Shown here piece after piece: positions 1-43,851 of a stretch of 43,851 bases of DNA. The notes beneath the pieces were generated by a model, which had not been told where the DNA came from, ran no database searches, and was given only the letters and a program-made list of their open reading frames with translations. Position numbers and translations under genes: made by a program. This stretch comes from a virus, in the IMG/VR virus record IMGVR_UViG_3300044987_001359, positions 1 through 43,851 of that record, one strand, 5' to 3'. How positions within the stretch are numbered: the first letter of the stretch is position 1; every line of letters starts with the position of its first letter.

Positions 1-29
1 GAATATGGTACCTATGATGAAATTTCCCA

Positions 30-272
30 TTAGTATCTTACCCAGTTGTCAGTGTTCGTTTTCTTCTGTACTTTTACTTCTTGCTGTAAATATGCGTCAG
101 GCATACACTTGAAGGTACCGTAGATATTGTAGTATTGTGCCGAGAGGTCTACGAAAGCTTGTTGGCAGGCTTTGTTGGATTCATACGTTCCCAGATACTT
201 CCAGTCACCGTGCTCTGTTCCAGTAACAGTTGAGATTGACATGGACCACATGAGTAGTATATGCGGTATCAT
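30..272 (-). CDS. Small hypothetical protein with possible exported N-terminus
   Basis: An 80-residue protein, last gene of the unit that starts at the promoter at 959-987. The first ~17 residues are hydrophobic (IPHILLMWSMSIS) and could be a weak signal or anchor; the rest is soluble, with Cys residues near positions 36 and 56 that could form a disulfide. It overlaps the stop of the preceding membrane-protein gene (269-382) by four bases (ATGA type), which implies translational coupling. I do not recognise the family. Function unknown; export is inference. Confidence 0.7.
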   Translation of the reverse strand: MIPHILLMWSMSISTVTGTEHGDWKYLGTYESNKACQQAFVDLSAQYYNIYGTFKCMPDAYLQQEVKVQKKTNTDNWVRY

Positions 273-382
273 AATGTACTTAGTACCATCTTAGCCAGCA
301 TCATTCCGAAACCGATTAGCGAAATACTGGCGCAAAAAATAATAAAAACAAATGTAGTAATGAACATAATATTATCTGTCAT
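269..382 (-). CDS. Small membrane protein
   Basis: A 37-residue protein, MTDNIMFITTF..., almost entirely a single hydrophobic segment that would span the membrane once or twice. I chose the ATG at 382 because it lies just after the stop of the upstream gene (402); the longer in-frame ORF would overlap that gene's coding sequence by 65 bases. The ribosome site is weak (GAAGAAAAAC). It is coupled to the downstream gene at 272. Such mini membrane proteins are common in phage early regions; no specific role can be assigned. Confidence 0.55.
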   Translation of the reverse strand: MTDNIMFITTFVFIIFCASISLIGFGMMLAKMVLSTL

Positions 383-401
383 ATCAATTAGTTTTTCTTC
401 T

Positions 402-626
402 TCATTCAACCCAATTATAAGTCTTTTCAAAGATTTCTTCATCGCAGATATACAGTTCTCCATCAATACCTTGCATCAGGTAATCACCAGGCTTACCTTG
501 CTTATAGTTACCTTCAAGTGTATTGACACGAAACTCTTCACCAATTTGTTTAGCATGAATAACAATAGGTCGTTTCATGCAACGATTCATTCCTCTTACT
601 GATTCAAATGTATCAAATGTTTTCAT
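402..626 (-). CDS. PGDYG-type phage protein
   Basis: A 74-residue soluble protein. The core reads 'KRPIVIHAKQ' (res 18-27), then 'TLEGNYKQGKPGDYLMQG' and a C-terminal 'CDEEIFEKTY'. This pattern, with a PGDY core followed by G-[ED]-L-Y and a terminal (I/F)F-x-x-TY, matches the small phage/bacterial family I know as PGDYG (PF14083 from memory). The family has no defined activity. The start overlaps the end of the 613-774 gene by 14 bases, as expected in this tightly packed operon. Family assignment is fairly confident; function is unknown. Confidence 0.8.
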   Translation of the reverse strand: MKTFDTFESVRGMNRCMKRPIVIHAKQIGEEFRVNTLEGNYKQGKPGDYLMQGIDGELYICDEEIFEKTYNWVE

Positions 627-774
627 TACGTAACCTCTCTATCTCAATTGCTGCTTCTTCTAACAAATCTGCAATACGATCTGGTCGACCTTCCTGTACA
701 GACTTACGATCTACAATCTGCCTACGGATCTCAGCTCTCTTACGCAGCCTGTATACTATGTCGTCTTCGTTCAT
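613..774 (-). CDS. Small hypothetical protein
   Basis: A 53-residue, charged, helical-looking protein (starts MNEDDIVYRLRKRAEIRR, ends IEIERLRNENI), with many Arg/Glu residues. It starts inside a TAATGA overlap with the preceding gene (stop 774-776, start 774), so it is probably translated by coupling. The C-terminal ERLR segment could form a short coiled coil. Similar short 'LLEEAAxEIERLR' proteins are frequent in phage early regions, but no function is known to me. Confidence 0.7.
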   Translation of the reverse strand: MNEDDIVYRLRKRAEIRRQIVDRKSVQEGRPDRIADLLEEAAIEIERLRNENI

Positions 775-923
775 TATGCTGGTTCTAGTTCACGTATGCG
801 TGCCGAAAGTTCTCGGCGCTGCCCGTCAATCCTAGCATTGGTTTCCTCATCAAAACAACCAGCTACTTCATCTAAATTAATGAGTGCGTTATACAACGTA
901 TCAAGTAATTCTTGGTCCACCAT
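774..923 (-). CDS. First small gene of the 959-987 promoter unit
   Basis: A 49-residue acidic/basic protein (starts MVDQELLDTLYNALINLDE). It is the first gene after a perfect sigma-70 promoter, with a ribosome site GGAG nine bases before the ATG. That position, the coupling to the next gene and the lack of any competing frame support it as real. It is predicted helical. I do not recognise a family. Confidence 0.7.
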   Translation of the reverse strand: MVDQELLDTLYNALINLDEVAGCFDEETNARIDGQRRELSARIRELEPA

Positions 924-958
924 AGTAATCACTCCGTTTCTTCATTGTCTATATGCAT

Positions 959-987
959 ATTATAGCATAGTTTGGAAGAAAAGTCAA
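959..987 (-). promoter_or_regulatory. Sigma-70 promoter (phage early/middle)
   Basis: Read on the minus strand: -35 TTGACT (982-987), 17-bp spacer, -10 TATAAT (959-964). The upstream context CTTTTGC and the downstream TTTCTTCCAA are shared with the promoter at 4143-4171. The predicted transcript starts near 952 and serves the small genes 923 to 30. Confidence 0.92.
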
Positions 988-1001
988 GCAAAAGATGATC
1001 G

Positions 1002-1187
1002 TTAATCTAGTACGGGTTCTATACGTTTTGGTTGTTCAAAATTGGCATCGTTGCGAATTTCTAGTATAGTATGGGTGATCGTAAAAAATACGAAGAGGAG
1101 AGCGCAGGCTAGAATATTGCCTGCGCTTAGGGCGAACGTCATGCTAGAGAGAAATACTAAAAAATTAAGTAGAACAAGTTTGGTCAT
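1002..1187 (-). CDS. Small two-helix membrane protein
   Basis: A 61-residue protein with two hydrophobic stretches (about residues 3-22 and 25-43), a polar turn and a charged tail ending KRIEPVLD, consistent with a two-helix hairpin membrane protein. The ribosome site is weak (GTGAGATTTTATA before ATG). It is the last gene before the next sigma-70 promoter. Holin-like topology is possible but unsupported by context. Confidence 0.6.
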   Translation of the reverse strand: MTKLVLLNFLVFLSSMTFALSAGNILACALLFVFFTITHTILEIRNDANFEQPKRIEPVLD

Positions 1188-1234
1188 TATAAAATCTCAC
1201 TTAGGTTATGTAGATTGCTTCTCTTTAGTTTGTA

Positions 1235-2716
1235 CTACTTTGTATCAACATCTTGTTTACTATGCATTAGGTAATCATGGACCGAATCAAGATAATCAGA
1301 TGCCGTAGTTAGTTTAGATTGTACCCAACCATCCAACTGCTTTTTATCATCCATAATTTTAACTAGACCGGTTGCCTGGTCAATCATTCTGTTTAATTGA
1401 CCTTTAGCCATACTACCTTCATCATCAACTTCTTCGTTGGCAGTTTTGAGTGCTTGCTGTACTCTTGGATGATTAGATAGATTCTTTTTAATTTTTTCTA
1501 ATGTACTTACTGCACCGGTCATATTACCACCGGCATATCTTTTATCTTTTACTACCCCAACAGCCATTTTAATGTCTTTGCTGGTAATAGCTTCTTCTAG
1601 TTCAGCTTCTTCAGTAGCATACCGTTTTTGTATTTTACTCATGGCTTGCATTTGACCTTTCATACGCTTCTCACGCGTATTAAGATCTGGAATAGCACTA
1701 ACATACTTACCTGCATCTAAACTTTTTGATGCTCTTACACCAGCTTCTAAACCACTTTTTCCTGCTTTAGTGTGATAGCGAAGTAATGTACCGGTTTTTA
1801 ATTCGTCTATTTGTTCTTGCTCTTCAGCTACCTTAGGTTTAGCAGTTTGACTTTTGAACCATTTTATGTCTCTATCCATTTGATCGTCAGGACTTACTCT
1901 TGCGCTGCCATCTGGGGCAGGTGTTGCCATTTTTGCGGCGGTTGCTGCTCGACGATCATCTCTTTGTGCTGGAGTTTCTGCTGCTCGTTTGGCGGCTGTT
2001 TTATCTCGCATAGCTTTTATGCTAGCGTCAGCGTCTTTTTCAAAATCGTATGAATTTATATCTTCTTTAGTCAAACGATCAACTGCTTTTGCAATACCTT
2101 TTTGACGTTTTTCACCACGCGCATAGTCATTTTTATGACCATGATACTCTTGGTCTCTGCCTGCCTCTTCAGCATCTTGTGCTGCTTTCTTAACATAAGA
2201 ACCCAATGTAGACTTTTTCAGTTCATCGATCTGCTCAGCTTCACTAACCCCAGTATCTTTATCCGCACCTTGTAGCTTTTTCGCTCCGTAACTAAATGGG
2301 CCAGCCTCCTCACCCATTGCTTCCATCTTACCTAATTTGTCTTTGATTTTGTTGATATACGCTTGATGAACTTTTACCTTTTCGCTATCGCCTTCGCCTT
2401 TTGCAGCAATCGCGGAACGGGTATGTCTAGACATTGCGTCTCTTAGTTCTTGTTTAGTATCTCTGGCTTCATGTACACCTCGACCAAGATCTATTGATTT
2501 TTCGTGATGGTAGTCTGCTTTATCAGCGTGTTTATCTGCTGTAGCGCTTCTACCTTTTGATTCGTGCCATTGAGACAATTCATCGTGGTATTCGGACATA
2601 TGAGCGTGGAATGATGCCATTTTACCGTTGGCATCTGCATCATTTGCCTTAGAAAGATGTTCTTCAGCCTTTGCATAATGGCCGGTTTCTTCTCTAATTT
2701 GCTTAAAATTTCTCAT
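1235..2716 (-). CDS. Large Lys/Ala/Glu-rich probable virion or scaffold protein
   Basis: A 493-residue, highly charged, mostly helical protein. I chose ATG 2716 (MRNFKQIREETG) because AGGGA sits just upstream; an in-frame ATG 21 bases earlier lacks this. An early block is rich in His-x-Ala/Lys (e.g. AHMSEYHDELSQWHESKG). Two internal segments share the pattern EQ-IDEL-K-x-x-TL-x-x-Y-x-x-KA (LKKSTLGSYVKKA and LKTGTLLRYHTKA), each followed by an Ala/Gly-rich region. The C-terminal block (DDKKQLDGWVQSKLTTASDY) resembles a recurrent module of marine T4-like phage proteins. A late-type box lies 22 bases upstream (2738-2745), unlike the sigma-70 units around it, which argues for a virion or assembly role. 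Exact role unknown. Confidence 0.85.
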   Translation of the reverse strand: MRNFKQIREETGHYAKAEEHLSKANDADANGKMASFHAHMSEYHDELSQWHESKGRSATADKHADKADYHHEKSIDLGRGVHEARDTKQELRDAMSRHTRSAIAAKGEGDSEKVKVHQAYINKIKDKLGKMEAMGEEAGPFSYGAKKLQGADKDTGVSEAEQIDELKKSTLGSYVKKAAQDAEEAGRDQEYHGHKNDYARGEKRQKGIAKAVDRLTKEDINSYDFEKDADASIKAMRDKTAAKRAAETPAQRDDRRAATAAKMATPAPDGSARVSPDDQMDRDIKWFKSQTAKPKVAEEQEQIDELKTGTLLRYHTKAGKSGLEAGVRASKSLDAGKYVSAIPDLNTREKRMKGQMQAMSKIQKRYATEEAELEEAITSKDIKMAVGVVKDKRYAGGNMTGAVSTLEKIKKNLSNHPRVQQALKTANEEVDDEGSMAKGQLNRMIDQATGLVKIMDDKKQLDGWVQSKLTTASDYLDSVHDYLMHSKQDVDTK

Positions 2717-2737
2717 GCCGATCCCTGTAAATAACAA

Positions 2738-2745
2738 TATTTATC
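2738..2745 (-). promoter_or_regulatory. Putative T4-type late promoter box GATAAATA
   Basis: GATAAATA on the minus strand, 22 bases before the chosen start of the 1235-2716 gene. It matches the T4 late consensus TATAAATA at seven of eight positions. Support is positional: other such boxes precede structural or lysis genes at 22-32 bases. Confidence 0.5.
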
Positions 2746-2764
2746 GGTTTAGAATATTTAAAGA

Positions 2765-2932
2765 TTATACAAGTTCTTCAAGGATGCCGAGGCATTCTGC
2801 TAATACAATACAAATGCCAGCTAACCAAACATTTCCTAGCATCAATACACCACCAGCAAATATACGAACAGCACTCTTACCTATACTGACCCAGAAGTGG
2901 CCTCGACTCGTATCCTTCGGTTGTATTTCCAT
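2765..2932 (-). CDS. Small membrane protein
   Basis: A 55-residue protein (MEIQPKDTSRGHFWVSIGKS...) that I translated by hand. A polar N-terminus precedes one long hydrophobic segment (about residues 22-50, GGVLMLGNVWLAGICIVLAE) and the tail ends LGILEELV. Start ATG overlaps the stop of the upstream gene (TAATG). Small phage proteins of this design are common; I do not know the role. Membrane location is predicted from hydrophobicity. Confidence 0.7.
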   Translation of the reverse strand: MEIQPKDTSRGHFWVSIGKSAVRIFAGGVLMLGNVWLAGICIVLAECLGILEELV

Positions 2933-3237
2933 TATGGTGTCTCCATGTTAGCTAAACTAGCGCCATTATTAAATGCTTCATTGATATCGGCACTAAGCAT
3001 TTGTAATATGCCGTTATCCTGTATCGAAAATCTATCGTTGATTTCAGATATGATATGAACAAGCATAGCATGCTGAGCTAGATCAACCGCACCGCCAGGG
3101 TGTCGCATAGTCTCCCAAATTACCGAAGTACATTCTTTTGCTACAGACTGAGCAAACTGTTCCAGACATGATGTTGCTACCCATTTACCCGAAACATCTT
3201 TCATCAATTGATCCGATAACCTATCAATAGAACTCAT
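2932..3237 (-). CDS. Conserved hypothetical phage protein
   Basis: A 101-residue soluble, probably helical protein (starts MSSIDRLSDQLMKDV). I prefer the ATG at 3237 because it overlaps the upstream stop as ATGA; an in-frame TTG two codons earlier (3243) has a GGGG nearby and is the alternative. The middle carries SVIWETMRHPGGAVDLAQHA. No catalytic motif or family is recognised. It is coupled to the membrane protein downstream. Confidence 0.75.
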   Translation of the reverse strand: MSSIDRLSDQLMKDVSGKWVATSCLEQFAQSVAKECTSVIWETMRHPGGAVDLAQHAMLVHIISEINDRFSIQDNGILQMLSADINEAFNNGASLANMETP

Positions 3238-3407
3238 AGCCAAAGATACCCCGAATCGTCTTTTTTGTCTGGAGCAGGTTCCGGTGCGATAGGTACAGTG
3301 TTCGCTGAAGGAGGCGTCTCATTGCTGTTAGCTTTAACAATAACTACTGACTCATTAGTATGGAATGTTCGCTTTGCGACACCGACCATATCATTAGAAT
3401 TTGTCAA
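3234..3407 (-). CDS. Small hypothetical protein with TTG start
   Basis: A 57-residue protein (MTNSNDMVGVAKRTFHTNES..., Pro-rich middle, ends GYLWL). The start is TTG at 3407, placed by an AGGAG six bases upstream; the first in-frame ATG is too far (19 bases) from that site. The Pro/Ala-rich segment PPSANTVPIAPEPAPDKK suggests a flexible linker or disordered tail. It overlaps both neighbours (14 and 4 bases). Function unknown. Confidence 0.6.
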   Translation of the reverse strand: MTNSNDMVGVAKRTFHTNESVVIVKANSNETPPSANTVPIAPEPAPDKKDDSGYLWL

Positions 3408-3531
3408 TTGCAACTCCTAAAAGAAAAAGAACACTGAACCATTCTGCGAATGTAAAATTCTGCAATATAGTTAAAGTCCTAGGAAATCTTGCATTCAAAA
3501 AAGAATTTAGTTTCCACATAATAGTACTCAT
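3394..3531 (-). CDS. Mini membrane protein
   Basis: A 45-residue protein (starts MSTIMWKLNSFLNARFP), with a hydrophobic C-terminal half (FAEWFSVLFLLGVAI) that could be one membrane helix. The ATG overlaps the stop of the upstream gene as ATGA, and its last codons contain the ribosome site of the downstream TTG-start gene. Not recognised. Confidence 0.55.
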   Translation of the reverse strand: MSTIMWKLNSFLNARFPRTLTILQNFTFAEWFSVLFLLGVAIDKF

Positions 3532-3869
3532 CAATCTAATCTCGAATCGACAATTACTTTGATGCCCAGTTTAGCTCGAAGAACTCTAGCAAATGCGTAA
3601 GCACCTTCTTCTTTGATATCGATGTTCTGTACATTGAGCTTACCTGGATTCCAAATTTGAATACCGCCACCGTATGCAGCCTTACCTTCGCCGATTGCTT
3701 TCAAATATCGAGCAACCTTGGATGTACCCGGTTTAACTGTAACCCAAGCAAATCCACACGACATACTGTCTCCGCCTAATCGGTCATACTCTTTTCGACT
3801 GGCTTCTTTGGCTGCTTCAAATGCTTGCACCACTGCTGCTTCAATTGTAGTTGTATCAAGTGTAGTCAT
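3531..3869 (-). CDS. Conserved hypothetical phage protein
   Basis: A 112-residue protein from ATG 3869 (MTTLDTTTIEAAVVQAFEAA), chosen because it immediately follows the upstream stop (TAAT-ATG); in-frame ATGs at 3881 and 3899 would lengthen it by 4 or 10 residues. It has an N-terminal helix, then CGFAWVTVKPGTSKVARYLK and IQIWNPGKLNVQNIDIKE, a compact alpha/beta pattern that I recall from many phage genomes without a function. Soluble. Coupled to the next gene. Confidence 0.8.
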   Translation of the reverse strand: MTTLDTTTIEAAVVQAFEAAKEASRKEYDRLGGDSMSCGFAWVTVKPGTSKVARYLKAIGEGKAAYGGGIQIWNPGKLNVQNIDIKEEGAYAFARVLRAKLGIKVIVDSRLD

Positions 3870-3870
3870 A

Positions 3871-4113
3871 TTATTTACCATAAAAGTTATAATCTTCATC
3901 TGTACCCATACCTGCAGAGCTCATTGCAGTATCAAAATCACCATCCATACTATCATCATACTCGTCGATGTCATCAATCATATCATTCATGTACATCATT
4001 TCTCGAACTTCATCTTCCGACAAATACTGCGCAAAGGCAGAGATAACCATATTCTTATCAAGCATACCATCGTCAATCATTTGCAGCAATTTTGCAGTAT
4101 ATTCTCTAGTCAT
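3871..4113 (-). CDS. Acidic small protein, first gene of the 4143-4171 unit
   Basis: An 80-residue, strongly acidic protein. The first ~40 residues look helical (REYTAKLLQMIDDGMLDKN, YLSEDEVREMM); the C-terminal half is Asp/Glu-rich and probably disordered (DDIDEYDDSMDGDFD). A strong ribosome site AAGGAG precedes the ATG by six bases, right after a sigma-70 promoter, so high early expression is expected. Acidic early phage proteins sometimes mimic DNA or bind host factors, but nothing here proves that. Confidence 0.85.
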   Translation of the reverse strand: MTREYTAKLLQMIDDGMLDKNMVISAFAQYLSEDEVREMMYMNDMIDDIDEYDDSMDGDFDTAMSSAGMGTDEDYNFYGK

Positions 4114-4142
4114 CGTTTTCTCCTTGTCTATATTGTTTCATT

Positions 4143-4171
4143 ATTATAGCACATATTGGAAGAAAAGTCAA
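4143..4171 (-). promoter_or_regulatory. Sigma-70 promoter (phage early/middle)
   Basis: Minus strand: -35 TTGACT (4166-4171), 17-bp spacer, -10 TATAAT (4143-4148). The spacer start TTTCTTCCAA and the upstream CTTTTTGC are nearly identical to the promoter at 959-987, so the two look duplicated. It drives the gene at 4113 and those beyond. Confidence 0.92.
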
Positions 4172-4185
4172 GCAAAAAGATGTTA

Positions 4186-4368
4186 TTAATCTGCTATCCA
4201 ATCAATGGTGATTCTGATGCTTCCGGTAGGAGTCTGATTCTCATCCTCAATCATTGCTATAAGAGCAGCATTTTGCTCCGGATCGAAGGCATTAGCAATG
4301 TCCTCGTCCATTTTTTCCATATCATCATGTTCCATTCTGTATTCTTTTTGGAAAAGCCTAATTGTCAT
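4186..4368 (-). CDS. Small acidic hypothetical protein
   Basis: A 60-residue protein (MTIRLFQKEYRMEHDDMEKM...). The acidic middle (DEDIANAFDPEQNAALIAMIEDE) is followed by a beta-like end GSIRITIDWIAD. A GAGG ribosome site precedes the ATG, and it overlaps the upstream zinc-ribbon gene by 11 bases. Last gene of the block that begins at promoter 6526-6554. Not recognised. Confidence 0.65.
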   Translation of the reverse strand: MTIRLFQKEYRMEHDDMEKMDEDIANAFDPEQNAALIAMIEDENQTPTGSIRITIDWIAD

Positions 4369-4561
4369 TACTTACCTCACATGTATTAGAATGATTTGTA
4401 TATTTTGAACATTGTTTAGTTCTACACTCTGGGCATACTAGCGTATGCGTGCCATCATATGGTATCTGAAATGATGTACCATCTTGAACAAGTGTCATGT
4501 CTTTGTTGCATTCATAACACCAACACTTGTTTGCAATTATACGCTTACGCCACAGAGTCAT
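4358..4561 (-). CDS. Zinc-ribbon mini-protein
   Basis: A 67-residue protein with two Cys pairs, CYEC (residues 15-18) and CPEC (43-46), followed by further Cys at about 51 and 61. This spacing suggests a zinc ribbon; the middle strand-like segment SFQIPYDGTHTLVCPEC fits. Such proteins bind nucleic acid or act as small regulators in phages, but a target cannot be inferred. It overlaps the upstream zinc-binding gene by 17 bases, making a tandem pair of Cys-rich genes. Confidence 0.75.
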   Translation of the reverse strand: MTLWRKRIIANKCWCYECNKDMTLVQDGTSFQIPYDGTHTLVCPECRTKQCSKYTNHSNTCEVSNDN

Positions 4562-4706
4562 CTTTAAATTCTCTTTTCTTTTTCTTAGGAAACTTAGTAC
4601 ACCATAGGCATTTACTAGATTTCGTATTGAAAAAATATAGATTAGTATCGAATCTAGTTTGACCGCATACTTTACATTTAAATATCTTTAGTTGCGGTTC
4701 TTTCAT
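4545..4706 (-). CDS. Zinc-binding mini-protein
   Basis: A 53-residue protein read by hand. Two CxxC knuckles (KCKVCGQ at residues 10-16 and KCLWC at 32-36) flank an aromatic loop, and a Lys-rich tail follows (KKKKREFKDD). AGGTG precedes the ATG. The fold resembles phage zinc-finger proteins of the 'recruit/HNH-like ribbon' kind, without catalytic His-Asn. A nucleic-acid-binding role is plausible from the basic tail, but is inference. Confidence 0.7.
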   Translation of the reverse strand: MKEPQLKIFKCKVCGQTRFDTNLYFFNTKSSKCLWCTKFPKKKKREFKDDSVA

Positions 4707-4724
4707 TCACCTACACTCATTAGA

Positions 4725-4916
4725 TTAAGGTGCACGGTATAATTCCTTCAAATTCTTGCAGCTATCTTTATACTCTTGCGCTACATTAGATTTACGTTGA
4801 ACAATTACACAGGGGTCAACCGCATCTTTCCTCGGGAATCCTACAGTTAGAAATAGTAATACCAGTATGGCAATAATCATAACTAACAGTAGTTCAAAGA
4901 AAGATAGCGGTCTCAT
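4725..4916 (-). CDS. Single-pass membrane protein
   Basis: A 63-residue protein: a short N-terminus, one long hydrophobic helix (about residues 5-27, FFELLLVMIIAILVLLFLTV), then a charged domain with two Cys (CVIVQRKS..., DSCKNLKELY) that would lie outside the cytoplasm if N-in. The ATG abuts the stop of the upstream gene (TAATG). Topology resembles small Rz-like or superinfection-exclusion proteins, but no family is recognised. Confidence 0.65.
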   Translation of the reverse strand: MRPLSFFELLLVMIIAILVLLFLTVGFPRKDAVDPCVIVQRKSNVAQEYKDSCKNLKELYRAP

Positions 4917-5065
4917 TATGCAGCTACCGCAGGAAGATTCTTAACTTTAATGCTGCCCACATCAACCATCCAAATATCCCATTCTTTTCGTTTGATACGA
5001 TTAACAGGAATATTATTAAAATGGCAAAACTTCCACGCCTCAAGGTAAAAAGAAAATTCTCTCAT
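4916..5065 (-). CDS. Small hypothetical protein
   Basis: A 49-residue protein (MREFSFYLEAWKFCHFNNIP...), hand-translated. AGGAG lies six bases before the ATG. The sequence VNRIKRKEWDIWMVDVGSIKV looks like a small alpha/beta domain; no motif is recognised. It is coupled to the membrane protein downstream by TAATG. Confidence 0.65.
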   Translation of the reverse strand: MREFSFYLEAWKFCHFNNIPVNRIKRKEWDIWMVDVGSIKVKNLPAVAA

Positions 5066-5077
5066 GTGCCACTCCTA

Positions 5078-5311
5078 TTAAATAATTTTTTTATCAGCAA
5101 TTAACTTCTCAAATGTTTCCCAAAGATCATCAAACTTAAGCGCATAGATTGCCTTTAAGCCAATCATAGAATTCATTCTGGCATCTGCATCCATATATTC
5201 CATTCGATTGCAAATAAGTTGAATATCGTCAACTACGCTCCAACAATTTAGAATTTTAGTTTCTAAATGGAATCTATCTAAAGGCGGCACTGTTAAAATT
5301 TCAGATGTCAT
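5078..5311 (-). CDS. Conserved hypothetical phage protein
   Basis: A 77-residue, mainly helical protein. A central segment (ILNCWSVVDDIQLICNRME, then MNSMIGLKAIYALKFDDLW) is of a type I recall in marine T4-like phages as a conserved small protein of unknown role. AGGAG precedes the ATG, which overlaps the upstream stop (ATGA). Confidence 0.8.
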   Translation of the reverse strand: MTSEILTVPPLDRFHLETKILNCWSVVDDIQLICNRMEYMDADARMNSMIGLKAIYALKFDDLWETFEKLIADKKII

Positions 5312-5613
5312 ACATCTCCTATAGCGGTTCCATTACTATGTTTATCTCTAATAGTTTCTACATCTTGCTCAAATTTTAATTCTTGAATGGTCTTATCACC
5401 AAATGATTTTCTAGGATTCATACACATCACACACTTAGGATCACCGCAATTAAGAATATGAGTTTTTCGATTCCGATGAGGTTGCTCAATTTTTTTCCAT
5501 TTCAACCCTTGATGCAACTTATATTCTTTTGCGATCTTTACCTGCTTATTGATTGCATTCTGATCTTTTAAAAGTCGTTTACTACGCTTCTCTTTGTCTT
5601 CTTGTGCGCTCAT
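5308..5613 (-). CDS. Conserved hypothetical phage protein with Cys-rich core
   Basis: A 101-residue basic protein. The N-terminal half (RLLKDQNAINKQVKIAKEY) is helical and is followed by a conserved block HILNCGDPKCVMCMNPRKSF, with three Cys that could bind a metal, then KTIQELKFEQD. This arrangement recurs in many unrelated phage genomes as an uncharacterised protein. AGGAGAG precedes the ATG. A nucleic-acid role is plausible from the basic charge and Cys cluster, but unproven. Confidence 0.85.
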   Translation of the reverse strand: MSAQEDKEKRSKRLLKDQNAINKQVKIAKEYKLHQGLKWKKIEQPHRNRKTHILNCGDPKCVMCMNPRKSFGDKTIQELKFEQDVETIRDKHSNGTAIGDV

Positions 5614-5627
5614 ACTACTCTCCTATA

Positions 5628-5888
5628 TTAATGCAAAGTAAATTTACCTAAGATTTTGCTTGCATCAGAATAATCCGGTTCCTCAATCATATCCGCATCT
5701 AACTGCTCTAGAAGAATTAGAACCATCAATGCTTCTACCATTTTACTTTGACGCAAACTTAATTTATCTTTCCAAGTATACAGATCTTCCTCGGATTCAA
5801 TCGTCCACATCACGTTCAGCAGAATAACTTGTTCCTGTGTCAATCCATCAATTGTAATACTACCATTACTCAATTTACCCTTGCTCAT
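5628..5888 (-). CDS. Hypothetical helical protein
   Basis: An 86-residue acidic helical protein (GLTQEQVILLNVMWTIES, LSLRQSKMVEALMVLILLEQL). It overlaps the upstream gene by four bases (ATGA). A small protein of this kind, with a leucine-rich second half, is recurrent in T4-like marine phages; function unknown. Confidence 0.8.
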   Translation of the reverse strand: MSKGKLSNGSITIDGLTQEQVILLNVMWTIESEEDLYTWKDKLSLRQSKMVEALMVLILLEQLDADMIEEPDYSDASKILGKFTLH

Positions 5889-6202
5889 GCAGTCACCTCA
5901 TCTTGAATGTGTAATTGTTTTGCCTGATATGTAATGTGTCCGTCGTAGTCTAATTGATCTTTTTCAAACGGAGTTAAATACGCATCCGACTCAATACTTG
6001 AGTAGATGATATGTTCTCGATAATAATCATTATGAGATTCAATACGAGGACTAAAAAATTGGATTAGTTCGGCAACTGCTTGTTTGCTTCGACTATACTC
6101 ACCAAGATCATACCAATAATCTTCTCCACCCTTTGCCTTCCAATGAGGATTGCTAGCTTCACCGTAGTTTTCGTATACTTGAGTCTGAATAACAAGTTTC
6201 AT
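5885..6202 (-). CDS. Conserved hypothetical phage protein (MKLVIQTQVYENYG family)
   Basis: A 105-residue protein whose start, VIQTQVYENYG, and the following 'WKAKGGEDYWYDLG' are a signature I recognise from numerous phage hypothetical proteins. The middle is Ser/Arg and acidic (IESHNDYYREHIIYSS) and the end is mixed. AAGGA precedes the ATG. Soluble; no catalytic residues identified. It sits between the GIY-YIG gene and the small helical gene. Confidence 0.82.
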   Translation of the reverse strand: MKLVIQTQVYENYGEASNPHWKAKGGEDYWYDLGEYSRSKQAVAELIQFFSPRIESHNDYYREHIIYSSIESDAYLTPFEKDQLDYDGHITYQAKQLHIQDEVTA

Positions 6203-6213
6203 AATATAGTTCC

Positions 6214-6519
6214 TTATTGAGTATTAAGAGTAGGAAGATATTCTTTAATCATACTACGTTCAATTGCATGTGCTTGAGTCTTACCTCGAACAACTTCAAT
6301 AATTTGTGAAAAGAATTGGTCTGCACCAAAATGACGTATTGCTTTGCACAACGACCAATTTTTGTTTTCGGTCAATGCTCGGCGAACGTGTTTCTGTACA
6401 CGAACTTTTAGATCTTTTTGACGAAAACCCTGCGTAATACCTATGTAGAAGTCACCGGTCACAGTATTTGTCATACTGTAAATTATGTGCCTACGATCAG
6501 ATCTCTTTTTTCTCACCAT
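6214..6519 (-). CDS. GIY-YIG nuclease-like protein
   Basis: A 101-residue basic protein carrying a GIY-YIG-like core: IIYSMTN (residues 12-18) and YIGIT (25-29), an Arg-rich stretch KVRVQKHVRRAL that includes the expected catalytic Arg helix, and a C-terminal IERSMIKEYLP segment containing the Glu/Asn-type end (EYLPTLN) of the fold. The family cleaves DNA; stand-alone members act as homing endonucleases or in exclusion. First gene of the 6526-6554 promoter unit; the ATG is predicted to coincide with the transcription start. GTG at 6516 is an alternative start. Confidence 0.85.
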   Translation of the reverse strand: MVRKKRSDRRHIIYSMTNTVTGDFYIGITQGFRQKDLKVRVQKHVRRALTENKNWSLCKAIRHFGADQFFSQIIEVVRGKTQAHAIERSMIKEYLPTLNTQ

Positions 6520-6525
6520 ACACTT

Positions 6526-6554
6526 ATTATATGTGCAAATGGTTCAGAAGTCAA
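6526..6554 (-). promoter_or_regulatory. Sigma-70 promoter, predicted leaderless
   Basis: Minus strand: -35 TTGACT (6549-6554), 17-bp spacer, -10 TATAAT (6526-6531). Only six bases (AAGTGT) separate the -10 from the ATG at 6519, so the predicted start of transcription falls on the start codon. Confidence 0.9.
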
Positions 6555-6565
6555 GCAAAAGTTTT

Positions 6566-6582
6566 GTTAGCAAATTGCTAAC
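6566..6582. other. Short palindrome at operon boundary
   Basis: Perfect 8-bp inverted repeat GTTAGCAA-A-TTGCTAAC spanning the stop codon of the 6578-6772 gene and lying 12 bp upstream of the -35 at 6549-6554. A six-bp stem with a five-base loop could form. On the minus strand it is followed by AAAAC, not a U-run, so termination is uncertain; an operator is the other possibility. Confidence 0.45.
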
Positions 6583-6772
6583 TTTTTGGCTCGCATTTGT
6601 GCAGTTTGGCCTCAGTTTCCTTCAACCAAATACCTTCGCAAAGCGTACATCTAAATGCTACACCGTCTGTATCAAATGGATATTTTGGCTGGCCACCTAA
6701 GTATTTTTCATATGAAGGCCTAACCCCGTTGGCACTAATTGTTCTAATCTTTTCTAGGTATGTCTTTTCCAT
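6578..6772 (-). CDS. Small zinc-finger-like protein
   Basis: A 64-residue protein with a probable C2HC-type site: CTLC (residues 42-45) and H58-x-C60 near the end, around GIWLKETEAKLHKCEPKS. The first 40 residues are basic and carry GGQPKYPFDTDGVAFR. It overlaps the upstream gene by 29 bases and ends the envelope/lysis operon. Nucleic-acid binding is plausible but not shown. Confidence 0.7.
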   Translation of the reverse strand: MEKTYLEKIRTISANGVRPSYEKYLGGQPKYPFDTDGVAFRCTLCEGIWLKETEAKLHKCEPKS

Positions 6773-6977
6773 TTATAAAATCCCATGCTCTGCATTCTGC
6801 TTCTGCATATGAAGCGGCAAGTATATTAAATTGAGCTATACCATCTTTATTTATTTTTACATCAAATGGGACCGGTCCTCGGAATACTAATGAGTGAGCC
6901 AACGGTATGACTACTTTATAATATTTCAAAGACTTCCATCGCTCCATTAAATTATCAAACTTTTCGTCTTCGGTCAT
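6744..6977 (-). CDS. Hypothetical protein
   Basis: A 77-residue soluble protein (MTEDEKFDNLMERWKSL...). The central part is beta-like (KYYKVVIPLAHSLVFRGPV) and the C-terminal part contains 'AASYAEAECRAWDFING', which resembles the end of small phage domains that bind via an alpha/beta sheet. No family recognised. Separated by 26 bases from the SleB hydrolase upstream. Confidence 0.7.
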   Translation of the reverse strand: MTEDEKFDNLMERWKSLKYYKVVIPLAHSLVFRGPVPFDVKINKDGIAQFNILAASYAEAECRAWDFINGKDIPRKD

Positions 6978-7003
6978 ATTTTAATTTAAGTTCTCAATTG
7001 GCA

Positions 7004-7573
7004 TTATCCTCGATCTCCGTAAAAGGTATGCCTGCCTATTTTAGCAAGTCTTCGCTTTTTCCATACCGGGCTTACTTCCTCATTGTGAAAATACAGTGCA
7101 GTCTTTAATTTCTTATTGCCATGTTTTTCAAAAATAATCATATTGGCAGCACGAGTACTTTCATCCCATTTTGCTTTATTTATTTTCTTATCTCTATAAT
7201 TTTCGCAGTACCAACTGAATTGACAAATTGTTTTTTCATTTACTGCTGTTTTCTGTTGTACAACTTCACATATAGAATGTGGGAACTTGCCGGAATTTAC
7301 TCGGTTTAATGTAACCTGAGCAACAGCAATTTTACCTTCTAATGATTCACCTGCTGCTTCGAAATAAATGTTTCGTGTTAAGCATGCGTGTTGTTTTTTT
7401 AATTCTTTTGCCTTTGCATATTCTTTCTTTATGTATTGTGCGTCAACTGTCTTTGCGTTGACGACATAAAGATTTGTATATGTACAAAGTAAAAGCCCTA
7501 GGGCGAAAGCTTTAAAGAACTTCGTTGTTAAGCTAATCGTTTTTTTGATTTTGCTCTTCGAACTTATTTCCAT
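7004..7573 (-). CDS. SleB-family cell-wall hydrolase (endolysin candidate)
   Basis: A 189-residue protein. Residues 18-39 are hydrophobic after a Lys-rich start and form a signal or signal-anchor segment; the catalytic domain covers about 60-189. It carries the Hydrolase_2/SleB signature: CLTRNIYFEAAGE (64-76, candidate catalytic Glu72), GKIAVAQVTLNRV (80-92), a QFSWYC block (118-123) and the terminal YFHN/TFYG strand motifs. The family cleaves the glycan backbone of peptidoglycan. AGGAG lies six bases before the ATG. It shares an operon with an LPP20-like lipoprotein and a DUF4384-like exported protein. The N-terminal anchor suggests a secreted or SAR-type lysin; no holin is obvious beside it. 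Confidence 0.92.
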   Translation of the reverse strand: MEISSKSKIKKTISLTTKFFKAFALGLLLCTYTNLYVVNAKTVDAQYIKKEYAKAKELKKQHACLTRNIYFEAAGESLEGKIAVAQVTLNRVNSGKFPHSICEVVQQKTAVNEKTICQFSWYCENYRDKKINKAKWDESTRAANMIIFEKHGNKKLKTALYFHNEEVSPVWKKRRLAKIGRHTFYGDRG

Positions 7574-7601
7574 TTACTTCTCCTGGTTGTGAATAAGTTT
7601 A

Positions 7602-8195
7602 TTACTGTTTTGCGTTGCGGCGTGCTGTCTCTACTTTCTTTTCTAATTCGTTAAATGATTTGCTTGCTCGCAACTTGGATTCCATTACAGAATTACTTTT
7701 AATCTTTTCAATCAACACCCGATTCATTTCTCCTAATGGGTATTTGATTAAAATATACGCAACATAATGCGTGTCCTCAATAATTATTTTGCAATCTTCT
7801 TGCTGCACTCCGTGTAGTTTAGCTAATAGAACATCCTGAGATGTCGTAACCGAATTCATATTAGAGATAGTAGGATCTTGCCCTGCTTCATCCATGAACA
7901 ATTTAATATTAGCATTAATCTCTCCTTCGATTGATAATGCCAATTGAGCACGAGCAAGGGCAGTTGCTTTAATTACTGCCATTTGCATATCATGCGACTT
8001 TGCGGTTGCTTTCTCATATAGTGCATAATTATCTACAGGTGGCTTAAGAAACCAAGCAGGCGCAGCATCTAGCGTCTTAGTCATTTCCTTTTTTGTTTCT
8101 TCTTTTTGCGCTTTGAATGCTTCGTATGTACCCGGCTTAGGTGTTCCGCAACCAAATAACGCAATGCTACCTGCAATAATGATTAATTTTTTCAT
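7602..8195 (-). CDS. LPP20-like lipoprotein
   Basis: A 197-residue lipoprotein: residues 1-15 are a signal peptide and IALFGC gives a lipobox with Cys16. After a charged linker, APAWFLKPP (45-53) followed by AVIKATALARAQLALSIEGEI resembles the start of the LPP20/FlgP domain, and residues ~115-180 continue as alternating strands (DTHYVAYILIKYP). Known LPP20-domain proteins are outer-membrane-associated lipoproteins, some part of flagellar or surface complexes. It lies between the DUF4384-like gene and the SleB hydrolase in one operon. Such a lipoprotein is unusual in a phage; host acquisition is likely. The domain call is from pattern memory. Confidence 0.8.
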   Translation of the reverse strand: MKKLIIIAGSIALFGCGTPKPGTYEAFKAQKEETKKEMTKTLDAAPAWFLKPPVDNYALYEKATAKSHDMQMAVIKATALARAQLALSIEGEINANIKLFMDEAGQDPTISNMNSVTTSQDVLLAKLHGVQQEDCKIIIEDTHYVAYILIKYPLGEMNRVLIEKIKSNSVMESKLRASKSFNELEKKVETARRNAKQ

Positions 8196-8206
8196 GAATG
8201 TATCTC

Positions 8207-8986
8207 TCAGTTTGGTGCCATTATAAAATAGGGTATGCGAACTACTCGACGTTCATTACGAGGTATTTCAAGTAGTCTTTCATTAAACTCTGTAAAAGTA
8301 AACTTCTCTCTAAAAGTTATTTCTTTTTTTGTTGCAACAGCAATTACCATCTCACCCGCTAAATTACCGCTAATCTTTGGAAACTCTGCATTAATCTTAT
8401 AACTATTTTTTGTAGGTATATTAGTAACCTTTGTAATCTTTTTACTTGAATCATATCGATTCGGATATATTAGTTGTATATCTTCGGTATGAGGAGAATA
8501 TACAAATAAATTCAAGTACATATCCGAGGTTGGCTTAACAATGTAAGTAATTGTCTCACCATCTCGCAAACGAGTTTGAACCATTTTTATTTCTGGATCA
8601 AATGATACATCTGCAAAACCTTTTTCTTTCTGTATCTTTACCTTTGCTGATACAGTACATACCTTTTTACCGGGCAATGTGGTTACTTCTTGATGCACTC
8701 GTTTTAATCCGGTAACCGTACCTTCAGTATACATAATTGCTGATGATAACATTCTGCAAACATCTGCTCTGTTATCATCGCATGTCTGAAACTGAGAAAC
8801 TGAAATTGATTCTCCCTTAGTGCGTCTAAGTACATCTAATACTGCTAAGTCTTCCGCTGCTTTACATGCAACCTTTTCTGAAGTTTCTACACCAAAATAA
8901 TACTCACCGCGGGAATCGTACCATTCCGCTATTGCCAAACTAGGAAGGAAAAGACACCCTACCATTAATATTTTGGACAAATTCAT
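8207..8986 (-). CDS. Exported DUF4384-like protein
   Basis: A 259-residue protein with a clear signal peptide (residues 1-20, cleavage near SLAIA-EW). Residues 25-130 include an Ala-rich helix (KVACKAAEDLAVLDVLRR) and paired Cys (CDDNRADVC), reminiscent of FlgT/LPP20-associated N-terminal domains. Residues ~135-250 resemble DUF4384: ETITYIVKPTSDMYLNLFVYS followed by IQLIYPNRYD, then strands ending RVVRIPYFIMAPN. DUF4384 often pairs with surface lipoproteins. It is first in the operon under the promoter at 9056-9084, followed by the LPP20-like lipoprotein. Periplasmic or outer-membrane location is expected; the precise job is unknown. Confidence 0.78.
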   Translation of the reverse strand: MNLSKILMVGCLFLPSLAIAEWYDSRGEYYFGVETSEKVACKAAEDLAVLDVLRRTKGESISVSQFQTCDDNRADVCRMLSSAIMYTEGTVTGLKRVHQEVTTLPGKKVCTVSAKVKIQKEKGFADVSFDPEIKMVQTRLRDGETITYIVKPTSDMYLNLFVYSPHTEDIQLIYPNRYDSSKKITKVTNIPTKNSYKINAEFPKISGNLAGEMVIAVATKKEITFREKFTFTEFNERLLEIPRNERRVVRIPYFIMAPN

Positions 8987-9055
8987 TGTTTACCTTTTAA
9001 GAAATCTATGCTATTAACATAGAGGATAAGGTTACCTTTTTTAGGTCACATGGTA

Positions 9056-9084
9056 ATTATATAATCTTTTGGCGCGGAAGTCAA
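9056..9084 (-). promoter_or_regulatory. Sigma-70 promoter of the envelope/lysis operon
   Basis: Minus strand: -35 TTGACT (9079-9084), 17-bp spacer, -10 TATAAT (9056-9061). A leader of about 60 bases with a weak CTATG/CATAG hairpin precedes the ATG at 8986. The -35 abuts the hairpin at 9084-9104. Confidence 0.9.
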
Positions 9085-9104
9085 GACCCAGCGGTGCTGG
9101 GTCT
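9084..9104 (-). terminator. Hairpin at the end of the adhesin operon
   Basis: A 9-bp perfect stem AGACCCAGC / GCTGGGTCT with a 3-base loop, 14 bases after the stop of the 9119-9493 gene. It is GC-rich in an AT-rich genome. The following bases are TTGACTTCC, so the U-tract is poor and the arm runs into the next promoter's -35 element. Confidence 0.65.
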
Positions 9105-9118
9105 ATCCGAAACTAATA

Positions 9119-9493
9119 TTAGACAGAAACGGTGACTTCTTTCCAATTTGTAATGGTTTCATCCCATTCATACATCTTTGGAGGTTCGCCCGTACCGTGA
9201 TCTTCAGGCAAAGCTACCGGTGCGGCCCAATAACAAGTATTTTCATCCAATACCCAACTTGGATACGGTTGCGTTGAATAAAATGCATCTCTAACCGAAT
9301 CATATACCATACCAATTCCGGCATAGTTTTTACGCATTGGCGTTCCCCCGTTACGATGGACTCCACCTGCCGTATTATAACTGGTTTGAACCCAACTAGA
9401 AGGATCTCCTACCGCACCAGTATTAATAAAATCTTGTTCCGCAACGATTACTTGTGTTACAATTCCGTTTTCTACTTTAGCAAAATGACTCAT
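9119..9493 (-). CDS. Conserved marine phage virion-associated protein
   Basis: A 124-residue protein of a family widespread in marine T4-like phages: start SHFAKVENGIVTQVIVAEQ, then SSWVQTSYNTAGGVH, RKNYAGIGMVYD, DAFYSTQPYPSW and KMYEWDETITNW. It is Trp/Tyr-rich and beta-like. Family members occur next to tail-fibre genes, as here (last gene of the 15276-9119 cluster), so a fibre-associated role is likely but unproven. AAGGAG precedes the ATG. Confidence 0.88.
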   Translation of the reverse strand: MSHFAKVENGIVTQVIVAEQDFINTGAVGDPSSWVQTSYNTAGGVHRNGGTPMRKNYAGIGMVYDSVRDAFYSTQPYPSWVLDENTCYWAAPVALPEDHGTGEPPKMYEWDETITNWKEVTVSV

Positions 9494-9507
9494 TTATTTC
9501 TCCTTAA

Positions 9508-10521
9508 TTAAACTACGTATCTTACAATTACAATCCCTGAACCACCCGCACCTGCAGGAGATCTATCTAAAATTGAACTAGCAGCTCGAGATGAAGCTCC
9601 GCCACCGCCGCCCCCAGTATTAACATTGCCGGCATTTGCAATGATAAAAGCATTACCTCCGGCGTTTCCGCCTCCACCGAACCCACCTTTACCTACATAC
9701 AAAAACGATGTTGCGCTCCAATTGTGACTGCCGCCACCGCCACCGCCACCATAGCCTGACCAAGTGCCGGATATTGTACTCGCTATACCAGGACCACCGT
9801 TGAAAGTTCCTCCGAAATGGGCGGGGTAATTTGCTCCGCTTTCTCCGGCGCCGCCAGCGCCGCCACCGCCACCCGAACCAACTTGGGTAGTTCCTATAGT
9901 ACCACGAAAACCACCTCGATATCCTTGATTAGATACGAATGGTAACATGGCTGCATTTCCTCCTAGAGCGCCGTCACTTGATATGATTACCGAGCTTATT
10001 CTTCCGCCATATGCGATAAGATTGAGGACACCGCCCGCAAATATAGTATTGCCGCCGTCTCTACCAAGTTGCGGCGCGCTAACATAGTTATTTGCGGTTC
10101 CTGGGCCGCCGGCACCAATAGTAATAGTATAAGTGTTTGCCCCGTCTAAATAGATTGGACCCCCGCCTGCTCGAGATTGTTCATACGCACCATATAATAA
10201 AACACCGCCGCCCCCGCCTCCACCGCTACTACCGTAATTTAATGCATTTATCCATCCTCTGGCACTACCACCGGCACCGACAACTAGAAGATCTACATTT
10301 CCCCCAGTTGTAACTACTAAATTTGCGCTGGTTGCGAATGTGTGAACTCTATAATTTGTCCCGTTTATGCTTAAATTTGATTGTGTGCCTCCACTGGCAA
10401 CAACTGTGCCTAAGCTAGTTGCAGCTGCAACTGCGGTACTTATTCCTTTAGCGCTTTCAAGACTTGCCTGTGTCAATCTTGCATTTAGCGAACTTCTAGC
10501 TGAGGTTTTTCTTATACCCAT
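9508..10521 (-). CDS. Glycine-rich tail adhesin
   Basis: A 337-residue protein. The start is ATG 10521 (MGIRKTSARSSLNARL) because AAAGGA lies six bases upstream, while upstream in-frame starts lack a site. After a helical ~40-residue base comes a 'YRVHTFATSANLVVTTGGNVDLLVVGAGGS' type block (quoted to family, residues ~60-90), then ~220 residues of poly-Gly runs with scattered aromatics, ending AGGSGIVIVRYVV. This is the glycine-rich domain of phage adhesins, in which poly-Gly II helices pack and loops bind the receptor. It lies downstream of the LamG giant and a 62-aa gene. Confidence 0.88.
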   Translation of the reverse strand: MGIRKTSARSSLNARLTQASLESAKGISTAVAAATSLGTVVASGGTQSNLSINGTNYRVHTFATSANLVVTTGGNVDLLVVGAGGSARGWINALNYGSSGGGGGGGVLLYGAYEQSRAGGGPIYLDGANTYTITIGAGGPGTANNYVSAPQLGRDGGNTIFAGGVLNLIAYGGRISSVIISSDGALGGNAAMLPFVSNQGYRGGFRGTIGTTQVGSGGGGGAGGAGESGANYPAHFGGTFNGGPGIASTISGTWSGYGGGGGGGSHNWSATSFLYVGKGGFGGGGNAGGNAFIIANAGNVNTGGGGGGASSRAASSILDRSPAGAGGSGIVIVRYVV

Positions 10522-10522
10522 A

Positions 10523-10711
10523 TTATCCTTTAAATCCGACCATTGCAATTTGCTCATACCAGGCAATTGCAATATTATTGTTTACATAGATCAACGTAGG
10601 ATCTGCATCATCTAAGATAGTATCAAAAATTAAATCCGTTTCAAATGTGGTCTTATCCATGTCAGAATTAGCCGGATTGCTTAAAACGTAATCTGCGATT
10701 GTTGTCTGCAT
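10523..10711 (-). CDS. Small acidic protein in adhesin cluster
   Basis: A 62-residue protein (MQTTIADYVLSNPANSDMDK..., ends QIAMVGFKG). Asp/Thr-rich and probably beta-like; its last codons provide the AAAGGA ribosome site of the following glycine-rich gene. It starts two bases after the LamG giant. A fibre accessory is plausible; no family recognised. Confidence 0.7.
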   Translation of the reverse strand: MQTTIADYVLSNPANSDMDKTTFETDLIFDTILDDADPTLIYVNNNIAIAWYEQIAMVGFKG

Positions 10712-10713
10712 AT

Positions 10714-13700
10714 TTATTTTAATAAAAATGTTGTGGGTGGGGTAAAGGTAGTTGTATATCTTGCCACGCCTTTTGTTATTCTAAAGTCATCCATGTATCC
10801 AGTAAATGGATAACTATCACTGTCGGAATCTTTACCAATAAAAAGTCTATACGAGGCAGCATACGGCAGTATTGTTGAGTATGTGGTTCCAGCCACTCCA
10901 TCAATAAACAGTCTTGTTGATGATCCACTTCTTGATAGTGCAATGTGATACCAGGTATTGATTGTTGGTAACCAAGCTGTGTTTATAGCTCCACCCACAG
11001 CAGCATCATAATAGCATAGTGCGTCGCCAGACAGGCGCCAACTTATACCACCCCGTAAACTGTCATTGTCAGGAACCCACCATACCAGATCCTGCCTGTT
11101 TGCTATAGAAGTAAAGTTTACCCAAAACTCAACGGTAAAATTCCCAGACTCAAATGCAAGCGCAGGGTTTGTTCGCACAAACAAGGCGTCGTTGTTACCA
11201 CCAAAAAATATACTGCTGCTACCATACTTTTTTACTTGAGTACGAATTTCCGGTTGTCTGCGGCCTGGCTCTGCAGTGGTATATCCTCGCGTTTCAATAA
11301 CATTCCTACCTGTTCTATCAAATATACCTGCGTTTGTTCCTTGTATTAGTAAAGATGTTCCTGAAATAGCAGTTAGTGGTGTAGAGGGTGGAGTAAAGTT
11401 GGCAGTATATACTGCAGTGCCTTTAACTAGACGTACCCCCGACATATATCCAGAATAGGTGTACGTCGCATTCGATCTGGTGCTTTCTCCCCCGAACGTT
11501 GTGGTTGTATTATCAGAGAAATTACTAGCACTAGCAGTGCCGGCATTACCTACACCATTTACGTAAATCTTAAAAGTTCCACTGCTGCGGACCCACGCTA
11601 TGTGGTTCCAAGTGTTTAACGGAGGAGCGGTTGCTGTACCCATAAACCCAGCCGGCCCGTATGCAGTTATGGTGGACCCGTTACTAGCAATAAACAAAAT
11701 ACCATTTACCGTATGTACACCAATTTCAAGAACTCCTGGGTATGTATTCGTGGCTGTCTGATAAAACCAACCTTCAAAGGTAAAGTCCCCGGTGCCCAGT
11801 AGCACATCGGCATTATTTGCTGGACCAGTAAGATAGTCCCCAGTACCATCAAAGTACATACTACCACCATGAGTCGCAGCACTGTATGCGGCAGCGGGTG
11901 CGAATGGAGAGAAGGCTACTATTTTACTATCCCCAGCCACGGTTATTGCTCGATTGTTTGGTCCGGAGTCTTTAAATCTGTTACTTGCTAATCCCAAAAA
12001 GATGGTATCTGCATCGCTGGTAAAATTTGCAGTCGGCAATGCAAAGTTCGCAACTGTTGTACTTGTTCCGCTATATCTAGCAACACTTGAAAATCTAAAA
12101 TTACTCATATAATGCGGTACATTTACTGGACCACCATCATTTGCCGCTCCAATACCAAAAGTTTGTGAAGCAGTATAATCTGTACTGTTTGCCGCCGATC
12201 CAAGCTTTATACCATTCAAATAGAAGGTTATTGTGCCAGAACTTCTAACCACTGCCCAATGATTCCATTGGTTAAGAGGAGATACACCATTTGGATAAAC
12301 TGCAGAATCATTGGGGGGATTAAGGAAATAACCACCATTCTGCCCTAAAATTGTTTTAAGAGTGTCTAATGATATAATTGGACCCATGCTACTTGCAGAT
12401 GTGAAATGGCCACCGCTTGGTTGTGCAGTAAGATAACTCCAAAATTCCAGTGTAAAGTTAGTTGGCAATCCAAATCCACTGGTTGTTAAATAATCCCCGC
12501 TACCATCAAAATAAGCGCTATAGCCAGTTGGGCTAAACGGACTAAAAGTGCCCTGAGCAGAATTACCGTATCGAATAATAGGAAACCCGTTGGTGCTATC
12601 ATCTACAAAACCTGAGTTGGTAGTTCCTTGTTTGTATTGCAGTGCTAGGAATACTGTATTTGAAATTGCTGTTAAAGGAGCAGCGGGTGCGGTAAAATTG
12701 TCAGTGTAGACTGCAGTACCATTAACTATGCGGAAATCAGCAATATTACCTCTAAACAGGTTCTGATACCCGTTTGGCTGTCCCCCAATCTTGGCTTCAG
12801 CAGCGGTTAATGGAGTGGTGGCACTAGTAAATGCACCCGACGCAAGGGTTATTAATGTGCCGTTTAAATACATCTTGAATTCGCCTGCGCCAGTGCCGGT
12901 ACGCACCACCGCAACGTGATTCCAAGTACGAACAGAAAATGCACCAGTTGCAGTTTGGAACTGGAATCCGGTTGTGCCAGCCGCTAATCCTCTATCGTTG
13001 TATATTCCTATATTAAATCCGCTGTTACTGTAGATAAAATACTTGGTGTCTGTTAGACCAGGTGATGTCTCGTCGGCATAAAACCAGAATTCAACAGTAA
13101 ACACAGTTCCCAATTGTGGCATTTGGAAACTTAGAGTATCATATGCGCCAGGGCCGTCGGGAGCGTTACCAGCAAACCACGCACTACCAACTGCGGGGTA
13201 TGTTGTCTTGTTATAAGGACTACGTCCAGTTGGTATTACGGCAGCGTTTGTTCTAAAATCACTTCTGTTAGTTACTAAGAGATTGTTAGTACTGGCATCC
13301 GACAACCATGTGGGGGTCGTAGTTTCGCCATTCAACAATAAAACAGTATTTTTAAAATATAGGTCGCCAGCGACCGAAACAACCCAAGTAAATGTTCTAT
13401 TTGCAGTTCTATTTGTAGTTGCCGAGGTAGCCGTCACCACACTAATAGTGTTACCAGTCACAGTAGGTGTACCAAAAACATTTGAACCGATTAGACTTAG
13501 TCCGGTTGGTAATATATTTGCACTATATGATACGCTATATCCTGCTGCACTATTTGCAATAAATGAAACATTACTCATTGCGGCATCCGCAGCAAGTTCT
13601 ATAATAGCGTCTGCCGCTGGGCTACCCCAAATTACAATATCGGGATTAACCGTTATACTAAAAGGCCTGTCGGTATCTTGATTTTGCGCATCCGAAGCAC

Positions 13701-14235
13701 GAACGGTAAAATTATATGTGGTAGTGTTTGCCGTAGATGAACTTGTACCAGTAATATTACCTGTGCTACTTAAATTGGCACCTGGCGGCAAAGTTCCGCT
13801 GTACACACTATACGCAATAGGTGCATCGCCTGTCGCAACTATTGCACTATTAAAAGAAGTTGTTTCATATACGTTTGCTAAATTACCTGCAGCAGTTGTA
13901 TACGTGGGCAACCCACTATAACTAATTCCTGGTATCGCAATAGCAGAACTACCATCGGAATTAATAACATACAACGGATATGTTCCTGCGGTTTTTGCTG
14001 GAGGAATAAAGGTAATTTGAGTTGAACTTACTACGGATACAGAACCTGCACTGGTTCCATCAATAAAAACACTTGCACCGGCTGCAAACCCTTCTCCCGT
14101 TAAGGTGACACTAACATTTCCTGCAGTATCTGTTGCAGTTTCATCTCCACCATAACCAATTGAAGTAATTCTTGGAGGCGTAATAGAGGCTAATGTGGCT
14201 GTTTCAATATTTTGTACAGAAATCTTTGTGGTCAT
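10714..14235 (-). CDS. Giant LamG-repeat tail fibre/adhesin
   Basis: A 1173-residue beta-rich protein. Residues ~15-105 form an IPT/TIG domain (PRITSIGYGG..., GEGFAAGASVFIDG, TQITFIPPAKTAGTYPLYV). Residues ~110-205 are a putative Ig-like domain (YETTSFNSAIVATGDAPIAY, GTLPPGANLSSTGNITGT), and ~205-290 a related one. Four concanavalin-like LamG_3 modules follow, with repeating FTVEFWFY / WNHVAVVRTG / FKMYLNG / YMSNFRF-type strands and YSAYFDGSGDYL blades, at about 300-520, 535-740, 750-975 and 985-1173. LamG domains bind glycans or surface proteins. Context (second adhesin cluster) supports a receptor-binding fibre. The start overlaps nothing; it uses ATG 14235 with no good ribosome site. Confidence 0.88.
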   Translation of the reverse strand: MTTKISVQNIETATLASITPPRITSIGYGGDETATDTAGNVSVTLTGEGFAAGASVFIDGTSAGSVSVVSSTQITFIPPAKTAGTYPLYVINSDGSSAIAIPGISYSGLPTYTTAAGNLANVYETTSFNSAIVATGDAPIAYSVYSGTLPPGANLSSTGNITGTSSSTANTTTYNFTVRASDAQNQDTDRPFSITVNPDIVIWGSPAADAIIELAADAAMSNVSFIANSAAGYSVSYSANILPTGLSLIGSNVFGTPTVTGNTISVVTATSATTNRTANRTFTWVVSVAGDLYFKNTVLLLNGETTTPTWLSDASTNNLLVTNRSDFRTNAAVIPTGRSPYNKTTYPAVGSAWFAGNAPDGPGAYDTLSFQMPQLGTVFTVEFWFYADETSPGLTDTKYFIYSNSGFNIGIYNDRGLAAGTTGFQFQTATGAFSVRTWNHVAVVRTGTGAGEFKMYLNGTLITLASGAFTSATTPLTAAEAKIGGQPNGYQNLFRGNIADFRIVNGTAVYTDNFTAPAAPLTAISNTVFLALQYKQGTTNSGFVDDSTNGFPIIRYGNSAQGTFSPFSPTGYSAYFDGSGDYLTTSGFGLPTNFTLEFWSYLTAQPSGGHFTSASSMGPIISLDTLKTILGQNGGYFLNPPNDSAVYPNGVSPLNQWNHWAVVRSSGTITFYLNGIKLGSAANSTDYTASQTFGIGAANDGGPVNVPHYMSNFRFSSVARYSGTSTTVANFALPTANFTSDADTIFLGLASNRFKDSGPNNRAITVAGDSKIVAFSPFAPAAAYSAATHGGSMYFDGTGDYLTGPANNADVLLGTGDFTFEGWFYQTATNTYPGVLEIGVHTVNGILFIASNGSTITAYGPAGFMGTATAPPLNTWNHIAWVRSSGTFKIYVNGVGNAGTASASNFSDNTTTTFGGESTRSNATYTYSGYMSGVRLVKGTAVYTANFTPPSTPLTAISGTSLLIQGTNAGIFDRTGRNVIETRGYTTAEPGRRQPEIRTQVKKYGSSSIFFGGNNDALFVRTNPALAFESGNFTVEFWVNFTSIANRQDLVWWVPDNDSLRGGISWRLSGDALCYYDAAVGGAINTAWLPTINTWYHIALSRSGSSTRLFIDGVAGTTYSTILPYAASYRLFIGKDSDSDSYPFTGYMDDFRITKGVARYTTTFTPPTTFLLK

Positions 14236-14263
14236 TTTACAACATTCTTTAAAAGTAAATTAT

Positions 14264-14584
14264 TTAACTATAACTAAACCCAGGGGCAACCGCAAAACTT
14301 CCGTTTGGATTTGTAATGAACAAGATATAAGTGCCTGCAGGATTTGCCGGTGCAGTAAAAGTAATTTGCGAAGAATTTATAAATGTAACTACACTTGCAA
14401 TTTTACTATTTGCAACAACACTTAGACCAGATTTAAACCCTTGCCCATTAACAGTGATTGTGTCGCCACCCGCAGTGTTCGCAGAAGTTTGTACTCCCGG
14501 ATACACCAATGAAGTAAATTCGGGTCCGACTATATCGTAATACGCGGTGTCATTTATGTTGTTACGAGATATTTTAGTAGTCAT
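14264..14584 (-). CDS. Single IPT/TIG-domain protein
   Basis: A 106-residue protein with a short helical base (MTTKISRNNINDTA) and one IPT/TIG domain (residues ~20-106; GGDTITVNGQGFKSGLSVV, SQITFTAPANPAGTYILFI). It resembles the N-terminus of the next gene (MTTKISVQNIETAT plus IPT), so the two are paralogous; the second gained Ig and LamG modules. Role: probably a short fibre or fibre tip component. No obvious ribosome site. Confidence 0.82.
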   Translation of the reverse strand: MTTKISRNNINDTAYYDIVGPEFTSLVYPGVQTSANTAGGDTITVNGQGFKSGLSVVANSKIASVVTFINSSQITFTAPANPAGTYILFITNPNGSFAVAPGFSYS

Positions 14585-14608
14585 TTAGAAAACAGTATTT
14601 TTGTAATT

Positions 14609-14938
14609 TTAATATATTTCAGAACCGAATATATTAAAACTTACACTAGCTGTATTTGCACGCACCGTAACAACATCTGTTGCAGCTAATGTTAACCCCA
14701 ATGTCAACGAAATACCGTCATTGGCCGGTATTACCGCATCATATAACAGATAATGTTTTGTTGCAATTGATGCGCCCGCTGGTCTAACCGCAATACGAAA
14801 TTTTGCATCGCTATTAGCTTGATTGCATACTTGTAATGTGGATGCAATTGTGCTATTTGCCGCCGGTACCGTATATAATGTAGTATCGGTATCTGCCGAT
14901 GGTATTTCTTGCCCTAATACTTTAATTTTAGTTGCCAT
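14609..14938 (-). CDS. 109-aa virion-associated protein (FGSEI family)
   Basis: A 109-residue, beta-sandwich-like protein (KIKVLGQEIPSADTDTTLYT, VCNQANSDAKFRIAVRPAG, ending FNIFGSEIY). It is one of three paralogues in the window (also 35748-36077 and 37435-37764), all 109 residues with the same landmarks: VLGQ near the start, TLYTVPA, VCNQ/ICNT, an RPxG turn, LTLGxTLAATD and a terminal F-GSEI. Always adjacent to fibre genes; probably a fibre base or connector. AAGGAACAAT precedes the ATG. No catalytic signature. Confidence 0.85.
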   Translation of the reverse strand: MATKIKVLGQEIPSADTDTTLYTVPAANSTIASTLQVCNQANSDAKFRIAVRPAGASIATKHYLLYDAVIPANDGISLTLGLTLAATDVVTVRANTASVSFNIFGSEIY

Positions 14939-14946
14939 ATTGTTCC

Positions 14947-15276
14947 TTACATTCCTGATAGCATTAGTGATAGCGGATTAAAATCTAATTCTGTTGCGGT
15001 AGAGCTAATTCTACCATTTGCTTCAACTAGTATTTTGTCACCGGAGGACACGGTAGAGCTAATTCTACCATTTGCTTCAACTAGTATTTTGTCACCGGAG
15101 GACACGGTAGAGCTAATTCTACCATTTGCTTCAATCGTTGTAAATGTGCCCGCAATTAACAAATCAGCTACTGCACCTGTAGATATATTATTTGCGGTGA
15201 TTGCAGCAGGAGCTATATTAGTTGCGGTGATTGCAGCAGGAGCTATACCGCTACTTTTAATTTTAGTTAAAGCCAT
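14947..15276 (-). CDS. Repeat-rich short fibre protein
   Basis: A 109-residue low-complexity protein. An N-terminal pair of AAIT(A)NNI-type repeats (30-bp DNA repeats) is followed by 18-residue repeats, ILVEANGRISSTVSSGDK, of which two copies are identical at the DNA level, then TELDFNPLSLMLSGM. The C-terminal 'LLxGM' resembles the ends of the 36087-36548 and 37775-39571 proteins. A strong AAAGGATTAAT leader and an exact TATAAATA box precede it, so late expression is expected. Probably a short fibre or coat component. Confidence 0.82.
   Translation of the reverse strand: MALTKIKSSGIAPAAITATNIAPAAITANNISTGAVADLLIAGTFTTIEANGRISSTVSSGDKILVEANGRISSTVSSGDKILVEANGRISSTATELDFNPLSLMLSGM
15001..15133. 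repeat. 54-bp tandem repeat (about 2.5 copies)
   Basis: Copies at 15001-15054 and 15055-15108 are identical; the start of a third lies at 15109-15133. It encodes the 18-residue repeat of the 14947-15276 protein. Perfect identity suggests recent expansion or slippage. Confidence 0.95.
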
Positions 15277-15300
15277 ATTAATCCTTTAAATTTACCACAA

Positions 15301-15308
15301 TATTTATA
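15301..15308 (-). promoter_or_regulatory. T4-type late promoter box TATAAATA
   Basis: An exact TATAAATA on the minus strand, 25 bases before the start of the 15276 gene and its AAAGGATTAAT leader. It is the only exact match to the T4 late consensus that I found; it marks the start of the second adhesin operon. Confidence 0.75.
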
Positions 15309-16064
15309 TTATCCGAAGTCTTTATTTTCTATGTTAAATACCGAGCTTTTGTCAATTTCGATTGAATATTTTGAGTTTTTTGGCCGAATCTTATGTTTTC
15401 TTTGATGTAGAAGCATATTCGCAGCTATAACTAATAAAATAGCTAACGGGTCAAATACAAACATCAATGCCATAATAATAAGACGAACTGCTCGATCAAT
15501 TGTTTCCATATCATTTTTCTGATATACTAGCTCAGAGATATATCGAATAGGGCCAATATCAGCATTCTGTTTATTTTTGTTTTTTTGTATTTCGCCAAAA
15601 TCCTTAGTTAATGTAGAAATTCTATTTTGTGAATTCTGAATTTCCGCATCTAATTTTTTATTCGACGTTTCTCTTTTAGATTGCCTATCTAAAAGATTAT
15701 CCAACCGCCTACGTTCTATATCTATTAAATTTTTAGTAGTTGTTATTTGTGTTTCACTATCATATATTCCAGCAGAATCAGATGTATATGATTTTGATAG
15801 ATAACCAAAAATACCCAAGGAGGTAATAATAGATAATATGATAATACTAATGACGAAATACGTCTTCATTAATATATTAATTTTGTTCCATTGTCTATAT
15901 ACAAACGATGCAGTAACAAGCTTTCCAACCTCAAGTATGCAACCCATAATAACTATAGGTAGTACATTTGCAGAGAATATATGAGCCAATCCTACAATTG
16001 AAAAATACCCCGCTATGCCTGAAATTGCGAATGCCGTTAATAATAAAATTACTGCGAATATCAT
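15309..16064 (-). CDS. Membrane protein with coiled coil
   Basis: A 251-residue protein with three hydrophobic segments in the first ~100 residues (1-25, 30-52, 66-90), a soluble coiled-coil region (~110-170; NLIDIERRRLDNLLDRQSKRE, SQNRISTLTKDFGEIQ) and one more pair of helices (~190-220; IIMALMFVFDPLAILLVIAA), with a charged C-tail. The layout fits a phage 'coil-containing' membrane protein seen in marine myoviruses. Last gene of the metabolic operon before the late box. Holin/spanin-like function is speculative. Confidence 0.75.
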   Translation of the reverse strand: MIFAVILLLTAFAISGIAGYFSIVGLAHIFSANVLPIVIMGCILEVGKLVTASFVYRQWNKINILMKTYFVISIIILSIITSLGIFGYLSKSYTSDSAGIYDSETQITTTKNLIDIERRRLDNLLDRQSKRETSNKKLDAEIQNSQNRISTLTKDFGEIQKNKNKQNADIGPIRYISELVYQKNDMETIDRAVRLIIMALMFVFDPLAILLVIAANMLLHQRKHKIRPKNSKYSIEIDKSSVFNIENKDFG

Positions 16065-16078
16065 TTTTCATATACCCA

Positions 16079-16516
16079 TTAAAATATTTTTTGGTAATTC
16101 ATATTAAGCACTAAACATATTCTATCCTGTTTACTATTATTAACTGTTACTCGATGTTCTAAGTTACCTGGAAATTGAATCATTAACCCCGAATGAGGAG
16201 TGATAGTTAATATTCGGTCTTCATCACGAAATTCAATATCACCAGAATTAGCAGGTGTTTGAATATAAATTACCCCTGAGGTCGGAATTCCTAAATGATT
16301 ATGCCATTCATTATATGATCCAGGAGTATTGATACAAAACCACGAAGACAATACATTAAAGTTGGCTAATAAAGGAACTTCATTACTAATATTACCACTG
16401 GTCCATCCCCCTCTGGTAGAGCGGGCTGCATTGTTAGGATTTAGTTCTTTTAATTTATAAACAAAAGAAATAATATTTTCCGGAATTTCTATCTTAGATC
16501 TTTGGATGTCTATCAA
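16079..16516 (-). CDS. 2OG-Fe(II) oxygenase-like protein
   Basis: A 145-residue protein with the short double-stranded beta-helix pattern of the 'putative 2OG-Fe(II) oxygenase' family (TIGR02466-like): WHNH (71-74) with candidate ligand His72 and/or His74, then IPTSGVIYIQTP, IEFRD, HSGLMIQFPGNLEHRVTV (candidate ligand His121) and RICLVLNMN (Arg132, candidate 2OG-binding). Family members hydroxylate unknown substrates with Fe(II) and 2-oxoglutarate. The start is TTG 16516, since no ATG is available; the true start is uncertain. It lies between the IPT-like small gene and the membrane gene. Confidence 0.78.
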   Translation of the reverse strand: MIDIQRSKIEIPENIISFVYKLKELNPNNAARSTRGGWTSGNISNEVPLLANFNVLSSWFCINTPGSYNEWHNHLGIPTSGVIYIQTPANSGDIEFRDEDRILTITPHSGLMIQFPGNLEHRVTVNNSKQDRICLVLNMNYQKIF

Positions 16517-16521
16517 ATATT

Positions 16522-16824
16522 TTATATCCCCGTAATCGTTGCACCACCAGTAATGGTTATTCCTGTACCACCCCCACCTTCAGTAAATGAATAGGGTGTG
16601 AAGATGTTAAAGCTCCCAGAAGATGTAGTTATCGAAGCGTAATTACTCTCAGGAATATACACTACATCAGTAACAGTACCTAATTCTGGATAACCAACAA
16701 CCGTCCATCCTATTTGTATTAAACTAAAACTAGGATCAACCGGACTAAAATAACCTGGGTTACCTCCTTCTGACACATTTACTGCAGCGGTAGTTTCACC
16801 GCCTGCGATTCCTGAAATTATCAT
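16522..16824 (-). CDS. Small hypothetical structural-like protein
   Basis: A 100-residue Gly/Thr/Ser-rich protein (MIISGIAGGETTAAVNVSEG..., ends ITGGATITGI) with no charged clusters; a beta-rich, virion-type composition. AAAGG precedes the ATG. It sits between a GIY-YIG gene and the oxygenase gene. Not recognised; a small fibre or neck accessory is possible. Confidence 0.7.
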   Translation of the reverse strand: MIISGIAGGETTAAVNVSEGGNPGYFSPVDPSFSLIQIGWTVVGYPELGTVTDVVYIPESNYASITTSSGSFNIFTPYSFTEGGGGTGITITGGATITGI

Positions 16825-16825
16825 A

Positions 16826-17227
16826 TTATACCTTTAAATTTTTAATATGAGTTTTATGTACACGGCATTGCACTTGCCCATTGTAGTACTCTTCTGTTTC
16901 TAAAACTCGACGATCCATTTGTTCGCGAGCTTCCAAATAATTACATAATCCTTTATTGGGGCAGATATATAGAATTTCTCTAATGAAATTTTCTTCACCG
17001 TGTTCTTGTACATCTTTTTTGACTTCGTCAGATGAGGACCAATAGTCTCTCCAATCCGATTCAACCTTAATACGTTTCTTTTTACCTTTAACTTGTTTTG
17101 TCTTACGAAACCAAAACAATTTTTTTCCTATATATTTTTTACCGTTAGTAATATTAGTAATCAAGTATACAAAACCATAGGCTGTTTCTGGAATATCTAT
17201 TAACGGGTTATTATCATATATCCACAT
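16826..17227 (-). CDS. GIY-YIG endonuclease-like (Seg-type)
   Basis: A 133-residue basic protein with a GIY-YIG core: FVYLITNITNGKKYIGKK (residues 19-36), then a Lys-rich loop (FRKTKQVKGKKKRIKVES), DWRDYWSSSDEVKK and a helix including EENFIREIL; a terminal LEAREQMDRRVLETEEYYNG segment contains the conserved Glu (res ~100-115) expected for metal binding. The family contains T4 Seg homing endonucleases. Downstream of a zinc-ribbon gene, which may cooperate in DNA recognition. The AATAAATA box at 17250-17257 precedes it. Confidence 0.85.
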   Translation of the reverse strand: MWIYDNNPLIDIPETAYGFVYLITNITNGKKYIGKKLFWFRKTKQVKGKKKRIKVESDWRDYWSSSDEVKKDVQEHGEENFIREILYICPNKGLCNYLEAREQMDRRVLETEEYYNGQVQCRVHKTHIKNLKV

Positions 17228-17245
17228 AAAAATACCAATTCTAAA

Positions 17246-17614
17246 TTAGTATTTATTGTAGTCATCTACGACCTCCCAAAGATCACCATCCTCAACAAAC
17301 GTATCTATTTCCTGTCTAGGTGGTACTAAAAAATAATCATCGGGGTCAGTCATAACATCTTCAAGCCGTTCTGTTGCTAAACCAGAACCCATGCGCCCCG
17401 TTTTATGTAGCATGGTAGTTTGTATAGATTTTTTATATCTGTGACCTTCGGACTCTTCCGTGGCCATATATTCTTTTTGTTTTTGTGAGAATACCTGTTT
17501 TTGCTCAGATGTCCATTGCCGGGAGTTAGCACAAACCCGGCTACAAAATTTGCCGGGTTTGTTGTGCGTTGTATTACACTTAGGACACGTCTTCGTCATA
17601 CTCGTTATCTTCAT
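17246..17614 (-). CDS. Zinc-ribbon DNA-binding-like protein
   Basis: A ~122-residue protein. A Cys-rich site CPKC ... CSRVC (from about residue 10) begins a zinc ribbon, followed by a helical, basic stretch (SEQKQVFSQKQKEYM, HRYKKSIQTTMLHKTG) and an acidic tail with DDYNKY. I place the start at ATG 17614 (MKITSM), which has GAGGAAG upstream; ATG 17635 or 17599 are alternatives. It overlaps the end of the 17580-17753 zinc gene. Together with the GIY-YIG gene downstream it resembles the DNA-binding module of homing endonucleases, but as a separate protein. Confidence 0.75.
   Translation of the reverse strand: MKITSMTKTCPKCNTTHNKPGKFCSRVCANSRQWTSEQKQVFSQKQKEYMATEESEGHRYKKSIQTTMLHKTGRMGSGLATERLEDVMTDPDDYFLVPPRQEIDTFVEDGDLWEVVDDYNKY
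17250..17257 (-). promoter_or_regulatory. Possible late-type box AATAAATA
   Basis: AATAAATA on the minus strand, 23 bases upstream of the GIY-YIG gene start at 17227, within the last codons of the preceding gene. Position matches other late boxes, but the sequence is one mismatch from consensus and the gene is not structural. Confidence 0.35.
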
Positions 17615-17753
17615 ATCGATCTTCTTCCTCGGCATCCATAGCAGTGCCGCAGAAGGGACAATTTTTTACTTTATAGTAATTTTCATCTAGATCATAACTT
17701 ATTTTGAAGACGGCGTCACATTCGAAGCATTCGTGGTGCTGTTTTCTGGCCAT
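17580..17753 (-). CDS. Zinc-binding mini-protein
   Basis: A 57-residue protein, hand-translated (MARKQHHECFECDAVFKIS...). CFEC (residues 9-12) and CPFC (33-36) form a classic zinc ribbon, with an acidic tail (DAEEEDRYEDNEYDEDVS). It overlaps the end of the nucleotidyltransferase by 55 bases. Similar CFxC...CPFCG phage proteins occur beside replication genes; function unknown. Confidence 0.75.
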   Translation of the reverse strand: MARKQHHECFECDAVFKISYDLDENYYKVKNCPFCGTAMDAEEEDRYEDNEYDEDVS

Positions 17754-18190
17754 ACTAACCCCCTTTTCTTAACTTCTGTTTCAAACACTCTTTTACGAAG
17801 ATCAGTCGAACTAAAGTAATGATCTCTTTTATTGTAAAAGAATTTGATACTTCGTTTTAAACAAATATCCTTGCCCGTAAATTCCAAATCTTTATATTCC
17901 TCCCCCAATATTCTAACATTAATTGGTAAAGTCATAAGAATATCTTCTAATTCTTTTTCAGTATTATAGATAACAACCTCATCTACATATTTACATGCTT
18001 TGACTTGTATCTGTCTTTCTATAATAGATTGAACGGGCTTATTCTTCGTATCTCTATCCATTGTAGGATCCGTTTGAATACCTACAATAAGGTAATCGCA
18101 TTGTCGTTTAGCTTCTTCAAGCATAACAACATGACCTGCGTGGAAAAGATCAAAGGATGAGCATGTAAATCCTACTGTCAAATCTTTCAT
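17699..18190 (-). CDS. Cytidylyltransferase-like nucleotidyltransferase
   Basis: A 163-residue Rossmann-like nucleotidyltransferase: GFTCSSFDLFHAGH (7-20) with the HxGH catalytic motif at 17-20, LIVGIQTDP (34-42), SIIERQIQVKA (55-65) and FSSTDLRKR (126-134), the second signature. Closest to glycerol-3-phosphate cytidylyltransferase (TagD) and similar CTP-dependent enzymes, which make CDP-alcohols for surface polymers; the exact substrate is not readable. The extra C-terminal tail (after ~140) overlaps the next gene. ATGA coupling with the dCMP deaminase. Confidence 0.85.
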   Translation of the reverse strand: MKDLTVGFTCSSFDLFHAGHVVMLEEAKRQCDYLIVGIQTDPTMDRDTKNKPVQSIIERQIQVKACKYVDEVVIYNTEKELEDILMTLPINVRILGEEYKDLEFTGKDICLKRSIKFFYNKRDHYFSSTDLRKRVFETEVKKRGLVWPENSTTNASNVTPSSK

Positions 18191-18636
18191 AATTGCTCCA
18201 CTTCAATTTTACATTTAGTTAAAAACTCAATGCCATCAGTTGTTCTATATGCATTGCGATAAAATACTTTTTTAATACCTGCAATATGTATAAGTTTCGC
18301 ACAGTCAAAACAAGGAGCATGCGTCACATACATAGTAGCATCTTCACCCGAGGATACTGATTTTGCTAACTTTCCTATAGCATTCATCTCCGCATGTATA
18401 ACCTCGGGTTTAGTTTTTAATATAGTGCTATGTATTGCGCCTTCGTAATCTGAATATAGTTCCACAGTTTCATTTTCGCAGTTGTTATCCCAACCCGAGG
18501 GCGTGCCGTTATAGCCAATAGAAATTACTTTATCATCTTTTACTATAATAGACCCAACCTGCAATCTTTTCGCATTTGATAATTCAGCATACGTTTCCGC
18601 AGCCTTCATATGAGCATAATCAATTTTATTAGGCAT
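18187..18636 (-). CDS. cd: dCMP deaminase
   Basis: A 149-residue zinc-dependent deaminase: GSIIVKDDKVISIGYNGTPSG (28-48), HAE (81-83, zinc and catalytic Glu83) and PCFDC (108-112, zinc Cys109 and Cys112). It converts dCMP to dUMP, the substrate of ThyX, and so pairs functionally with thyX (23874-24536) and nrdA/nrdB in this operon. Length and motifs match T4 Cd and bacterial ComEB-like dCMP deaminases. Only four bases overlap the next gene. Cytoplasmic. Confidence 0.93.
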   Translation of the reverse strand: MPNKIDYAHMKAAETYAELSNAKRLQVGSIIVKDDKVISIGYNGTPSGWDNNCENETVELYSDYEGAIHSTILKTKPEVIHAEMNAIGKLAKSVSSGEDATMYVTHAPCFDCAKLIHIAGIKKVFYRNAYRTTDGIEFLTKCKIEVEQL

Positions 18637-18642
18637 TGTGAA

Positions 18643-18933
18643 TTATGCTAACGCAATTCCTGTAGTTGTTTTAAGAAATTGCTTAGCAAAAATTTCATCA
18701 GTAGGTTCTGCTACAGTAACAGCATGCTTAGACAATTTAACATCCTTCTCCTGTTTCACTGTGAACAAATAAGGCATTAAGCCTGGCCCTTGTTGTCCCA
18801 TACCGATTACCATTGGCTTAGATAACTTATAATGAGTAGCAGTTTCCTCTACCAACTTTGCCACCAGCTCTTCACCTGAAGTAAGCTTAAATGTAATTAC
18901 TTCACCTGCAGTAACACCTTTATCAATTAACAT
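18643..18933 (-). CDS. LSm-like small protein
   Basis: A 96-residue protein whose first half (GEVITFKLTSGEELVAKLVEE, HYKLSKPMVIG) has the strand pattern of an LSm/Hfq-like barrel (Sm1 then Sm2-like), a recurrent small protein of T4-like marine phages. The second half is Ala/Thr-rich. AAGGAAATATT precedes the ATG. RNA binding is a hypothesis by fold analogy, not shown. Confidence 0.72.
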   Translation of the reverse strand: MLIDKGVTAGEVITFKLTSGEELVAKLVEETATHYKLSKPMVIGMGQQGPGLMPYLFTVKQEKDVKLSKHAVTVAEPTDEIFAKQFLKTTTGIALA

Positions 18934-18954
18934 AATATTTCCTTTTCAAATAAT

Positions 18955-19137
18955 TTAATCTTCAACGCCCCATTTATCCTTTGGGCACTTTGTACTTTTA
19001 ATTCTAATTTTAGTCCAAATTGCGCAGCCACATATTTGACACGATTTAACTCCTACGAAAGATGTAAGGTGTTCGCAGCTATTGCATATGTCTCTTCGCT
19101 TTTCGACAAATGTTATTACTTTTCGATCGGTATCCAT
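18955..19137 (-). CDS. Zinc-ribbon mini-protein
   Basis: A 60-residue protein from ATG 19137 (MDTDRKVITFVEK). CNSC (residues 18-21) and CQIC (33-36) plus CPK near the end give a zinc ribbon. TTG 19149 is an alternative start. It overlaps the upstream Cys-rich gene by 22 bases. Phage proteins of this size often serve as ribonucleotide-reductase-neighbourhood regulators, but no proof is visible. Confidence 0.7.
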   Translation of the reverse strand: MDTDRKVITFVEKRRDICNSCEHLTSFVGVKSCQICGCAIWTKIRIKSTKCPKDKWGVED

Positions 19138-19325
19138 TTTTTGCACCAATAGTTAGGTCTCACTTTTGCATCCCATATACTGCAATATTTTGTTTCCGCT
19201 TTATATGCTTCACAATTCTCACAATTTTCTTTTGCATTTCCTAATTTATACGCAGGTGGCAAATTTTTAGATATCAATTCGCCGTCTGGATACTTTTTTA
19301 CTGAAATATCTTTAAATGTTTTCAT
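19116..19325 (-). CDS. Small Cys-rich protein (HiPIP-like pattern)
   Basis: A 69-residue protein with CENCEAYK (residues 34-41), TKYCSIWDAKVRPNYWCKKW (45-64). The Cys spacing (C-x2-C ... C ... VRPxYWC) matches a small phage family with four Cys that I associate with high-potential iron-sulfur-like sites. It lies just downstream of nrdB and two genes from an ErpA-like Fe-S carrier, so a Fe-S or redox role linked to RNR is a reasonable hypothesis. It overlaps nrdB's stop by four bases. Confidence 0.78.
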   Translation of the reverse strand: MKTFKDISVKKYPDGELISKNLPPAYKLGNAKENCENCEAYKAETKYCSIWDAKVRPNYWCKKWIPIEK

Positions 19326-20311
19326 GCAGCTTTACCCCATACCTCATTCCAATTTCCGCTTAATGCGCCTTTAGCATAATCGGTTGCTCTGTTTTCAAAG
19401 AAGTTAGTATGAGTAGGAGCATTAATCATTTCCTCAACCCAAGGTAAAGGATTCTTCTTACGTTTAAAAATACCACGTAGACCAAGACTAATTAAACGTC
19501 GATCCGCAATGTAGCGAATGTACTCTTTAACATCTTCTTCGGTCAACCCTGTGATCGCCCCAGTTCTGAAAGCAAGAGAAATAAACTTATCCTCAAGATC
19601 AACCATCTTCTCCGCAATCGTGTAAATTTTCCCTTTAAGCTCATCGTTCCATATTTCCTTGTTTTCTTCAACATATGTGCGGAAAAGTTTAACCATGCCC
19701 TCTGCATGCTGAGTTTCATCCACAATAGACCAGGTTATAATCTGTCCCATGCCTTTCATCTTACCATGTCTGGCAAAATTCAATAACATAATGAAGGAGC
19801 TAAACAATTGCATGCCTTCAGTAAATGCCGAGAATGCCGCAATGTGGGTAGCAGTTGATTCTAATGTACCATTCTTAGAAGAAAGATCCAATAGGTATTC
19901 GTGCTTTTCTCTCATCTCAGTATACTCTAAGAACTCGCCATATGTAGCTTCCGGCATACCCAAAGTCTCAATCAAATGAGAATATGCTGCAATGTGTAAT
20001 GCTTCTCTTGCAGAGAATCCTAATAGCATCATTCTAACTTCTGGCTGAGGAAAGTGCGGTAGATAGTTATTTACATAACCTCCGGCCACATCTATATCAC
20101 CTTGAGTAAAGAATCTAAAAATGTTAGTTAAAAATTGTTTTTCTGATTCTGTTAAATTCTTCTTCCAATCTTTTACATCTTCCAACATGGGTACTTCAGT
20201 ATGTAACCAATGGCTTTGTTCATGTTTAAGCCAAGCATCATATGCCCAAGGATAATTGAAGGGCTTAAATGAATTCCTATCATCAGTTAATCTACTAGTT
20301 TGTTTTGCCAT
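19322..20311 (-). CDS. nrdB: Ribonucleotide reductase class Ia beta (R2) subunit
   Basis: A 329-residue ferritin-like protein (start ATG 20311, AAGGA spaced before it; a longer in-frame ORF runs back into the Fe-S gene). Candidate metal ligands: E39 (HTEVPMLED), E103 and H106 (AREALH), E165 (FTEGM), E199 and H202 (DETQH). The tyrosyl-radical position is Tyr110, seven residues after E103, as in E. coli E115/H118/Y122. R2 makes the radical that the R1 subunit (nrdA) uses to reduce ribonucleotides to dNDPs for DNA synthesis. Close to nrdA but separated by the Fe-S carrier and the amidotransferase-like gene, an unusual interleaving. Confidence 0.95.
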   Translation of the reverse strand: MAKQTSRLTDDRNSFKPFNYPWAYDAWLKHEQSHWLHTEVPMLEDVKDWKKNLTESEKQFLTNIFRFFTQGDIDVAGGYVNNYLPHFPQPEVRMMLLGFSAREALHIAAYSHLIETLGMPEATYGEFLEYTEMREKHEYLLDLSSKNGTLESTATHIAAFSAFTEGMQLFSSFIMLLNFARHGKMKGMGQIITWSIVDETQHAEGMVKLFRTYVEENKEIWNDELKGKIYTIAEKMVDLEDKFISLAFRTGAITGLTEEDVKEYIRYIADRRLISLGLRGIFKRKKNPLPWVEEMINAPTHTNFFENRATDYAKGALSGNWNEVWGKAA

Positions 20312-20319
20312 TTCTTTCC

Positions 20320-20640
20320 TTATATCGTAAAACTTGAACCGCAACCACAAGATGCCTTTGCATTAGGATTTTTAATTATAAATTCCGCGGACGTTAATGT
20401 TTGTTTGTAATCGACTTCTGCCTCTTGCAGATATTGCATTGATATTGAATCTACTATAATACTTATTCCATCTTTTTCAAATCTTAAATCATCTTCCTCA
20501 ATTATATTTTCTAAAGAGAACCCATATTTAAAACCTGAGCAACCGCCTCCTTGGACGAAAATACGAAGCATTGCGTCTTCACAATCTTCTGCGATAATTG
20601 CTTTAATTTTTGATACTGCCGAATCCGTTATTGTTATCAT
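20320..20640 (-). CDS. A-type Fe-S carrier (ErpA/IscA-like)
   Basis: A 106-residue HesB/IscA-family protein with the three cysteines of the family: GGGCSGF (Cys34) and CGCGSSF (Cys98, Cys100). It binds and transfers Fe-S clusters (or iron) to apoproteins. It lies between the amidotransferase-like gene and nrdB, eight bases before nrdB's start. The most direct inference is that it supplies iron to a phage-encoded enzyme, possibly RNR's di-iron site or the nearby Cys-rich 69-aa protein, but R2 uses iron, not Fe-S, so the client is unknown. ErpA and IscA cannot be told apart here. Confidence 0.93.
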   Translation of the reverse strand: MITITDSAVSKIKAIIAEDCEDAMLRIFVQGGGCSGFKYGFSLENIIEEDDLRFEKDGISIIVDSISMQYLQEAEVDYKQTLTSAEFIIKNPNAKASCGCGSSFTI

Positions 20641-20641
20641 T

Positions 20642-21277
20642 TTACTGTTTCATTAGATTGTTAGTAAAATCTAGTAATAACTCAGTGTTTGTTGTATCTT
20701 CCCAACGCTTTTGCATCCAACTATATGAATCATACCAATGTTTGGTTGCCTCAGGGTGACATCCTATTAATCCTATTCTATTTTTCATAATAGCCATTGG
20801 ATTGCCATTTGGGTATGTTGCGATAGTTTCAAAATTATTACCGGTAAATGTACAGCCATCATAAAAAAACATATTCTTCTGTTCGCCTTTCCATAGTACC
20901 GACATTTGTTTTGCGTGTGGTCGACGAGTACAGGTATTAGGTTGTTTTATATATTGTACTATGTTAGTGTTCCCGACAATATCAAAATAATCAGGGCCGC
21001 TCCAGTAAGCACCCATACAAATTCCCAAATATCTTCCTCCGCGAGAAATAAACTCAAGAATAACATCGCGATTAAACTTAAATAAACTATCGAAGCTATC
21101 TGCATCTCCTATCCCTCCGGGAAAACATACAATATCCACATCATCTAAAAACCCAGGTTCCACTTCATGCTTTGTAAATATTTTAAATGTATATTCTTTA
21201 GATAACGCATTTATAATACCATTACTAGACTGAACTGAGCATTTAGGGTGATGTAGGAATATCGCAATCTTGCCCAT
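20642..21277 (-). CDS. Class I amidotransferase-like (BPL_N) protein
   Basis: A 211-residue protein with a GATase1-like fold: PGGIGDADSF (53-62), GGRYLGICMGAYWSG (80-94) with nucleophile Cys87, and GCHPEATKHWYD near residue ~173 with the His. The combination GxCxGAYW plus HPEA matches the BPL_N domain (N-terminal domain of fungal/bacterial biotin-protein ligase-like proteins, an uncharacterised GATase-like enzyme). The substrate is unknown. It lies between nrdA and the Fe-S carrier, one of the stranger members of this operon. Confidence 0.85.
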   Translation of the reverse strand: MGKIAIFLHHPKCSVQSSNGIINALSKEYTFKIFTKHEVEPGFLDDVDIVCFPGGIGDADSFDSLFKFNRDVILEFISRGGRYLGICMGAYWSGPDYFDIVGNTNIVQYIKQPNTCTRRPHAKQMSVLWKGEQKNMFFYDGCTFTGNNFETIATYPNGNPMAIMKNRIGLIGCHPEATKHWYDSYSWMQKRWEDTTNTELLLDFTNNLMKQ

Positions 21278-21283
21278 ATTAAT

Positions 21284-23080
21284 CTATTCGCATGCTAAAC
21301 AAGTATCACCGTCGAGAATTGCTTTCATATCCAACTCTTTAATTACATCTCGCTCTATGCGCTTAGATACTTTGTCCGCTTTACCTATCTTCTCTGAGCG
21401 GCAATAATATAAAGTCTTTAGACCCATTTTCCATGCCATAAAATGTACAGCATGTAGATATAATATATTTGCGTCTGGTCTAAAGAATAGATTAATAGAC
21501 TGTGCCTGATCTATATATACTTGTCTGTCACTAGCATGTTCTATTAACCATCTTTGATCTATTTCCATTGATGTTTTAAACACATCTTTGTTCCACTCAT
21601 CCAACCAATCTAAATGCTGAACCGATCCATCATTTGCAATAATGCTAGACCAAACTTCTTCATACCAGCCATCTTTACGAGTCTCTGCTTCTTTTCTAAC
21701 AATTGCATCTAAAAATTTATTCTTATTAAGCATTGATCCTGAGAGTGTATCTTGTCTATATGCATTTGCTCTATATGGTTCTACGCTAGGAGACGTGTTT
21801 CCCATAATAATAGAAGAAGAAGCATTAGGTGCAATAGCCATAAGATGCGAAAAGCGTTGACCTGTGCCAGTTGCATCAGGAGCTTCACCTCGTTCTTTAC
21901 CCAATTCAAGATTAGCTGCATCTAATTTAGTCCGAATATTTTTAAAGATTTGCTTGTTTCTACCAACTGCCATGGATGATTCCCATGGGATATTATTTTT
22001 CTGTAAAAACGCATGCCATCCTAGTGCACCGATGCCGATTGATCTTTCTCGCATTGCGGAATACTTTGCTCGTTTAATTGCATTGGGTGCGTTATCGATA
22101 AAATATTGAAGAACGTTATCAAGCATTTCTGCAACATCTCTAAGGAATATCTTATCATTTTTCCATTGATCATAATATTCTAAATTCAATGAGGACAAAC
22201 AGCAAACAGCAGTTCGTTGTTTATCAGTAGGTAAAATAATTTCACTGCACAAATTAGATTGCTTAATACTCAATCCCAATTTCTTTTGAGATTCAGGCAT
22301 GTGCCTATTGCTAGTATCAATGAAGTGGAGATAAGGTTCACCTGTCATCATACGCATTTCTAAAATGCGCTGCCACAGTTCCTTAGCTGACACGACTTCT
22401 CGAACTTCTTTAGATGCGGGATCTCTAAGTTCCCAATCGTCATTTGCATCTTTGTCCTTCATACTATTTTCTAGTATACGCATAAAGTCGTCGGTGATAT
22501 TAATACCATGATGTAAATTTTGTGTTCTCATATTAGGATCACCGGTAGGTTTTCTCATTTCAAGAAAAGCTATAATATCAGGGTGGCTAATATCAAGGTA
22601 GGCAGCATAACTACCACGGCGAGTCCTACCTTGACGATAAGCTAAAGATGATGCGTCATATGTACGAAGGTGCGGCATAATACCAACAGACTTATCATCG
22701 GCAGAACGAATACCAAGTCCAATTCCAACTCCTCCGCCCAGCATGCTAAGCCAATTTACTTCTGATAATGTGTTGACAAGACCTTCTGCTGAATCATCCA
22801 AATAGGGTAGAAAACAACTAATAGGCAAGCCGCGCTTACTACGACCAAAAGAGAGAATAGGAGTAGACAAACTAAGCCAATGCTTAGAACAATAATCATA
22901 GAGACGCTGAGAATGTTCAGCATTAGATCCAAAAGCGCTTGATACATATGCGAACCTTTCCTGAGGTGAAATTTCATCATCTTTCATATACGATTCTTTT
23001 AATCTTTTGATACCCAATTCATCGAAAAGGGCATCCTTAGAATAATCGACATTAATCCCATGTACGACATTTTCTGCCAT
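21284..23080 (-). CDS. nrdA: Ribonucleotide reductase class Ia alpha (R1) subunit
   Basis: A 598-residue catalytic subunit from ATG 23080 (MAENVVHG), chosen for its GGAG ribosome site. It lacks the N-terminal ATP cone of E. coli NrdA (761 aa). Active-site residues: Cys89 (LPISCF), Asn276-Leu-Cys278-Ser-Glu280 (NLCSE) and Cys293/Cys294 (AVCCLSS); the radical path Tyr558-Tyr559 (LKTLYY); and the C-terminal redox pair Cys594/Cys597 (CLACE). It reduces nucleoside diphosphates with NrdB. The missing cone suggests reduced dATP feedback, as expected for a phage wanting maximal dNTPs. Cytoplasmic; co-transcribed with thyX and dcd-type genes. Confidence 0.95.
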   Translation of the reverse strand: MAENVVHGINVDYSKDALFDELGIKRLKESYMKDDEISPQERFAYVSSAFGSNAEHSQRLYDYCSKHWLSLSTPILSFGRSKRGLPISCFLPYLDDSAEGLVNTLSEVNWLSMLGGGVGIGLGIRSADDKSVGIMPHLRTYDASSLAYRQGRTRRGSYAAYLDISHPDIIAFLEMRKPTGDPNMRTQNLHHGINITDDFMRILENSMKDKDANDDWELRDPASKEVREVVSAKELWQRILEMRMMTGEPYLHFIDTSNRHMPESQKKLGLSIKQSNLCSEIILPTDKQRTAVCCLSSLNLEYYDQWKNDKIFLRDVAEMLDNVLQYFIDNAPNAIKRAKYSAMRERSIGIGALGWHAFLQKNNIPWESSMAVGRNKQIFKNIRTKLDAANLELGKERGEAPDATGTGQRFSHLMAIAPNASSSIIMGNTSPSVEPYRANAYRQDTLSGSMLNKNKFLDAIVRKEAETRKDGWYEEVWSSIIANDGSVQHLDWLDEWNKDVFKTSMEIDQRWLIEHASDRQVYIDQAQSINLFFRPDANILYLHAVHFMAWKMGLKTLYYCRSEKIGKADKVSKRIERDVIKELDMKAILDGDTCLACE

Positions 23081-23109
23081 GTATAACTCCAATTTTTATT
23101 TTTGTTTAC

Positions 23110-23370
23110 TTACTTTACAGATTCAAATATTTCTTTTTGTGACTTATGCCATTCAATCCACCCGTCCACTTTTAAGGAGCATTCATGATACAGATTATAA
23201 TTACCTGTTACTGTTTTCGCAACATCGCTAAGTTTTGCTTCATCATTTAATTTGATCAATTCCGCGCATGGTTCAGTTAAAATTACTGGTGCGTTAGGAA
23301 ATTTCATTACAACTGGGACAGTAGTAGAACACCCTGTCAAAAATAATAAAGATAGTAGTAGCTTATTCAT
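23110..23370 (-). CDS. Outer-membrane spanin (Rz1-like lipoprotein)
   Basis: An 86-residue lipoprotein: hydrophobic signal and lipobox LTGC (Cys14), followed by a short periplasmic part (VPVVMKFPNAP, AELIKLNDEAKLSDVAKTVT, LYHECSLKVDGWIEWHK). The layout fits the o-spanin of a two-component Rz/Rz1 pair, fusing inner and outer membranes at lysis. It overlaps the i-spanin candidate (23363) by eight bases, a typical arrangement. Confidence 0.85.
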   Translation of the reverse strand: MNKLLLSLLFLTGCSTTVPVVMKFPNAPVILTEPCAELIKLNDEAKLSDVAKTVTGNYNLYHECSLKVDGWIEWHKSQKEIFESVK

Positions 23371-23839
23371 TACCTTCTCCTGCAGTATTTTCAGGAGTAT
23401 CTACTGGTTTCTTAGAGGCATCATTTAATAATTGAATAAATTCTTTTGGTATTACGCATTTATCGTCATATTTTACTATCTCTCTATCGATGTATTTAAT
23501 ATGCTCTTCGCCTCGTTCTTTAATGACCTTAATCTTTTCTACAATTTTAGTTTGTATTTTAGTATTTACAATGACGCTTTTTTGTTCTGCAAGTCTAACC
23601 TTTTCTTGCATTTCTGCGACTCGTTTGCGCCATTCCATTTCGGTACTCAATCCGCCTTCGAAATATATGCCTATTAGAAGAACCGCGGTACCTGCAATCT
23701 TTAATATCTTACCATATCTACTAATAATGGGAATGAATGCTAAAAAGAATCCAACCAATAATGCTATTGCTCCAATTGCAGTTATTGCATGGGTTAATAG
23801 TATTAATAAAGAATCTGGAAGGAATTTTAGAATCCACAT
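23363..23839 (-). CDS. Inner-membrane spanin-like (Rz-like) protein
   Basis: A 158-residue protein with two N-terminal hydrophobic helices (about 8-30 and 32-60) and a charged coiled-coil periplasmic domain (~70-130, e.g. RKRVAEMQEKVRLAEQK, TKIVEKIKVIKERGEEHIK), then a Cys-containing tail (DDKCVIPKEFI). This is the expected architecture of an i-spanin, here with an extra N-terminal helix. It is paired with the o-spanin gene and preceded by a late-type box (23868-23875), matching late lysis expression. Confidence 0.82.
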   Translation of the reverse strand: MWILKFLPDSLLILLTHAITAIGAIALLVGFFLAFIPIISRYGKILKIAGTAVLLIGIYFEGGLSTEMEWRKRVAEMQEKVRLAEQKSVIVNTKIQTKIVEKIKVIKERGEEHIKYIDREIVKYDDKCVIPKEFIQLLNDASKKPVDTPENTAGEGNE

Positions 23840-23867
23840 ATGATAGAATAAAAAGTAGGGAGTCTGT

Positions 23868-23875
23868 TATTTATT
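23868..23875 (-). promoter_or_regulatory. Putative late promoter box AATAAATA (spanins)
   Basis: AATAAATA on the minus strand, 29 bases before the i-spanin ATG and overlapping the thyX stop. One mismatch from TATAAATA. Its spacing matches the boxes ahead of fibre genes, and lysis genes are expected to be late. Confidence 0.5.
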
Positions 23876-24536
23876 AAATCATATCCTTAGCCATTGGGAA
23901 GATAGTAGAAATAACTTCAGCACAGGCTTCGGCGATGTCCACGTGTTCCTGTTGCGTTCCGTTTTCTGATCTAAGTTGAACGTAATGAATCCAACTTCTA
24001 AGAGTACCCGCCATATAGAGTTTACTTACAGTGTTACCTTCGGGTAGAATTGCCCGAGCTTGTTCTTTCGCAATACCATTATCAATTGCCCATTTATATG
24101 TGTCTTTTACTACATCAATAATGTTTTGCTGACGGCGAGCCCATTCCAAATTAAGTTCTACATCATCAGTTGCAATACTATTCTGACGATTTTTAGTATC
24201 TTGTAATCTAGCTTCACGTATAACAAAGTCTAAGTGCTTAACGGGGTCTGCATATCGTTGACTAAATTCCTGAAAAGAAAATGATCTGTGGCGAAGCATT
24301 TGTCGTGCAATGTCGCGAGTTGTTTCAATTTCAAGAGTAACATGGACCATTTCTAACGGTGACCAATGTTTGTTTTTAATTAGATATTTAATAAGCTTTT
24401 CGCTTGTTTCAGTATTATTTTGATTTGCGGGATTACTTACTCTTGCACAAAATGCAATCAAATCCTGCAGGTCATTCATCTCCGGGACATCAACATCTAC
24501 ATTAGGTTTTGTGTAACCTATCAATTTTACTTTCAC
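23874..24536 (-). CDS. thyX: Flavin-dependent thymidylate synthase
   Basis: A 220-residue ThyX. The start is GTG 24536 (MKVKLIGYTKP), with GGAG seven bases upstream; a longer TTG start at 24554 lacks a site. The diagnostic motif RHRSFSFQEFSQR spans 82-94, followed by EQARAILP and the C-terminal MAGTLRSWIHYVQLR and QEHVDIAEACAE helices. It methylates dUMP to dTMP with methylenetetrahydrofolate, FAD and NAD(P)H, using the dUMP made by the dCMP deaminase of this operon. GTGA overlap with the 58-aa gene upstream. Confidence 0.95.
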   Translation of the reverse strand: MKVKLIGYTKPNVDVDVPEMNDLQDLIAFCARVSNPANQNNTETSEKLIKYLIKNKHWSPLEMVHVTLEIETTRDIARQMLRHRSFSFQEFSQRYADPVKHLDFVIREARLQDTKNRQNSIATDDVELNLEWARRQQNIIDVVKDTYKWAIDNGIAKEQARAILPEGNTVSKLYMAGTLRSWIHYVQLRSENGTQQEHVDIAEACAEVISTIFPMAKDMI

Positions 24537-24709
24537 TGTATTACTCCATTCCAACGTGTTGACCTTATAGCTTTTGCTTGTTCAAAATTTAATGCGGCTT
24601 CCCATGCATCCTTTGCTACTTGCTTCGATGACTCTGACGATGCTACAACCTGCATATATTTACTAGCATCCCACCAGGAATTAAATGCGATTTCTTCATC
24701 TAGGCTCAT
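24533..24709 (-). CDS. Small conserved hypothetical protein
   Basis: A 58-residue helical protein from ATG 24709 (MSLDEEIAFNSWWDAS...), Trp-rich at the N-terminus with FNSWWDASKYMQVVAS, KDAWEAALNFEQAK. A GTG start at 24721 is the alternative. Its stop overlaps the thyX start (GTGA). Similar 'AAWEAALxxxE' phage proteins are frequent small early proteins of unknown role. Confidence 0.75.
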   Translation of the reverse strand: MSLDEEIAFNSWWDASKYMQVVASSESSKQVAKDAWEAALNFEQAKAIRSTRWNGVIQ

Positions 24710-24711
24710 AG

Positions 24712-25371
24712 TTAATCCCACAATCCATTATAATATTTTCCAAACAATCTAAAGCCATTTTGCATTCTTTCCTCAACTTTTCGCATACCATCAAAATCAC
24801 ATTTATATGTATGGTTAGGGCCATCTCTCAATTCATATAATTTTGCACCTTGCTCAGGAACTTCATTGCCATCTTTATCAACAGGAACATGCATCATATC
24901 AAATTCCCCCGATTTAAATTCGTCTTGCCAAGAATCATCGATCTTGCAATTAAATGCGAAAATCATTTCGCCTAAAACCCATTCCCAGCGTTTAAAGTAG
25001 TTATCATCTGGGTCCCACTCATTTACCTTAGCAGGGGCGGAACTACTTTTAAGTTCTTCCGGAACATCCTCATCATCTACGAGAGGCGAGCCATTTGCCT
25101 TTTCCTTTAGTTGTTTCAACATAGGTAGGATGATGTAGGATAACGTATGATCCATAGACCAAGTATCCCATTTGTCAATTTTTACATAATTAGTCTTTGG
25201 ATGAACGAAGTCTAAAAACTTTTGCAGAACTAAACTAGCCGGCTCTAATATATTAGAAAGTTTTACGATGATAGGTTCGTCGTACTCAATTTCGCGCCAG
25301 AAGAAAACCTTCTCAAGCACTGTATATGGAGAAATCCAATGATTACGATAATTAGAAATATATACTTTCAT
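24712..25371 (-). CDS. Conserved marine phage hypothetical protein
   Basis: A 219-residue soluble protein from a family common in marine T4-like phages: MKVYISNYRNHWISPYTVLE, VHPKTNYVKIDKWDTWSMDH, ILPMLKQLKEKANGSP, DDEDVPEEL and NGFRLFGKYYNGLWD. Rich in Trp and acidic residues. Members occur next to replication or nucleotide genes, but no activity is known. It starts right after the primase stop (TAGTATG) with AGGTG nearby. Confidence 0.85.
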   Translation of the reverse strand: MKVYISNYRNHWISPYTVLEKVFFWREIEYDEPIIVKLSNILEPASLVLQKFLDFVHPKTNYVKIDKWDTWSMDHTLSYIILPMLKQLKEKANGSPLVDDEDVPEELKSSSAPAKVNEWDPDDNYFKRWEWVLGEMIFAFNCKIDDSWQDEFKSGEFDMMHVPVDKDGNEVPEQGAKLYELRDGPNHTYKCDFDGMRKVEERMQNGFRLFGKYYNGLWD

Positions 25372-25372
25372 A

Positions 25373-26395
25373 CTAACACCTCTTCCACTCTGTAAATTTA
25401 ATTTTTGCTTCTAGCCCTTGATATATATGTTTCTTAACAACATCAAGTGGATCTTTACCTGCTAATACCATATCATTAATATCTTTTTGATCTAAGGATT
25501 GAGGCCAGATCACAACCTTATATTGTTTATCAATCACCTTATCTAAAATTTTACAAACATCTTTATTACGAGGTTGATTGTCCAATATAGCAATAACTTT
25601 ATCTTTTGGTAAATCTAATGTTTCTAATTTAGTAAATGCAGTACCGCCTACCGCAATACAATTAGGCAAAAATAAACTATCAATGGGTCCTTCGACAACA
25701 TAAATTGGTTTAGTTCTATCTAATTTATCTAATCCGAAAGCTAGTAATTCATCTTCTATAATTTTTACAGTAACATATCTAAGACTTTCATTTCGCAAAG
25801 CTCTGCATGTTACTGCAATCAATTGATCATCTTTATTGTAAAACGGAAGTACTAATCTAGGTTCTTTCGTTTTTATTTGTTCTTTATACTTCGTATTAAG
25901 TTGCACAATATTGGAAATATTATCAATATAATATAAGTAATGAAACTTTCCTCTAGGTATTTTGCGTGCCACACAAAATTGAACTGCCTCATGATCTTCG
26001 GGTAATTTATCTAATCGTTCCAACAACCCATCTAATAAGCGCTGTTCCGGTTTTACAAATACCGGAGCCGCCATCTTAAATTTATCTTCAATATTTTGAT
26101 GCGGTTTATTACTAGGTAAGCCTTCGTTGTATCGTTCCAAAGAATATTGGTTATACTGCAACCCGTTGAATTGTTTTAGAAATGAACCAAAGTGCATAGA
26201 TGCACCACAGTTATGACATTTATAAAATAAATCATTTTTTGCGGGATAAAAATATCCCCTTGCCTTATTTTTCTTTGCCTCAGAGTCACCGCAGATTATA
26301 CATCTGCAATTATATAAACGATCGCTCTTTTGTTTAAAAAGAGGAAGTTGATTGCTAATTAACTTTAAATACTTTAAATCTACAAATAAAGACAT
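25373..26395 (-). CDS. DNA primase (T4 gp61-like)
   Basis: A 340-residue primase. A CHC2-type zinc site uses CRCIIC (Cys30, 32, 35) and CHNC (Cys60, 63). The catalytic TOPRIM domain has YVVEGPIDS (232-240, Glu235 and Asp239) and AILDNQP (269-275). T4 gp61 is the closest functional analogue, working with helicase gp41 to prime lagging strands. TAGGAG precedes the ATG, just after the sigma-70 promoter at 26419-26447. Early/middle expression is expected. Symbol left blank because only the family is certain. Confidence 0.93.
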   Translation of the reverse strand: MSLFVDLKYLKLISNQLPLFKQKSDRLYNCRCIICGDSEAKKNKARGYFYPAKNDLFYKCHNCGASMHFGSFLKQFNGLQYNQYSLERYNEGLPSNKPHQNIEDKFKMAAPVFVKPEQRLLDGLLERLDKLPEDHEAVQFCVARKIPRGKFHYLYYIDNISNIVQLNTKYKEQIKTKEPRLVLPFYNKDDQLIAVTCRALRNESLRYVTVKIIEDELLAFGLDKLDRTKPIYVVEGPIDSLFLPNCIAVGGTAFTKLETLDLPKDKVIAILDNQPRNKDVCKILDKVIDKQYKVVIWPQSLDQKDINDMVLAGKDPLDVVKKHIYQGLEAKIKFTEWKRC

Positions 26396-26418
26396 TTAGA
26401 CTCCTATACGAAGTCTAA

Positions 26419-26447
26419 ATTATATAATAGAACTACTAGAAAGTCAA
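26419..26447 (-). promoter_or_regulatory. Sigma-70 promoter of the replication/nucleotide operon
   Basis: Minus strand: -35 TTGACT (26442-26447), 17-bp spacer, -10 TATAAT (26419-26424). Preceded by CTAAAGG. It drives primase and, probably, the run down to 15309. Confidence 0.92.
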
Positions 26448-26451
26448 GCCT

Positions 26452-26793
26452 TTAGAACAAATTTTCCATTTTAACGTGAGCAAGTACATACCCTGCGACC
26501 ATTGCTCCGCCCATTATCATCCATCGCCATTTTTCAATTTTACCAATTTTTTCCAAAACTTCGTGATTGTGCCTAGCGCTAGTTTCACTATGAGCGTCAA
26601 TTTTTTCTATAATCTTTTCGTTTTTATGTTCAAACTCCGATCCAAGATCATTGATACGCTCATGTAAAATTACATAGTTATCTTCCATCTTCTTCTCAAT
26701 CTTATCAAAATCATTAGTTAACGAATTGATTTGAGTTTCCAATACCGAAACTCGTATATCGGTGTCAAGATCACGTATGTTGTTTGTAGCCAT
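26452..26793 (-). CDS. Coiled-coil membrane-anchored protein
   Basis: A 113-residue protein with a long coiled coil (about residues 12-85, VSVLETQINSLTNDFDKIEKK, DLGSEFEHKNEKIIEKI) and a C-terminal membrane segment (RWMIMGGAMVAGYVLAHV, 90-107). The shape resembles XhlA-like or tail-anchored phage proteins. Its start abuts the stop of the upstream gene (one base apart). Lysis accessory or membrane anchor is conceivable; no proof. Confidence 0.75.
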   Translation of the reverse strand: MATNNIRDLDTDIRVSVLETQINSLTNDFDKIEKKMEDNYVILHERINDLGSEFEHKNEKIIEKIDAHSETSARHNHEVLEKIGKIEKWRWMIMGGAMVAGYVLAHVKMENLF

Positions 26794-26794
26794 T

Positions 26795-27355
26795 TTAGAT
26801 TGCCTTATTTCTTCTAAACATAGAACTAGCGCCGGACGCCGTATATTTTTTCTGTGCTTTTTTGCTTACGGGAACATCTTTATCTAATCCGGCAATACCT
26901 GAAGTGGCCATTGCATTGTTTGCCGGGGCTATTGCAACATTTTCTTCCGAAAATTGTTTAAAAGTAAAAATCTTTTTTTCATCTAATATTTTCTCAACTT
27001 CTGCAATTTCTTCTGTTAAATCTTTACTAATGAGTCTTATATATTGTTCTTCAAGATTTAAGGGCTCTTTACCTAATTGTGTATGCTCTTTGATTAAAGA
27101 ATATGCAGCAGCTAAAGATACAATTTTCTTATTATCAATAGGCACCTTTTCGATAATTCGCTTTAATCTATAAACTAATCTATGTAATAGAGTATACGCA
27201 TCTCTATCTTCGACGGTGTTTAACTCACTCATCTTTTTTAGTTCTTTGCCCTTAATATCTATAATGCCGCGCTTATACGCCTCAGTATTTTCAAAGGGAG
27301 TAACTAATAAGTTTAGTATTCTTAGAGCAATAATTGAATCTACAAATCTTCCCAT
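26795..27355 (-). CDS. Conserved T4-like virion-associated hypothetical protein
   Basis: A 186-residue, helical, basic protein. The first 110 residues (FVDSIIALRILNLLVTPFE, KRGIIDIKGKELKKMSELN, YTLLHRLVYRLKRIIEKVP) resemble a family conserved in marine T4-like phages near tail genes. The C-terminal part is Ala-rich and probably flexible. Function unknown; neighbours are the 129-aa protein and the S8 protease. TAAATG junction with the upstream gene. Confidence 0.8.
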   Translation of the reverse strand: MGRFVDSIIALRILNLLVTPFENTEAYKRGIIDIKGKELKKMSELNTVEDRDAYTLLHRLVYRLKRIIEKVPIDNKKIVSLAAAYSLIKEHTQLGKEPLNLEEQYIRLISKDLTEEIAEVEKILDEKKIFTFKQFSEENVAIAPANNAMATSGIAGLDKDVPVSKKAQKKYTASGASSMFRRNKAI

Positions 27356-27745
27356 TTAAATCTTCTTTAAAGTTTCTAATACGGTTTCATCTAACGGTAT
27401 ATCATTATCTACTATTTCTACACCGGTTGTTACTATAATTTTTATAGGCATATAGTTTAAAAATACTAGGAAAGTTTTTATTTGAGGCCAAAATTTTTCT
27501 TCTAATTTAAAGAATAACATTTTAGTTGTTGCCTCAACACCAAATAAATTTCCTAGTATAATTATATGATTAAGTATTAATCTTTCTTTAAGATCCTTGC
27601 CCACATCATGTTTACGAAGTAATCGTTTAATATATTTAAATCGTTTTAAATCGTCGTAAAACTCATCCATACCGAGGCACCCCGGATTGTCATAGTGTTT
27701 TACTGCAAACATTACAAAATTATCTTCAGTCAATTCAAATATCAT
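27356..27745 (-). CDS. Conserved T4-like phage protein (DUF7207-like)
   Basis: A 129-residue helical protein. GMDEFYDDLKRFKYIKRLL, LKERLILNHIIILGNLFG and KTFLVFLNYMP are signatures I associate with a conserved T4-like phage protein of unknown function (DUF7207 from memory). It overlaps the protease stop by four bases. Usually found in the tail/late gene region; a chaperone or assembly role is possible, not shown. Confidence 0.78.
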   Translation of the reverse strand: MIFELTEDNFVMFAVKHYDNPGCLGMDEFYDDLKRFKYIKRLLRKHDVGKDLKERLILNHIIILGNLFGVEATTKMLFFKLEEKFWPQIKTFLVFLNYMPIKIIVTTGVEIVDNDIPLDETVLETLKKI

Positions 27746-29331
27746 TGTGTTAAGTTAATCGCTCCTGATACCAAAGTCATTGGACCAGATACAAGAGTAT
27801 CCGAATCTATACCAAATGGGTTATATACAAATCTATTATTTCCACCTAGCAATGATCTAGTATTAGTATAATCATTGTTGATGTTAGAACTATATATGGT
27901 GGTATTGCTTACCGATTTTCCTAAGAACCAAGATTTAAGTTGATTTGGTCTTACTCCGGGATTTATTTGTAAATACAGTGCACCAAGTCCACATACCTGA
28001 GGTGCAGCCATTGATGTTCCGCTTAAAATAACTTGTTTAAAACTAGAATCTAAATTATAGGCAACACCGCTAAATGAATTAGTGTTACTAGTGCAACTTA
28101 TAATATTTGATCCCGGCGCCCATACATCAACACCTGGACCGGTTTCGCTTGAATGGGCTTTTTGATCTTGTACTGCAGAAAATACAGTACTATCAATATT
28201 ACCAACCTTAAACGCTTCGTCATCATATGGACTAGATCCTCTGTGATAGAAATAATCTGATCCACCAGAAGTAAAATAATTCTCATAGTCTACTCCGTCC
28301 GGAGTATCTATTTTATGGTAGTTATTTCCCGCAGCAATGATGACATGTATGCCCTCATCAATCATTTCCTGTATATCAACATCAACGGATCCCAATCTAA
28401 AATTAGTAATAAAATTTCCGCCACTAGATAAATTTACTAAGCCAAAATTTGTCCAACGATATGCTGCATTACCTGTAGTATTAGCATCATTGTAAGTAAC
28501 TCCTCTATACAAAACAGAAGATACAGATGAATAGGTTAAACTATATCCCCAGCTCATATTAACAATTGTTGGTCGCTTAAATCCCGTAGATGAATCAATT
28601 GGTTTATTTCTATGCCAAAGTTTAATTACGTCAAAGCAATCTGTAATTGATATCCCAGTACCAGAATCGCCGGCACCTTCAAGACCGTTTACCTTTAAAG
28701 AATATATTTTTGCATTTTTCGCCCAGCCAAAAGTTTTACCCGCTGCTATACCGGCAACATGCGTCCCGTGTCCATCATAATCTCTATAATGATTTGCGTT
28801 CTGTGTACCGCCTAAACCGCTGGCAGTATACCAATTTATCTGTTGTATTCGAGAAGCACCCAAATTGTCTCTAAATTCCGGATGGTTAAGTTCAATGCCG
28901 CTATCCTGTATAACAACATCTACTCCTGTGCCATCTAGTAAATATTTGTAAACATTATCGGTAGTTGTACCCGTACCATAAAGATTGGTTGCGCTGTTTA
29001 TTCTACGCAATCCCCAATTTTTATATGCACCGGTTGATGTCGATGGCTTAGTAAAATCTCCAACCTGTGCACCACGAAATCCAATTTTTATATCGTCTCG
29101 TTGTTCAGGTGGAATTTCTACGGAATATACTCTAGAATCATTTTTTAATATATTTGCTTCTTCATCTGTTAACGAATAATGGCAACTTCTTGTGCTACCA
29201 TCTCTATTATTTACTATATCTATTTTTCTATCAGGAATGAATGGATGTGCATTCGTAGGAGACTCCATCTCCTGCCAAAATGAGGTATAATCTACATTTT
29301 TTTGTAAACTTACAATATATTCTTTAAACAT
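27742..29331 (-). CDS. Subtilisin-like serine protease (S8), virion-associated candidate
   Basis: A 529-residue protein. Residues ~1-85 look like an inhibitor-I9-type propeptide or N-domain (FKEYIVSLQKNVDYT, SLTDEEANILKNDSRVYSVE). The catalytic domain carries Asp143 (VVIQDSG), His188 (GHGTHVAG), the oxyanion Asn336 (AAGNN) and Ser440 (SGTSMAAP). The C-terminal 60 residues end VSGPMTLVSGAINLTQ, unlike a signal peptide, and there is no secretion signal. Position directly after glycine-rich and collagen-like fibres suggests a virion component or a fibre-processing protease. Eight-base overlap with the upstream adhesin gene. Known phage S8 proteases are rare; function here is inferred. Confidence 0.92.
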   Translation of the reverse strand: MFKEYIVSLQKNVDYTSFWQEMESPTNAHPFIPDRKIDIVNNRDGSTRSCHYSLTDEEANILKNDSRVYSVEIPPEQRDDIKIGFRGAQVGDFTKPSTSTGAYKNWGLRRINSATNLYGTGTTTDNVYKYLLDGTGVDVVIQDSGIELNHPEFRDNLGASRIQQINWYTASGLGGTQNANHYRDYDGHGTHVAGIAAGKTFGWAKNAKIYSLKVNGLEGAGDSGTGISITDCFDVIKLWHRNKPIDSSTGFKRPTIVNMSWGYSLTYSSVSSVLYRGVTYNDANTTGNAAYRWTNFGLVNLSSGGNFITNFRLGSVDVDIQEMIDEGIHVIIAAGNNYHKIDTPDGVDYENYFTSGGSDYFYHRGSSPYDDEAFKVGNIDSTVFSAVQDQKAHSSETGPGVDVWAPGSNIISCTSNTNSFSGVAYNLDSSFKQVILSGTSMAAPQVCGLGALYLQINPGVRPNQLKSWFLGKSVSNTTIYSSNINNDYTNTRSLLGGNNRFVYNPFGIDSDTLVSGPMTLVSGAINLTQ

Positions 29332-30400
29332 TATCTGTTAGTGTTAGAGGGAATGAACGTAATTGCCCAGGCCAAATTATTCTTACTGCACCATTTATAC
29401 CATTTTCCGCATTTCTAGTCGAACCGCCTACCCCACCGCCGCCGCCGGCACCATAGTAACCAAATGAACCAAATGAACCATCTCCGCCATTACCGCGTGT
29501 TATTGTTGAGGATCCGCCTATTCCTCCAGCACCGTTTGGCCCCGAACCATACACTCCTACGCCACCACCGTTGCCGCCGGTTGCTTCTCGTATGGTATCG
29601 CTTATATATCCAGAACCACCTCCACCTGCACCGCCTCCTAATCCCGCAGTGCCCGCAAAGCCGGCGGACGATGCAGGAGATCCTGTTGGTCTTGCACCTC
29701 GAGCGCCCGCTCCTCCTATTCCGGTATAGCCAGCTGCGCCACCGCCGCCTGGTGCTCGAAAACCTACAGAAGAAGTATCTATACTTCCACCAGCTCCACC
29801 AATTGAACCTCCGCTATATACTCCCCCAAGAGTGCCACCGTCTCCTAGTGCAGATGAGCCAATACTAATGGTTGCATTTGCCGACGATTTTCCTCCGGAT
29901 TGTCCTCCACCGCCGACACAGGAGAATGCGCTAGATCCACCGCCACTTCCTGCTTCTTGAGTAGTTGTTCCGCTAATTGTTATTTGACCAGTACCTCCTG
30001 CGCCGACAACAATATTATAACTTTGATTAGGAATAACCGCAACCGCATTTCTATAAGCTAGCGCACCGCCGCCACCACCGCCTCCTACGCCAATAAGATT
30101 CGTTCCGGCACTACCGCCTCCACCTCCACCAATACATAAAACAGAAATGGATGTTACGTCAGACGGGCATACCCAAGTGTATGTACCGGGAGTAGTAAAT
30201 TCTTCTTGCCCAAATGCATAATAAGACTTACCATAGAAATCGCTCAATGAAATTGTACCGGATGGAATATCTGCTAAGTCTCTAGCATCTATATCATTTA
30301 TACTTATTGTAGCGTTGGCTGCTTTAAATAATTCAAGATTAACTGAAAGACCTGATATATTTCCACCGAGACTAATTGCACCCGAATTCAATAAAGCCAT
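29324..30400 (-). CDS. Glycine-rich tail adhesin
   Basis: A 358-residue protein: residues 1-60 form a base domain with a repeated-strand look (LLNSGAISLGGNISGLSV, GTISLSDFYGKS), followed by FTTPGTYTWVCPSDVTSISV (about 70-90) and then poly-Gly blocks until NGINGAVRIIWPG. This is the GRM/Gly_rich_2 type of phage adhesin. Located directly downstream of the collagen-like fibre and upstream of the S8 protease. No ribosome site is obvious; it starts in the TAATG overlap with the 30400 gene. Confidence 0.85.
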   Translation of the reverse strand: MALLNSGAISLGGNISGLSVNLELFKAANATISINDIDARDLADIPSGTISLSDFYGKSYYAFGQEEFTTPGTYTWVCPSDVTSISVLCIGGGGGGSAGTNLIGVGGGGGGGALAYRNAVAVIPNQSYNIVVGAGGTGQITISGTTTQEAGSGGGSSAFSCVGGGGQSGGKSSANATISIGSSALGDGGTLGGVYSGGSIGGAGGSIDTSSVGFRAPGGGGAAGYTGIGGAGARGARPTGSPASSAGFAGTAGLGGGAGGGGSGYISDTIREATGGNGGGVGVYGSGPNGAGGIGGSSTITRGNGGDGSFGSFGYYGAGGGGGVGGSTRNAENGINGAVRIIWPGQLRSFPLTLTDNV

Positions 30401-33400
30401 TACTTATCCTTTAGCTCATTGACTTTTACGTCTAATTCTTTAATTGCTTCAATAATTAGAGGTATCAATCTTTCATATCTAACAGTTAAATATTTTTCAT
30501 CAATTGGCGCAGGGGCAACTACTTCTGGTTGTACTTTTTGTACTTCCTGTGCGGATACACCCACCTCTTGTTTAACTTCATATCCTAATGCCTGGGCAAT
30601 TTCATTTGCCTGATAATAAAATCCAGATAATTGTTTAATTTTATCTAATGCGTCGGTAATAGGACCTAATTTAGTTTTTAATCTATCATCCGAATAATAT
30701 GCAGTTATATTATTCGTTGCTCGAATTTCACCCGCTGTACCTGATGCGGTTGTACCTACACCTAAAGAATTTACTTGACCATTTGATCCAGTTGAAAATC
30801 CACCAGCAGGGCCTGTTGCACCAGTTGAACCAATTGTACCAGTTGCTCCAGTTGCTCCTACTCCAGTTGCACCAGTTGGGCCTAATATCGATCCCGCTAA
30901 AATAACATTAGAATTATTAAGTGTAATTTGTAAATTTGCGCCACTTACATTAGCAGAAACTATGTACAATCCGGTTGCACCTATTACGCCTGTTGCACCG
31001 GTTGCTCCTAATCCCGTAGCTCCGGTCGCTCCTGTTGAACCAGTTGCTCCTGGTACTGTAGAATCTGCGCCTGTTGCACCTTGTACGCCGGTTGAGCCAA
31101 CATTACCTGTTAATCCGGTCGCCCCTTGTACTCCGGTTGCGCCCGTTGCTCCACTAGGTCCTTGAATGGTACCAACATTTGTAAATGTATTTCCAGAATA
31201 TACCCAAAGATTTCCGGTAATTAAATATCCATCCCCATTGACATTGCCGCTTACAGGGAAAGAAGATGAGTCTGGTAATGAAGCTAGTATAGTTACACTT
31301 GTTCCAGCAGGCCCCGTTGCACCGGTTGAACCAGTTGCCCCAGTATTCCCGGTTAATCCAATTAGTCCAGATGCACCAATAAAACCGGTTGCTCCGGTAT
31401 TACCGGTAAATCCGGTTGCACCCGTTGGACCAAATACATATCCCGCATTAATTGCATTTGCGTCATTTAAAGTAATTATTAAATTTGCATTACTTACATT
31501 AGCGGAAACTACATATAACCCCGTTGCACCTTGTACGCCGGTTGAGCCAACATTACCAGTTACACCCGTTGCTCCCGTTGCTCCGCGAATACCTGTTGCG
31601 CCAATCGAACCAATACCCGTTGCACCTTGTATGCCTGTCGCACCGGTTGAGCCAATGTTACCGGTTAGGCCTGTTACACCGGTCGCACCTGTTGGACCTA
31701 ATATGTATCCTGCATTAATTGTATTTGAATCATTTAATGTAATAACCAAATTTGCGGTACTTACGTTTGCAGAAATTATGTATAGACCAGATACACCCGT
31801 TGCACCAGTTGATCCTGTTAAACCTACATTACCAGTCAAACCAATCGAACCCGTTGCACCTTGAACTCCGGTTGCTCCAGTATTACCGGTTAATCCTATT
31901 ACCCCAGTTGCACCTTGTATGCCGGTTGCCCCAGTCAAACCAATCGAACCCGTTGCACCTTGAACTCCGGTTGCTCCAGTATTACCGGTTAATCCGGTCG
32001 CACCTTGTATGCCTGTTGCACCTTGAACTCCGGTTGCTCCAGTATTACCGGTAATACCAGTTGAGCCAGTTAAACCTACATTACCAGTTAATCCTATTAC
32101 GCCAGTTGACCCAGTATTTCCTGTTAATCCGGTTGCGCCGGTTGATCCAGTTAAACCTACATTACCAGTTAATCCTATTACGCCGGTTGCGCCTTGGATT
32201 CCAGTTGCTCCAGTATTTCCTGTTAATCCTATTACGCCAGTTGCGCCAGGTGGACCTTCAATGCGACCAACATTTGTAACTACATTACTGGCAAACACAT
32301 AAAGATTGCCTTCAATTAAATACCCAGACCCATCTATTGCGGTTGGAGGTAATAAATTGACATTCGCAACACTTCCTAAAATTGTTACACTTGTACCTGC
32401 TGTACCCGTTGAACCAATCGGTCCAATCGTACCTTGCATACCTTCTGGGCCAGTTGCACCTGTATATCCTCTAGGACCTTGTACTAATCCTACGTTTGTC
32501 CAAGTTGTACTGTTCCATACATGTAAATTACTGGTAATTAGATAACCATCACCTGTAGTTGCACTGCCTGGTAACAAGGATACATTTGCAAGTTCTCCTT
32601 TAATTATTATTGCCCCGGGGTTTACCCCTCCGATTGTTGAACCAACCGGTAAACTTAATCCTCCAGTGGTAGGGTCAACTGATAATTCAACCCCGCCCAA
32701 ATCTAAAGTTTGTGCAGCAAAATATCCCGTTTTCCATCTTGCAGTAGGCGAACCAATATTATACGTTAAATTATCTTTAGGTAATATGTTGCCAAGATAT
32801 ACAGTATCTGCAGCATTCAAATCAGTAATAACTCTGGTTGAAGTATAATATAAATTTGTTGCTTCTTGAACAGTATCTGTAGTTAATACGACTGCTCCGG
32901 TTGCACCATTAACAGATGTTACTCCACCTACAACATTAATTATGCCATTTGCTTGGTCATAAGAACCAGTGCCCGTTACCGAAATTGCTTGACGAACTCG
33001 ATTAGTAGTATGATATAAATTAGAACCTTCTGCAATATTTGTAGTAGTTAATACAACTGCGCCAGTCGCACCATTGACTGATGTTACGCCGCCTACGATA
33101 TTGATTATACCATTTGCCTGATCATATGAACCAGTGCCTGTTACAGAAATTGTTGATCTAACTCTAGAATTTGTGTAGTATAAATTAGTATTCTCTGCAA
33201 TATTTGCGGTAGTTAACACTACGGTACCGGGACCCTCACCATTTACAGATGTTACATACGAATTTGCAGATCTAAATTCCGATTGACCTATAACACGCCA
33301 ATTGCCATCAGTGTATACTAAAATAGCATCATCGCCAATTGCTGAGAAGTTTAAATCTACTCCAGCAATATTCCCTGCTAATCTAGATGTACCACCTTGA

Positions 33401-33702
33401 CTACTTGTGGTAGTGAATATTTTTATTTGCCCATTTGCTCCGCGAGGAACCGTTACTTGCTGTAAGCTTGAACCTACTCTAATATGGGTAATAGGAGTCG
33501 TTAAATCGACTGTGCCTGCACCATTAATTACCTGAGGAGTACCACCGAAAGAAACATTTCCGCTTAGACTAAGACCGGCAAAATTCTTAAGCAAATCATT
33601 TACGCTAATACTTTTACTAGCATTAGATTGGACAACATATAATAAATCTGTAGGATTTGCTGTAGTAATTCTGGTTAATTCTGATATTTTTAGTTTTGCC
33701 AT
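30400..33702 (-). CDS. Collagen-like tail fibre with S74 chaperone
   Basis: A 1100-residue fibre. Residues ~1-100 carry a base domain ([20 protein letters not shown]). Three copies of a VTSVNG-/LYYTNSRVR-type repeat lie at ~150-270. The bulk (~405-985) is Gly-X-Y collagen-like ([14 protein letters not shown]-type), interrupted by [14 protein letters not shown]- and [18 protein letters not shown]-type modules. The C-terminus is an S74 intramolecular chaperone (Ser1004 in [41 protein letters not shown]) that trims itself after trimerisation. This is a receptor-binding or long tail fibre. A single upstream ATG, 33702. Confidence 0.92.
30770..32490 (-). repeat. Collagen-like repeat region of the fibre
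   Basis: Low-complexity DNA encoding hundreds of Gly-X-Y triplets with GATG/GLTGN/GSTG units; nearly identical 30-60-bp segments recur (for example around 31840-32220). It explains the many antisense Pro-rich reading frames and is prone to length change. Confidence 0.9.
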
Positions 33703-33708
33703 CTTTTA

Positions 33709-34557
33709 TTATATGCCTCTGATCATACATCCGTTGAACCAGGTAATATTTGGGGAATTAACTGCTGTAACAGATATGTCCCCGCCCGAACCTTGTTGAA
33801 CGTATATTTCGAAATAATCTGTCGTGCCATTAGCATACACCACAGAACTTACTTGCATTGCCCAGAAGGTTGCGGCAATTTGTGTGCCACTTTGATTGGT
33901 GCCGCGCTTGTGTTCTGAACCATTCTTCCAGATAACAATCATCATTTCGCCGGTGCCGCTGGCGCCATCCAGTCGAACTTCTGCGTTTAATTGATAATAC
34001 CCTTCGACTGTGGGAGTGAATCTTGAACTGGTATAGTTGTTGTTGGTATCAAATTCTTCTGCTTGGAACAGTACTTTTTGTTGGCTACCTGTTGTTATAG
34101 TCTGGGGTGTGGCATTAGCGTAGGCACCAAATGCTGGTCCGGCAACTACTGCGCTGGTCCAAGCACTACCATTATAGTATTGCGGTACATTTAAATTAGA
34201 ATTATAAATTGTATCACCAACAGTCGCAATAATATTACTTCTATTTGCAGTTGTATATGATCTAAGTCTTATTGGAGAACTTGTAAGTACAACAGCGCCC
34301 CCATTTGCACCATTCGCACTTAAATTAATGTTTGTTGCCGATGTTAGTGTTGGTACGCCAAATCCTGCAGAGGCAAAAGTATTTGCAGTTACCGATCCGG
34401 TAAATCTAATATTACCTTCAACATTTGAATTTGGACTTATCCCGGCATAAATGTTTGCAAGATTCTTATAAACTAAGTCGTTACCTTGCACCACTAGTAT
34501 ATCATTATTACTGGCGGCGCCTGCATTAATTTGTAACCTACTTATTCGTCTTGCCAT
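33709..34557 (-). CDS. MARRISR fibre protein with C1q-like head
   Basis: A 282-residue protein. The first ~115 residues (ARRISRLQINAGAASNNDIL, IYAGISPNSNVEGNIRFTG, FGVPTLTSATNINL) are paralogous to the 36087-36548 protein. Residues ~150-282 resemble a C1q/TNF-like beta domain (FTPTVEGYYQLNAEVRLDGA, KRGTNQSG, VSSVVYANGTTDYFEIYVQQ, FNGCMIRG), a common trimeric receptor-binding head. Probably a short tail fibre. A late-type box (34585-34592) lies 28 bases upstream. Confidence 0.85.
   Translation of the reverse strand: MARRISRLQINAGAASNNDILVVQGNDLVYKNLANIYAGISPNSNVEGNIRFTGSVTANTFASAGFGVPTLTSATNINLSANGANGGAVVLTSSPIRLRSYTTANRSNIIATVGDTIYNSNLNVPQYYNGSAWTSAVVAGPAFGAYANATPQTITTGSQQKVLFQAEEFDTNNNYTSSRFTPTVEGYYQLNAEVRLDGASGTGEMMIVIWKNGSEHKRGTNQSGTQIAATFWAMQVSSVVYANGTTDYFEIYVQQGSGGDISVTAVNSPNITWFNGCMIRGI
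34310..34557. repeat. Paralogous N-terminal module (copy 1)
   Basis: The first ~82 codons of the 33709-34557 gene are nearly identical in DNA and protein to those at 36301-36548. Duplication or recombination substrate. Confidence 0.85.
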
Positions 34558-34584
34558 TTACTTTTTCTCGTGTACTAATATCTA

Positions 34585-34592
34585 TATTTATG
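34585..34592 (-). promoter_or_regulatory. Putative late promoter box CATAAATA
   Basis: CATAAATA on the minus strand, 28 bases before the start of the 34557 fibre gene, in a 66-base non-coding gap. Confidence 0.45.
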
Positions 34593-34623
34593 ATGTAACA
34601 ATCTTATGATATGGGAATGCAGT

Positions 34624-35748
34624 TTAAAATGTAATTGAACCAGACGACGTCCACTTATATATTCTGTACCCACCTGCAATTGTTACATTGGGTGATCCTG
34701 TAGTCGCAGTTGCTGATGCATAACTGTCAGCGTATCGTATAATAACGATACCCGATCCGCCAGAGCCAGCATTACCAGTTTGACCGGCATTTTGCCAATC
34801 ATTGCCAGTGCCACCACCACCGCCGCCAGTGTTTGTGGTTCCGCTTGTTGCCGTTACGCCACCTCCGGATGGGGATCCTGCTCCGCCACCACCTGCTCCG
34901 CCCGTACCTACAGTACCTCTTGATCCGCCACCGCCACCGCCGGCATATATATAATCAATATTCCAAGAAGCATATGTACCTGAACCGACAATCGAAGCCA
35001 CCGTTACGGTTAAAGATAATCCGGAATAACTTGCAACTGCCCCATACATATAATTTGATACGTCATAGTACATTCGTATTGGCTGGCCGGCGGAATAACT
35101 TAAACCAGACGCAACAGTAAATGTTTTTGTGCCAGTGCCCATTGCCACACTACTTGTACTTGTGGTCGTACCCGTAATTGTTGAGATTAAACCAACACCA
35201 CCATTACCATTGCCGCCGCTGGTGCATGATGCGCCGACTGCGCCTGCGCCGCCACCACCACCACCTCCGTACCCGGGAGCTTGAAGCTTGCCGCCGGTGC
35301 CGCCATTATTACCTTGTCCACCTACTCCAGCGCCGCCAGATGCATCCCCCTGATTTGATCCGCCACCGCCACCGCCACCAGAGCCACCGCTTCCGCCGGT
35401 AATCCGCGGCGCATTGTCGGTGCTGGCGTCGCAACCGCCATATCCACCGCCAGTAGATGTAATTGAGGAGAATACAGAATTTGAACCTTGAGTTCCGTTG
35501 CCGTCATTAATAGCTCCAGCACCGCCTGCCCCCACTGTAACAGTAATCTGGACTCCAATAGCCGTAGCTAATCCAGTTGCAGTTCTGAATCCACCAGCAC
35601 CGCCACCTGCCGCATCATTCGCGCCGCCACCACCGCCACCCGCAACTACCAAATATTCAACAGGAATAGTTAGTCTAGGATTATTAAGTCCCAAGACATT
35701 TGTAAACCTAGTGCTGATTTTTTGGAGGCTGTGCGTTTTTATCGCCAT
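34624..35748 (-). CDS. Glycine-rich tail adhesin
   Basis: A 374-residue protein. After a 30-residue helical base (KTHSLQKISTRFTNVLGLNN) it starts the module VEYLVVAGGGGGG, then GFRTATGLATAIGVQITVTV, poly-Gly runs, a non-glycine insertion (~195-265; MGTGTKTFTVASGLSYSAG...SWNIDYIY), and ends SGIVIIRYADSYASATATTG and a terminal YKWTSSGSITF. It is paralogous to the 36566-37435 gene, which lacks the insertion. The insertion may form the variable receptor loop. ATG overlaps the upstream gene's stop by one base. Confidence 0.88.
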   Translation of the reverse strand: MAIKTHSLQKISTRFTNVLGLNNPRLTIPVEYLVVAGGGGGGANDAAGGGAGGFRTATGLATAIGVQITVTVGAGGAGAINDGNGTQGSNSVFSSITSTGGGYGGCDASTDNAPRITGGSGGSGGGGGGGSNQGDASGGAGVGGQGNNGGTGGKLQAPGYGGGGGGGAGAVGASCTSGGNGNGGVGLISTITGTTTSTSSVAMGTGTKTFTVASGLSYSAGQPIRMYYDVSNYMYGAVASYSGLSLTVTVASIVGSGTYASWNIDYIYAGGGGGGSRGTVGTGGAGGGGAGSPSGGGVTATSGTTNTGGGGGGTGNDWQNAGQTGNAGSGGSGIVIIRYADSYASATATTGSPNVTIAGGYRIYKWTSSGSITF

Positions 35749-36077
35749 TAACTAATCTCCGAACCAAACACATTAAAACTTGTTGTAGATGCATTTGCAT
35801 ACACGGTGATTATATCAGTTGTAGCTAATGTTATTCCGACTGTTAAACTAATAGAATCATATGCAGGAACCACAGTGTTAAAAGATATATAATGTTTTGG
35901 AACTAATGTTTCGCCGCCTGGTCTAATTGCAATTCTAAAAGTATCGTTAGCTATGCCTTGATTACACACATTAATTGTAGATACAACTGTACTTGTTGCC
36001 GCCGGAACCGTATACAGCGTAGTGAATGTATTTGATGCGGGATTAACTTGTCCTAAAACTTTGTATGTTGTTGCCAT
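35748..36077 (-). CDS. 109-aa virion-associated protein (FGSEI family)
   Basis: Second of three paralogues (see 14609-14938 and 37435-37764): TTYKVLGQVNPASNTFTTLYTVPA..., VCNQGIANDTFRIAIRPGG, ends FNVFGSEIS. It lies between a MARRISR-type protein and a glycine-rich adhesin, repeating the order seen elsewhere. Confidence 0.85.
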   Translation of the reverse strand: MATTYKVLGQVNPASNTFTTLYTVPAATSTVVSTINVCNQGIANDTFRIAIRPGGETLVPKHYISFNTVVPAYDSISLTVGITLATTDIITVYANASTTSFNVFGSEIS

Positions 36078-36086
36078 ATGATTTCC

Positions 36087-36548
36087 CTATGCTCCCATTA
36101 GTAAAAATGGGCTTACTGATTCTGCAGATGCACCTGCACCAATGTTTGCCCAAGATGAGCCATTGTAATATTGCACCGTTGCTGTATTAGAATTATATAT
36201 TACATCACCAGACGTTGAGGTTAAACTTGTTAAATTCAATGTGGAATAACTTCTTAATCGCAATGCCGAATTTTGTATTACAACTGCGCCGCCATTATAC
36301 CCATTTGCATTTAAATTGATGTTTGTTGCGGATGTTAATGTTGGTACGCCGAACCCGGTAGAAGCAAATGAATTAGCTGTAACGGAACCGGTAAATCTAA
36401 TATTACCTTCAACATTTGAATTTGGACTTATCCCAGCATAAATGTTTGCAAGATTTTTATAAACTAAGTCGTTACCTTCTACTACCAGTATATCATTATT
36501 ACTAGCGGTGCCTGCATTAATTTGTAACCTACTTATTCTTCTTGCCAT
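36087..36548 (-). CDS. Short MARRISR fibre protein
   Basis: A 153-residue protein. Residues 1-110 repeat the base of the 33709-34557 protein (SNNDILVVEGNDLVYKNLAN, ISPNSNVEGNIRFTGS, NINLNANGYNGGAVVI), then VQYYNGSSWANIG and a short end PFLLMGA. The shared N-terminus with a different ending shows that the C1q head has been lost or swapped. No clear ribosome site. Confidence 0.83.
   Translation of the reverse strand: MARRISRLQINAGTASNNDILVVEGNDLVYKNLANIYAGISPNSNVEGNIRFTGSVTANSFASTGFGVPTLTSATNINLNANGYNGGAVVIQNSALRLRSYSTLNLTSLTSTSGDVIYNSNTATVQYYNGSSWANIGAGASAESVSPFLLMGA
36301..36548. repeat. Paralogous N-terminal module (copy 2)
   Basis: Matches 34310-34557 for ~82 codons; divergence begins after ~90 residues. 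Suggests tandem duplication followed by tip swapping. Confidence 0.85.
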
Positions 36549-36565
36549 TTAGGTTTCTCTAAGTC

Positions 36566-37435
36566 TTAAAATGTTATAGTACCGGATGTGGTCCACTTGT
36601 ATACTCGGTAACCACCTGCAACTGTTATGGTTGGGCTACCGGTGGTTGCCGTTGCTGCAGGAAATGTATCAGCATATCTTATAATGACAACACCCGAACC
36701 GCCAGCTAACCCTGGACCACCTGCGTTATTACCACCGCCACCACCGCCGCCTCCAGTATTTACGGTCCCTGCTGAGCCGGCACTTGAGCCGCCGAGCGCG
36801 CCGTTGCCGCCACCTCCAACTCCACCTGATCCAACAGTCCCACCATCATTGCCACCACCACCTCCGCCTGCGTATGTTACTGATGCGCCAGAAATAGAGG
36901 ATGTTGACCCAGCACCCCCGTCGCCCGCCTTTCCTGGCGACGAAGCGGATCCGGCAGCACTGGCTCCACCGCCACCGCCACCATATCTGCCCCCACTTCC
37001 ATTTCCCCCGCCAATATTGCCCTCACCCGGTGGGCTAGGTGTGAGTGGTGAGGCGGATCCTCCATCTGCTCCCGCGCTGCCGCCAGAACTGCCGCCAGCG
37101 GCTCCGGCTCCGCCAACCCAACTTCCACCGCGGCCGCCGCCGGTCGAAGTTATACTACCAAAAACAGAAGGACTTCCATTGGTAATGTTTGCTCCTCCGG
37201 CACCTACCGTAACAGTTATAGGTGTTCCTGAAGAAACTGCTAAATTGTTAGCGGTTCTATATCCGCCGGCGCCGCCGCCGCCTCCAACAGTATCGCCGCC
37301 GCCTCCGCCCCCAGCAACAACCAAATATTCAACTGAGTTTGTTGAGTTTATGGATTGAATAGTTCTAAGACCAAGGGAATTTACTCGGTTACTTTGAGCA
37401 ACAATACTTCGAGTAGAATGGCGAATGATGGACAT
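36566..37435 (-). CDS. Glycine-rich tail adhesin
   Basis: A 289-residue protein: a helical base (SIIRHSTRSIVAQSNRVNSL), the VEYLVVAGGGGGG strand (36-48), GAGGYRTANNLAVSSGTPIT, very high Gly content (GGGGGASAAGSAS-type), and the ending SGVVIIRYADTFPAATATTG plus YRVYKWTTSGTITF. Closest to the 34624-35748 protein. The poly-Gly core is unusually long and almost charge-free. No ribosome site; it starts one base inside the upstream stop. Confidence 0.87.
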   Translation of the reverse strand: MSIIRHSTRSIVAQSNRVNSLGLRTIQSINSTNSVEYLVVAGGGGGGDTVGGGGGAGGYRTANNLAVSSGTPITVTVGAGGANITNGSPSVFGSITSTGGGRGGSWVGGAGAAGGSSGGSAGADGGSASPLTPSPPGEGNIGGGNGSGGRYGGGGGGASAAGSASSPGKAGDGGAGSTSSISGASVTYAGGGGGGNDGGTVGSGGVGGGGNGALGGSSAGSAGTVNTGGGGGGGGNNAGGPGLAGGSGVVIIRYADTFPAATATTGSPTITVAGGYRVYKWTTSGTITF

Positions 37436-37764
37436 TAGTAAATCTCTGTCCCGAATAAAGTAAAGGCTACGTTGCCTTGGAATGAATATACTGTTATCTT
37501 ATCTGTTGCCCCAAGCGACATGCCCAAGGTAAGACCAATTGCATCCTGAGCAGGTAATGCCGCATCAAAAACAATATATTGCTGCGTTGTTATTGCGTTA
37601 CCAGATGGTCTAGCTAATACTCTAAATGTCACATTAGCTGCGGTTGTATTACAAATATTCAATGTAGAGATAACTGCGTTATTACCTGCAGGTACGGTAT
37701 ATAAATCTGTAAATGTATTTGCTATTGGTAGAGACTGCCCAAGAATTTTATAATTTTTTGCCAT
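37435..37764 (-). CDS. 109-aa virion-associated protein (FGSEI family)
   Basis: Third paralogue of the 109-residue family: KNYKILGQSLPIANTFTDLYTVPA, ICNTTAANVTFRVLARPSG, ends AFTLFGTEIY. It lies between a glycine-rich adhesin (downstream) and the MPIINKG fibre (upstream). Confidence 0.85.
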   Translation of the reverse strand: MAKNYKILGQSLPIANTFTDLYTVPAGNNAVISTLNICNTTAANVTFRVLARPSGNAITTQQYIVFDAALPAQDAIGLTLGMSLGATDKITVYSFQGNVAFTLFGTEIY

Positions 37765-37774
37765 TTTATTTTCC

Positions 37775-39571
37775 TTACATTCCTGCTAATAAAAATGAAT
37801 CAACTTCATCGGAACCGCTGGCACCGATGCTTGCCCAAGATGAGCCATTGTAATATTGCACTGTCAATGTATCAGAATTAAATATAATATCTCCTGACGC
37901 AGCAGTTAAATTACTTAAATTTACCGTAGAATAACTTTTTAATTTAATAGGTGAGCTTACAGATAGTGAAGAACCGGTCACACCAATCGTAGTATTACCA
38001 ATTAATAATGAATTGGCTGCAGCTAAATGTAATTTTTTATATTTTTTATCCGATGTACCTAATGTATACGCTGAATCTGCAATTGGTATTAAATTGCCCG
38101 TTACTATATCTGTTCCTCGTATAGCGGCAATAAGATTTGGCCCAGCTGTACTTAATTCTCTAATATGTATAACGACATTTGTTGCTGGAGGTGATACAAA
38201 TCTTAATACACCTAAATCATATGTATAATCTGTAGTTGGTACTTGGGCAATGCCATTTTCAAATACCAAAATACTATCTTGAGTAAATCCAGAAGAAACA
38301 ACAAACGTGTTTGTCGTATTATCACCAACAAATGTTCTGGTGTTATATTGCCCGCCTACTGGGCCACTAATTATTCTTACATCAATATCTGCATTGGCAC
38401 TAGGTGCTTCGGATAATATTAAAGTTTTGCCAGATAATGTATATGTATTAATTTGTTGAAACACCCCATCTATAATAACGGAAATAAAGTTTATCCCCGC
38501 CGGTGTTGTGGACAACGTATAATTTACATTTGATCCGTTACCCACAAAACTATCTACGGTGGATACTAATGTAGGATATGAGGTAGTAAATGATTCTGAA
38601 CCAAAGAATCTAACTTCAATATTTGAACCAACTGGTGGCTGACTTGTAAATGTTATCGTAGATCCGGTAACACCATAATCAGTAACCGGTAATTGCAATA
38701 ATCCCTCAATTACAACTAATATGTTTTTTGGATCAGAAATTGTTCTGCCCATCGAATAACTTAACGTATCCGCTTGTGCTAGTATTGTAGTACTATCATT
38801 TGCAACAGTAGCTGTTGCTGAAGCAGATATAACCCCATTAGTTATTGAGATAAAATCGCCGGCGCTAAATGAATCTCTTGCTCTTTGTGTAGTAAAATAT
38901 AAATTACCGGCAGTTTCAATTACATTGGCAGTATATAATCTATTCCAAATATTTGCAGTTACGCTATCAGCTAAAATATTAGCACCGGTAACAGAAGTAC
39001 CCGTAATATTTCCGGCAAGTACTTGATCTGATACTGATATGTTTCTAATTATTAGACCATTTGCAATTAAATTACCTGATGCTCTAACATCTCCAATAAT
39101 TACATCTAATGTTTTATTAACTACAAATTTGTCACCGGTAGATTGATATACTATATTAGCTTGCGCACCTGCAATTGTGAAACCTGCACCATCTGCAGCT
39201 GCCGCATTAATTGCGCCGTTGGCCAATAAGATATTTTTATCTTCAACATTTAAAGTACCAATGTTTAGCGTAACAACATTTCCTAGTACTTCGAGATCCC
39301 CAATAAGTGTTAAATTATTTAGAGCTAAATTTGCGTAAGATAAAGCGGAAAATACTCGAGGAATTGTAAAATATAAATTTCCTAATTCACTAACATTCGC
39401 AGTAGTTAGTAACGGAGTAACCGTTGCAATAACTTTCGCATTGGTGAAATATTGATTAGTAGTTTCGATTACGTCAGATGTTGTTATTACCTGAGCAGTA
39501 GGCCAGTCGTTACCCGTTTGCCGAATAACAACTTCTCCTAACTTAAATCTACCTTTGTTAATTATTGGCAT
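37775..39571 (-). CDS. MPIINKG fibre with YFT and beta-repeat modules
   Basis: A 598-residue fibre. Residues 1-110 (INKGRFKLGEVVIRQ, NQYFTNAKVIATV, LYFTIPRVFSALS) contain LYFT-x-x-R repeats typical of phage fibre shafts. Three beta modules follow (~285-500): ILVVIEGLLQLPVTDY, ISVIIDGVFQQINTY and ILVFENGIAQVPTTDY, each ending with an IEVR/IDVR/IHIR strand. The C-terminus, VQYYNGSSWASIG then DSFLLAGM, is shared with the 153-aa fibre. N-terminus and leader are nearly identical to those of the 39609-42068 gene. Late-type box at 39603-39610. Confidence 0.85.
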   Translation of the reverse strand: MPIINKGRFKLGEVVIRQTGNDWPTAQVITTSDVIETTNQYFTNAKVIATVTPLLTTANVSELGNLYFTIPRVFSALSYANLALNNLTLIGDLEVLGNVVTLNIGTLNVEDKNILLANGAINAAAADGAGFTIAGAQANIVYQSTGDKFVVNKTLDVIIGDVRASGNLIANGLIIRNISVSDQVLAGNITGTSVTGANILADSVTANIWNRLYTANVIETAGNLYFTTQRARDSFSAGDFISITNGVISASATATVANDSTTILAQADTLSYSMGRTISDPKNILVVIEGLLQLPVTDYGVTGSTITFTSQPPVGSNIEVRFFGSESFTTSYPTLVSTVDSFVGNGSNVNYTLSTTPAGINFISVIIDGVFQQINTYTLSGKTLILSEAPSANADIDVRIISGPVGGQYNTRTFVGDNTTNTFVVSSGFTQDSILVFENGIAQVPTTDYTYDLGVLRFVSPPATNVVIHIRELSTAGPNLIAAIRGTDIVTGNLIPIADSAYTLGTSDKKYKKLHLAAANSLLIGNTTIGVTGSSLSVSSPIKLKSYSTVNLSNLTAASGDIIFNSDTLTVQYYNGSSWASIGASGSDEVDSFLLAGM

Positions 39572-39610
39572 CTTTTTACTTTACTTTGTTTTAACATTTT
39601 AATATTTATT
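39551..39610 (-). repeat. Duplicated late leader and N-terminus (copy 1)
   Basis: The leader AATAAATA...AAAATGTTAAAACAAAGTAAAGTA and the codons for MPIINKG are nearly identical to those at 42048-42107. It includes a putative late promoter box at 39603-39610, 32 bases before the ATG. Confidence 0.85.
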
Positions 39611-42068
39611 ATGCGGATGGATAACGAATAATTACAATACCTGAGCCTCCGGCGCCTGTAGCATTTGGGGTACCGTAACCGCCACCAACACCACCTCCAC
39701 CAGTATTAACTTTACCCGAAACTCCCCACGGTAATAACACCTTTTCAAATGCTCCGCCGCCTCCCCCTAATCCCCCATTTCCATATCTAACCGTAGGCGT
39801 GTTAGCCGATTGAGTTGAACCGCCGCCGCCACCTGCAAACCATCGTAGCGGCGAAGGAGAAGGTGAGCCACCCATATTATTAGGAGTACCATAGTTAGAT
39901 TCAATCCAAGACCGGGCAATACCATTACCCCCCTGTGATCTAGGGCTTGGCGACGGCACCGCCGCGGGCCCGCCATCGTCGTCAAACCCTGCCTGAGAAT
40001 ACCCACCGCCGCCGCCAGCGCCACCGTATCCGTCGCCAGAGTTACTTAAGGCTCTTCCTCCAGGGTTACCTTGTCCAGGTGTACCTGCGCCGCCCAATCC
40101 TAATGGAATAACTGCGCCGCCCCCGCCGGATCCCCCCATTTTAGCAACCTTACTTGGGTCATTGATAAGCCCACCGCTACCTCCACCAAATGCTGAGATA
40201 TTAACAAAACCTGCTAAGAATATGTTAGAATTTGATCCATTTCCGTTAACACCGACGCTGGCGCCGGCTCCGACTATTATACTATAATTTCCAGTTGAAC
40301 TTAAATTAACATTGCCTGTTTGTACGCCTCCTGCACCACCACCGCCACTTAATCCAACAGAAGGTCCTCCACCGTTGCCTCCGCCAGCAACAACAAGGTA
40401 TTCTACATTTCTATTGGTAGGAACACCTAAACCTGTTACAATAAAGGTATTTGACGATGTGAAATAATGCTCATAGAATCCGTTTCTATTAAATTTAGTC
40501 CCACCTGTAGCTGAAATAAATCCTTGCAGTGAATCTACAATATTGATAGTATTACTAGTAATTTTAATATCACCCGTCAGTGAACTTTCTCTAACCTGCA
40601 ATTGGAAGTAACGAGTTTCATTATCGGGAATAGTAGATGTAGTAGTCAATCCAATACTAGTTGTACTACCTGTAGTTAACACAGTCCCAGTATTACCAGT
40701 TGTAAAGCTTGCGGAAGTTACATTACCCACAGTAGTATAATATATCGAAGTGTTCGGTCCAAGATTTGTTGTATTTAGTGTGAAGGTGATTACTCCCCCC
40801 TCTACCGCCGTATCTGCGGATTCGACTAAACTATTATATGCAATAGTATTCGATGTATCTTTTAATACAACATTACTTGATGTTGCTACAACTGATCCAA
40901 CCAATGATCCCCGACGTACTATAACTTTGAATGTTTCATCGCCCTCATAACCAACATTATTATCAGTATTTGCTTGTAATGTTAATTTAACAGTATTATT
41001 TTCAAGTGTTAATACGCCAGAAAGGTTTGATACAAAGTCTGCCTGCGTAATATTACCTACAACTGTACTTACTTCGTAATATACTTGGGTACCATCTATT
41101 AAATTGGTGGTATTAATATCGAATACAATTGAACCAGTCTCATCTAATGATGCGGCGGCTGGAGTAATATCATACGATGATGTATATTTTGACGATATAA
41201 ACACCGACATATTCAATGGATTATCGAATTTTTGTACTTTAATTTTATAATTATCTAATAATGATTTCGGATATTCGCAAACTTCAACCGCAGCATATGC
41301 CGGCACTAGTAGATTAGATGTCAAATATGCTAACACAGTATCAGAATTATCTGTAATTAATACTGTAGTTGGAATTAAATTCGGACCAAGATTAACTAAG
41401 TTAATACTTTCAATTATAGATGTTCTGCCAGATGTTTGATATACTTCAGTTAAACTATTATCTGATATAGTAGCACCGATTCTTTGATATGTGTCGTCAG
41501 TTGAACCTTGATATGACAAATATGAGGAAATTAAATTGTTTCCGGGTGTTCTAGTATTATTAAAACTTTGTATTTGAATAGTATCCCCAACCTTAAATAT
41601 TTGGGGTTTTCTAAATATTTCTAAACTGCTTCCAACTGGCATTTCTAAAAGATTTGCGAACAATATAGTGTTGGAATTAAACGTCACTCTACCTGTTAAG
41701 TATGCCGTATTATTTGATATGTTAGTAACATGATAAGAATAAACAATAAAGGTATTACCTTCTGTACTTGAGAAAGTTTTTACTGTTGAAAACGCAGAAC
41801 TTGCTGTTAAATTTGCTGCAAGATTAATACCGGAACTAAATATTCCTGTGCCGGTATCATCTCCTCTTGCAGAAATAACACCCGCTGAAGAAATCGCTAT
41901 ACCTAAGCCTTCTGTAAATACTGCTCTTGCCTTAGCATTAGTAAAGTATTCATTGGTGCCCTCAACTATATCAGTAGTAGAAATAACTTGGGCAGTAGGC
42001 CAATCGTTACCTACATCTCGTAGATAAATAGAATTTACATTAAATATACCTTTGTTAATTATTGGCAT
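39609..42068 (-). CDS. Calx-beta-like fibre with glycine-rich C-terminal adhesin
   Basis: An 819-residue fibre. The N-terminus (PIINKGIFNVNSIYLRDVGN, NEYFTNAKARAVF) is paralogous to 37775-39571. The middle has two Calx-beta-like repeats (about 305-405 and 415-525; LDETGSIVFDINTTN, VYYEVSTV, GDETFKVIVRRGSLVG, VVLKD). The C-terminal ~290 residues are a glycine-rich adhesin (RNVEYLVVAGGGNGG ... GSGIVIIRYPSA). This merges a Calx-beta stalk and a poly-Gly tip in one gene. Late-type box at 42100-42107. Confidence 0.87.
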   Translation of the reverse strand: MPIINKGIFNVNSIYLRDVGNDWPTAQVISTTDIVEGTNEYFTNAKARAVFTEGLGIAISSAGVISARGDDTGTGIFSSGINLAANLTASSAFSTVKTFSSTEGNTFIVYSYHVTNISNNTAYLTGRVTFNSNTILFANLLEMPVGSSLEIFRKPQIFKVGDTIQIQSFNNTRTPGNNLISSYLSYQGSTDDTYQRIGATISDNSLTEVYQTSGRTSIIESINLVNLGPNLIPTTVLITDNSDTVLAYLTSNLLVPAYAAVEVCEYPKSLLDNYKIKVQKFDNPLNMSVFISSKYTSSYDITPAAASLDETGSIVFDINTTNLIDGTQVYYEVSTVVGNITQADFVSNLSGVLTLENNTVKLTLQANTDNNVGYEGDETFKVIVRRGSLVGSVVATSSNVVLKDTSNTIAYNSLVESADTAVEGGVITFTLNTTNLGPNTSIYYTTVGNVTSASFTTGNTGTVLTTGSTTSIGLTTTSTIPDNETRYFQLQVRESSLTGDIKITSNTINIVDSLQGFISATGGTKFNRNGFYEHYFTSSNTFIVTGLGVPTNRNVEYLVVAGGGNGGGPSVGLSGGGGAGGVQTGNVNLSSTGNYSIIVGAGASVGVNGNGSNSNIFLAGFVNISAFGGGSGGLINDPSKVAKMGGSGGGGAVIPLGLGGAGTPGQGNPGGRALSNSGDGYGGAGGGGGYSQAGFDDDGGPAAVPSPSPRSQGGNGIARSWIESNYGTPNNMGGSPSPSPLRWFAGGGGGSTQSANTPTVRYGNGGLGGGGGAFEKVLLPWGVSGKVNTGGGGVGGGYGTPNATGAGGSGIVIIRYPSA

Positions 42069-42107
42069 TTTTATACTTTACTTTGTTTTAACATTTTATT
42101 ATTTATT
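42048..42107 (-). repeat. Duplicated late leader and N-terminus (copy 2)
   Basis: Copy of the leader and first codons described at 39551-39610; the box AATAAATA lies at 42100-42107, again 32 bases before the ATG at 42068. Confidence 0.85.
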
Positions 42108-43782
42108 ATATTGTATTTTGATACTGGTATCTGATGATAACTACACCTGATCCGCCGGCACCACCGTCTTTATTGCCACCGTCCCCTCCGCCACCTCCGC
42201 CTCCGGTTGCAGCTAAACCAGGAAGACCTGGTTGATCTGATATGGAATTTCCACCGCCACCATATCCGCCAGCACGACTCCCGCGCGCGTACCAGTTACC
42301 GGCTCCGCCGCCACCGCCAAAGTAACCTTTTTCGGTAAGCGGAGCTATAGAATTGGTAACATTTGTTCCAAATTTAGTAAAATCAGAATACAGCGTGCCG
42401 ATACCACCTTGTCCTTCGTTTGTTGGATGATCGAAGGCGAATCCCGCACCGCCAGAGCCGCCACCTGAGCTACCATAGCCGTTGTTTTGGTAGGAGGGTC
42501 CATATGCGTTCCCGTTTCCTGAGAATCCGCCCAATCCTCCACCCCCGCTAGTTCCTTTTTTTCCGGCGACGCCTCGCGCCGTTTCACCTGAGCTTGTAAA
42601 TATACTGGAATTTGATCCATCTGTGGAGGCGGTTGGTACTGCAGCTGTAGCTGCGCTACCTCCGGCACCTACCGTAATAGTAATAGGAAGCAAAATCATA
42701 CTTGCTGTTATATTGCCAGTTGCTGCAGCGGCACCCCCGCCGCCACCGCCGGCATAGAATGTGCCAGAGCCGCTGCCGGCTCCGCCACCGCCACCTACTA
42801 CAAGGTAATTCATCGTATTTCTGCTGGGTGTCACTGACACTGAGGTTATATTCAGATTTGCGCTAGTGGTGAATGTATGCACCCGGTAGTTACCATCATT
42901 TGTGATAGTTCCGCCAGTTGCTTCTATAGAAGAAACCGGACCAACGATAATAACATTTGAACTAAAGGTTGCAGTTTGCCCGCTTTGATTGACTTTTAAT
43001 CTAAATTGTCGTACTTCGTTGAATGGTATATTTGTATTACTTTGTAGTACAATAAATCCACCGGTTGCGTTCGCAACAAACGACCCCGTATTTCCACCTA
43101 TGAAGTTTGTAGCATCGACATTACCCTCAGTGGAATATGATAATGATGCATTATTTCCATTAAATGTAGAAACTGAGAATATTACATTTGCGCCCTGTAG
43201 TACTACTACATTAGATGTGATTGAGATTCCTGTTATAGTTGCTAACTTATAGTAATCTAAAATTTCTATATTTGCTGTACTATATACTATATTGCCAGTT
43301 ACAGAGTTTGTTCTTAATTGAACTTTAAAATTTTCACCATCTTCATTAACAAATCCTGCATCAGTATTTGCGTATAGTGAAAAGGTTGCTTGATTATTTA
43401 CCAATGTTGCAACTCCAACATTCGAATTATAAAAATCCGATACTGTTAAATTTGCTGTAACTGGGAACACCGAATAATAAAGATTTGCATTATTTGCCGC
43501 ATTTGCCGTAACAAGAGTAAAACTTACAATACTTCCTTCAGATACGGATGCGGTATTTGCCGTTAAACTTACAATAGAGCTAGTATCTCGTAATACGATT
43601 GGCGGAGATGTTGCAATAACATCGCCGGTTATACTATTTCTGCGAATTTTAATAACGAACGGTTTATCTCCTTCTAAAGCATAAGGAACCGTAAGAAGTG
43701 TTACATTGGCTAAACCATTTTCAACTGTAAATGATCCAGATAATGAATTCGAAGTAAAATTACTAGGTAGTATAGTTGCCAT
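42106..43782 (-). CDS. Calx-beta-like fibre with glycine-rich adhesin, N-terminally truncated by a frameshift
   Basis: A 558-residue reading frame. The first ~70 residues are the second half of a Calx-beta-like repeat (SGSFTVENGLANVTL, PFVIKIRRNSITGDV, IVLRD), followed by one full repeat (SVSEGSIVSFTLVTANAA, LYYSVFP, SDFYNSNVGVATL, GENFKVQLRTNSVTGN, IEILD), and a third. Residues ~315-558 are a glycine-rich adhesin (NYLVVGGGGGAG ... GSGVVIIRYQYQ). The ATG at 43782 is in mid-domain and has no ribosome site. A single +1 shift at about 43792 joins it to the reading frame upstream. So the real gene is probably longer, starting beyond the window. Confidence 0.82.
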   Translation of the reverse strand: MATILPSNFTSNSLSGSFTVENGLANVTLLTVPYALEGDKPFVIKIRRNSITGDVIATSPPIVLRDTSSIVSLTANTASVSEGSIVSFTLVTANAANNANLYYSVFPVTANLTVSDFYNSNVGVATLVNNQATFSLYANTDAGFVNEDGENFKVQLRTNSVTGNIVYSTANIEILDYYKLATITGISITSNVVVLQGANVIFSVSTFNGNNASLSYSTEGNVDATNFIGGNTGSFVANATGGFIVLQSNTNIPFNEVRQFRLKVNQSGQTATFSSNVIIVGPVSSIEATGGTITNDGNYRVHTFTTSANLNITSVSVTPSRNTMNYLVVGGGGGAGSGSGTFYAGGGGGGAAAATGNITASMILLPITITVGAGGSAATAAVPTASTDGSNSSIFTSSGETARGVAGKKGTSGGGGLGGFSGNGNAYGPSYQNNGYGSSGGGSGGAGFAFDHPTNEGQGGIGTLYSDFTKFGTNVTNSIAPLTEKGYFGGGGGAGNWYARGSRAGGYGGGGNSISDQPGLPGLAATGGGGGGGDGGNKDGGAGGSGVVIIRYQYQNTI

Positions 43783-43786
43783 TTTT

Positions 43787-43851
43787 CTATTCTATTGTGT
43801 AGTACAAAGTGGTTCCTTCAGTTTCAGTAGTAACAAATACCGTCGAAACTG
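43787..43851 (-). CDS. C-terminal part of the upstream reading frame of the same fibre (partial)
   Basis: A partial frame running from the window edge to TAG at 43787-43789 and ending TETEGTTLYYTIE. It matches the first half of the Calx-beta-like repeat (SEG...FT...LYYSVF) of the next gene, so it is either the end of another fibre or the N-terminal part of the split fibre. Only 21 codons are visible. Confidence 0.6.
   Translation of the reverse strand, partial: VSTVFVTTETEGTTLYYTIE

Follow-up and report, generated by a model that had tools for sequence, protein, structure and literature searches.

Why should a phage place an exported DUF4384-like protein, an LPP20-like lipoprotein and a SleB hydrolase in one operon, and do these proteins serve lysis, the exclusion of other phages or another purpose at the host envelope? 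We studied this in a viral stretch of 43,851 nucleotides (IMG/VR record IMGVR_UViG_3300044987_001359), here called the window, and in a related contig, G002. The sequence-only reading had proposed the operon and a dedicated sigma-70 promoter for it, and both its limits and its promoter were confirmed: on the minus strand, five ORFs between 8986 and 6578 form a unit behind one promoter, and a further copy of this promoter marks the end of the unit (Table 1).

Table 1. Features of the five-ORF cassette and its flanks (positions in the window)
Feature	Position	Strand	Basis
Hairpin GACCCAGC-ACC-GCTGGGTC, abuts -35 box	9085..9103	(-)	fold z -3.45
Sigma-70-type promoter of the cassette, TTGACT-N17-TATAAT	9056..9084	(-)	exact motif match
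8-bp hairpin in the leader, between promoter and start codon	9005..9023	(-)	sequence identical in relatives
ORF1, 259 aa, DUF4384 protein with signal peptide	8207..8986	(-)	PF14326
ORF2, 197 aa, LPP20-fold lipoprotein, lipobox LFGC with Cys16	7602..8195	(-)	relatives and predicted fold
ORF3, 189 aa, predicted exported SleB/Hydrolase_2 peptidoglycan hydrolase	7004..7573	(-)	PF07486
77-aa ORF of the cassette unit	6744..6977	(-)	no family match; conserved in contig G002
64-aa ORF of the cassette unit	6578..6772	(-)	conserved in contig G002
Next copy of the cassette promoter, start of the following unit (GIY-YIG gene)	6526..6554	(-)	motif match

The exact TTGACT-17-TATAAT arrangement is found five times in the window, always on the minus strand (chance about 0.02); a promoter of this class also lies before the primase gene. 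The chance estimate is based on 500 simulated sequences, which yielded 9 matches in total; this is the count that we trust, another promoter pattern having been built from the sites themselves. Promoter-like sites overall are not in excess in the window (78 versus 67.9), and the excess is confined to the exact 11-of-12 copies. The hexamers are identical in the window and G002, while the spacer differs. The late promoter TATAAATA has a single copy in the window, at 15301, and none was found for the cassette. The hairpin next to the -35 box was equalled in stability by 0 of 200 shuffles, and its stem region is conserved; it is possibly the terminator of the upstream tail-gene unit. A regulatory hairpin in the leader was rejected, because the z of the whole leader (-1.39) is not significant. 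The 64-aa ORF has a weak zinc-ribbon-like match to PF13453 (E 0.013, 15.3 bits) that is below the cut-off of 22.

Profile searches of the first two proteins, named beforehand as the test that could refute their assignment, found relations to both DUF4384 and LPP20. ORF1 matches DUF4384 over residues 140-221 (E 6e-9, 36.3 bits versus the curated cut-off of 27), and its N-terminus reads as an export signal, as had been proposed. Its N-terminal domain has a beta-alpha-insert-beta-beta order and a GEYYFG...AC motif, and the C-terminal part is the DUF4384 beta-sandwich (pLDDT of the predicted structure, 69); fold matches of the latter to a GbpA domain and to FimC-type chaperones (Z 8-9.1) are taken to suggest an Ig-like beta-sandwich and nothing more specific. 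Compared with the LPP20 family profile, the N-terminal domain falls in the same register without significance (E 0.1 and 0.19), and only predicted secondary structure suggests that the two domains share an origin. The dN/dS values between the window and G002, 0.06 for ORF1 and 0.08 for ORF2, indicate that both are real genes. Among 50,697 phage records searched with tblastn, 7 matched ORF2 and none matched ORF1.

ORF2 has an N-terminal signal and a lipobox, the cysteine of which is invariant in 29 of 29 relatives; by these features it would be a bacterial lipoprotein, with acylation predicted. ORF2 itself has no match to Pfam LPP20 (PF02169), and its own score does not place it in that family; however, a homologue, L021, that is 31% identical to it (tblastn 6e-22) scores 29.5-30.7 bits against the LPP20 profile, above the cut-off of 25.9. 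The relative in phage Mosig (17.9-18.8 bits) and the bacterial partners described below (17.4-18.4 bits) score under this cut-off. The best match of the ORF2 family profile in the PDB is Helicobacter pylori Lpp20 (HP1456, 5ok8; E 0.0018), and the predicted fold of ORF2 aligns with this structure at Z 10.4 and rmsd 2.5 over 105 residues (Foldseek prob 1.00, E 2.9e-3). Both proteins are lipoproteins of the same fold, although they share 16% identity and Lpp20 is not from a phage. By modelled fold and family profile, ORF2 thus belongs to the LPP20-like superfamily, and the original assignment stands. A PDB search with profile A8 gave no match, and an ORF2 tree that joins the window with bacteria at 84/74 only, through long branches, was not relied on.

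The third protein is the SleB hydrolase that had been predicted (PF07486, E 2.7e-24, 86.1 bits versus a cut-off of 27; PDB matches 4f55 and 4fet). Glu72, which we take to be the catalytic residue, and Cys64/102/117/123 are invariant in 39 full-length relatives. An N-terminal hydrophobic stretch above the cut used is present in 39 of 41 distinct SleB ORFs; together with the invariant cysteines, these N-termini fit the periplasm, and export of ORF3 is predicted on the same grounds. A comparison of ORF1-3 with known anti-phage defence proteins yielded nothing convincing: PADLOC models gave no match to ORF1 or ORF2 at E up to 0.01, and for ORF3 a BilB match at E 0.005 over 52 residues, which is taken as chance.

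A search for the trio in other phages had been suggested, and LPP20 followed by SleB, behind an exported GxYxFG protein, does recur in marine T4-like phages. For example, the cultured Methylophilales phage Melnitz encodes an exported GxYVFG protein (gp74), an LPP20-like lipoprotein about 27% identical to ORF2 (gp76) and an exported SleB (gp77). Melnitz differs in having an extra small gene, gp75, within the trio, and its type of upstream protein, unlike ORF1, has no detected DUF4384. The Melnitz genes gp74-gp77 are annotated as hypothetical proteins and a cell wall hydrolase. We counted gene orders in 80 loci (the best 80 of 275 confirmed), 5 of which are near-copies of the window. SleB directly follows LPP20 in 57 of the 78 loci with room downstream, mostly with a 1- or 4-bp overlap, and the full trio is present in 49 of the 70 with room on both sides. 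Judged from the sequences, this linkage is in essence that of two lineages, window-type and Melnitz-type. In 8 of 14 sequence clusters LPP20 has no adjacent SleB, nor does it in two GenBank pelagiphages, HTVC008M and Mosig, so that the lipoprotein has a role without SleB. Moreover, the silent-site difference between the window and G002 is far lower for SleB (dS 0.018) than for LPP20 (dS 0.375), so that the two genes have not always been passed on together. HTVC008M-type phages encode small exported proteins ahead of LPP20; these gave no convincing alignment with ORF1 and were rejected as its counterparts.

Near-copies apart, the closest full-length relatives of ORF1 and ORF2 are a bacterial gene pair. 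DUF4384 and LPP20 genes in the same order are found in three related proteobacterial genomes (L101, Betaproteobacteria MAG REEB86; L102, Proteobacteria MAG SKS1.bin125; and L115), where a Sel1-caspase gene precedes them (in L101, the genome scanned, PF00656 at E 1.6e-14); the phage has no caspase. The two genes, their order and strand are shared, with gaps of 8-12 bp in bacteria and 11 bp in the window. The bacterial DUF4384 homologues are 28% identical to ORF1 over nearly the full length, and the LPP20 partner is 37% identical to ORF2 over 199 aa but carries a C-terminal extension (279-292 aa versus 197 in the phage). No SleB directly follows in L101 and L115, where the next gene is readable. 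The match to a bacterial gene pair lends some weight to the earlier idea of host mimicry.

We consider it plausible, though short of probable, that the unit is an envelope cassette, in which an exported lysin is positioned or held in check by a lipoprotein of the outer membrane and its partner in the periplasm. All three products would act in the periplasm. In E. coli, Gly at +2 of a lipoprotein is no inner-membrane retention signal; ORF2, which has this residue, would sit in the inner leaflet of the outer membrane with ORF1 bound to it. ORF1 and ORF2 would anchor SleB there and stop it from cutting until enough has accumulated or the envelope is disturbed. Such a restraint is proposed because a holin cannot hold back an exported hydrolase, and it would allow an early unit to include a lysin that does not kill the cell too soon. 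The frequent LPP20-SleB order, its recurrence in Melnitz and the N-termini and cysteines of the hydrolases speak for this reading; the clusters and phages in which LPP20 stands apart from SleB, the small number of lineages and the unequal silent-site divergence speak against it. Among the window proteins scanned, no cell-wall lysin other than SleB was recognised, and the lysin genes of three other phages have no relative in the window or G002; both are fragments, and another lysin may be located outside them. Rz/Rz1-like spanin candidates are encoded elsewhere in the window, as is an XhlA-like protein that is below the cut-off; thus, the outer-membrane fusion step needs no ORF2 lipoprotein, and ORF1-3 have no match to PHROGs spanin families at E up to 1. 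A parallel in principle is SleB-YpeB of Bacillus spores, in which the hydrolase has a partner that possibly keeps it inactive (excerpt of PMC13393411); however, that system is spore-specific, and YpeB is not taken as kin of the phage partners.

Superinfection exclusion, in which an early outer-membrane lipoprotein and its DUF4384 partner mask a receptor or block DNA entry and SleB is a mere neighbour, appears unlikely, if still worth serious attention. The strong promoter, which is of the sigma-70-type class found before the primase gene as well, the outer-membrane type of ORF2 and the persistence of LPP20 in phages without adjoining SleB all agree with it. However, exclusion does not account for the tight overlap so often seen with a cell-wall hydrolase, bacteria themselves carry the DUF4384-LPP20 pair, and outside its signal peptide ORF2 shows no sequence kinship with known exclusion lipoproteins (a match to phrog_1119 Cor, E 0.17, covers only residues 1-19). 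The earlier argument, which took the early promoter to put exclusion on at least an equal footing with lysis, is not supported as it was put, as the portion of PMC9004378 available describes an early promoter for the lysins of both Melnitz and T4 (e).

Remodelling of the cell wall for the assembly of virions or proteins, with SleB opening local gaps and LPP20 and DUF4384 holding an envelope assembly, seems to us rather improbable. The export signals of the hydrolases are in its favour, as are the distance of about 2.3 kb between the Melnitz trio and the GH108 lysin of that phage, the presence of CsgG in 6 of 46 records searched, and an assembly idea put forward for Melnitz gp67 with CsgGF in the same partial text (PMC9004378). 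However, CsgG has no copy in the window or in G002 (both fragments), and it is adjacent neither to the Melnitz trio (51.3 kb versus 40.8-42.7 kb) nor to LPP20 in HTVC008M (8.2 kb versus 137 kb), so that a curli/type VIII secretion link was rejected.

A decoy or immunity role, in which the phage would make both companion proteins of an exported bacterial caspase and so disarm it, is very doubtful. The pair does follow the caspase gene in three bacterial genomes while the phage lacks caspase; however, PADLOC found only a general caspase match in the bacterial operon (E 6.1e-7) and no sign of a defence system, the operon is rare (a DUF4384 relative occurs in 2 of the 369 genomes of that class), and SleB is left unexplained. 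That a captured cell-death module acts as a lysis clock, its caspase companions both disarming a host system and holding the exported lysin, is very doubtful too, and slightly more so. Least credible is a mimic of a flagellar H-ring or basal disk: the proposed FlgP/FlgT link holds at the level of the SHS2-like fold common to LPP20, FlgP and FlgT (excerpt of PMC12222027), and a Campylobacter flagellar motor entry, 9hmf, is low in the list of matches (E 0.41), but the beta-hairpin insert between the long helix and second strand, to which the same excerpt ties ring formation, is replaced by helices at residues 105-130 of the ORF2 model (pLDDT about 63-75, one prediction only), and no flagellar neighbours were seen in phage or bacterial loci.

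What is new here is the DUF4384-LPP20 pair behind a caspase gene in bacteria, the LPP20-SleB order in T4-like phages and pelagiphage LPP20 without SleB. Phages that infect abundant ocean bacteria (HTVC008M, Mosig and Melnitz) carry LPP20-like genes without annotation, in many cases linked to a hydrolase, and the cassette connects phages to a bacterial run of caspase, DUF4384 and LPP20 genes that has received little study. It also suggests a second candidate lysin for Melnitz and provides a concrete hypothesis, of lysis or exclusion, for marine phages of the T4-like group, in which lysis is poorly understood.

ORF1, ORF2 and ORF3 are co-directional and share one promoter, an exact TTGACT-N17-TATAAT, which agrees with the dedicated promoter proposed in the sequence-only reading; the 43,851 bases contain five exact copies on the minus strand and none on the plus strand, compared to nine in total over 500 simulated sequences. 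The next copy (6554, minus strand) bounds the unit downstream, and because another precedes the primase gene, the promoter fits an early class. A strong hairpin immediately before the -35 box is probably the end of the upstream tail-gene unit; the leader hairpin of the ORF1-ORF3 unit was not significant.

Positions of the transcription unit, candidate lysis genes and further features in the window
Feature	Position	Strand	Remark
Promoter TTGACT-N17-TATAAT	9084-9056	-	precedes ORF1
ORF1	8986-8207	-	PF14326 DUF4384
ORF2	8195-7602	-	Lpp20-fold lipoprotein (fold from model)
ORF3	7573-7004	-	Hydrolase_2/SleB
Small ORF, fourth of unit	6977-6744	-	
Small ORF, fifth of unit	6772-6578	-	
Spanin-like genes, overlapping	23839-23363, 23370-23110		Rz-like and Rz1-like candidates
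XhlA-like small coiled-coil membrane protein	26452-26793		below Pfam cut-off; possible holin-type gene
Membrane protein	15309-16064		weak matches: tetraspanin, below cut-off; PHROGs, Rz-like
Protease-like protein	27742-29331		protease family in PHROGs; adjoins glycine-rich tail genes
Identical hairpin-forming stretch, 3 copies	14998-15123		54-base spacing; inside small tail-region ORF

The DUF4384-like identity proposed for ORF1 is borne out by a PF14326 score above the cut-off. Ahead of it, the N-terminal part of the protein forms a separate domain that carries GEYYFG-x-ETSE-xx-AC as its motif, and the predicted structure (pLDDT 69) runs beta-alpha-insert-beta-beta, followed by a beta-sandwich. 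The topology of the ORF1 N-terminal domain is similar to that of ORF2; the profile comparison of this domain with the ORF2 family was not significant. For ORF2, the proposed LPP20-like identity stood in homologue and fold but not in a direct match: the protein itself does not reach LPP20 in the Pfam scan, whereas one homologue does, the first solved structure found by the family profile is H. pylori Lpp20, and the ORF2 model (pLDDT 74.7) scores Z 10.4 against 5ok8, with all further entries at or below 7.7. ORF2 is a lipoprotein, with the Lpp20 fold on this model. Both genes are under purifying selection in comparison with the related viral contig G002 (dN/dS 0.06 for ORF1 and 0.08 for ORF2).

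ORF3 matches Hydrolase_2/SleB in Pfam, as had been read from the sequence, and is related to the solved structures 4f55 and 4fet. Its signal-like N-terminal stretch, together with Glu72 and four cysteines invariant across 39 full-length phage relatives, fits a periplasmic enzyme. No second cell-wall lysin was recognised among the scanned subset of ORFs in this fragment, and no relative of the lysins of the cultured phages Melnitz (GH108), HTVC008M and Mosig was found in the window or G002, both fragments.

The ORF2 family search of 2.9 million viral contigs gave 275 confirmed loci, the best 80 of which (five being near-copies of the window) were analysed. SleB is the next gene in 57/78 loci with 400 bases downstream, a GxYxFG protein precedes in 52/72 with 900 bases upstream (L020, a viral locus with N for G in the motif, was left out), and both neighbours occur in 49 of the 70 loci with room on both sides. 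Thus, the trio recurs in other phages, but clustering of these 80 at 80% identity gave 14 groups, with SleB adjacent in six and not adjacent in eight; in the viral loci L071 and L072 it lies 5.2-5.6 kb from LPP20. The six SleB-adjacent groups comprise the window type together with five others which, as far as sampled, cluster with Melnitz in the tree, so conservation of the LPP20-SleB linkage comes down essentially to two lineages. The Melnitz order is gp74, gp75, gp76, gp77, where gp74 is exported and carries GEYVFG...AC (BLASTP to ORF1, 27% over 52 residues, E 1e-5), gp76 is LPP20-like and gp77 (MZ577097.1, 42214-42741) matches PF07486 Hydrolase_2/SleB with E 1.1e-21. The available text of the Melnitz paper (PMC9004378) states that lysin-like genes other than gp67 are absent, and mentions neither lipoprotein nor cell wall hydrolase/SleB genes; by sequence, gp77 looks like a lysin-like gene. 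HTVC008M and Mosig have the lipoprotein with SleB not adjoining, and the PMC7029224 text has no mention of LPP20 or lipoprotein. We found no description of these genes in the open literature: nothing joined LPP20 with DUF4384, DUF4384 was connected with phage only in a caspase review, none of the listed papers linking LPP20 with phage was on this subject by title, and a search on exclusion gave nothing.

We infer export, outer-membrane anchoring and complex formation. An exported hydrolase would reach its substrate without a holin, so that one made early would have to be weak, slow or restrained, and the lipoprotein pair made together with ORF3 would be the natural candidate for restraint. We favour such an envelope cassette tentatively; SleB with YpeB in spores, as far as described in the accessible part of PMC13393411, is a comparable pair in principle only. 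At silent sites, SleB of the window differs from its G002 counterpart by 0.018 and LPP20 by 0.375; with values so different the cassette is mosaic, and the jump suggests a recombination boundary within 7004-8195. This mosaicism, the frequent occurrence of LPP20 without SleB and the non-significant leader hairpin all count against the reading that we favour. Exclusion of other phages by the pair, earlier held at least as likely as lysis, is in our view unlikely. Cell-wall remodelling for assembly is a still less likely role of the cassette. That the pair is a decoy of a caspase system seems improbable. In its favour, a Sel1-caspase gene (Pfam scan: L101 gene) overlaps and precedes the ORF1 relative in L101 and L102, two loci from one bacterial genome scan, and the same gene run recurs in a third genome of the family (L115; 3/32 genomes). 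A flagellar-type ring is the most improbable. The Lpp20 fold is common to FlgP, FlgT and dodecin, but ring formation accompanies a beta-hairpin insert (PMC12222027, accessible part), and helices occupy its place in the ORF2 model, so that a FlgP-type ring is not indicated.

Full-length phage relatives of ORF1 are A0A2H4N7W9 (28%) and A0A6J5SDL4, both from the BFVD library, the second carrying the existing annotation "DUF4384 domain-containing protein" in an uncultured phage, and one in the viral locus L108 (23% identity), whose DUF4384 had no score in the Pfam scan and which is followed by an LPP20-like lipoprotein, SleB not being the next gene. In bacteria, L101 and L102 encode full-length ORF1 relatives at 28% identity, and in both loci an ORF2 relative starts 8-12 bases further on; the one in L101 is 37% identical over 199 residues. 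Class-wide, an ORF1 relative occurs in 2/369 genomes, in the second of which it is paired with a different lipoprotein. In the bacterial locus L112 (1438-3707), a different lipoprotein, of TPR type, comes directly after a DUF4384-like protein, another pairing of this domain. Near-copies apart, ORF2 of the window is closer to the bacterial relative (37%) than to the other phage ones seen (31-33% at best). The simplest account, with a weak tree, is a transfer of the DUF4384-LPP20 pair from a proteobacterium to the phage lineage or the reverse.
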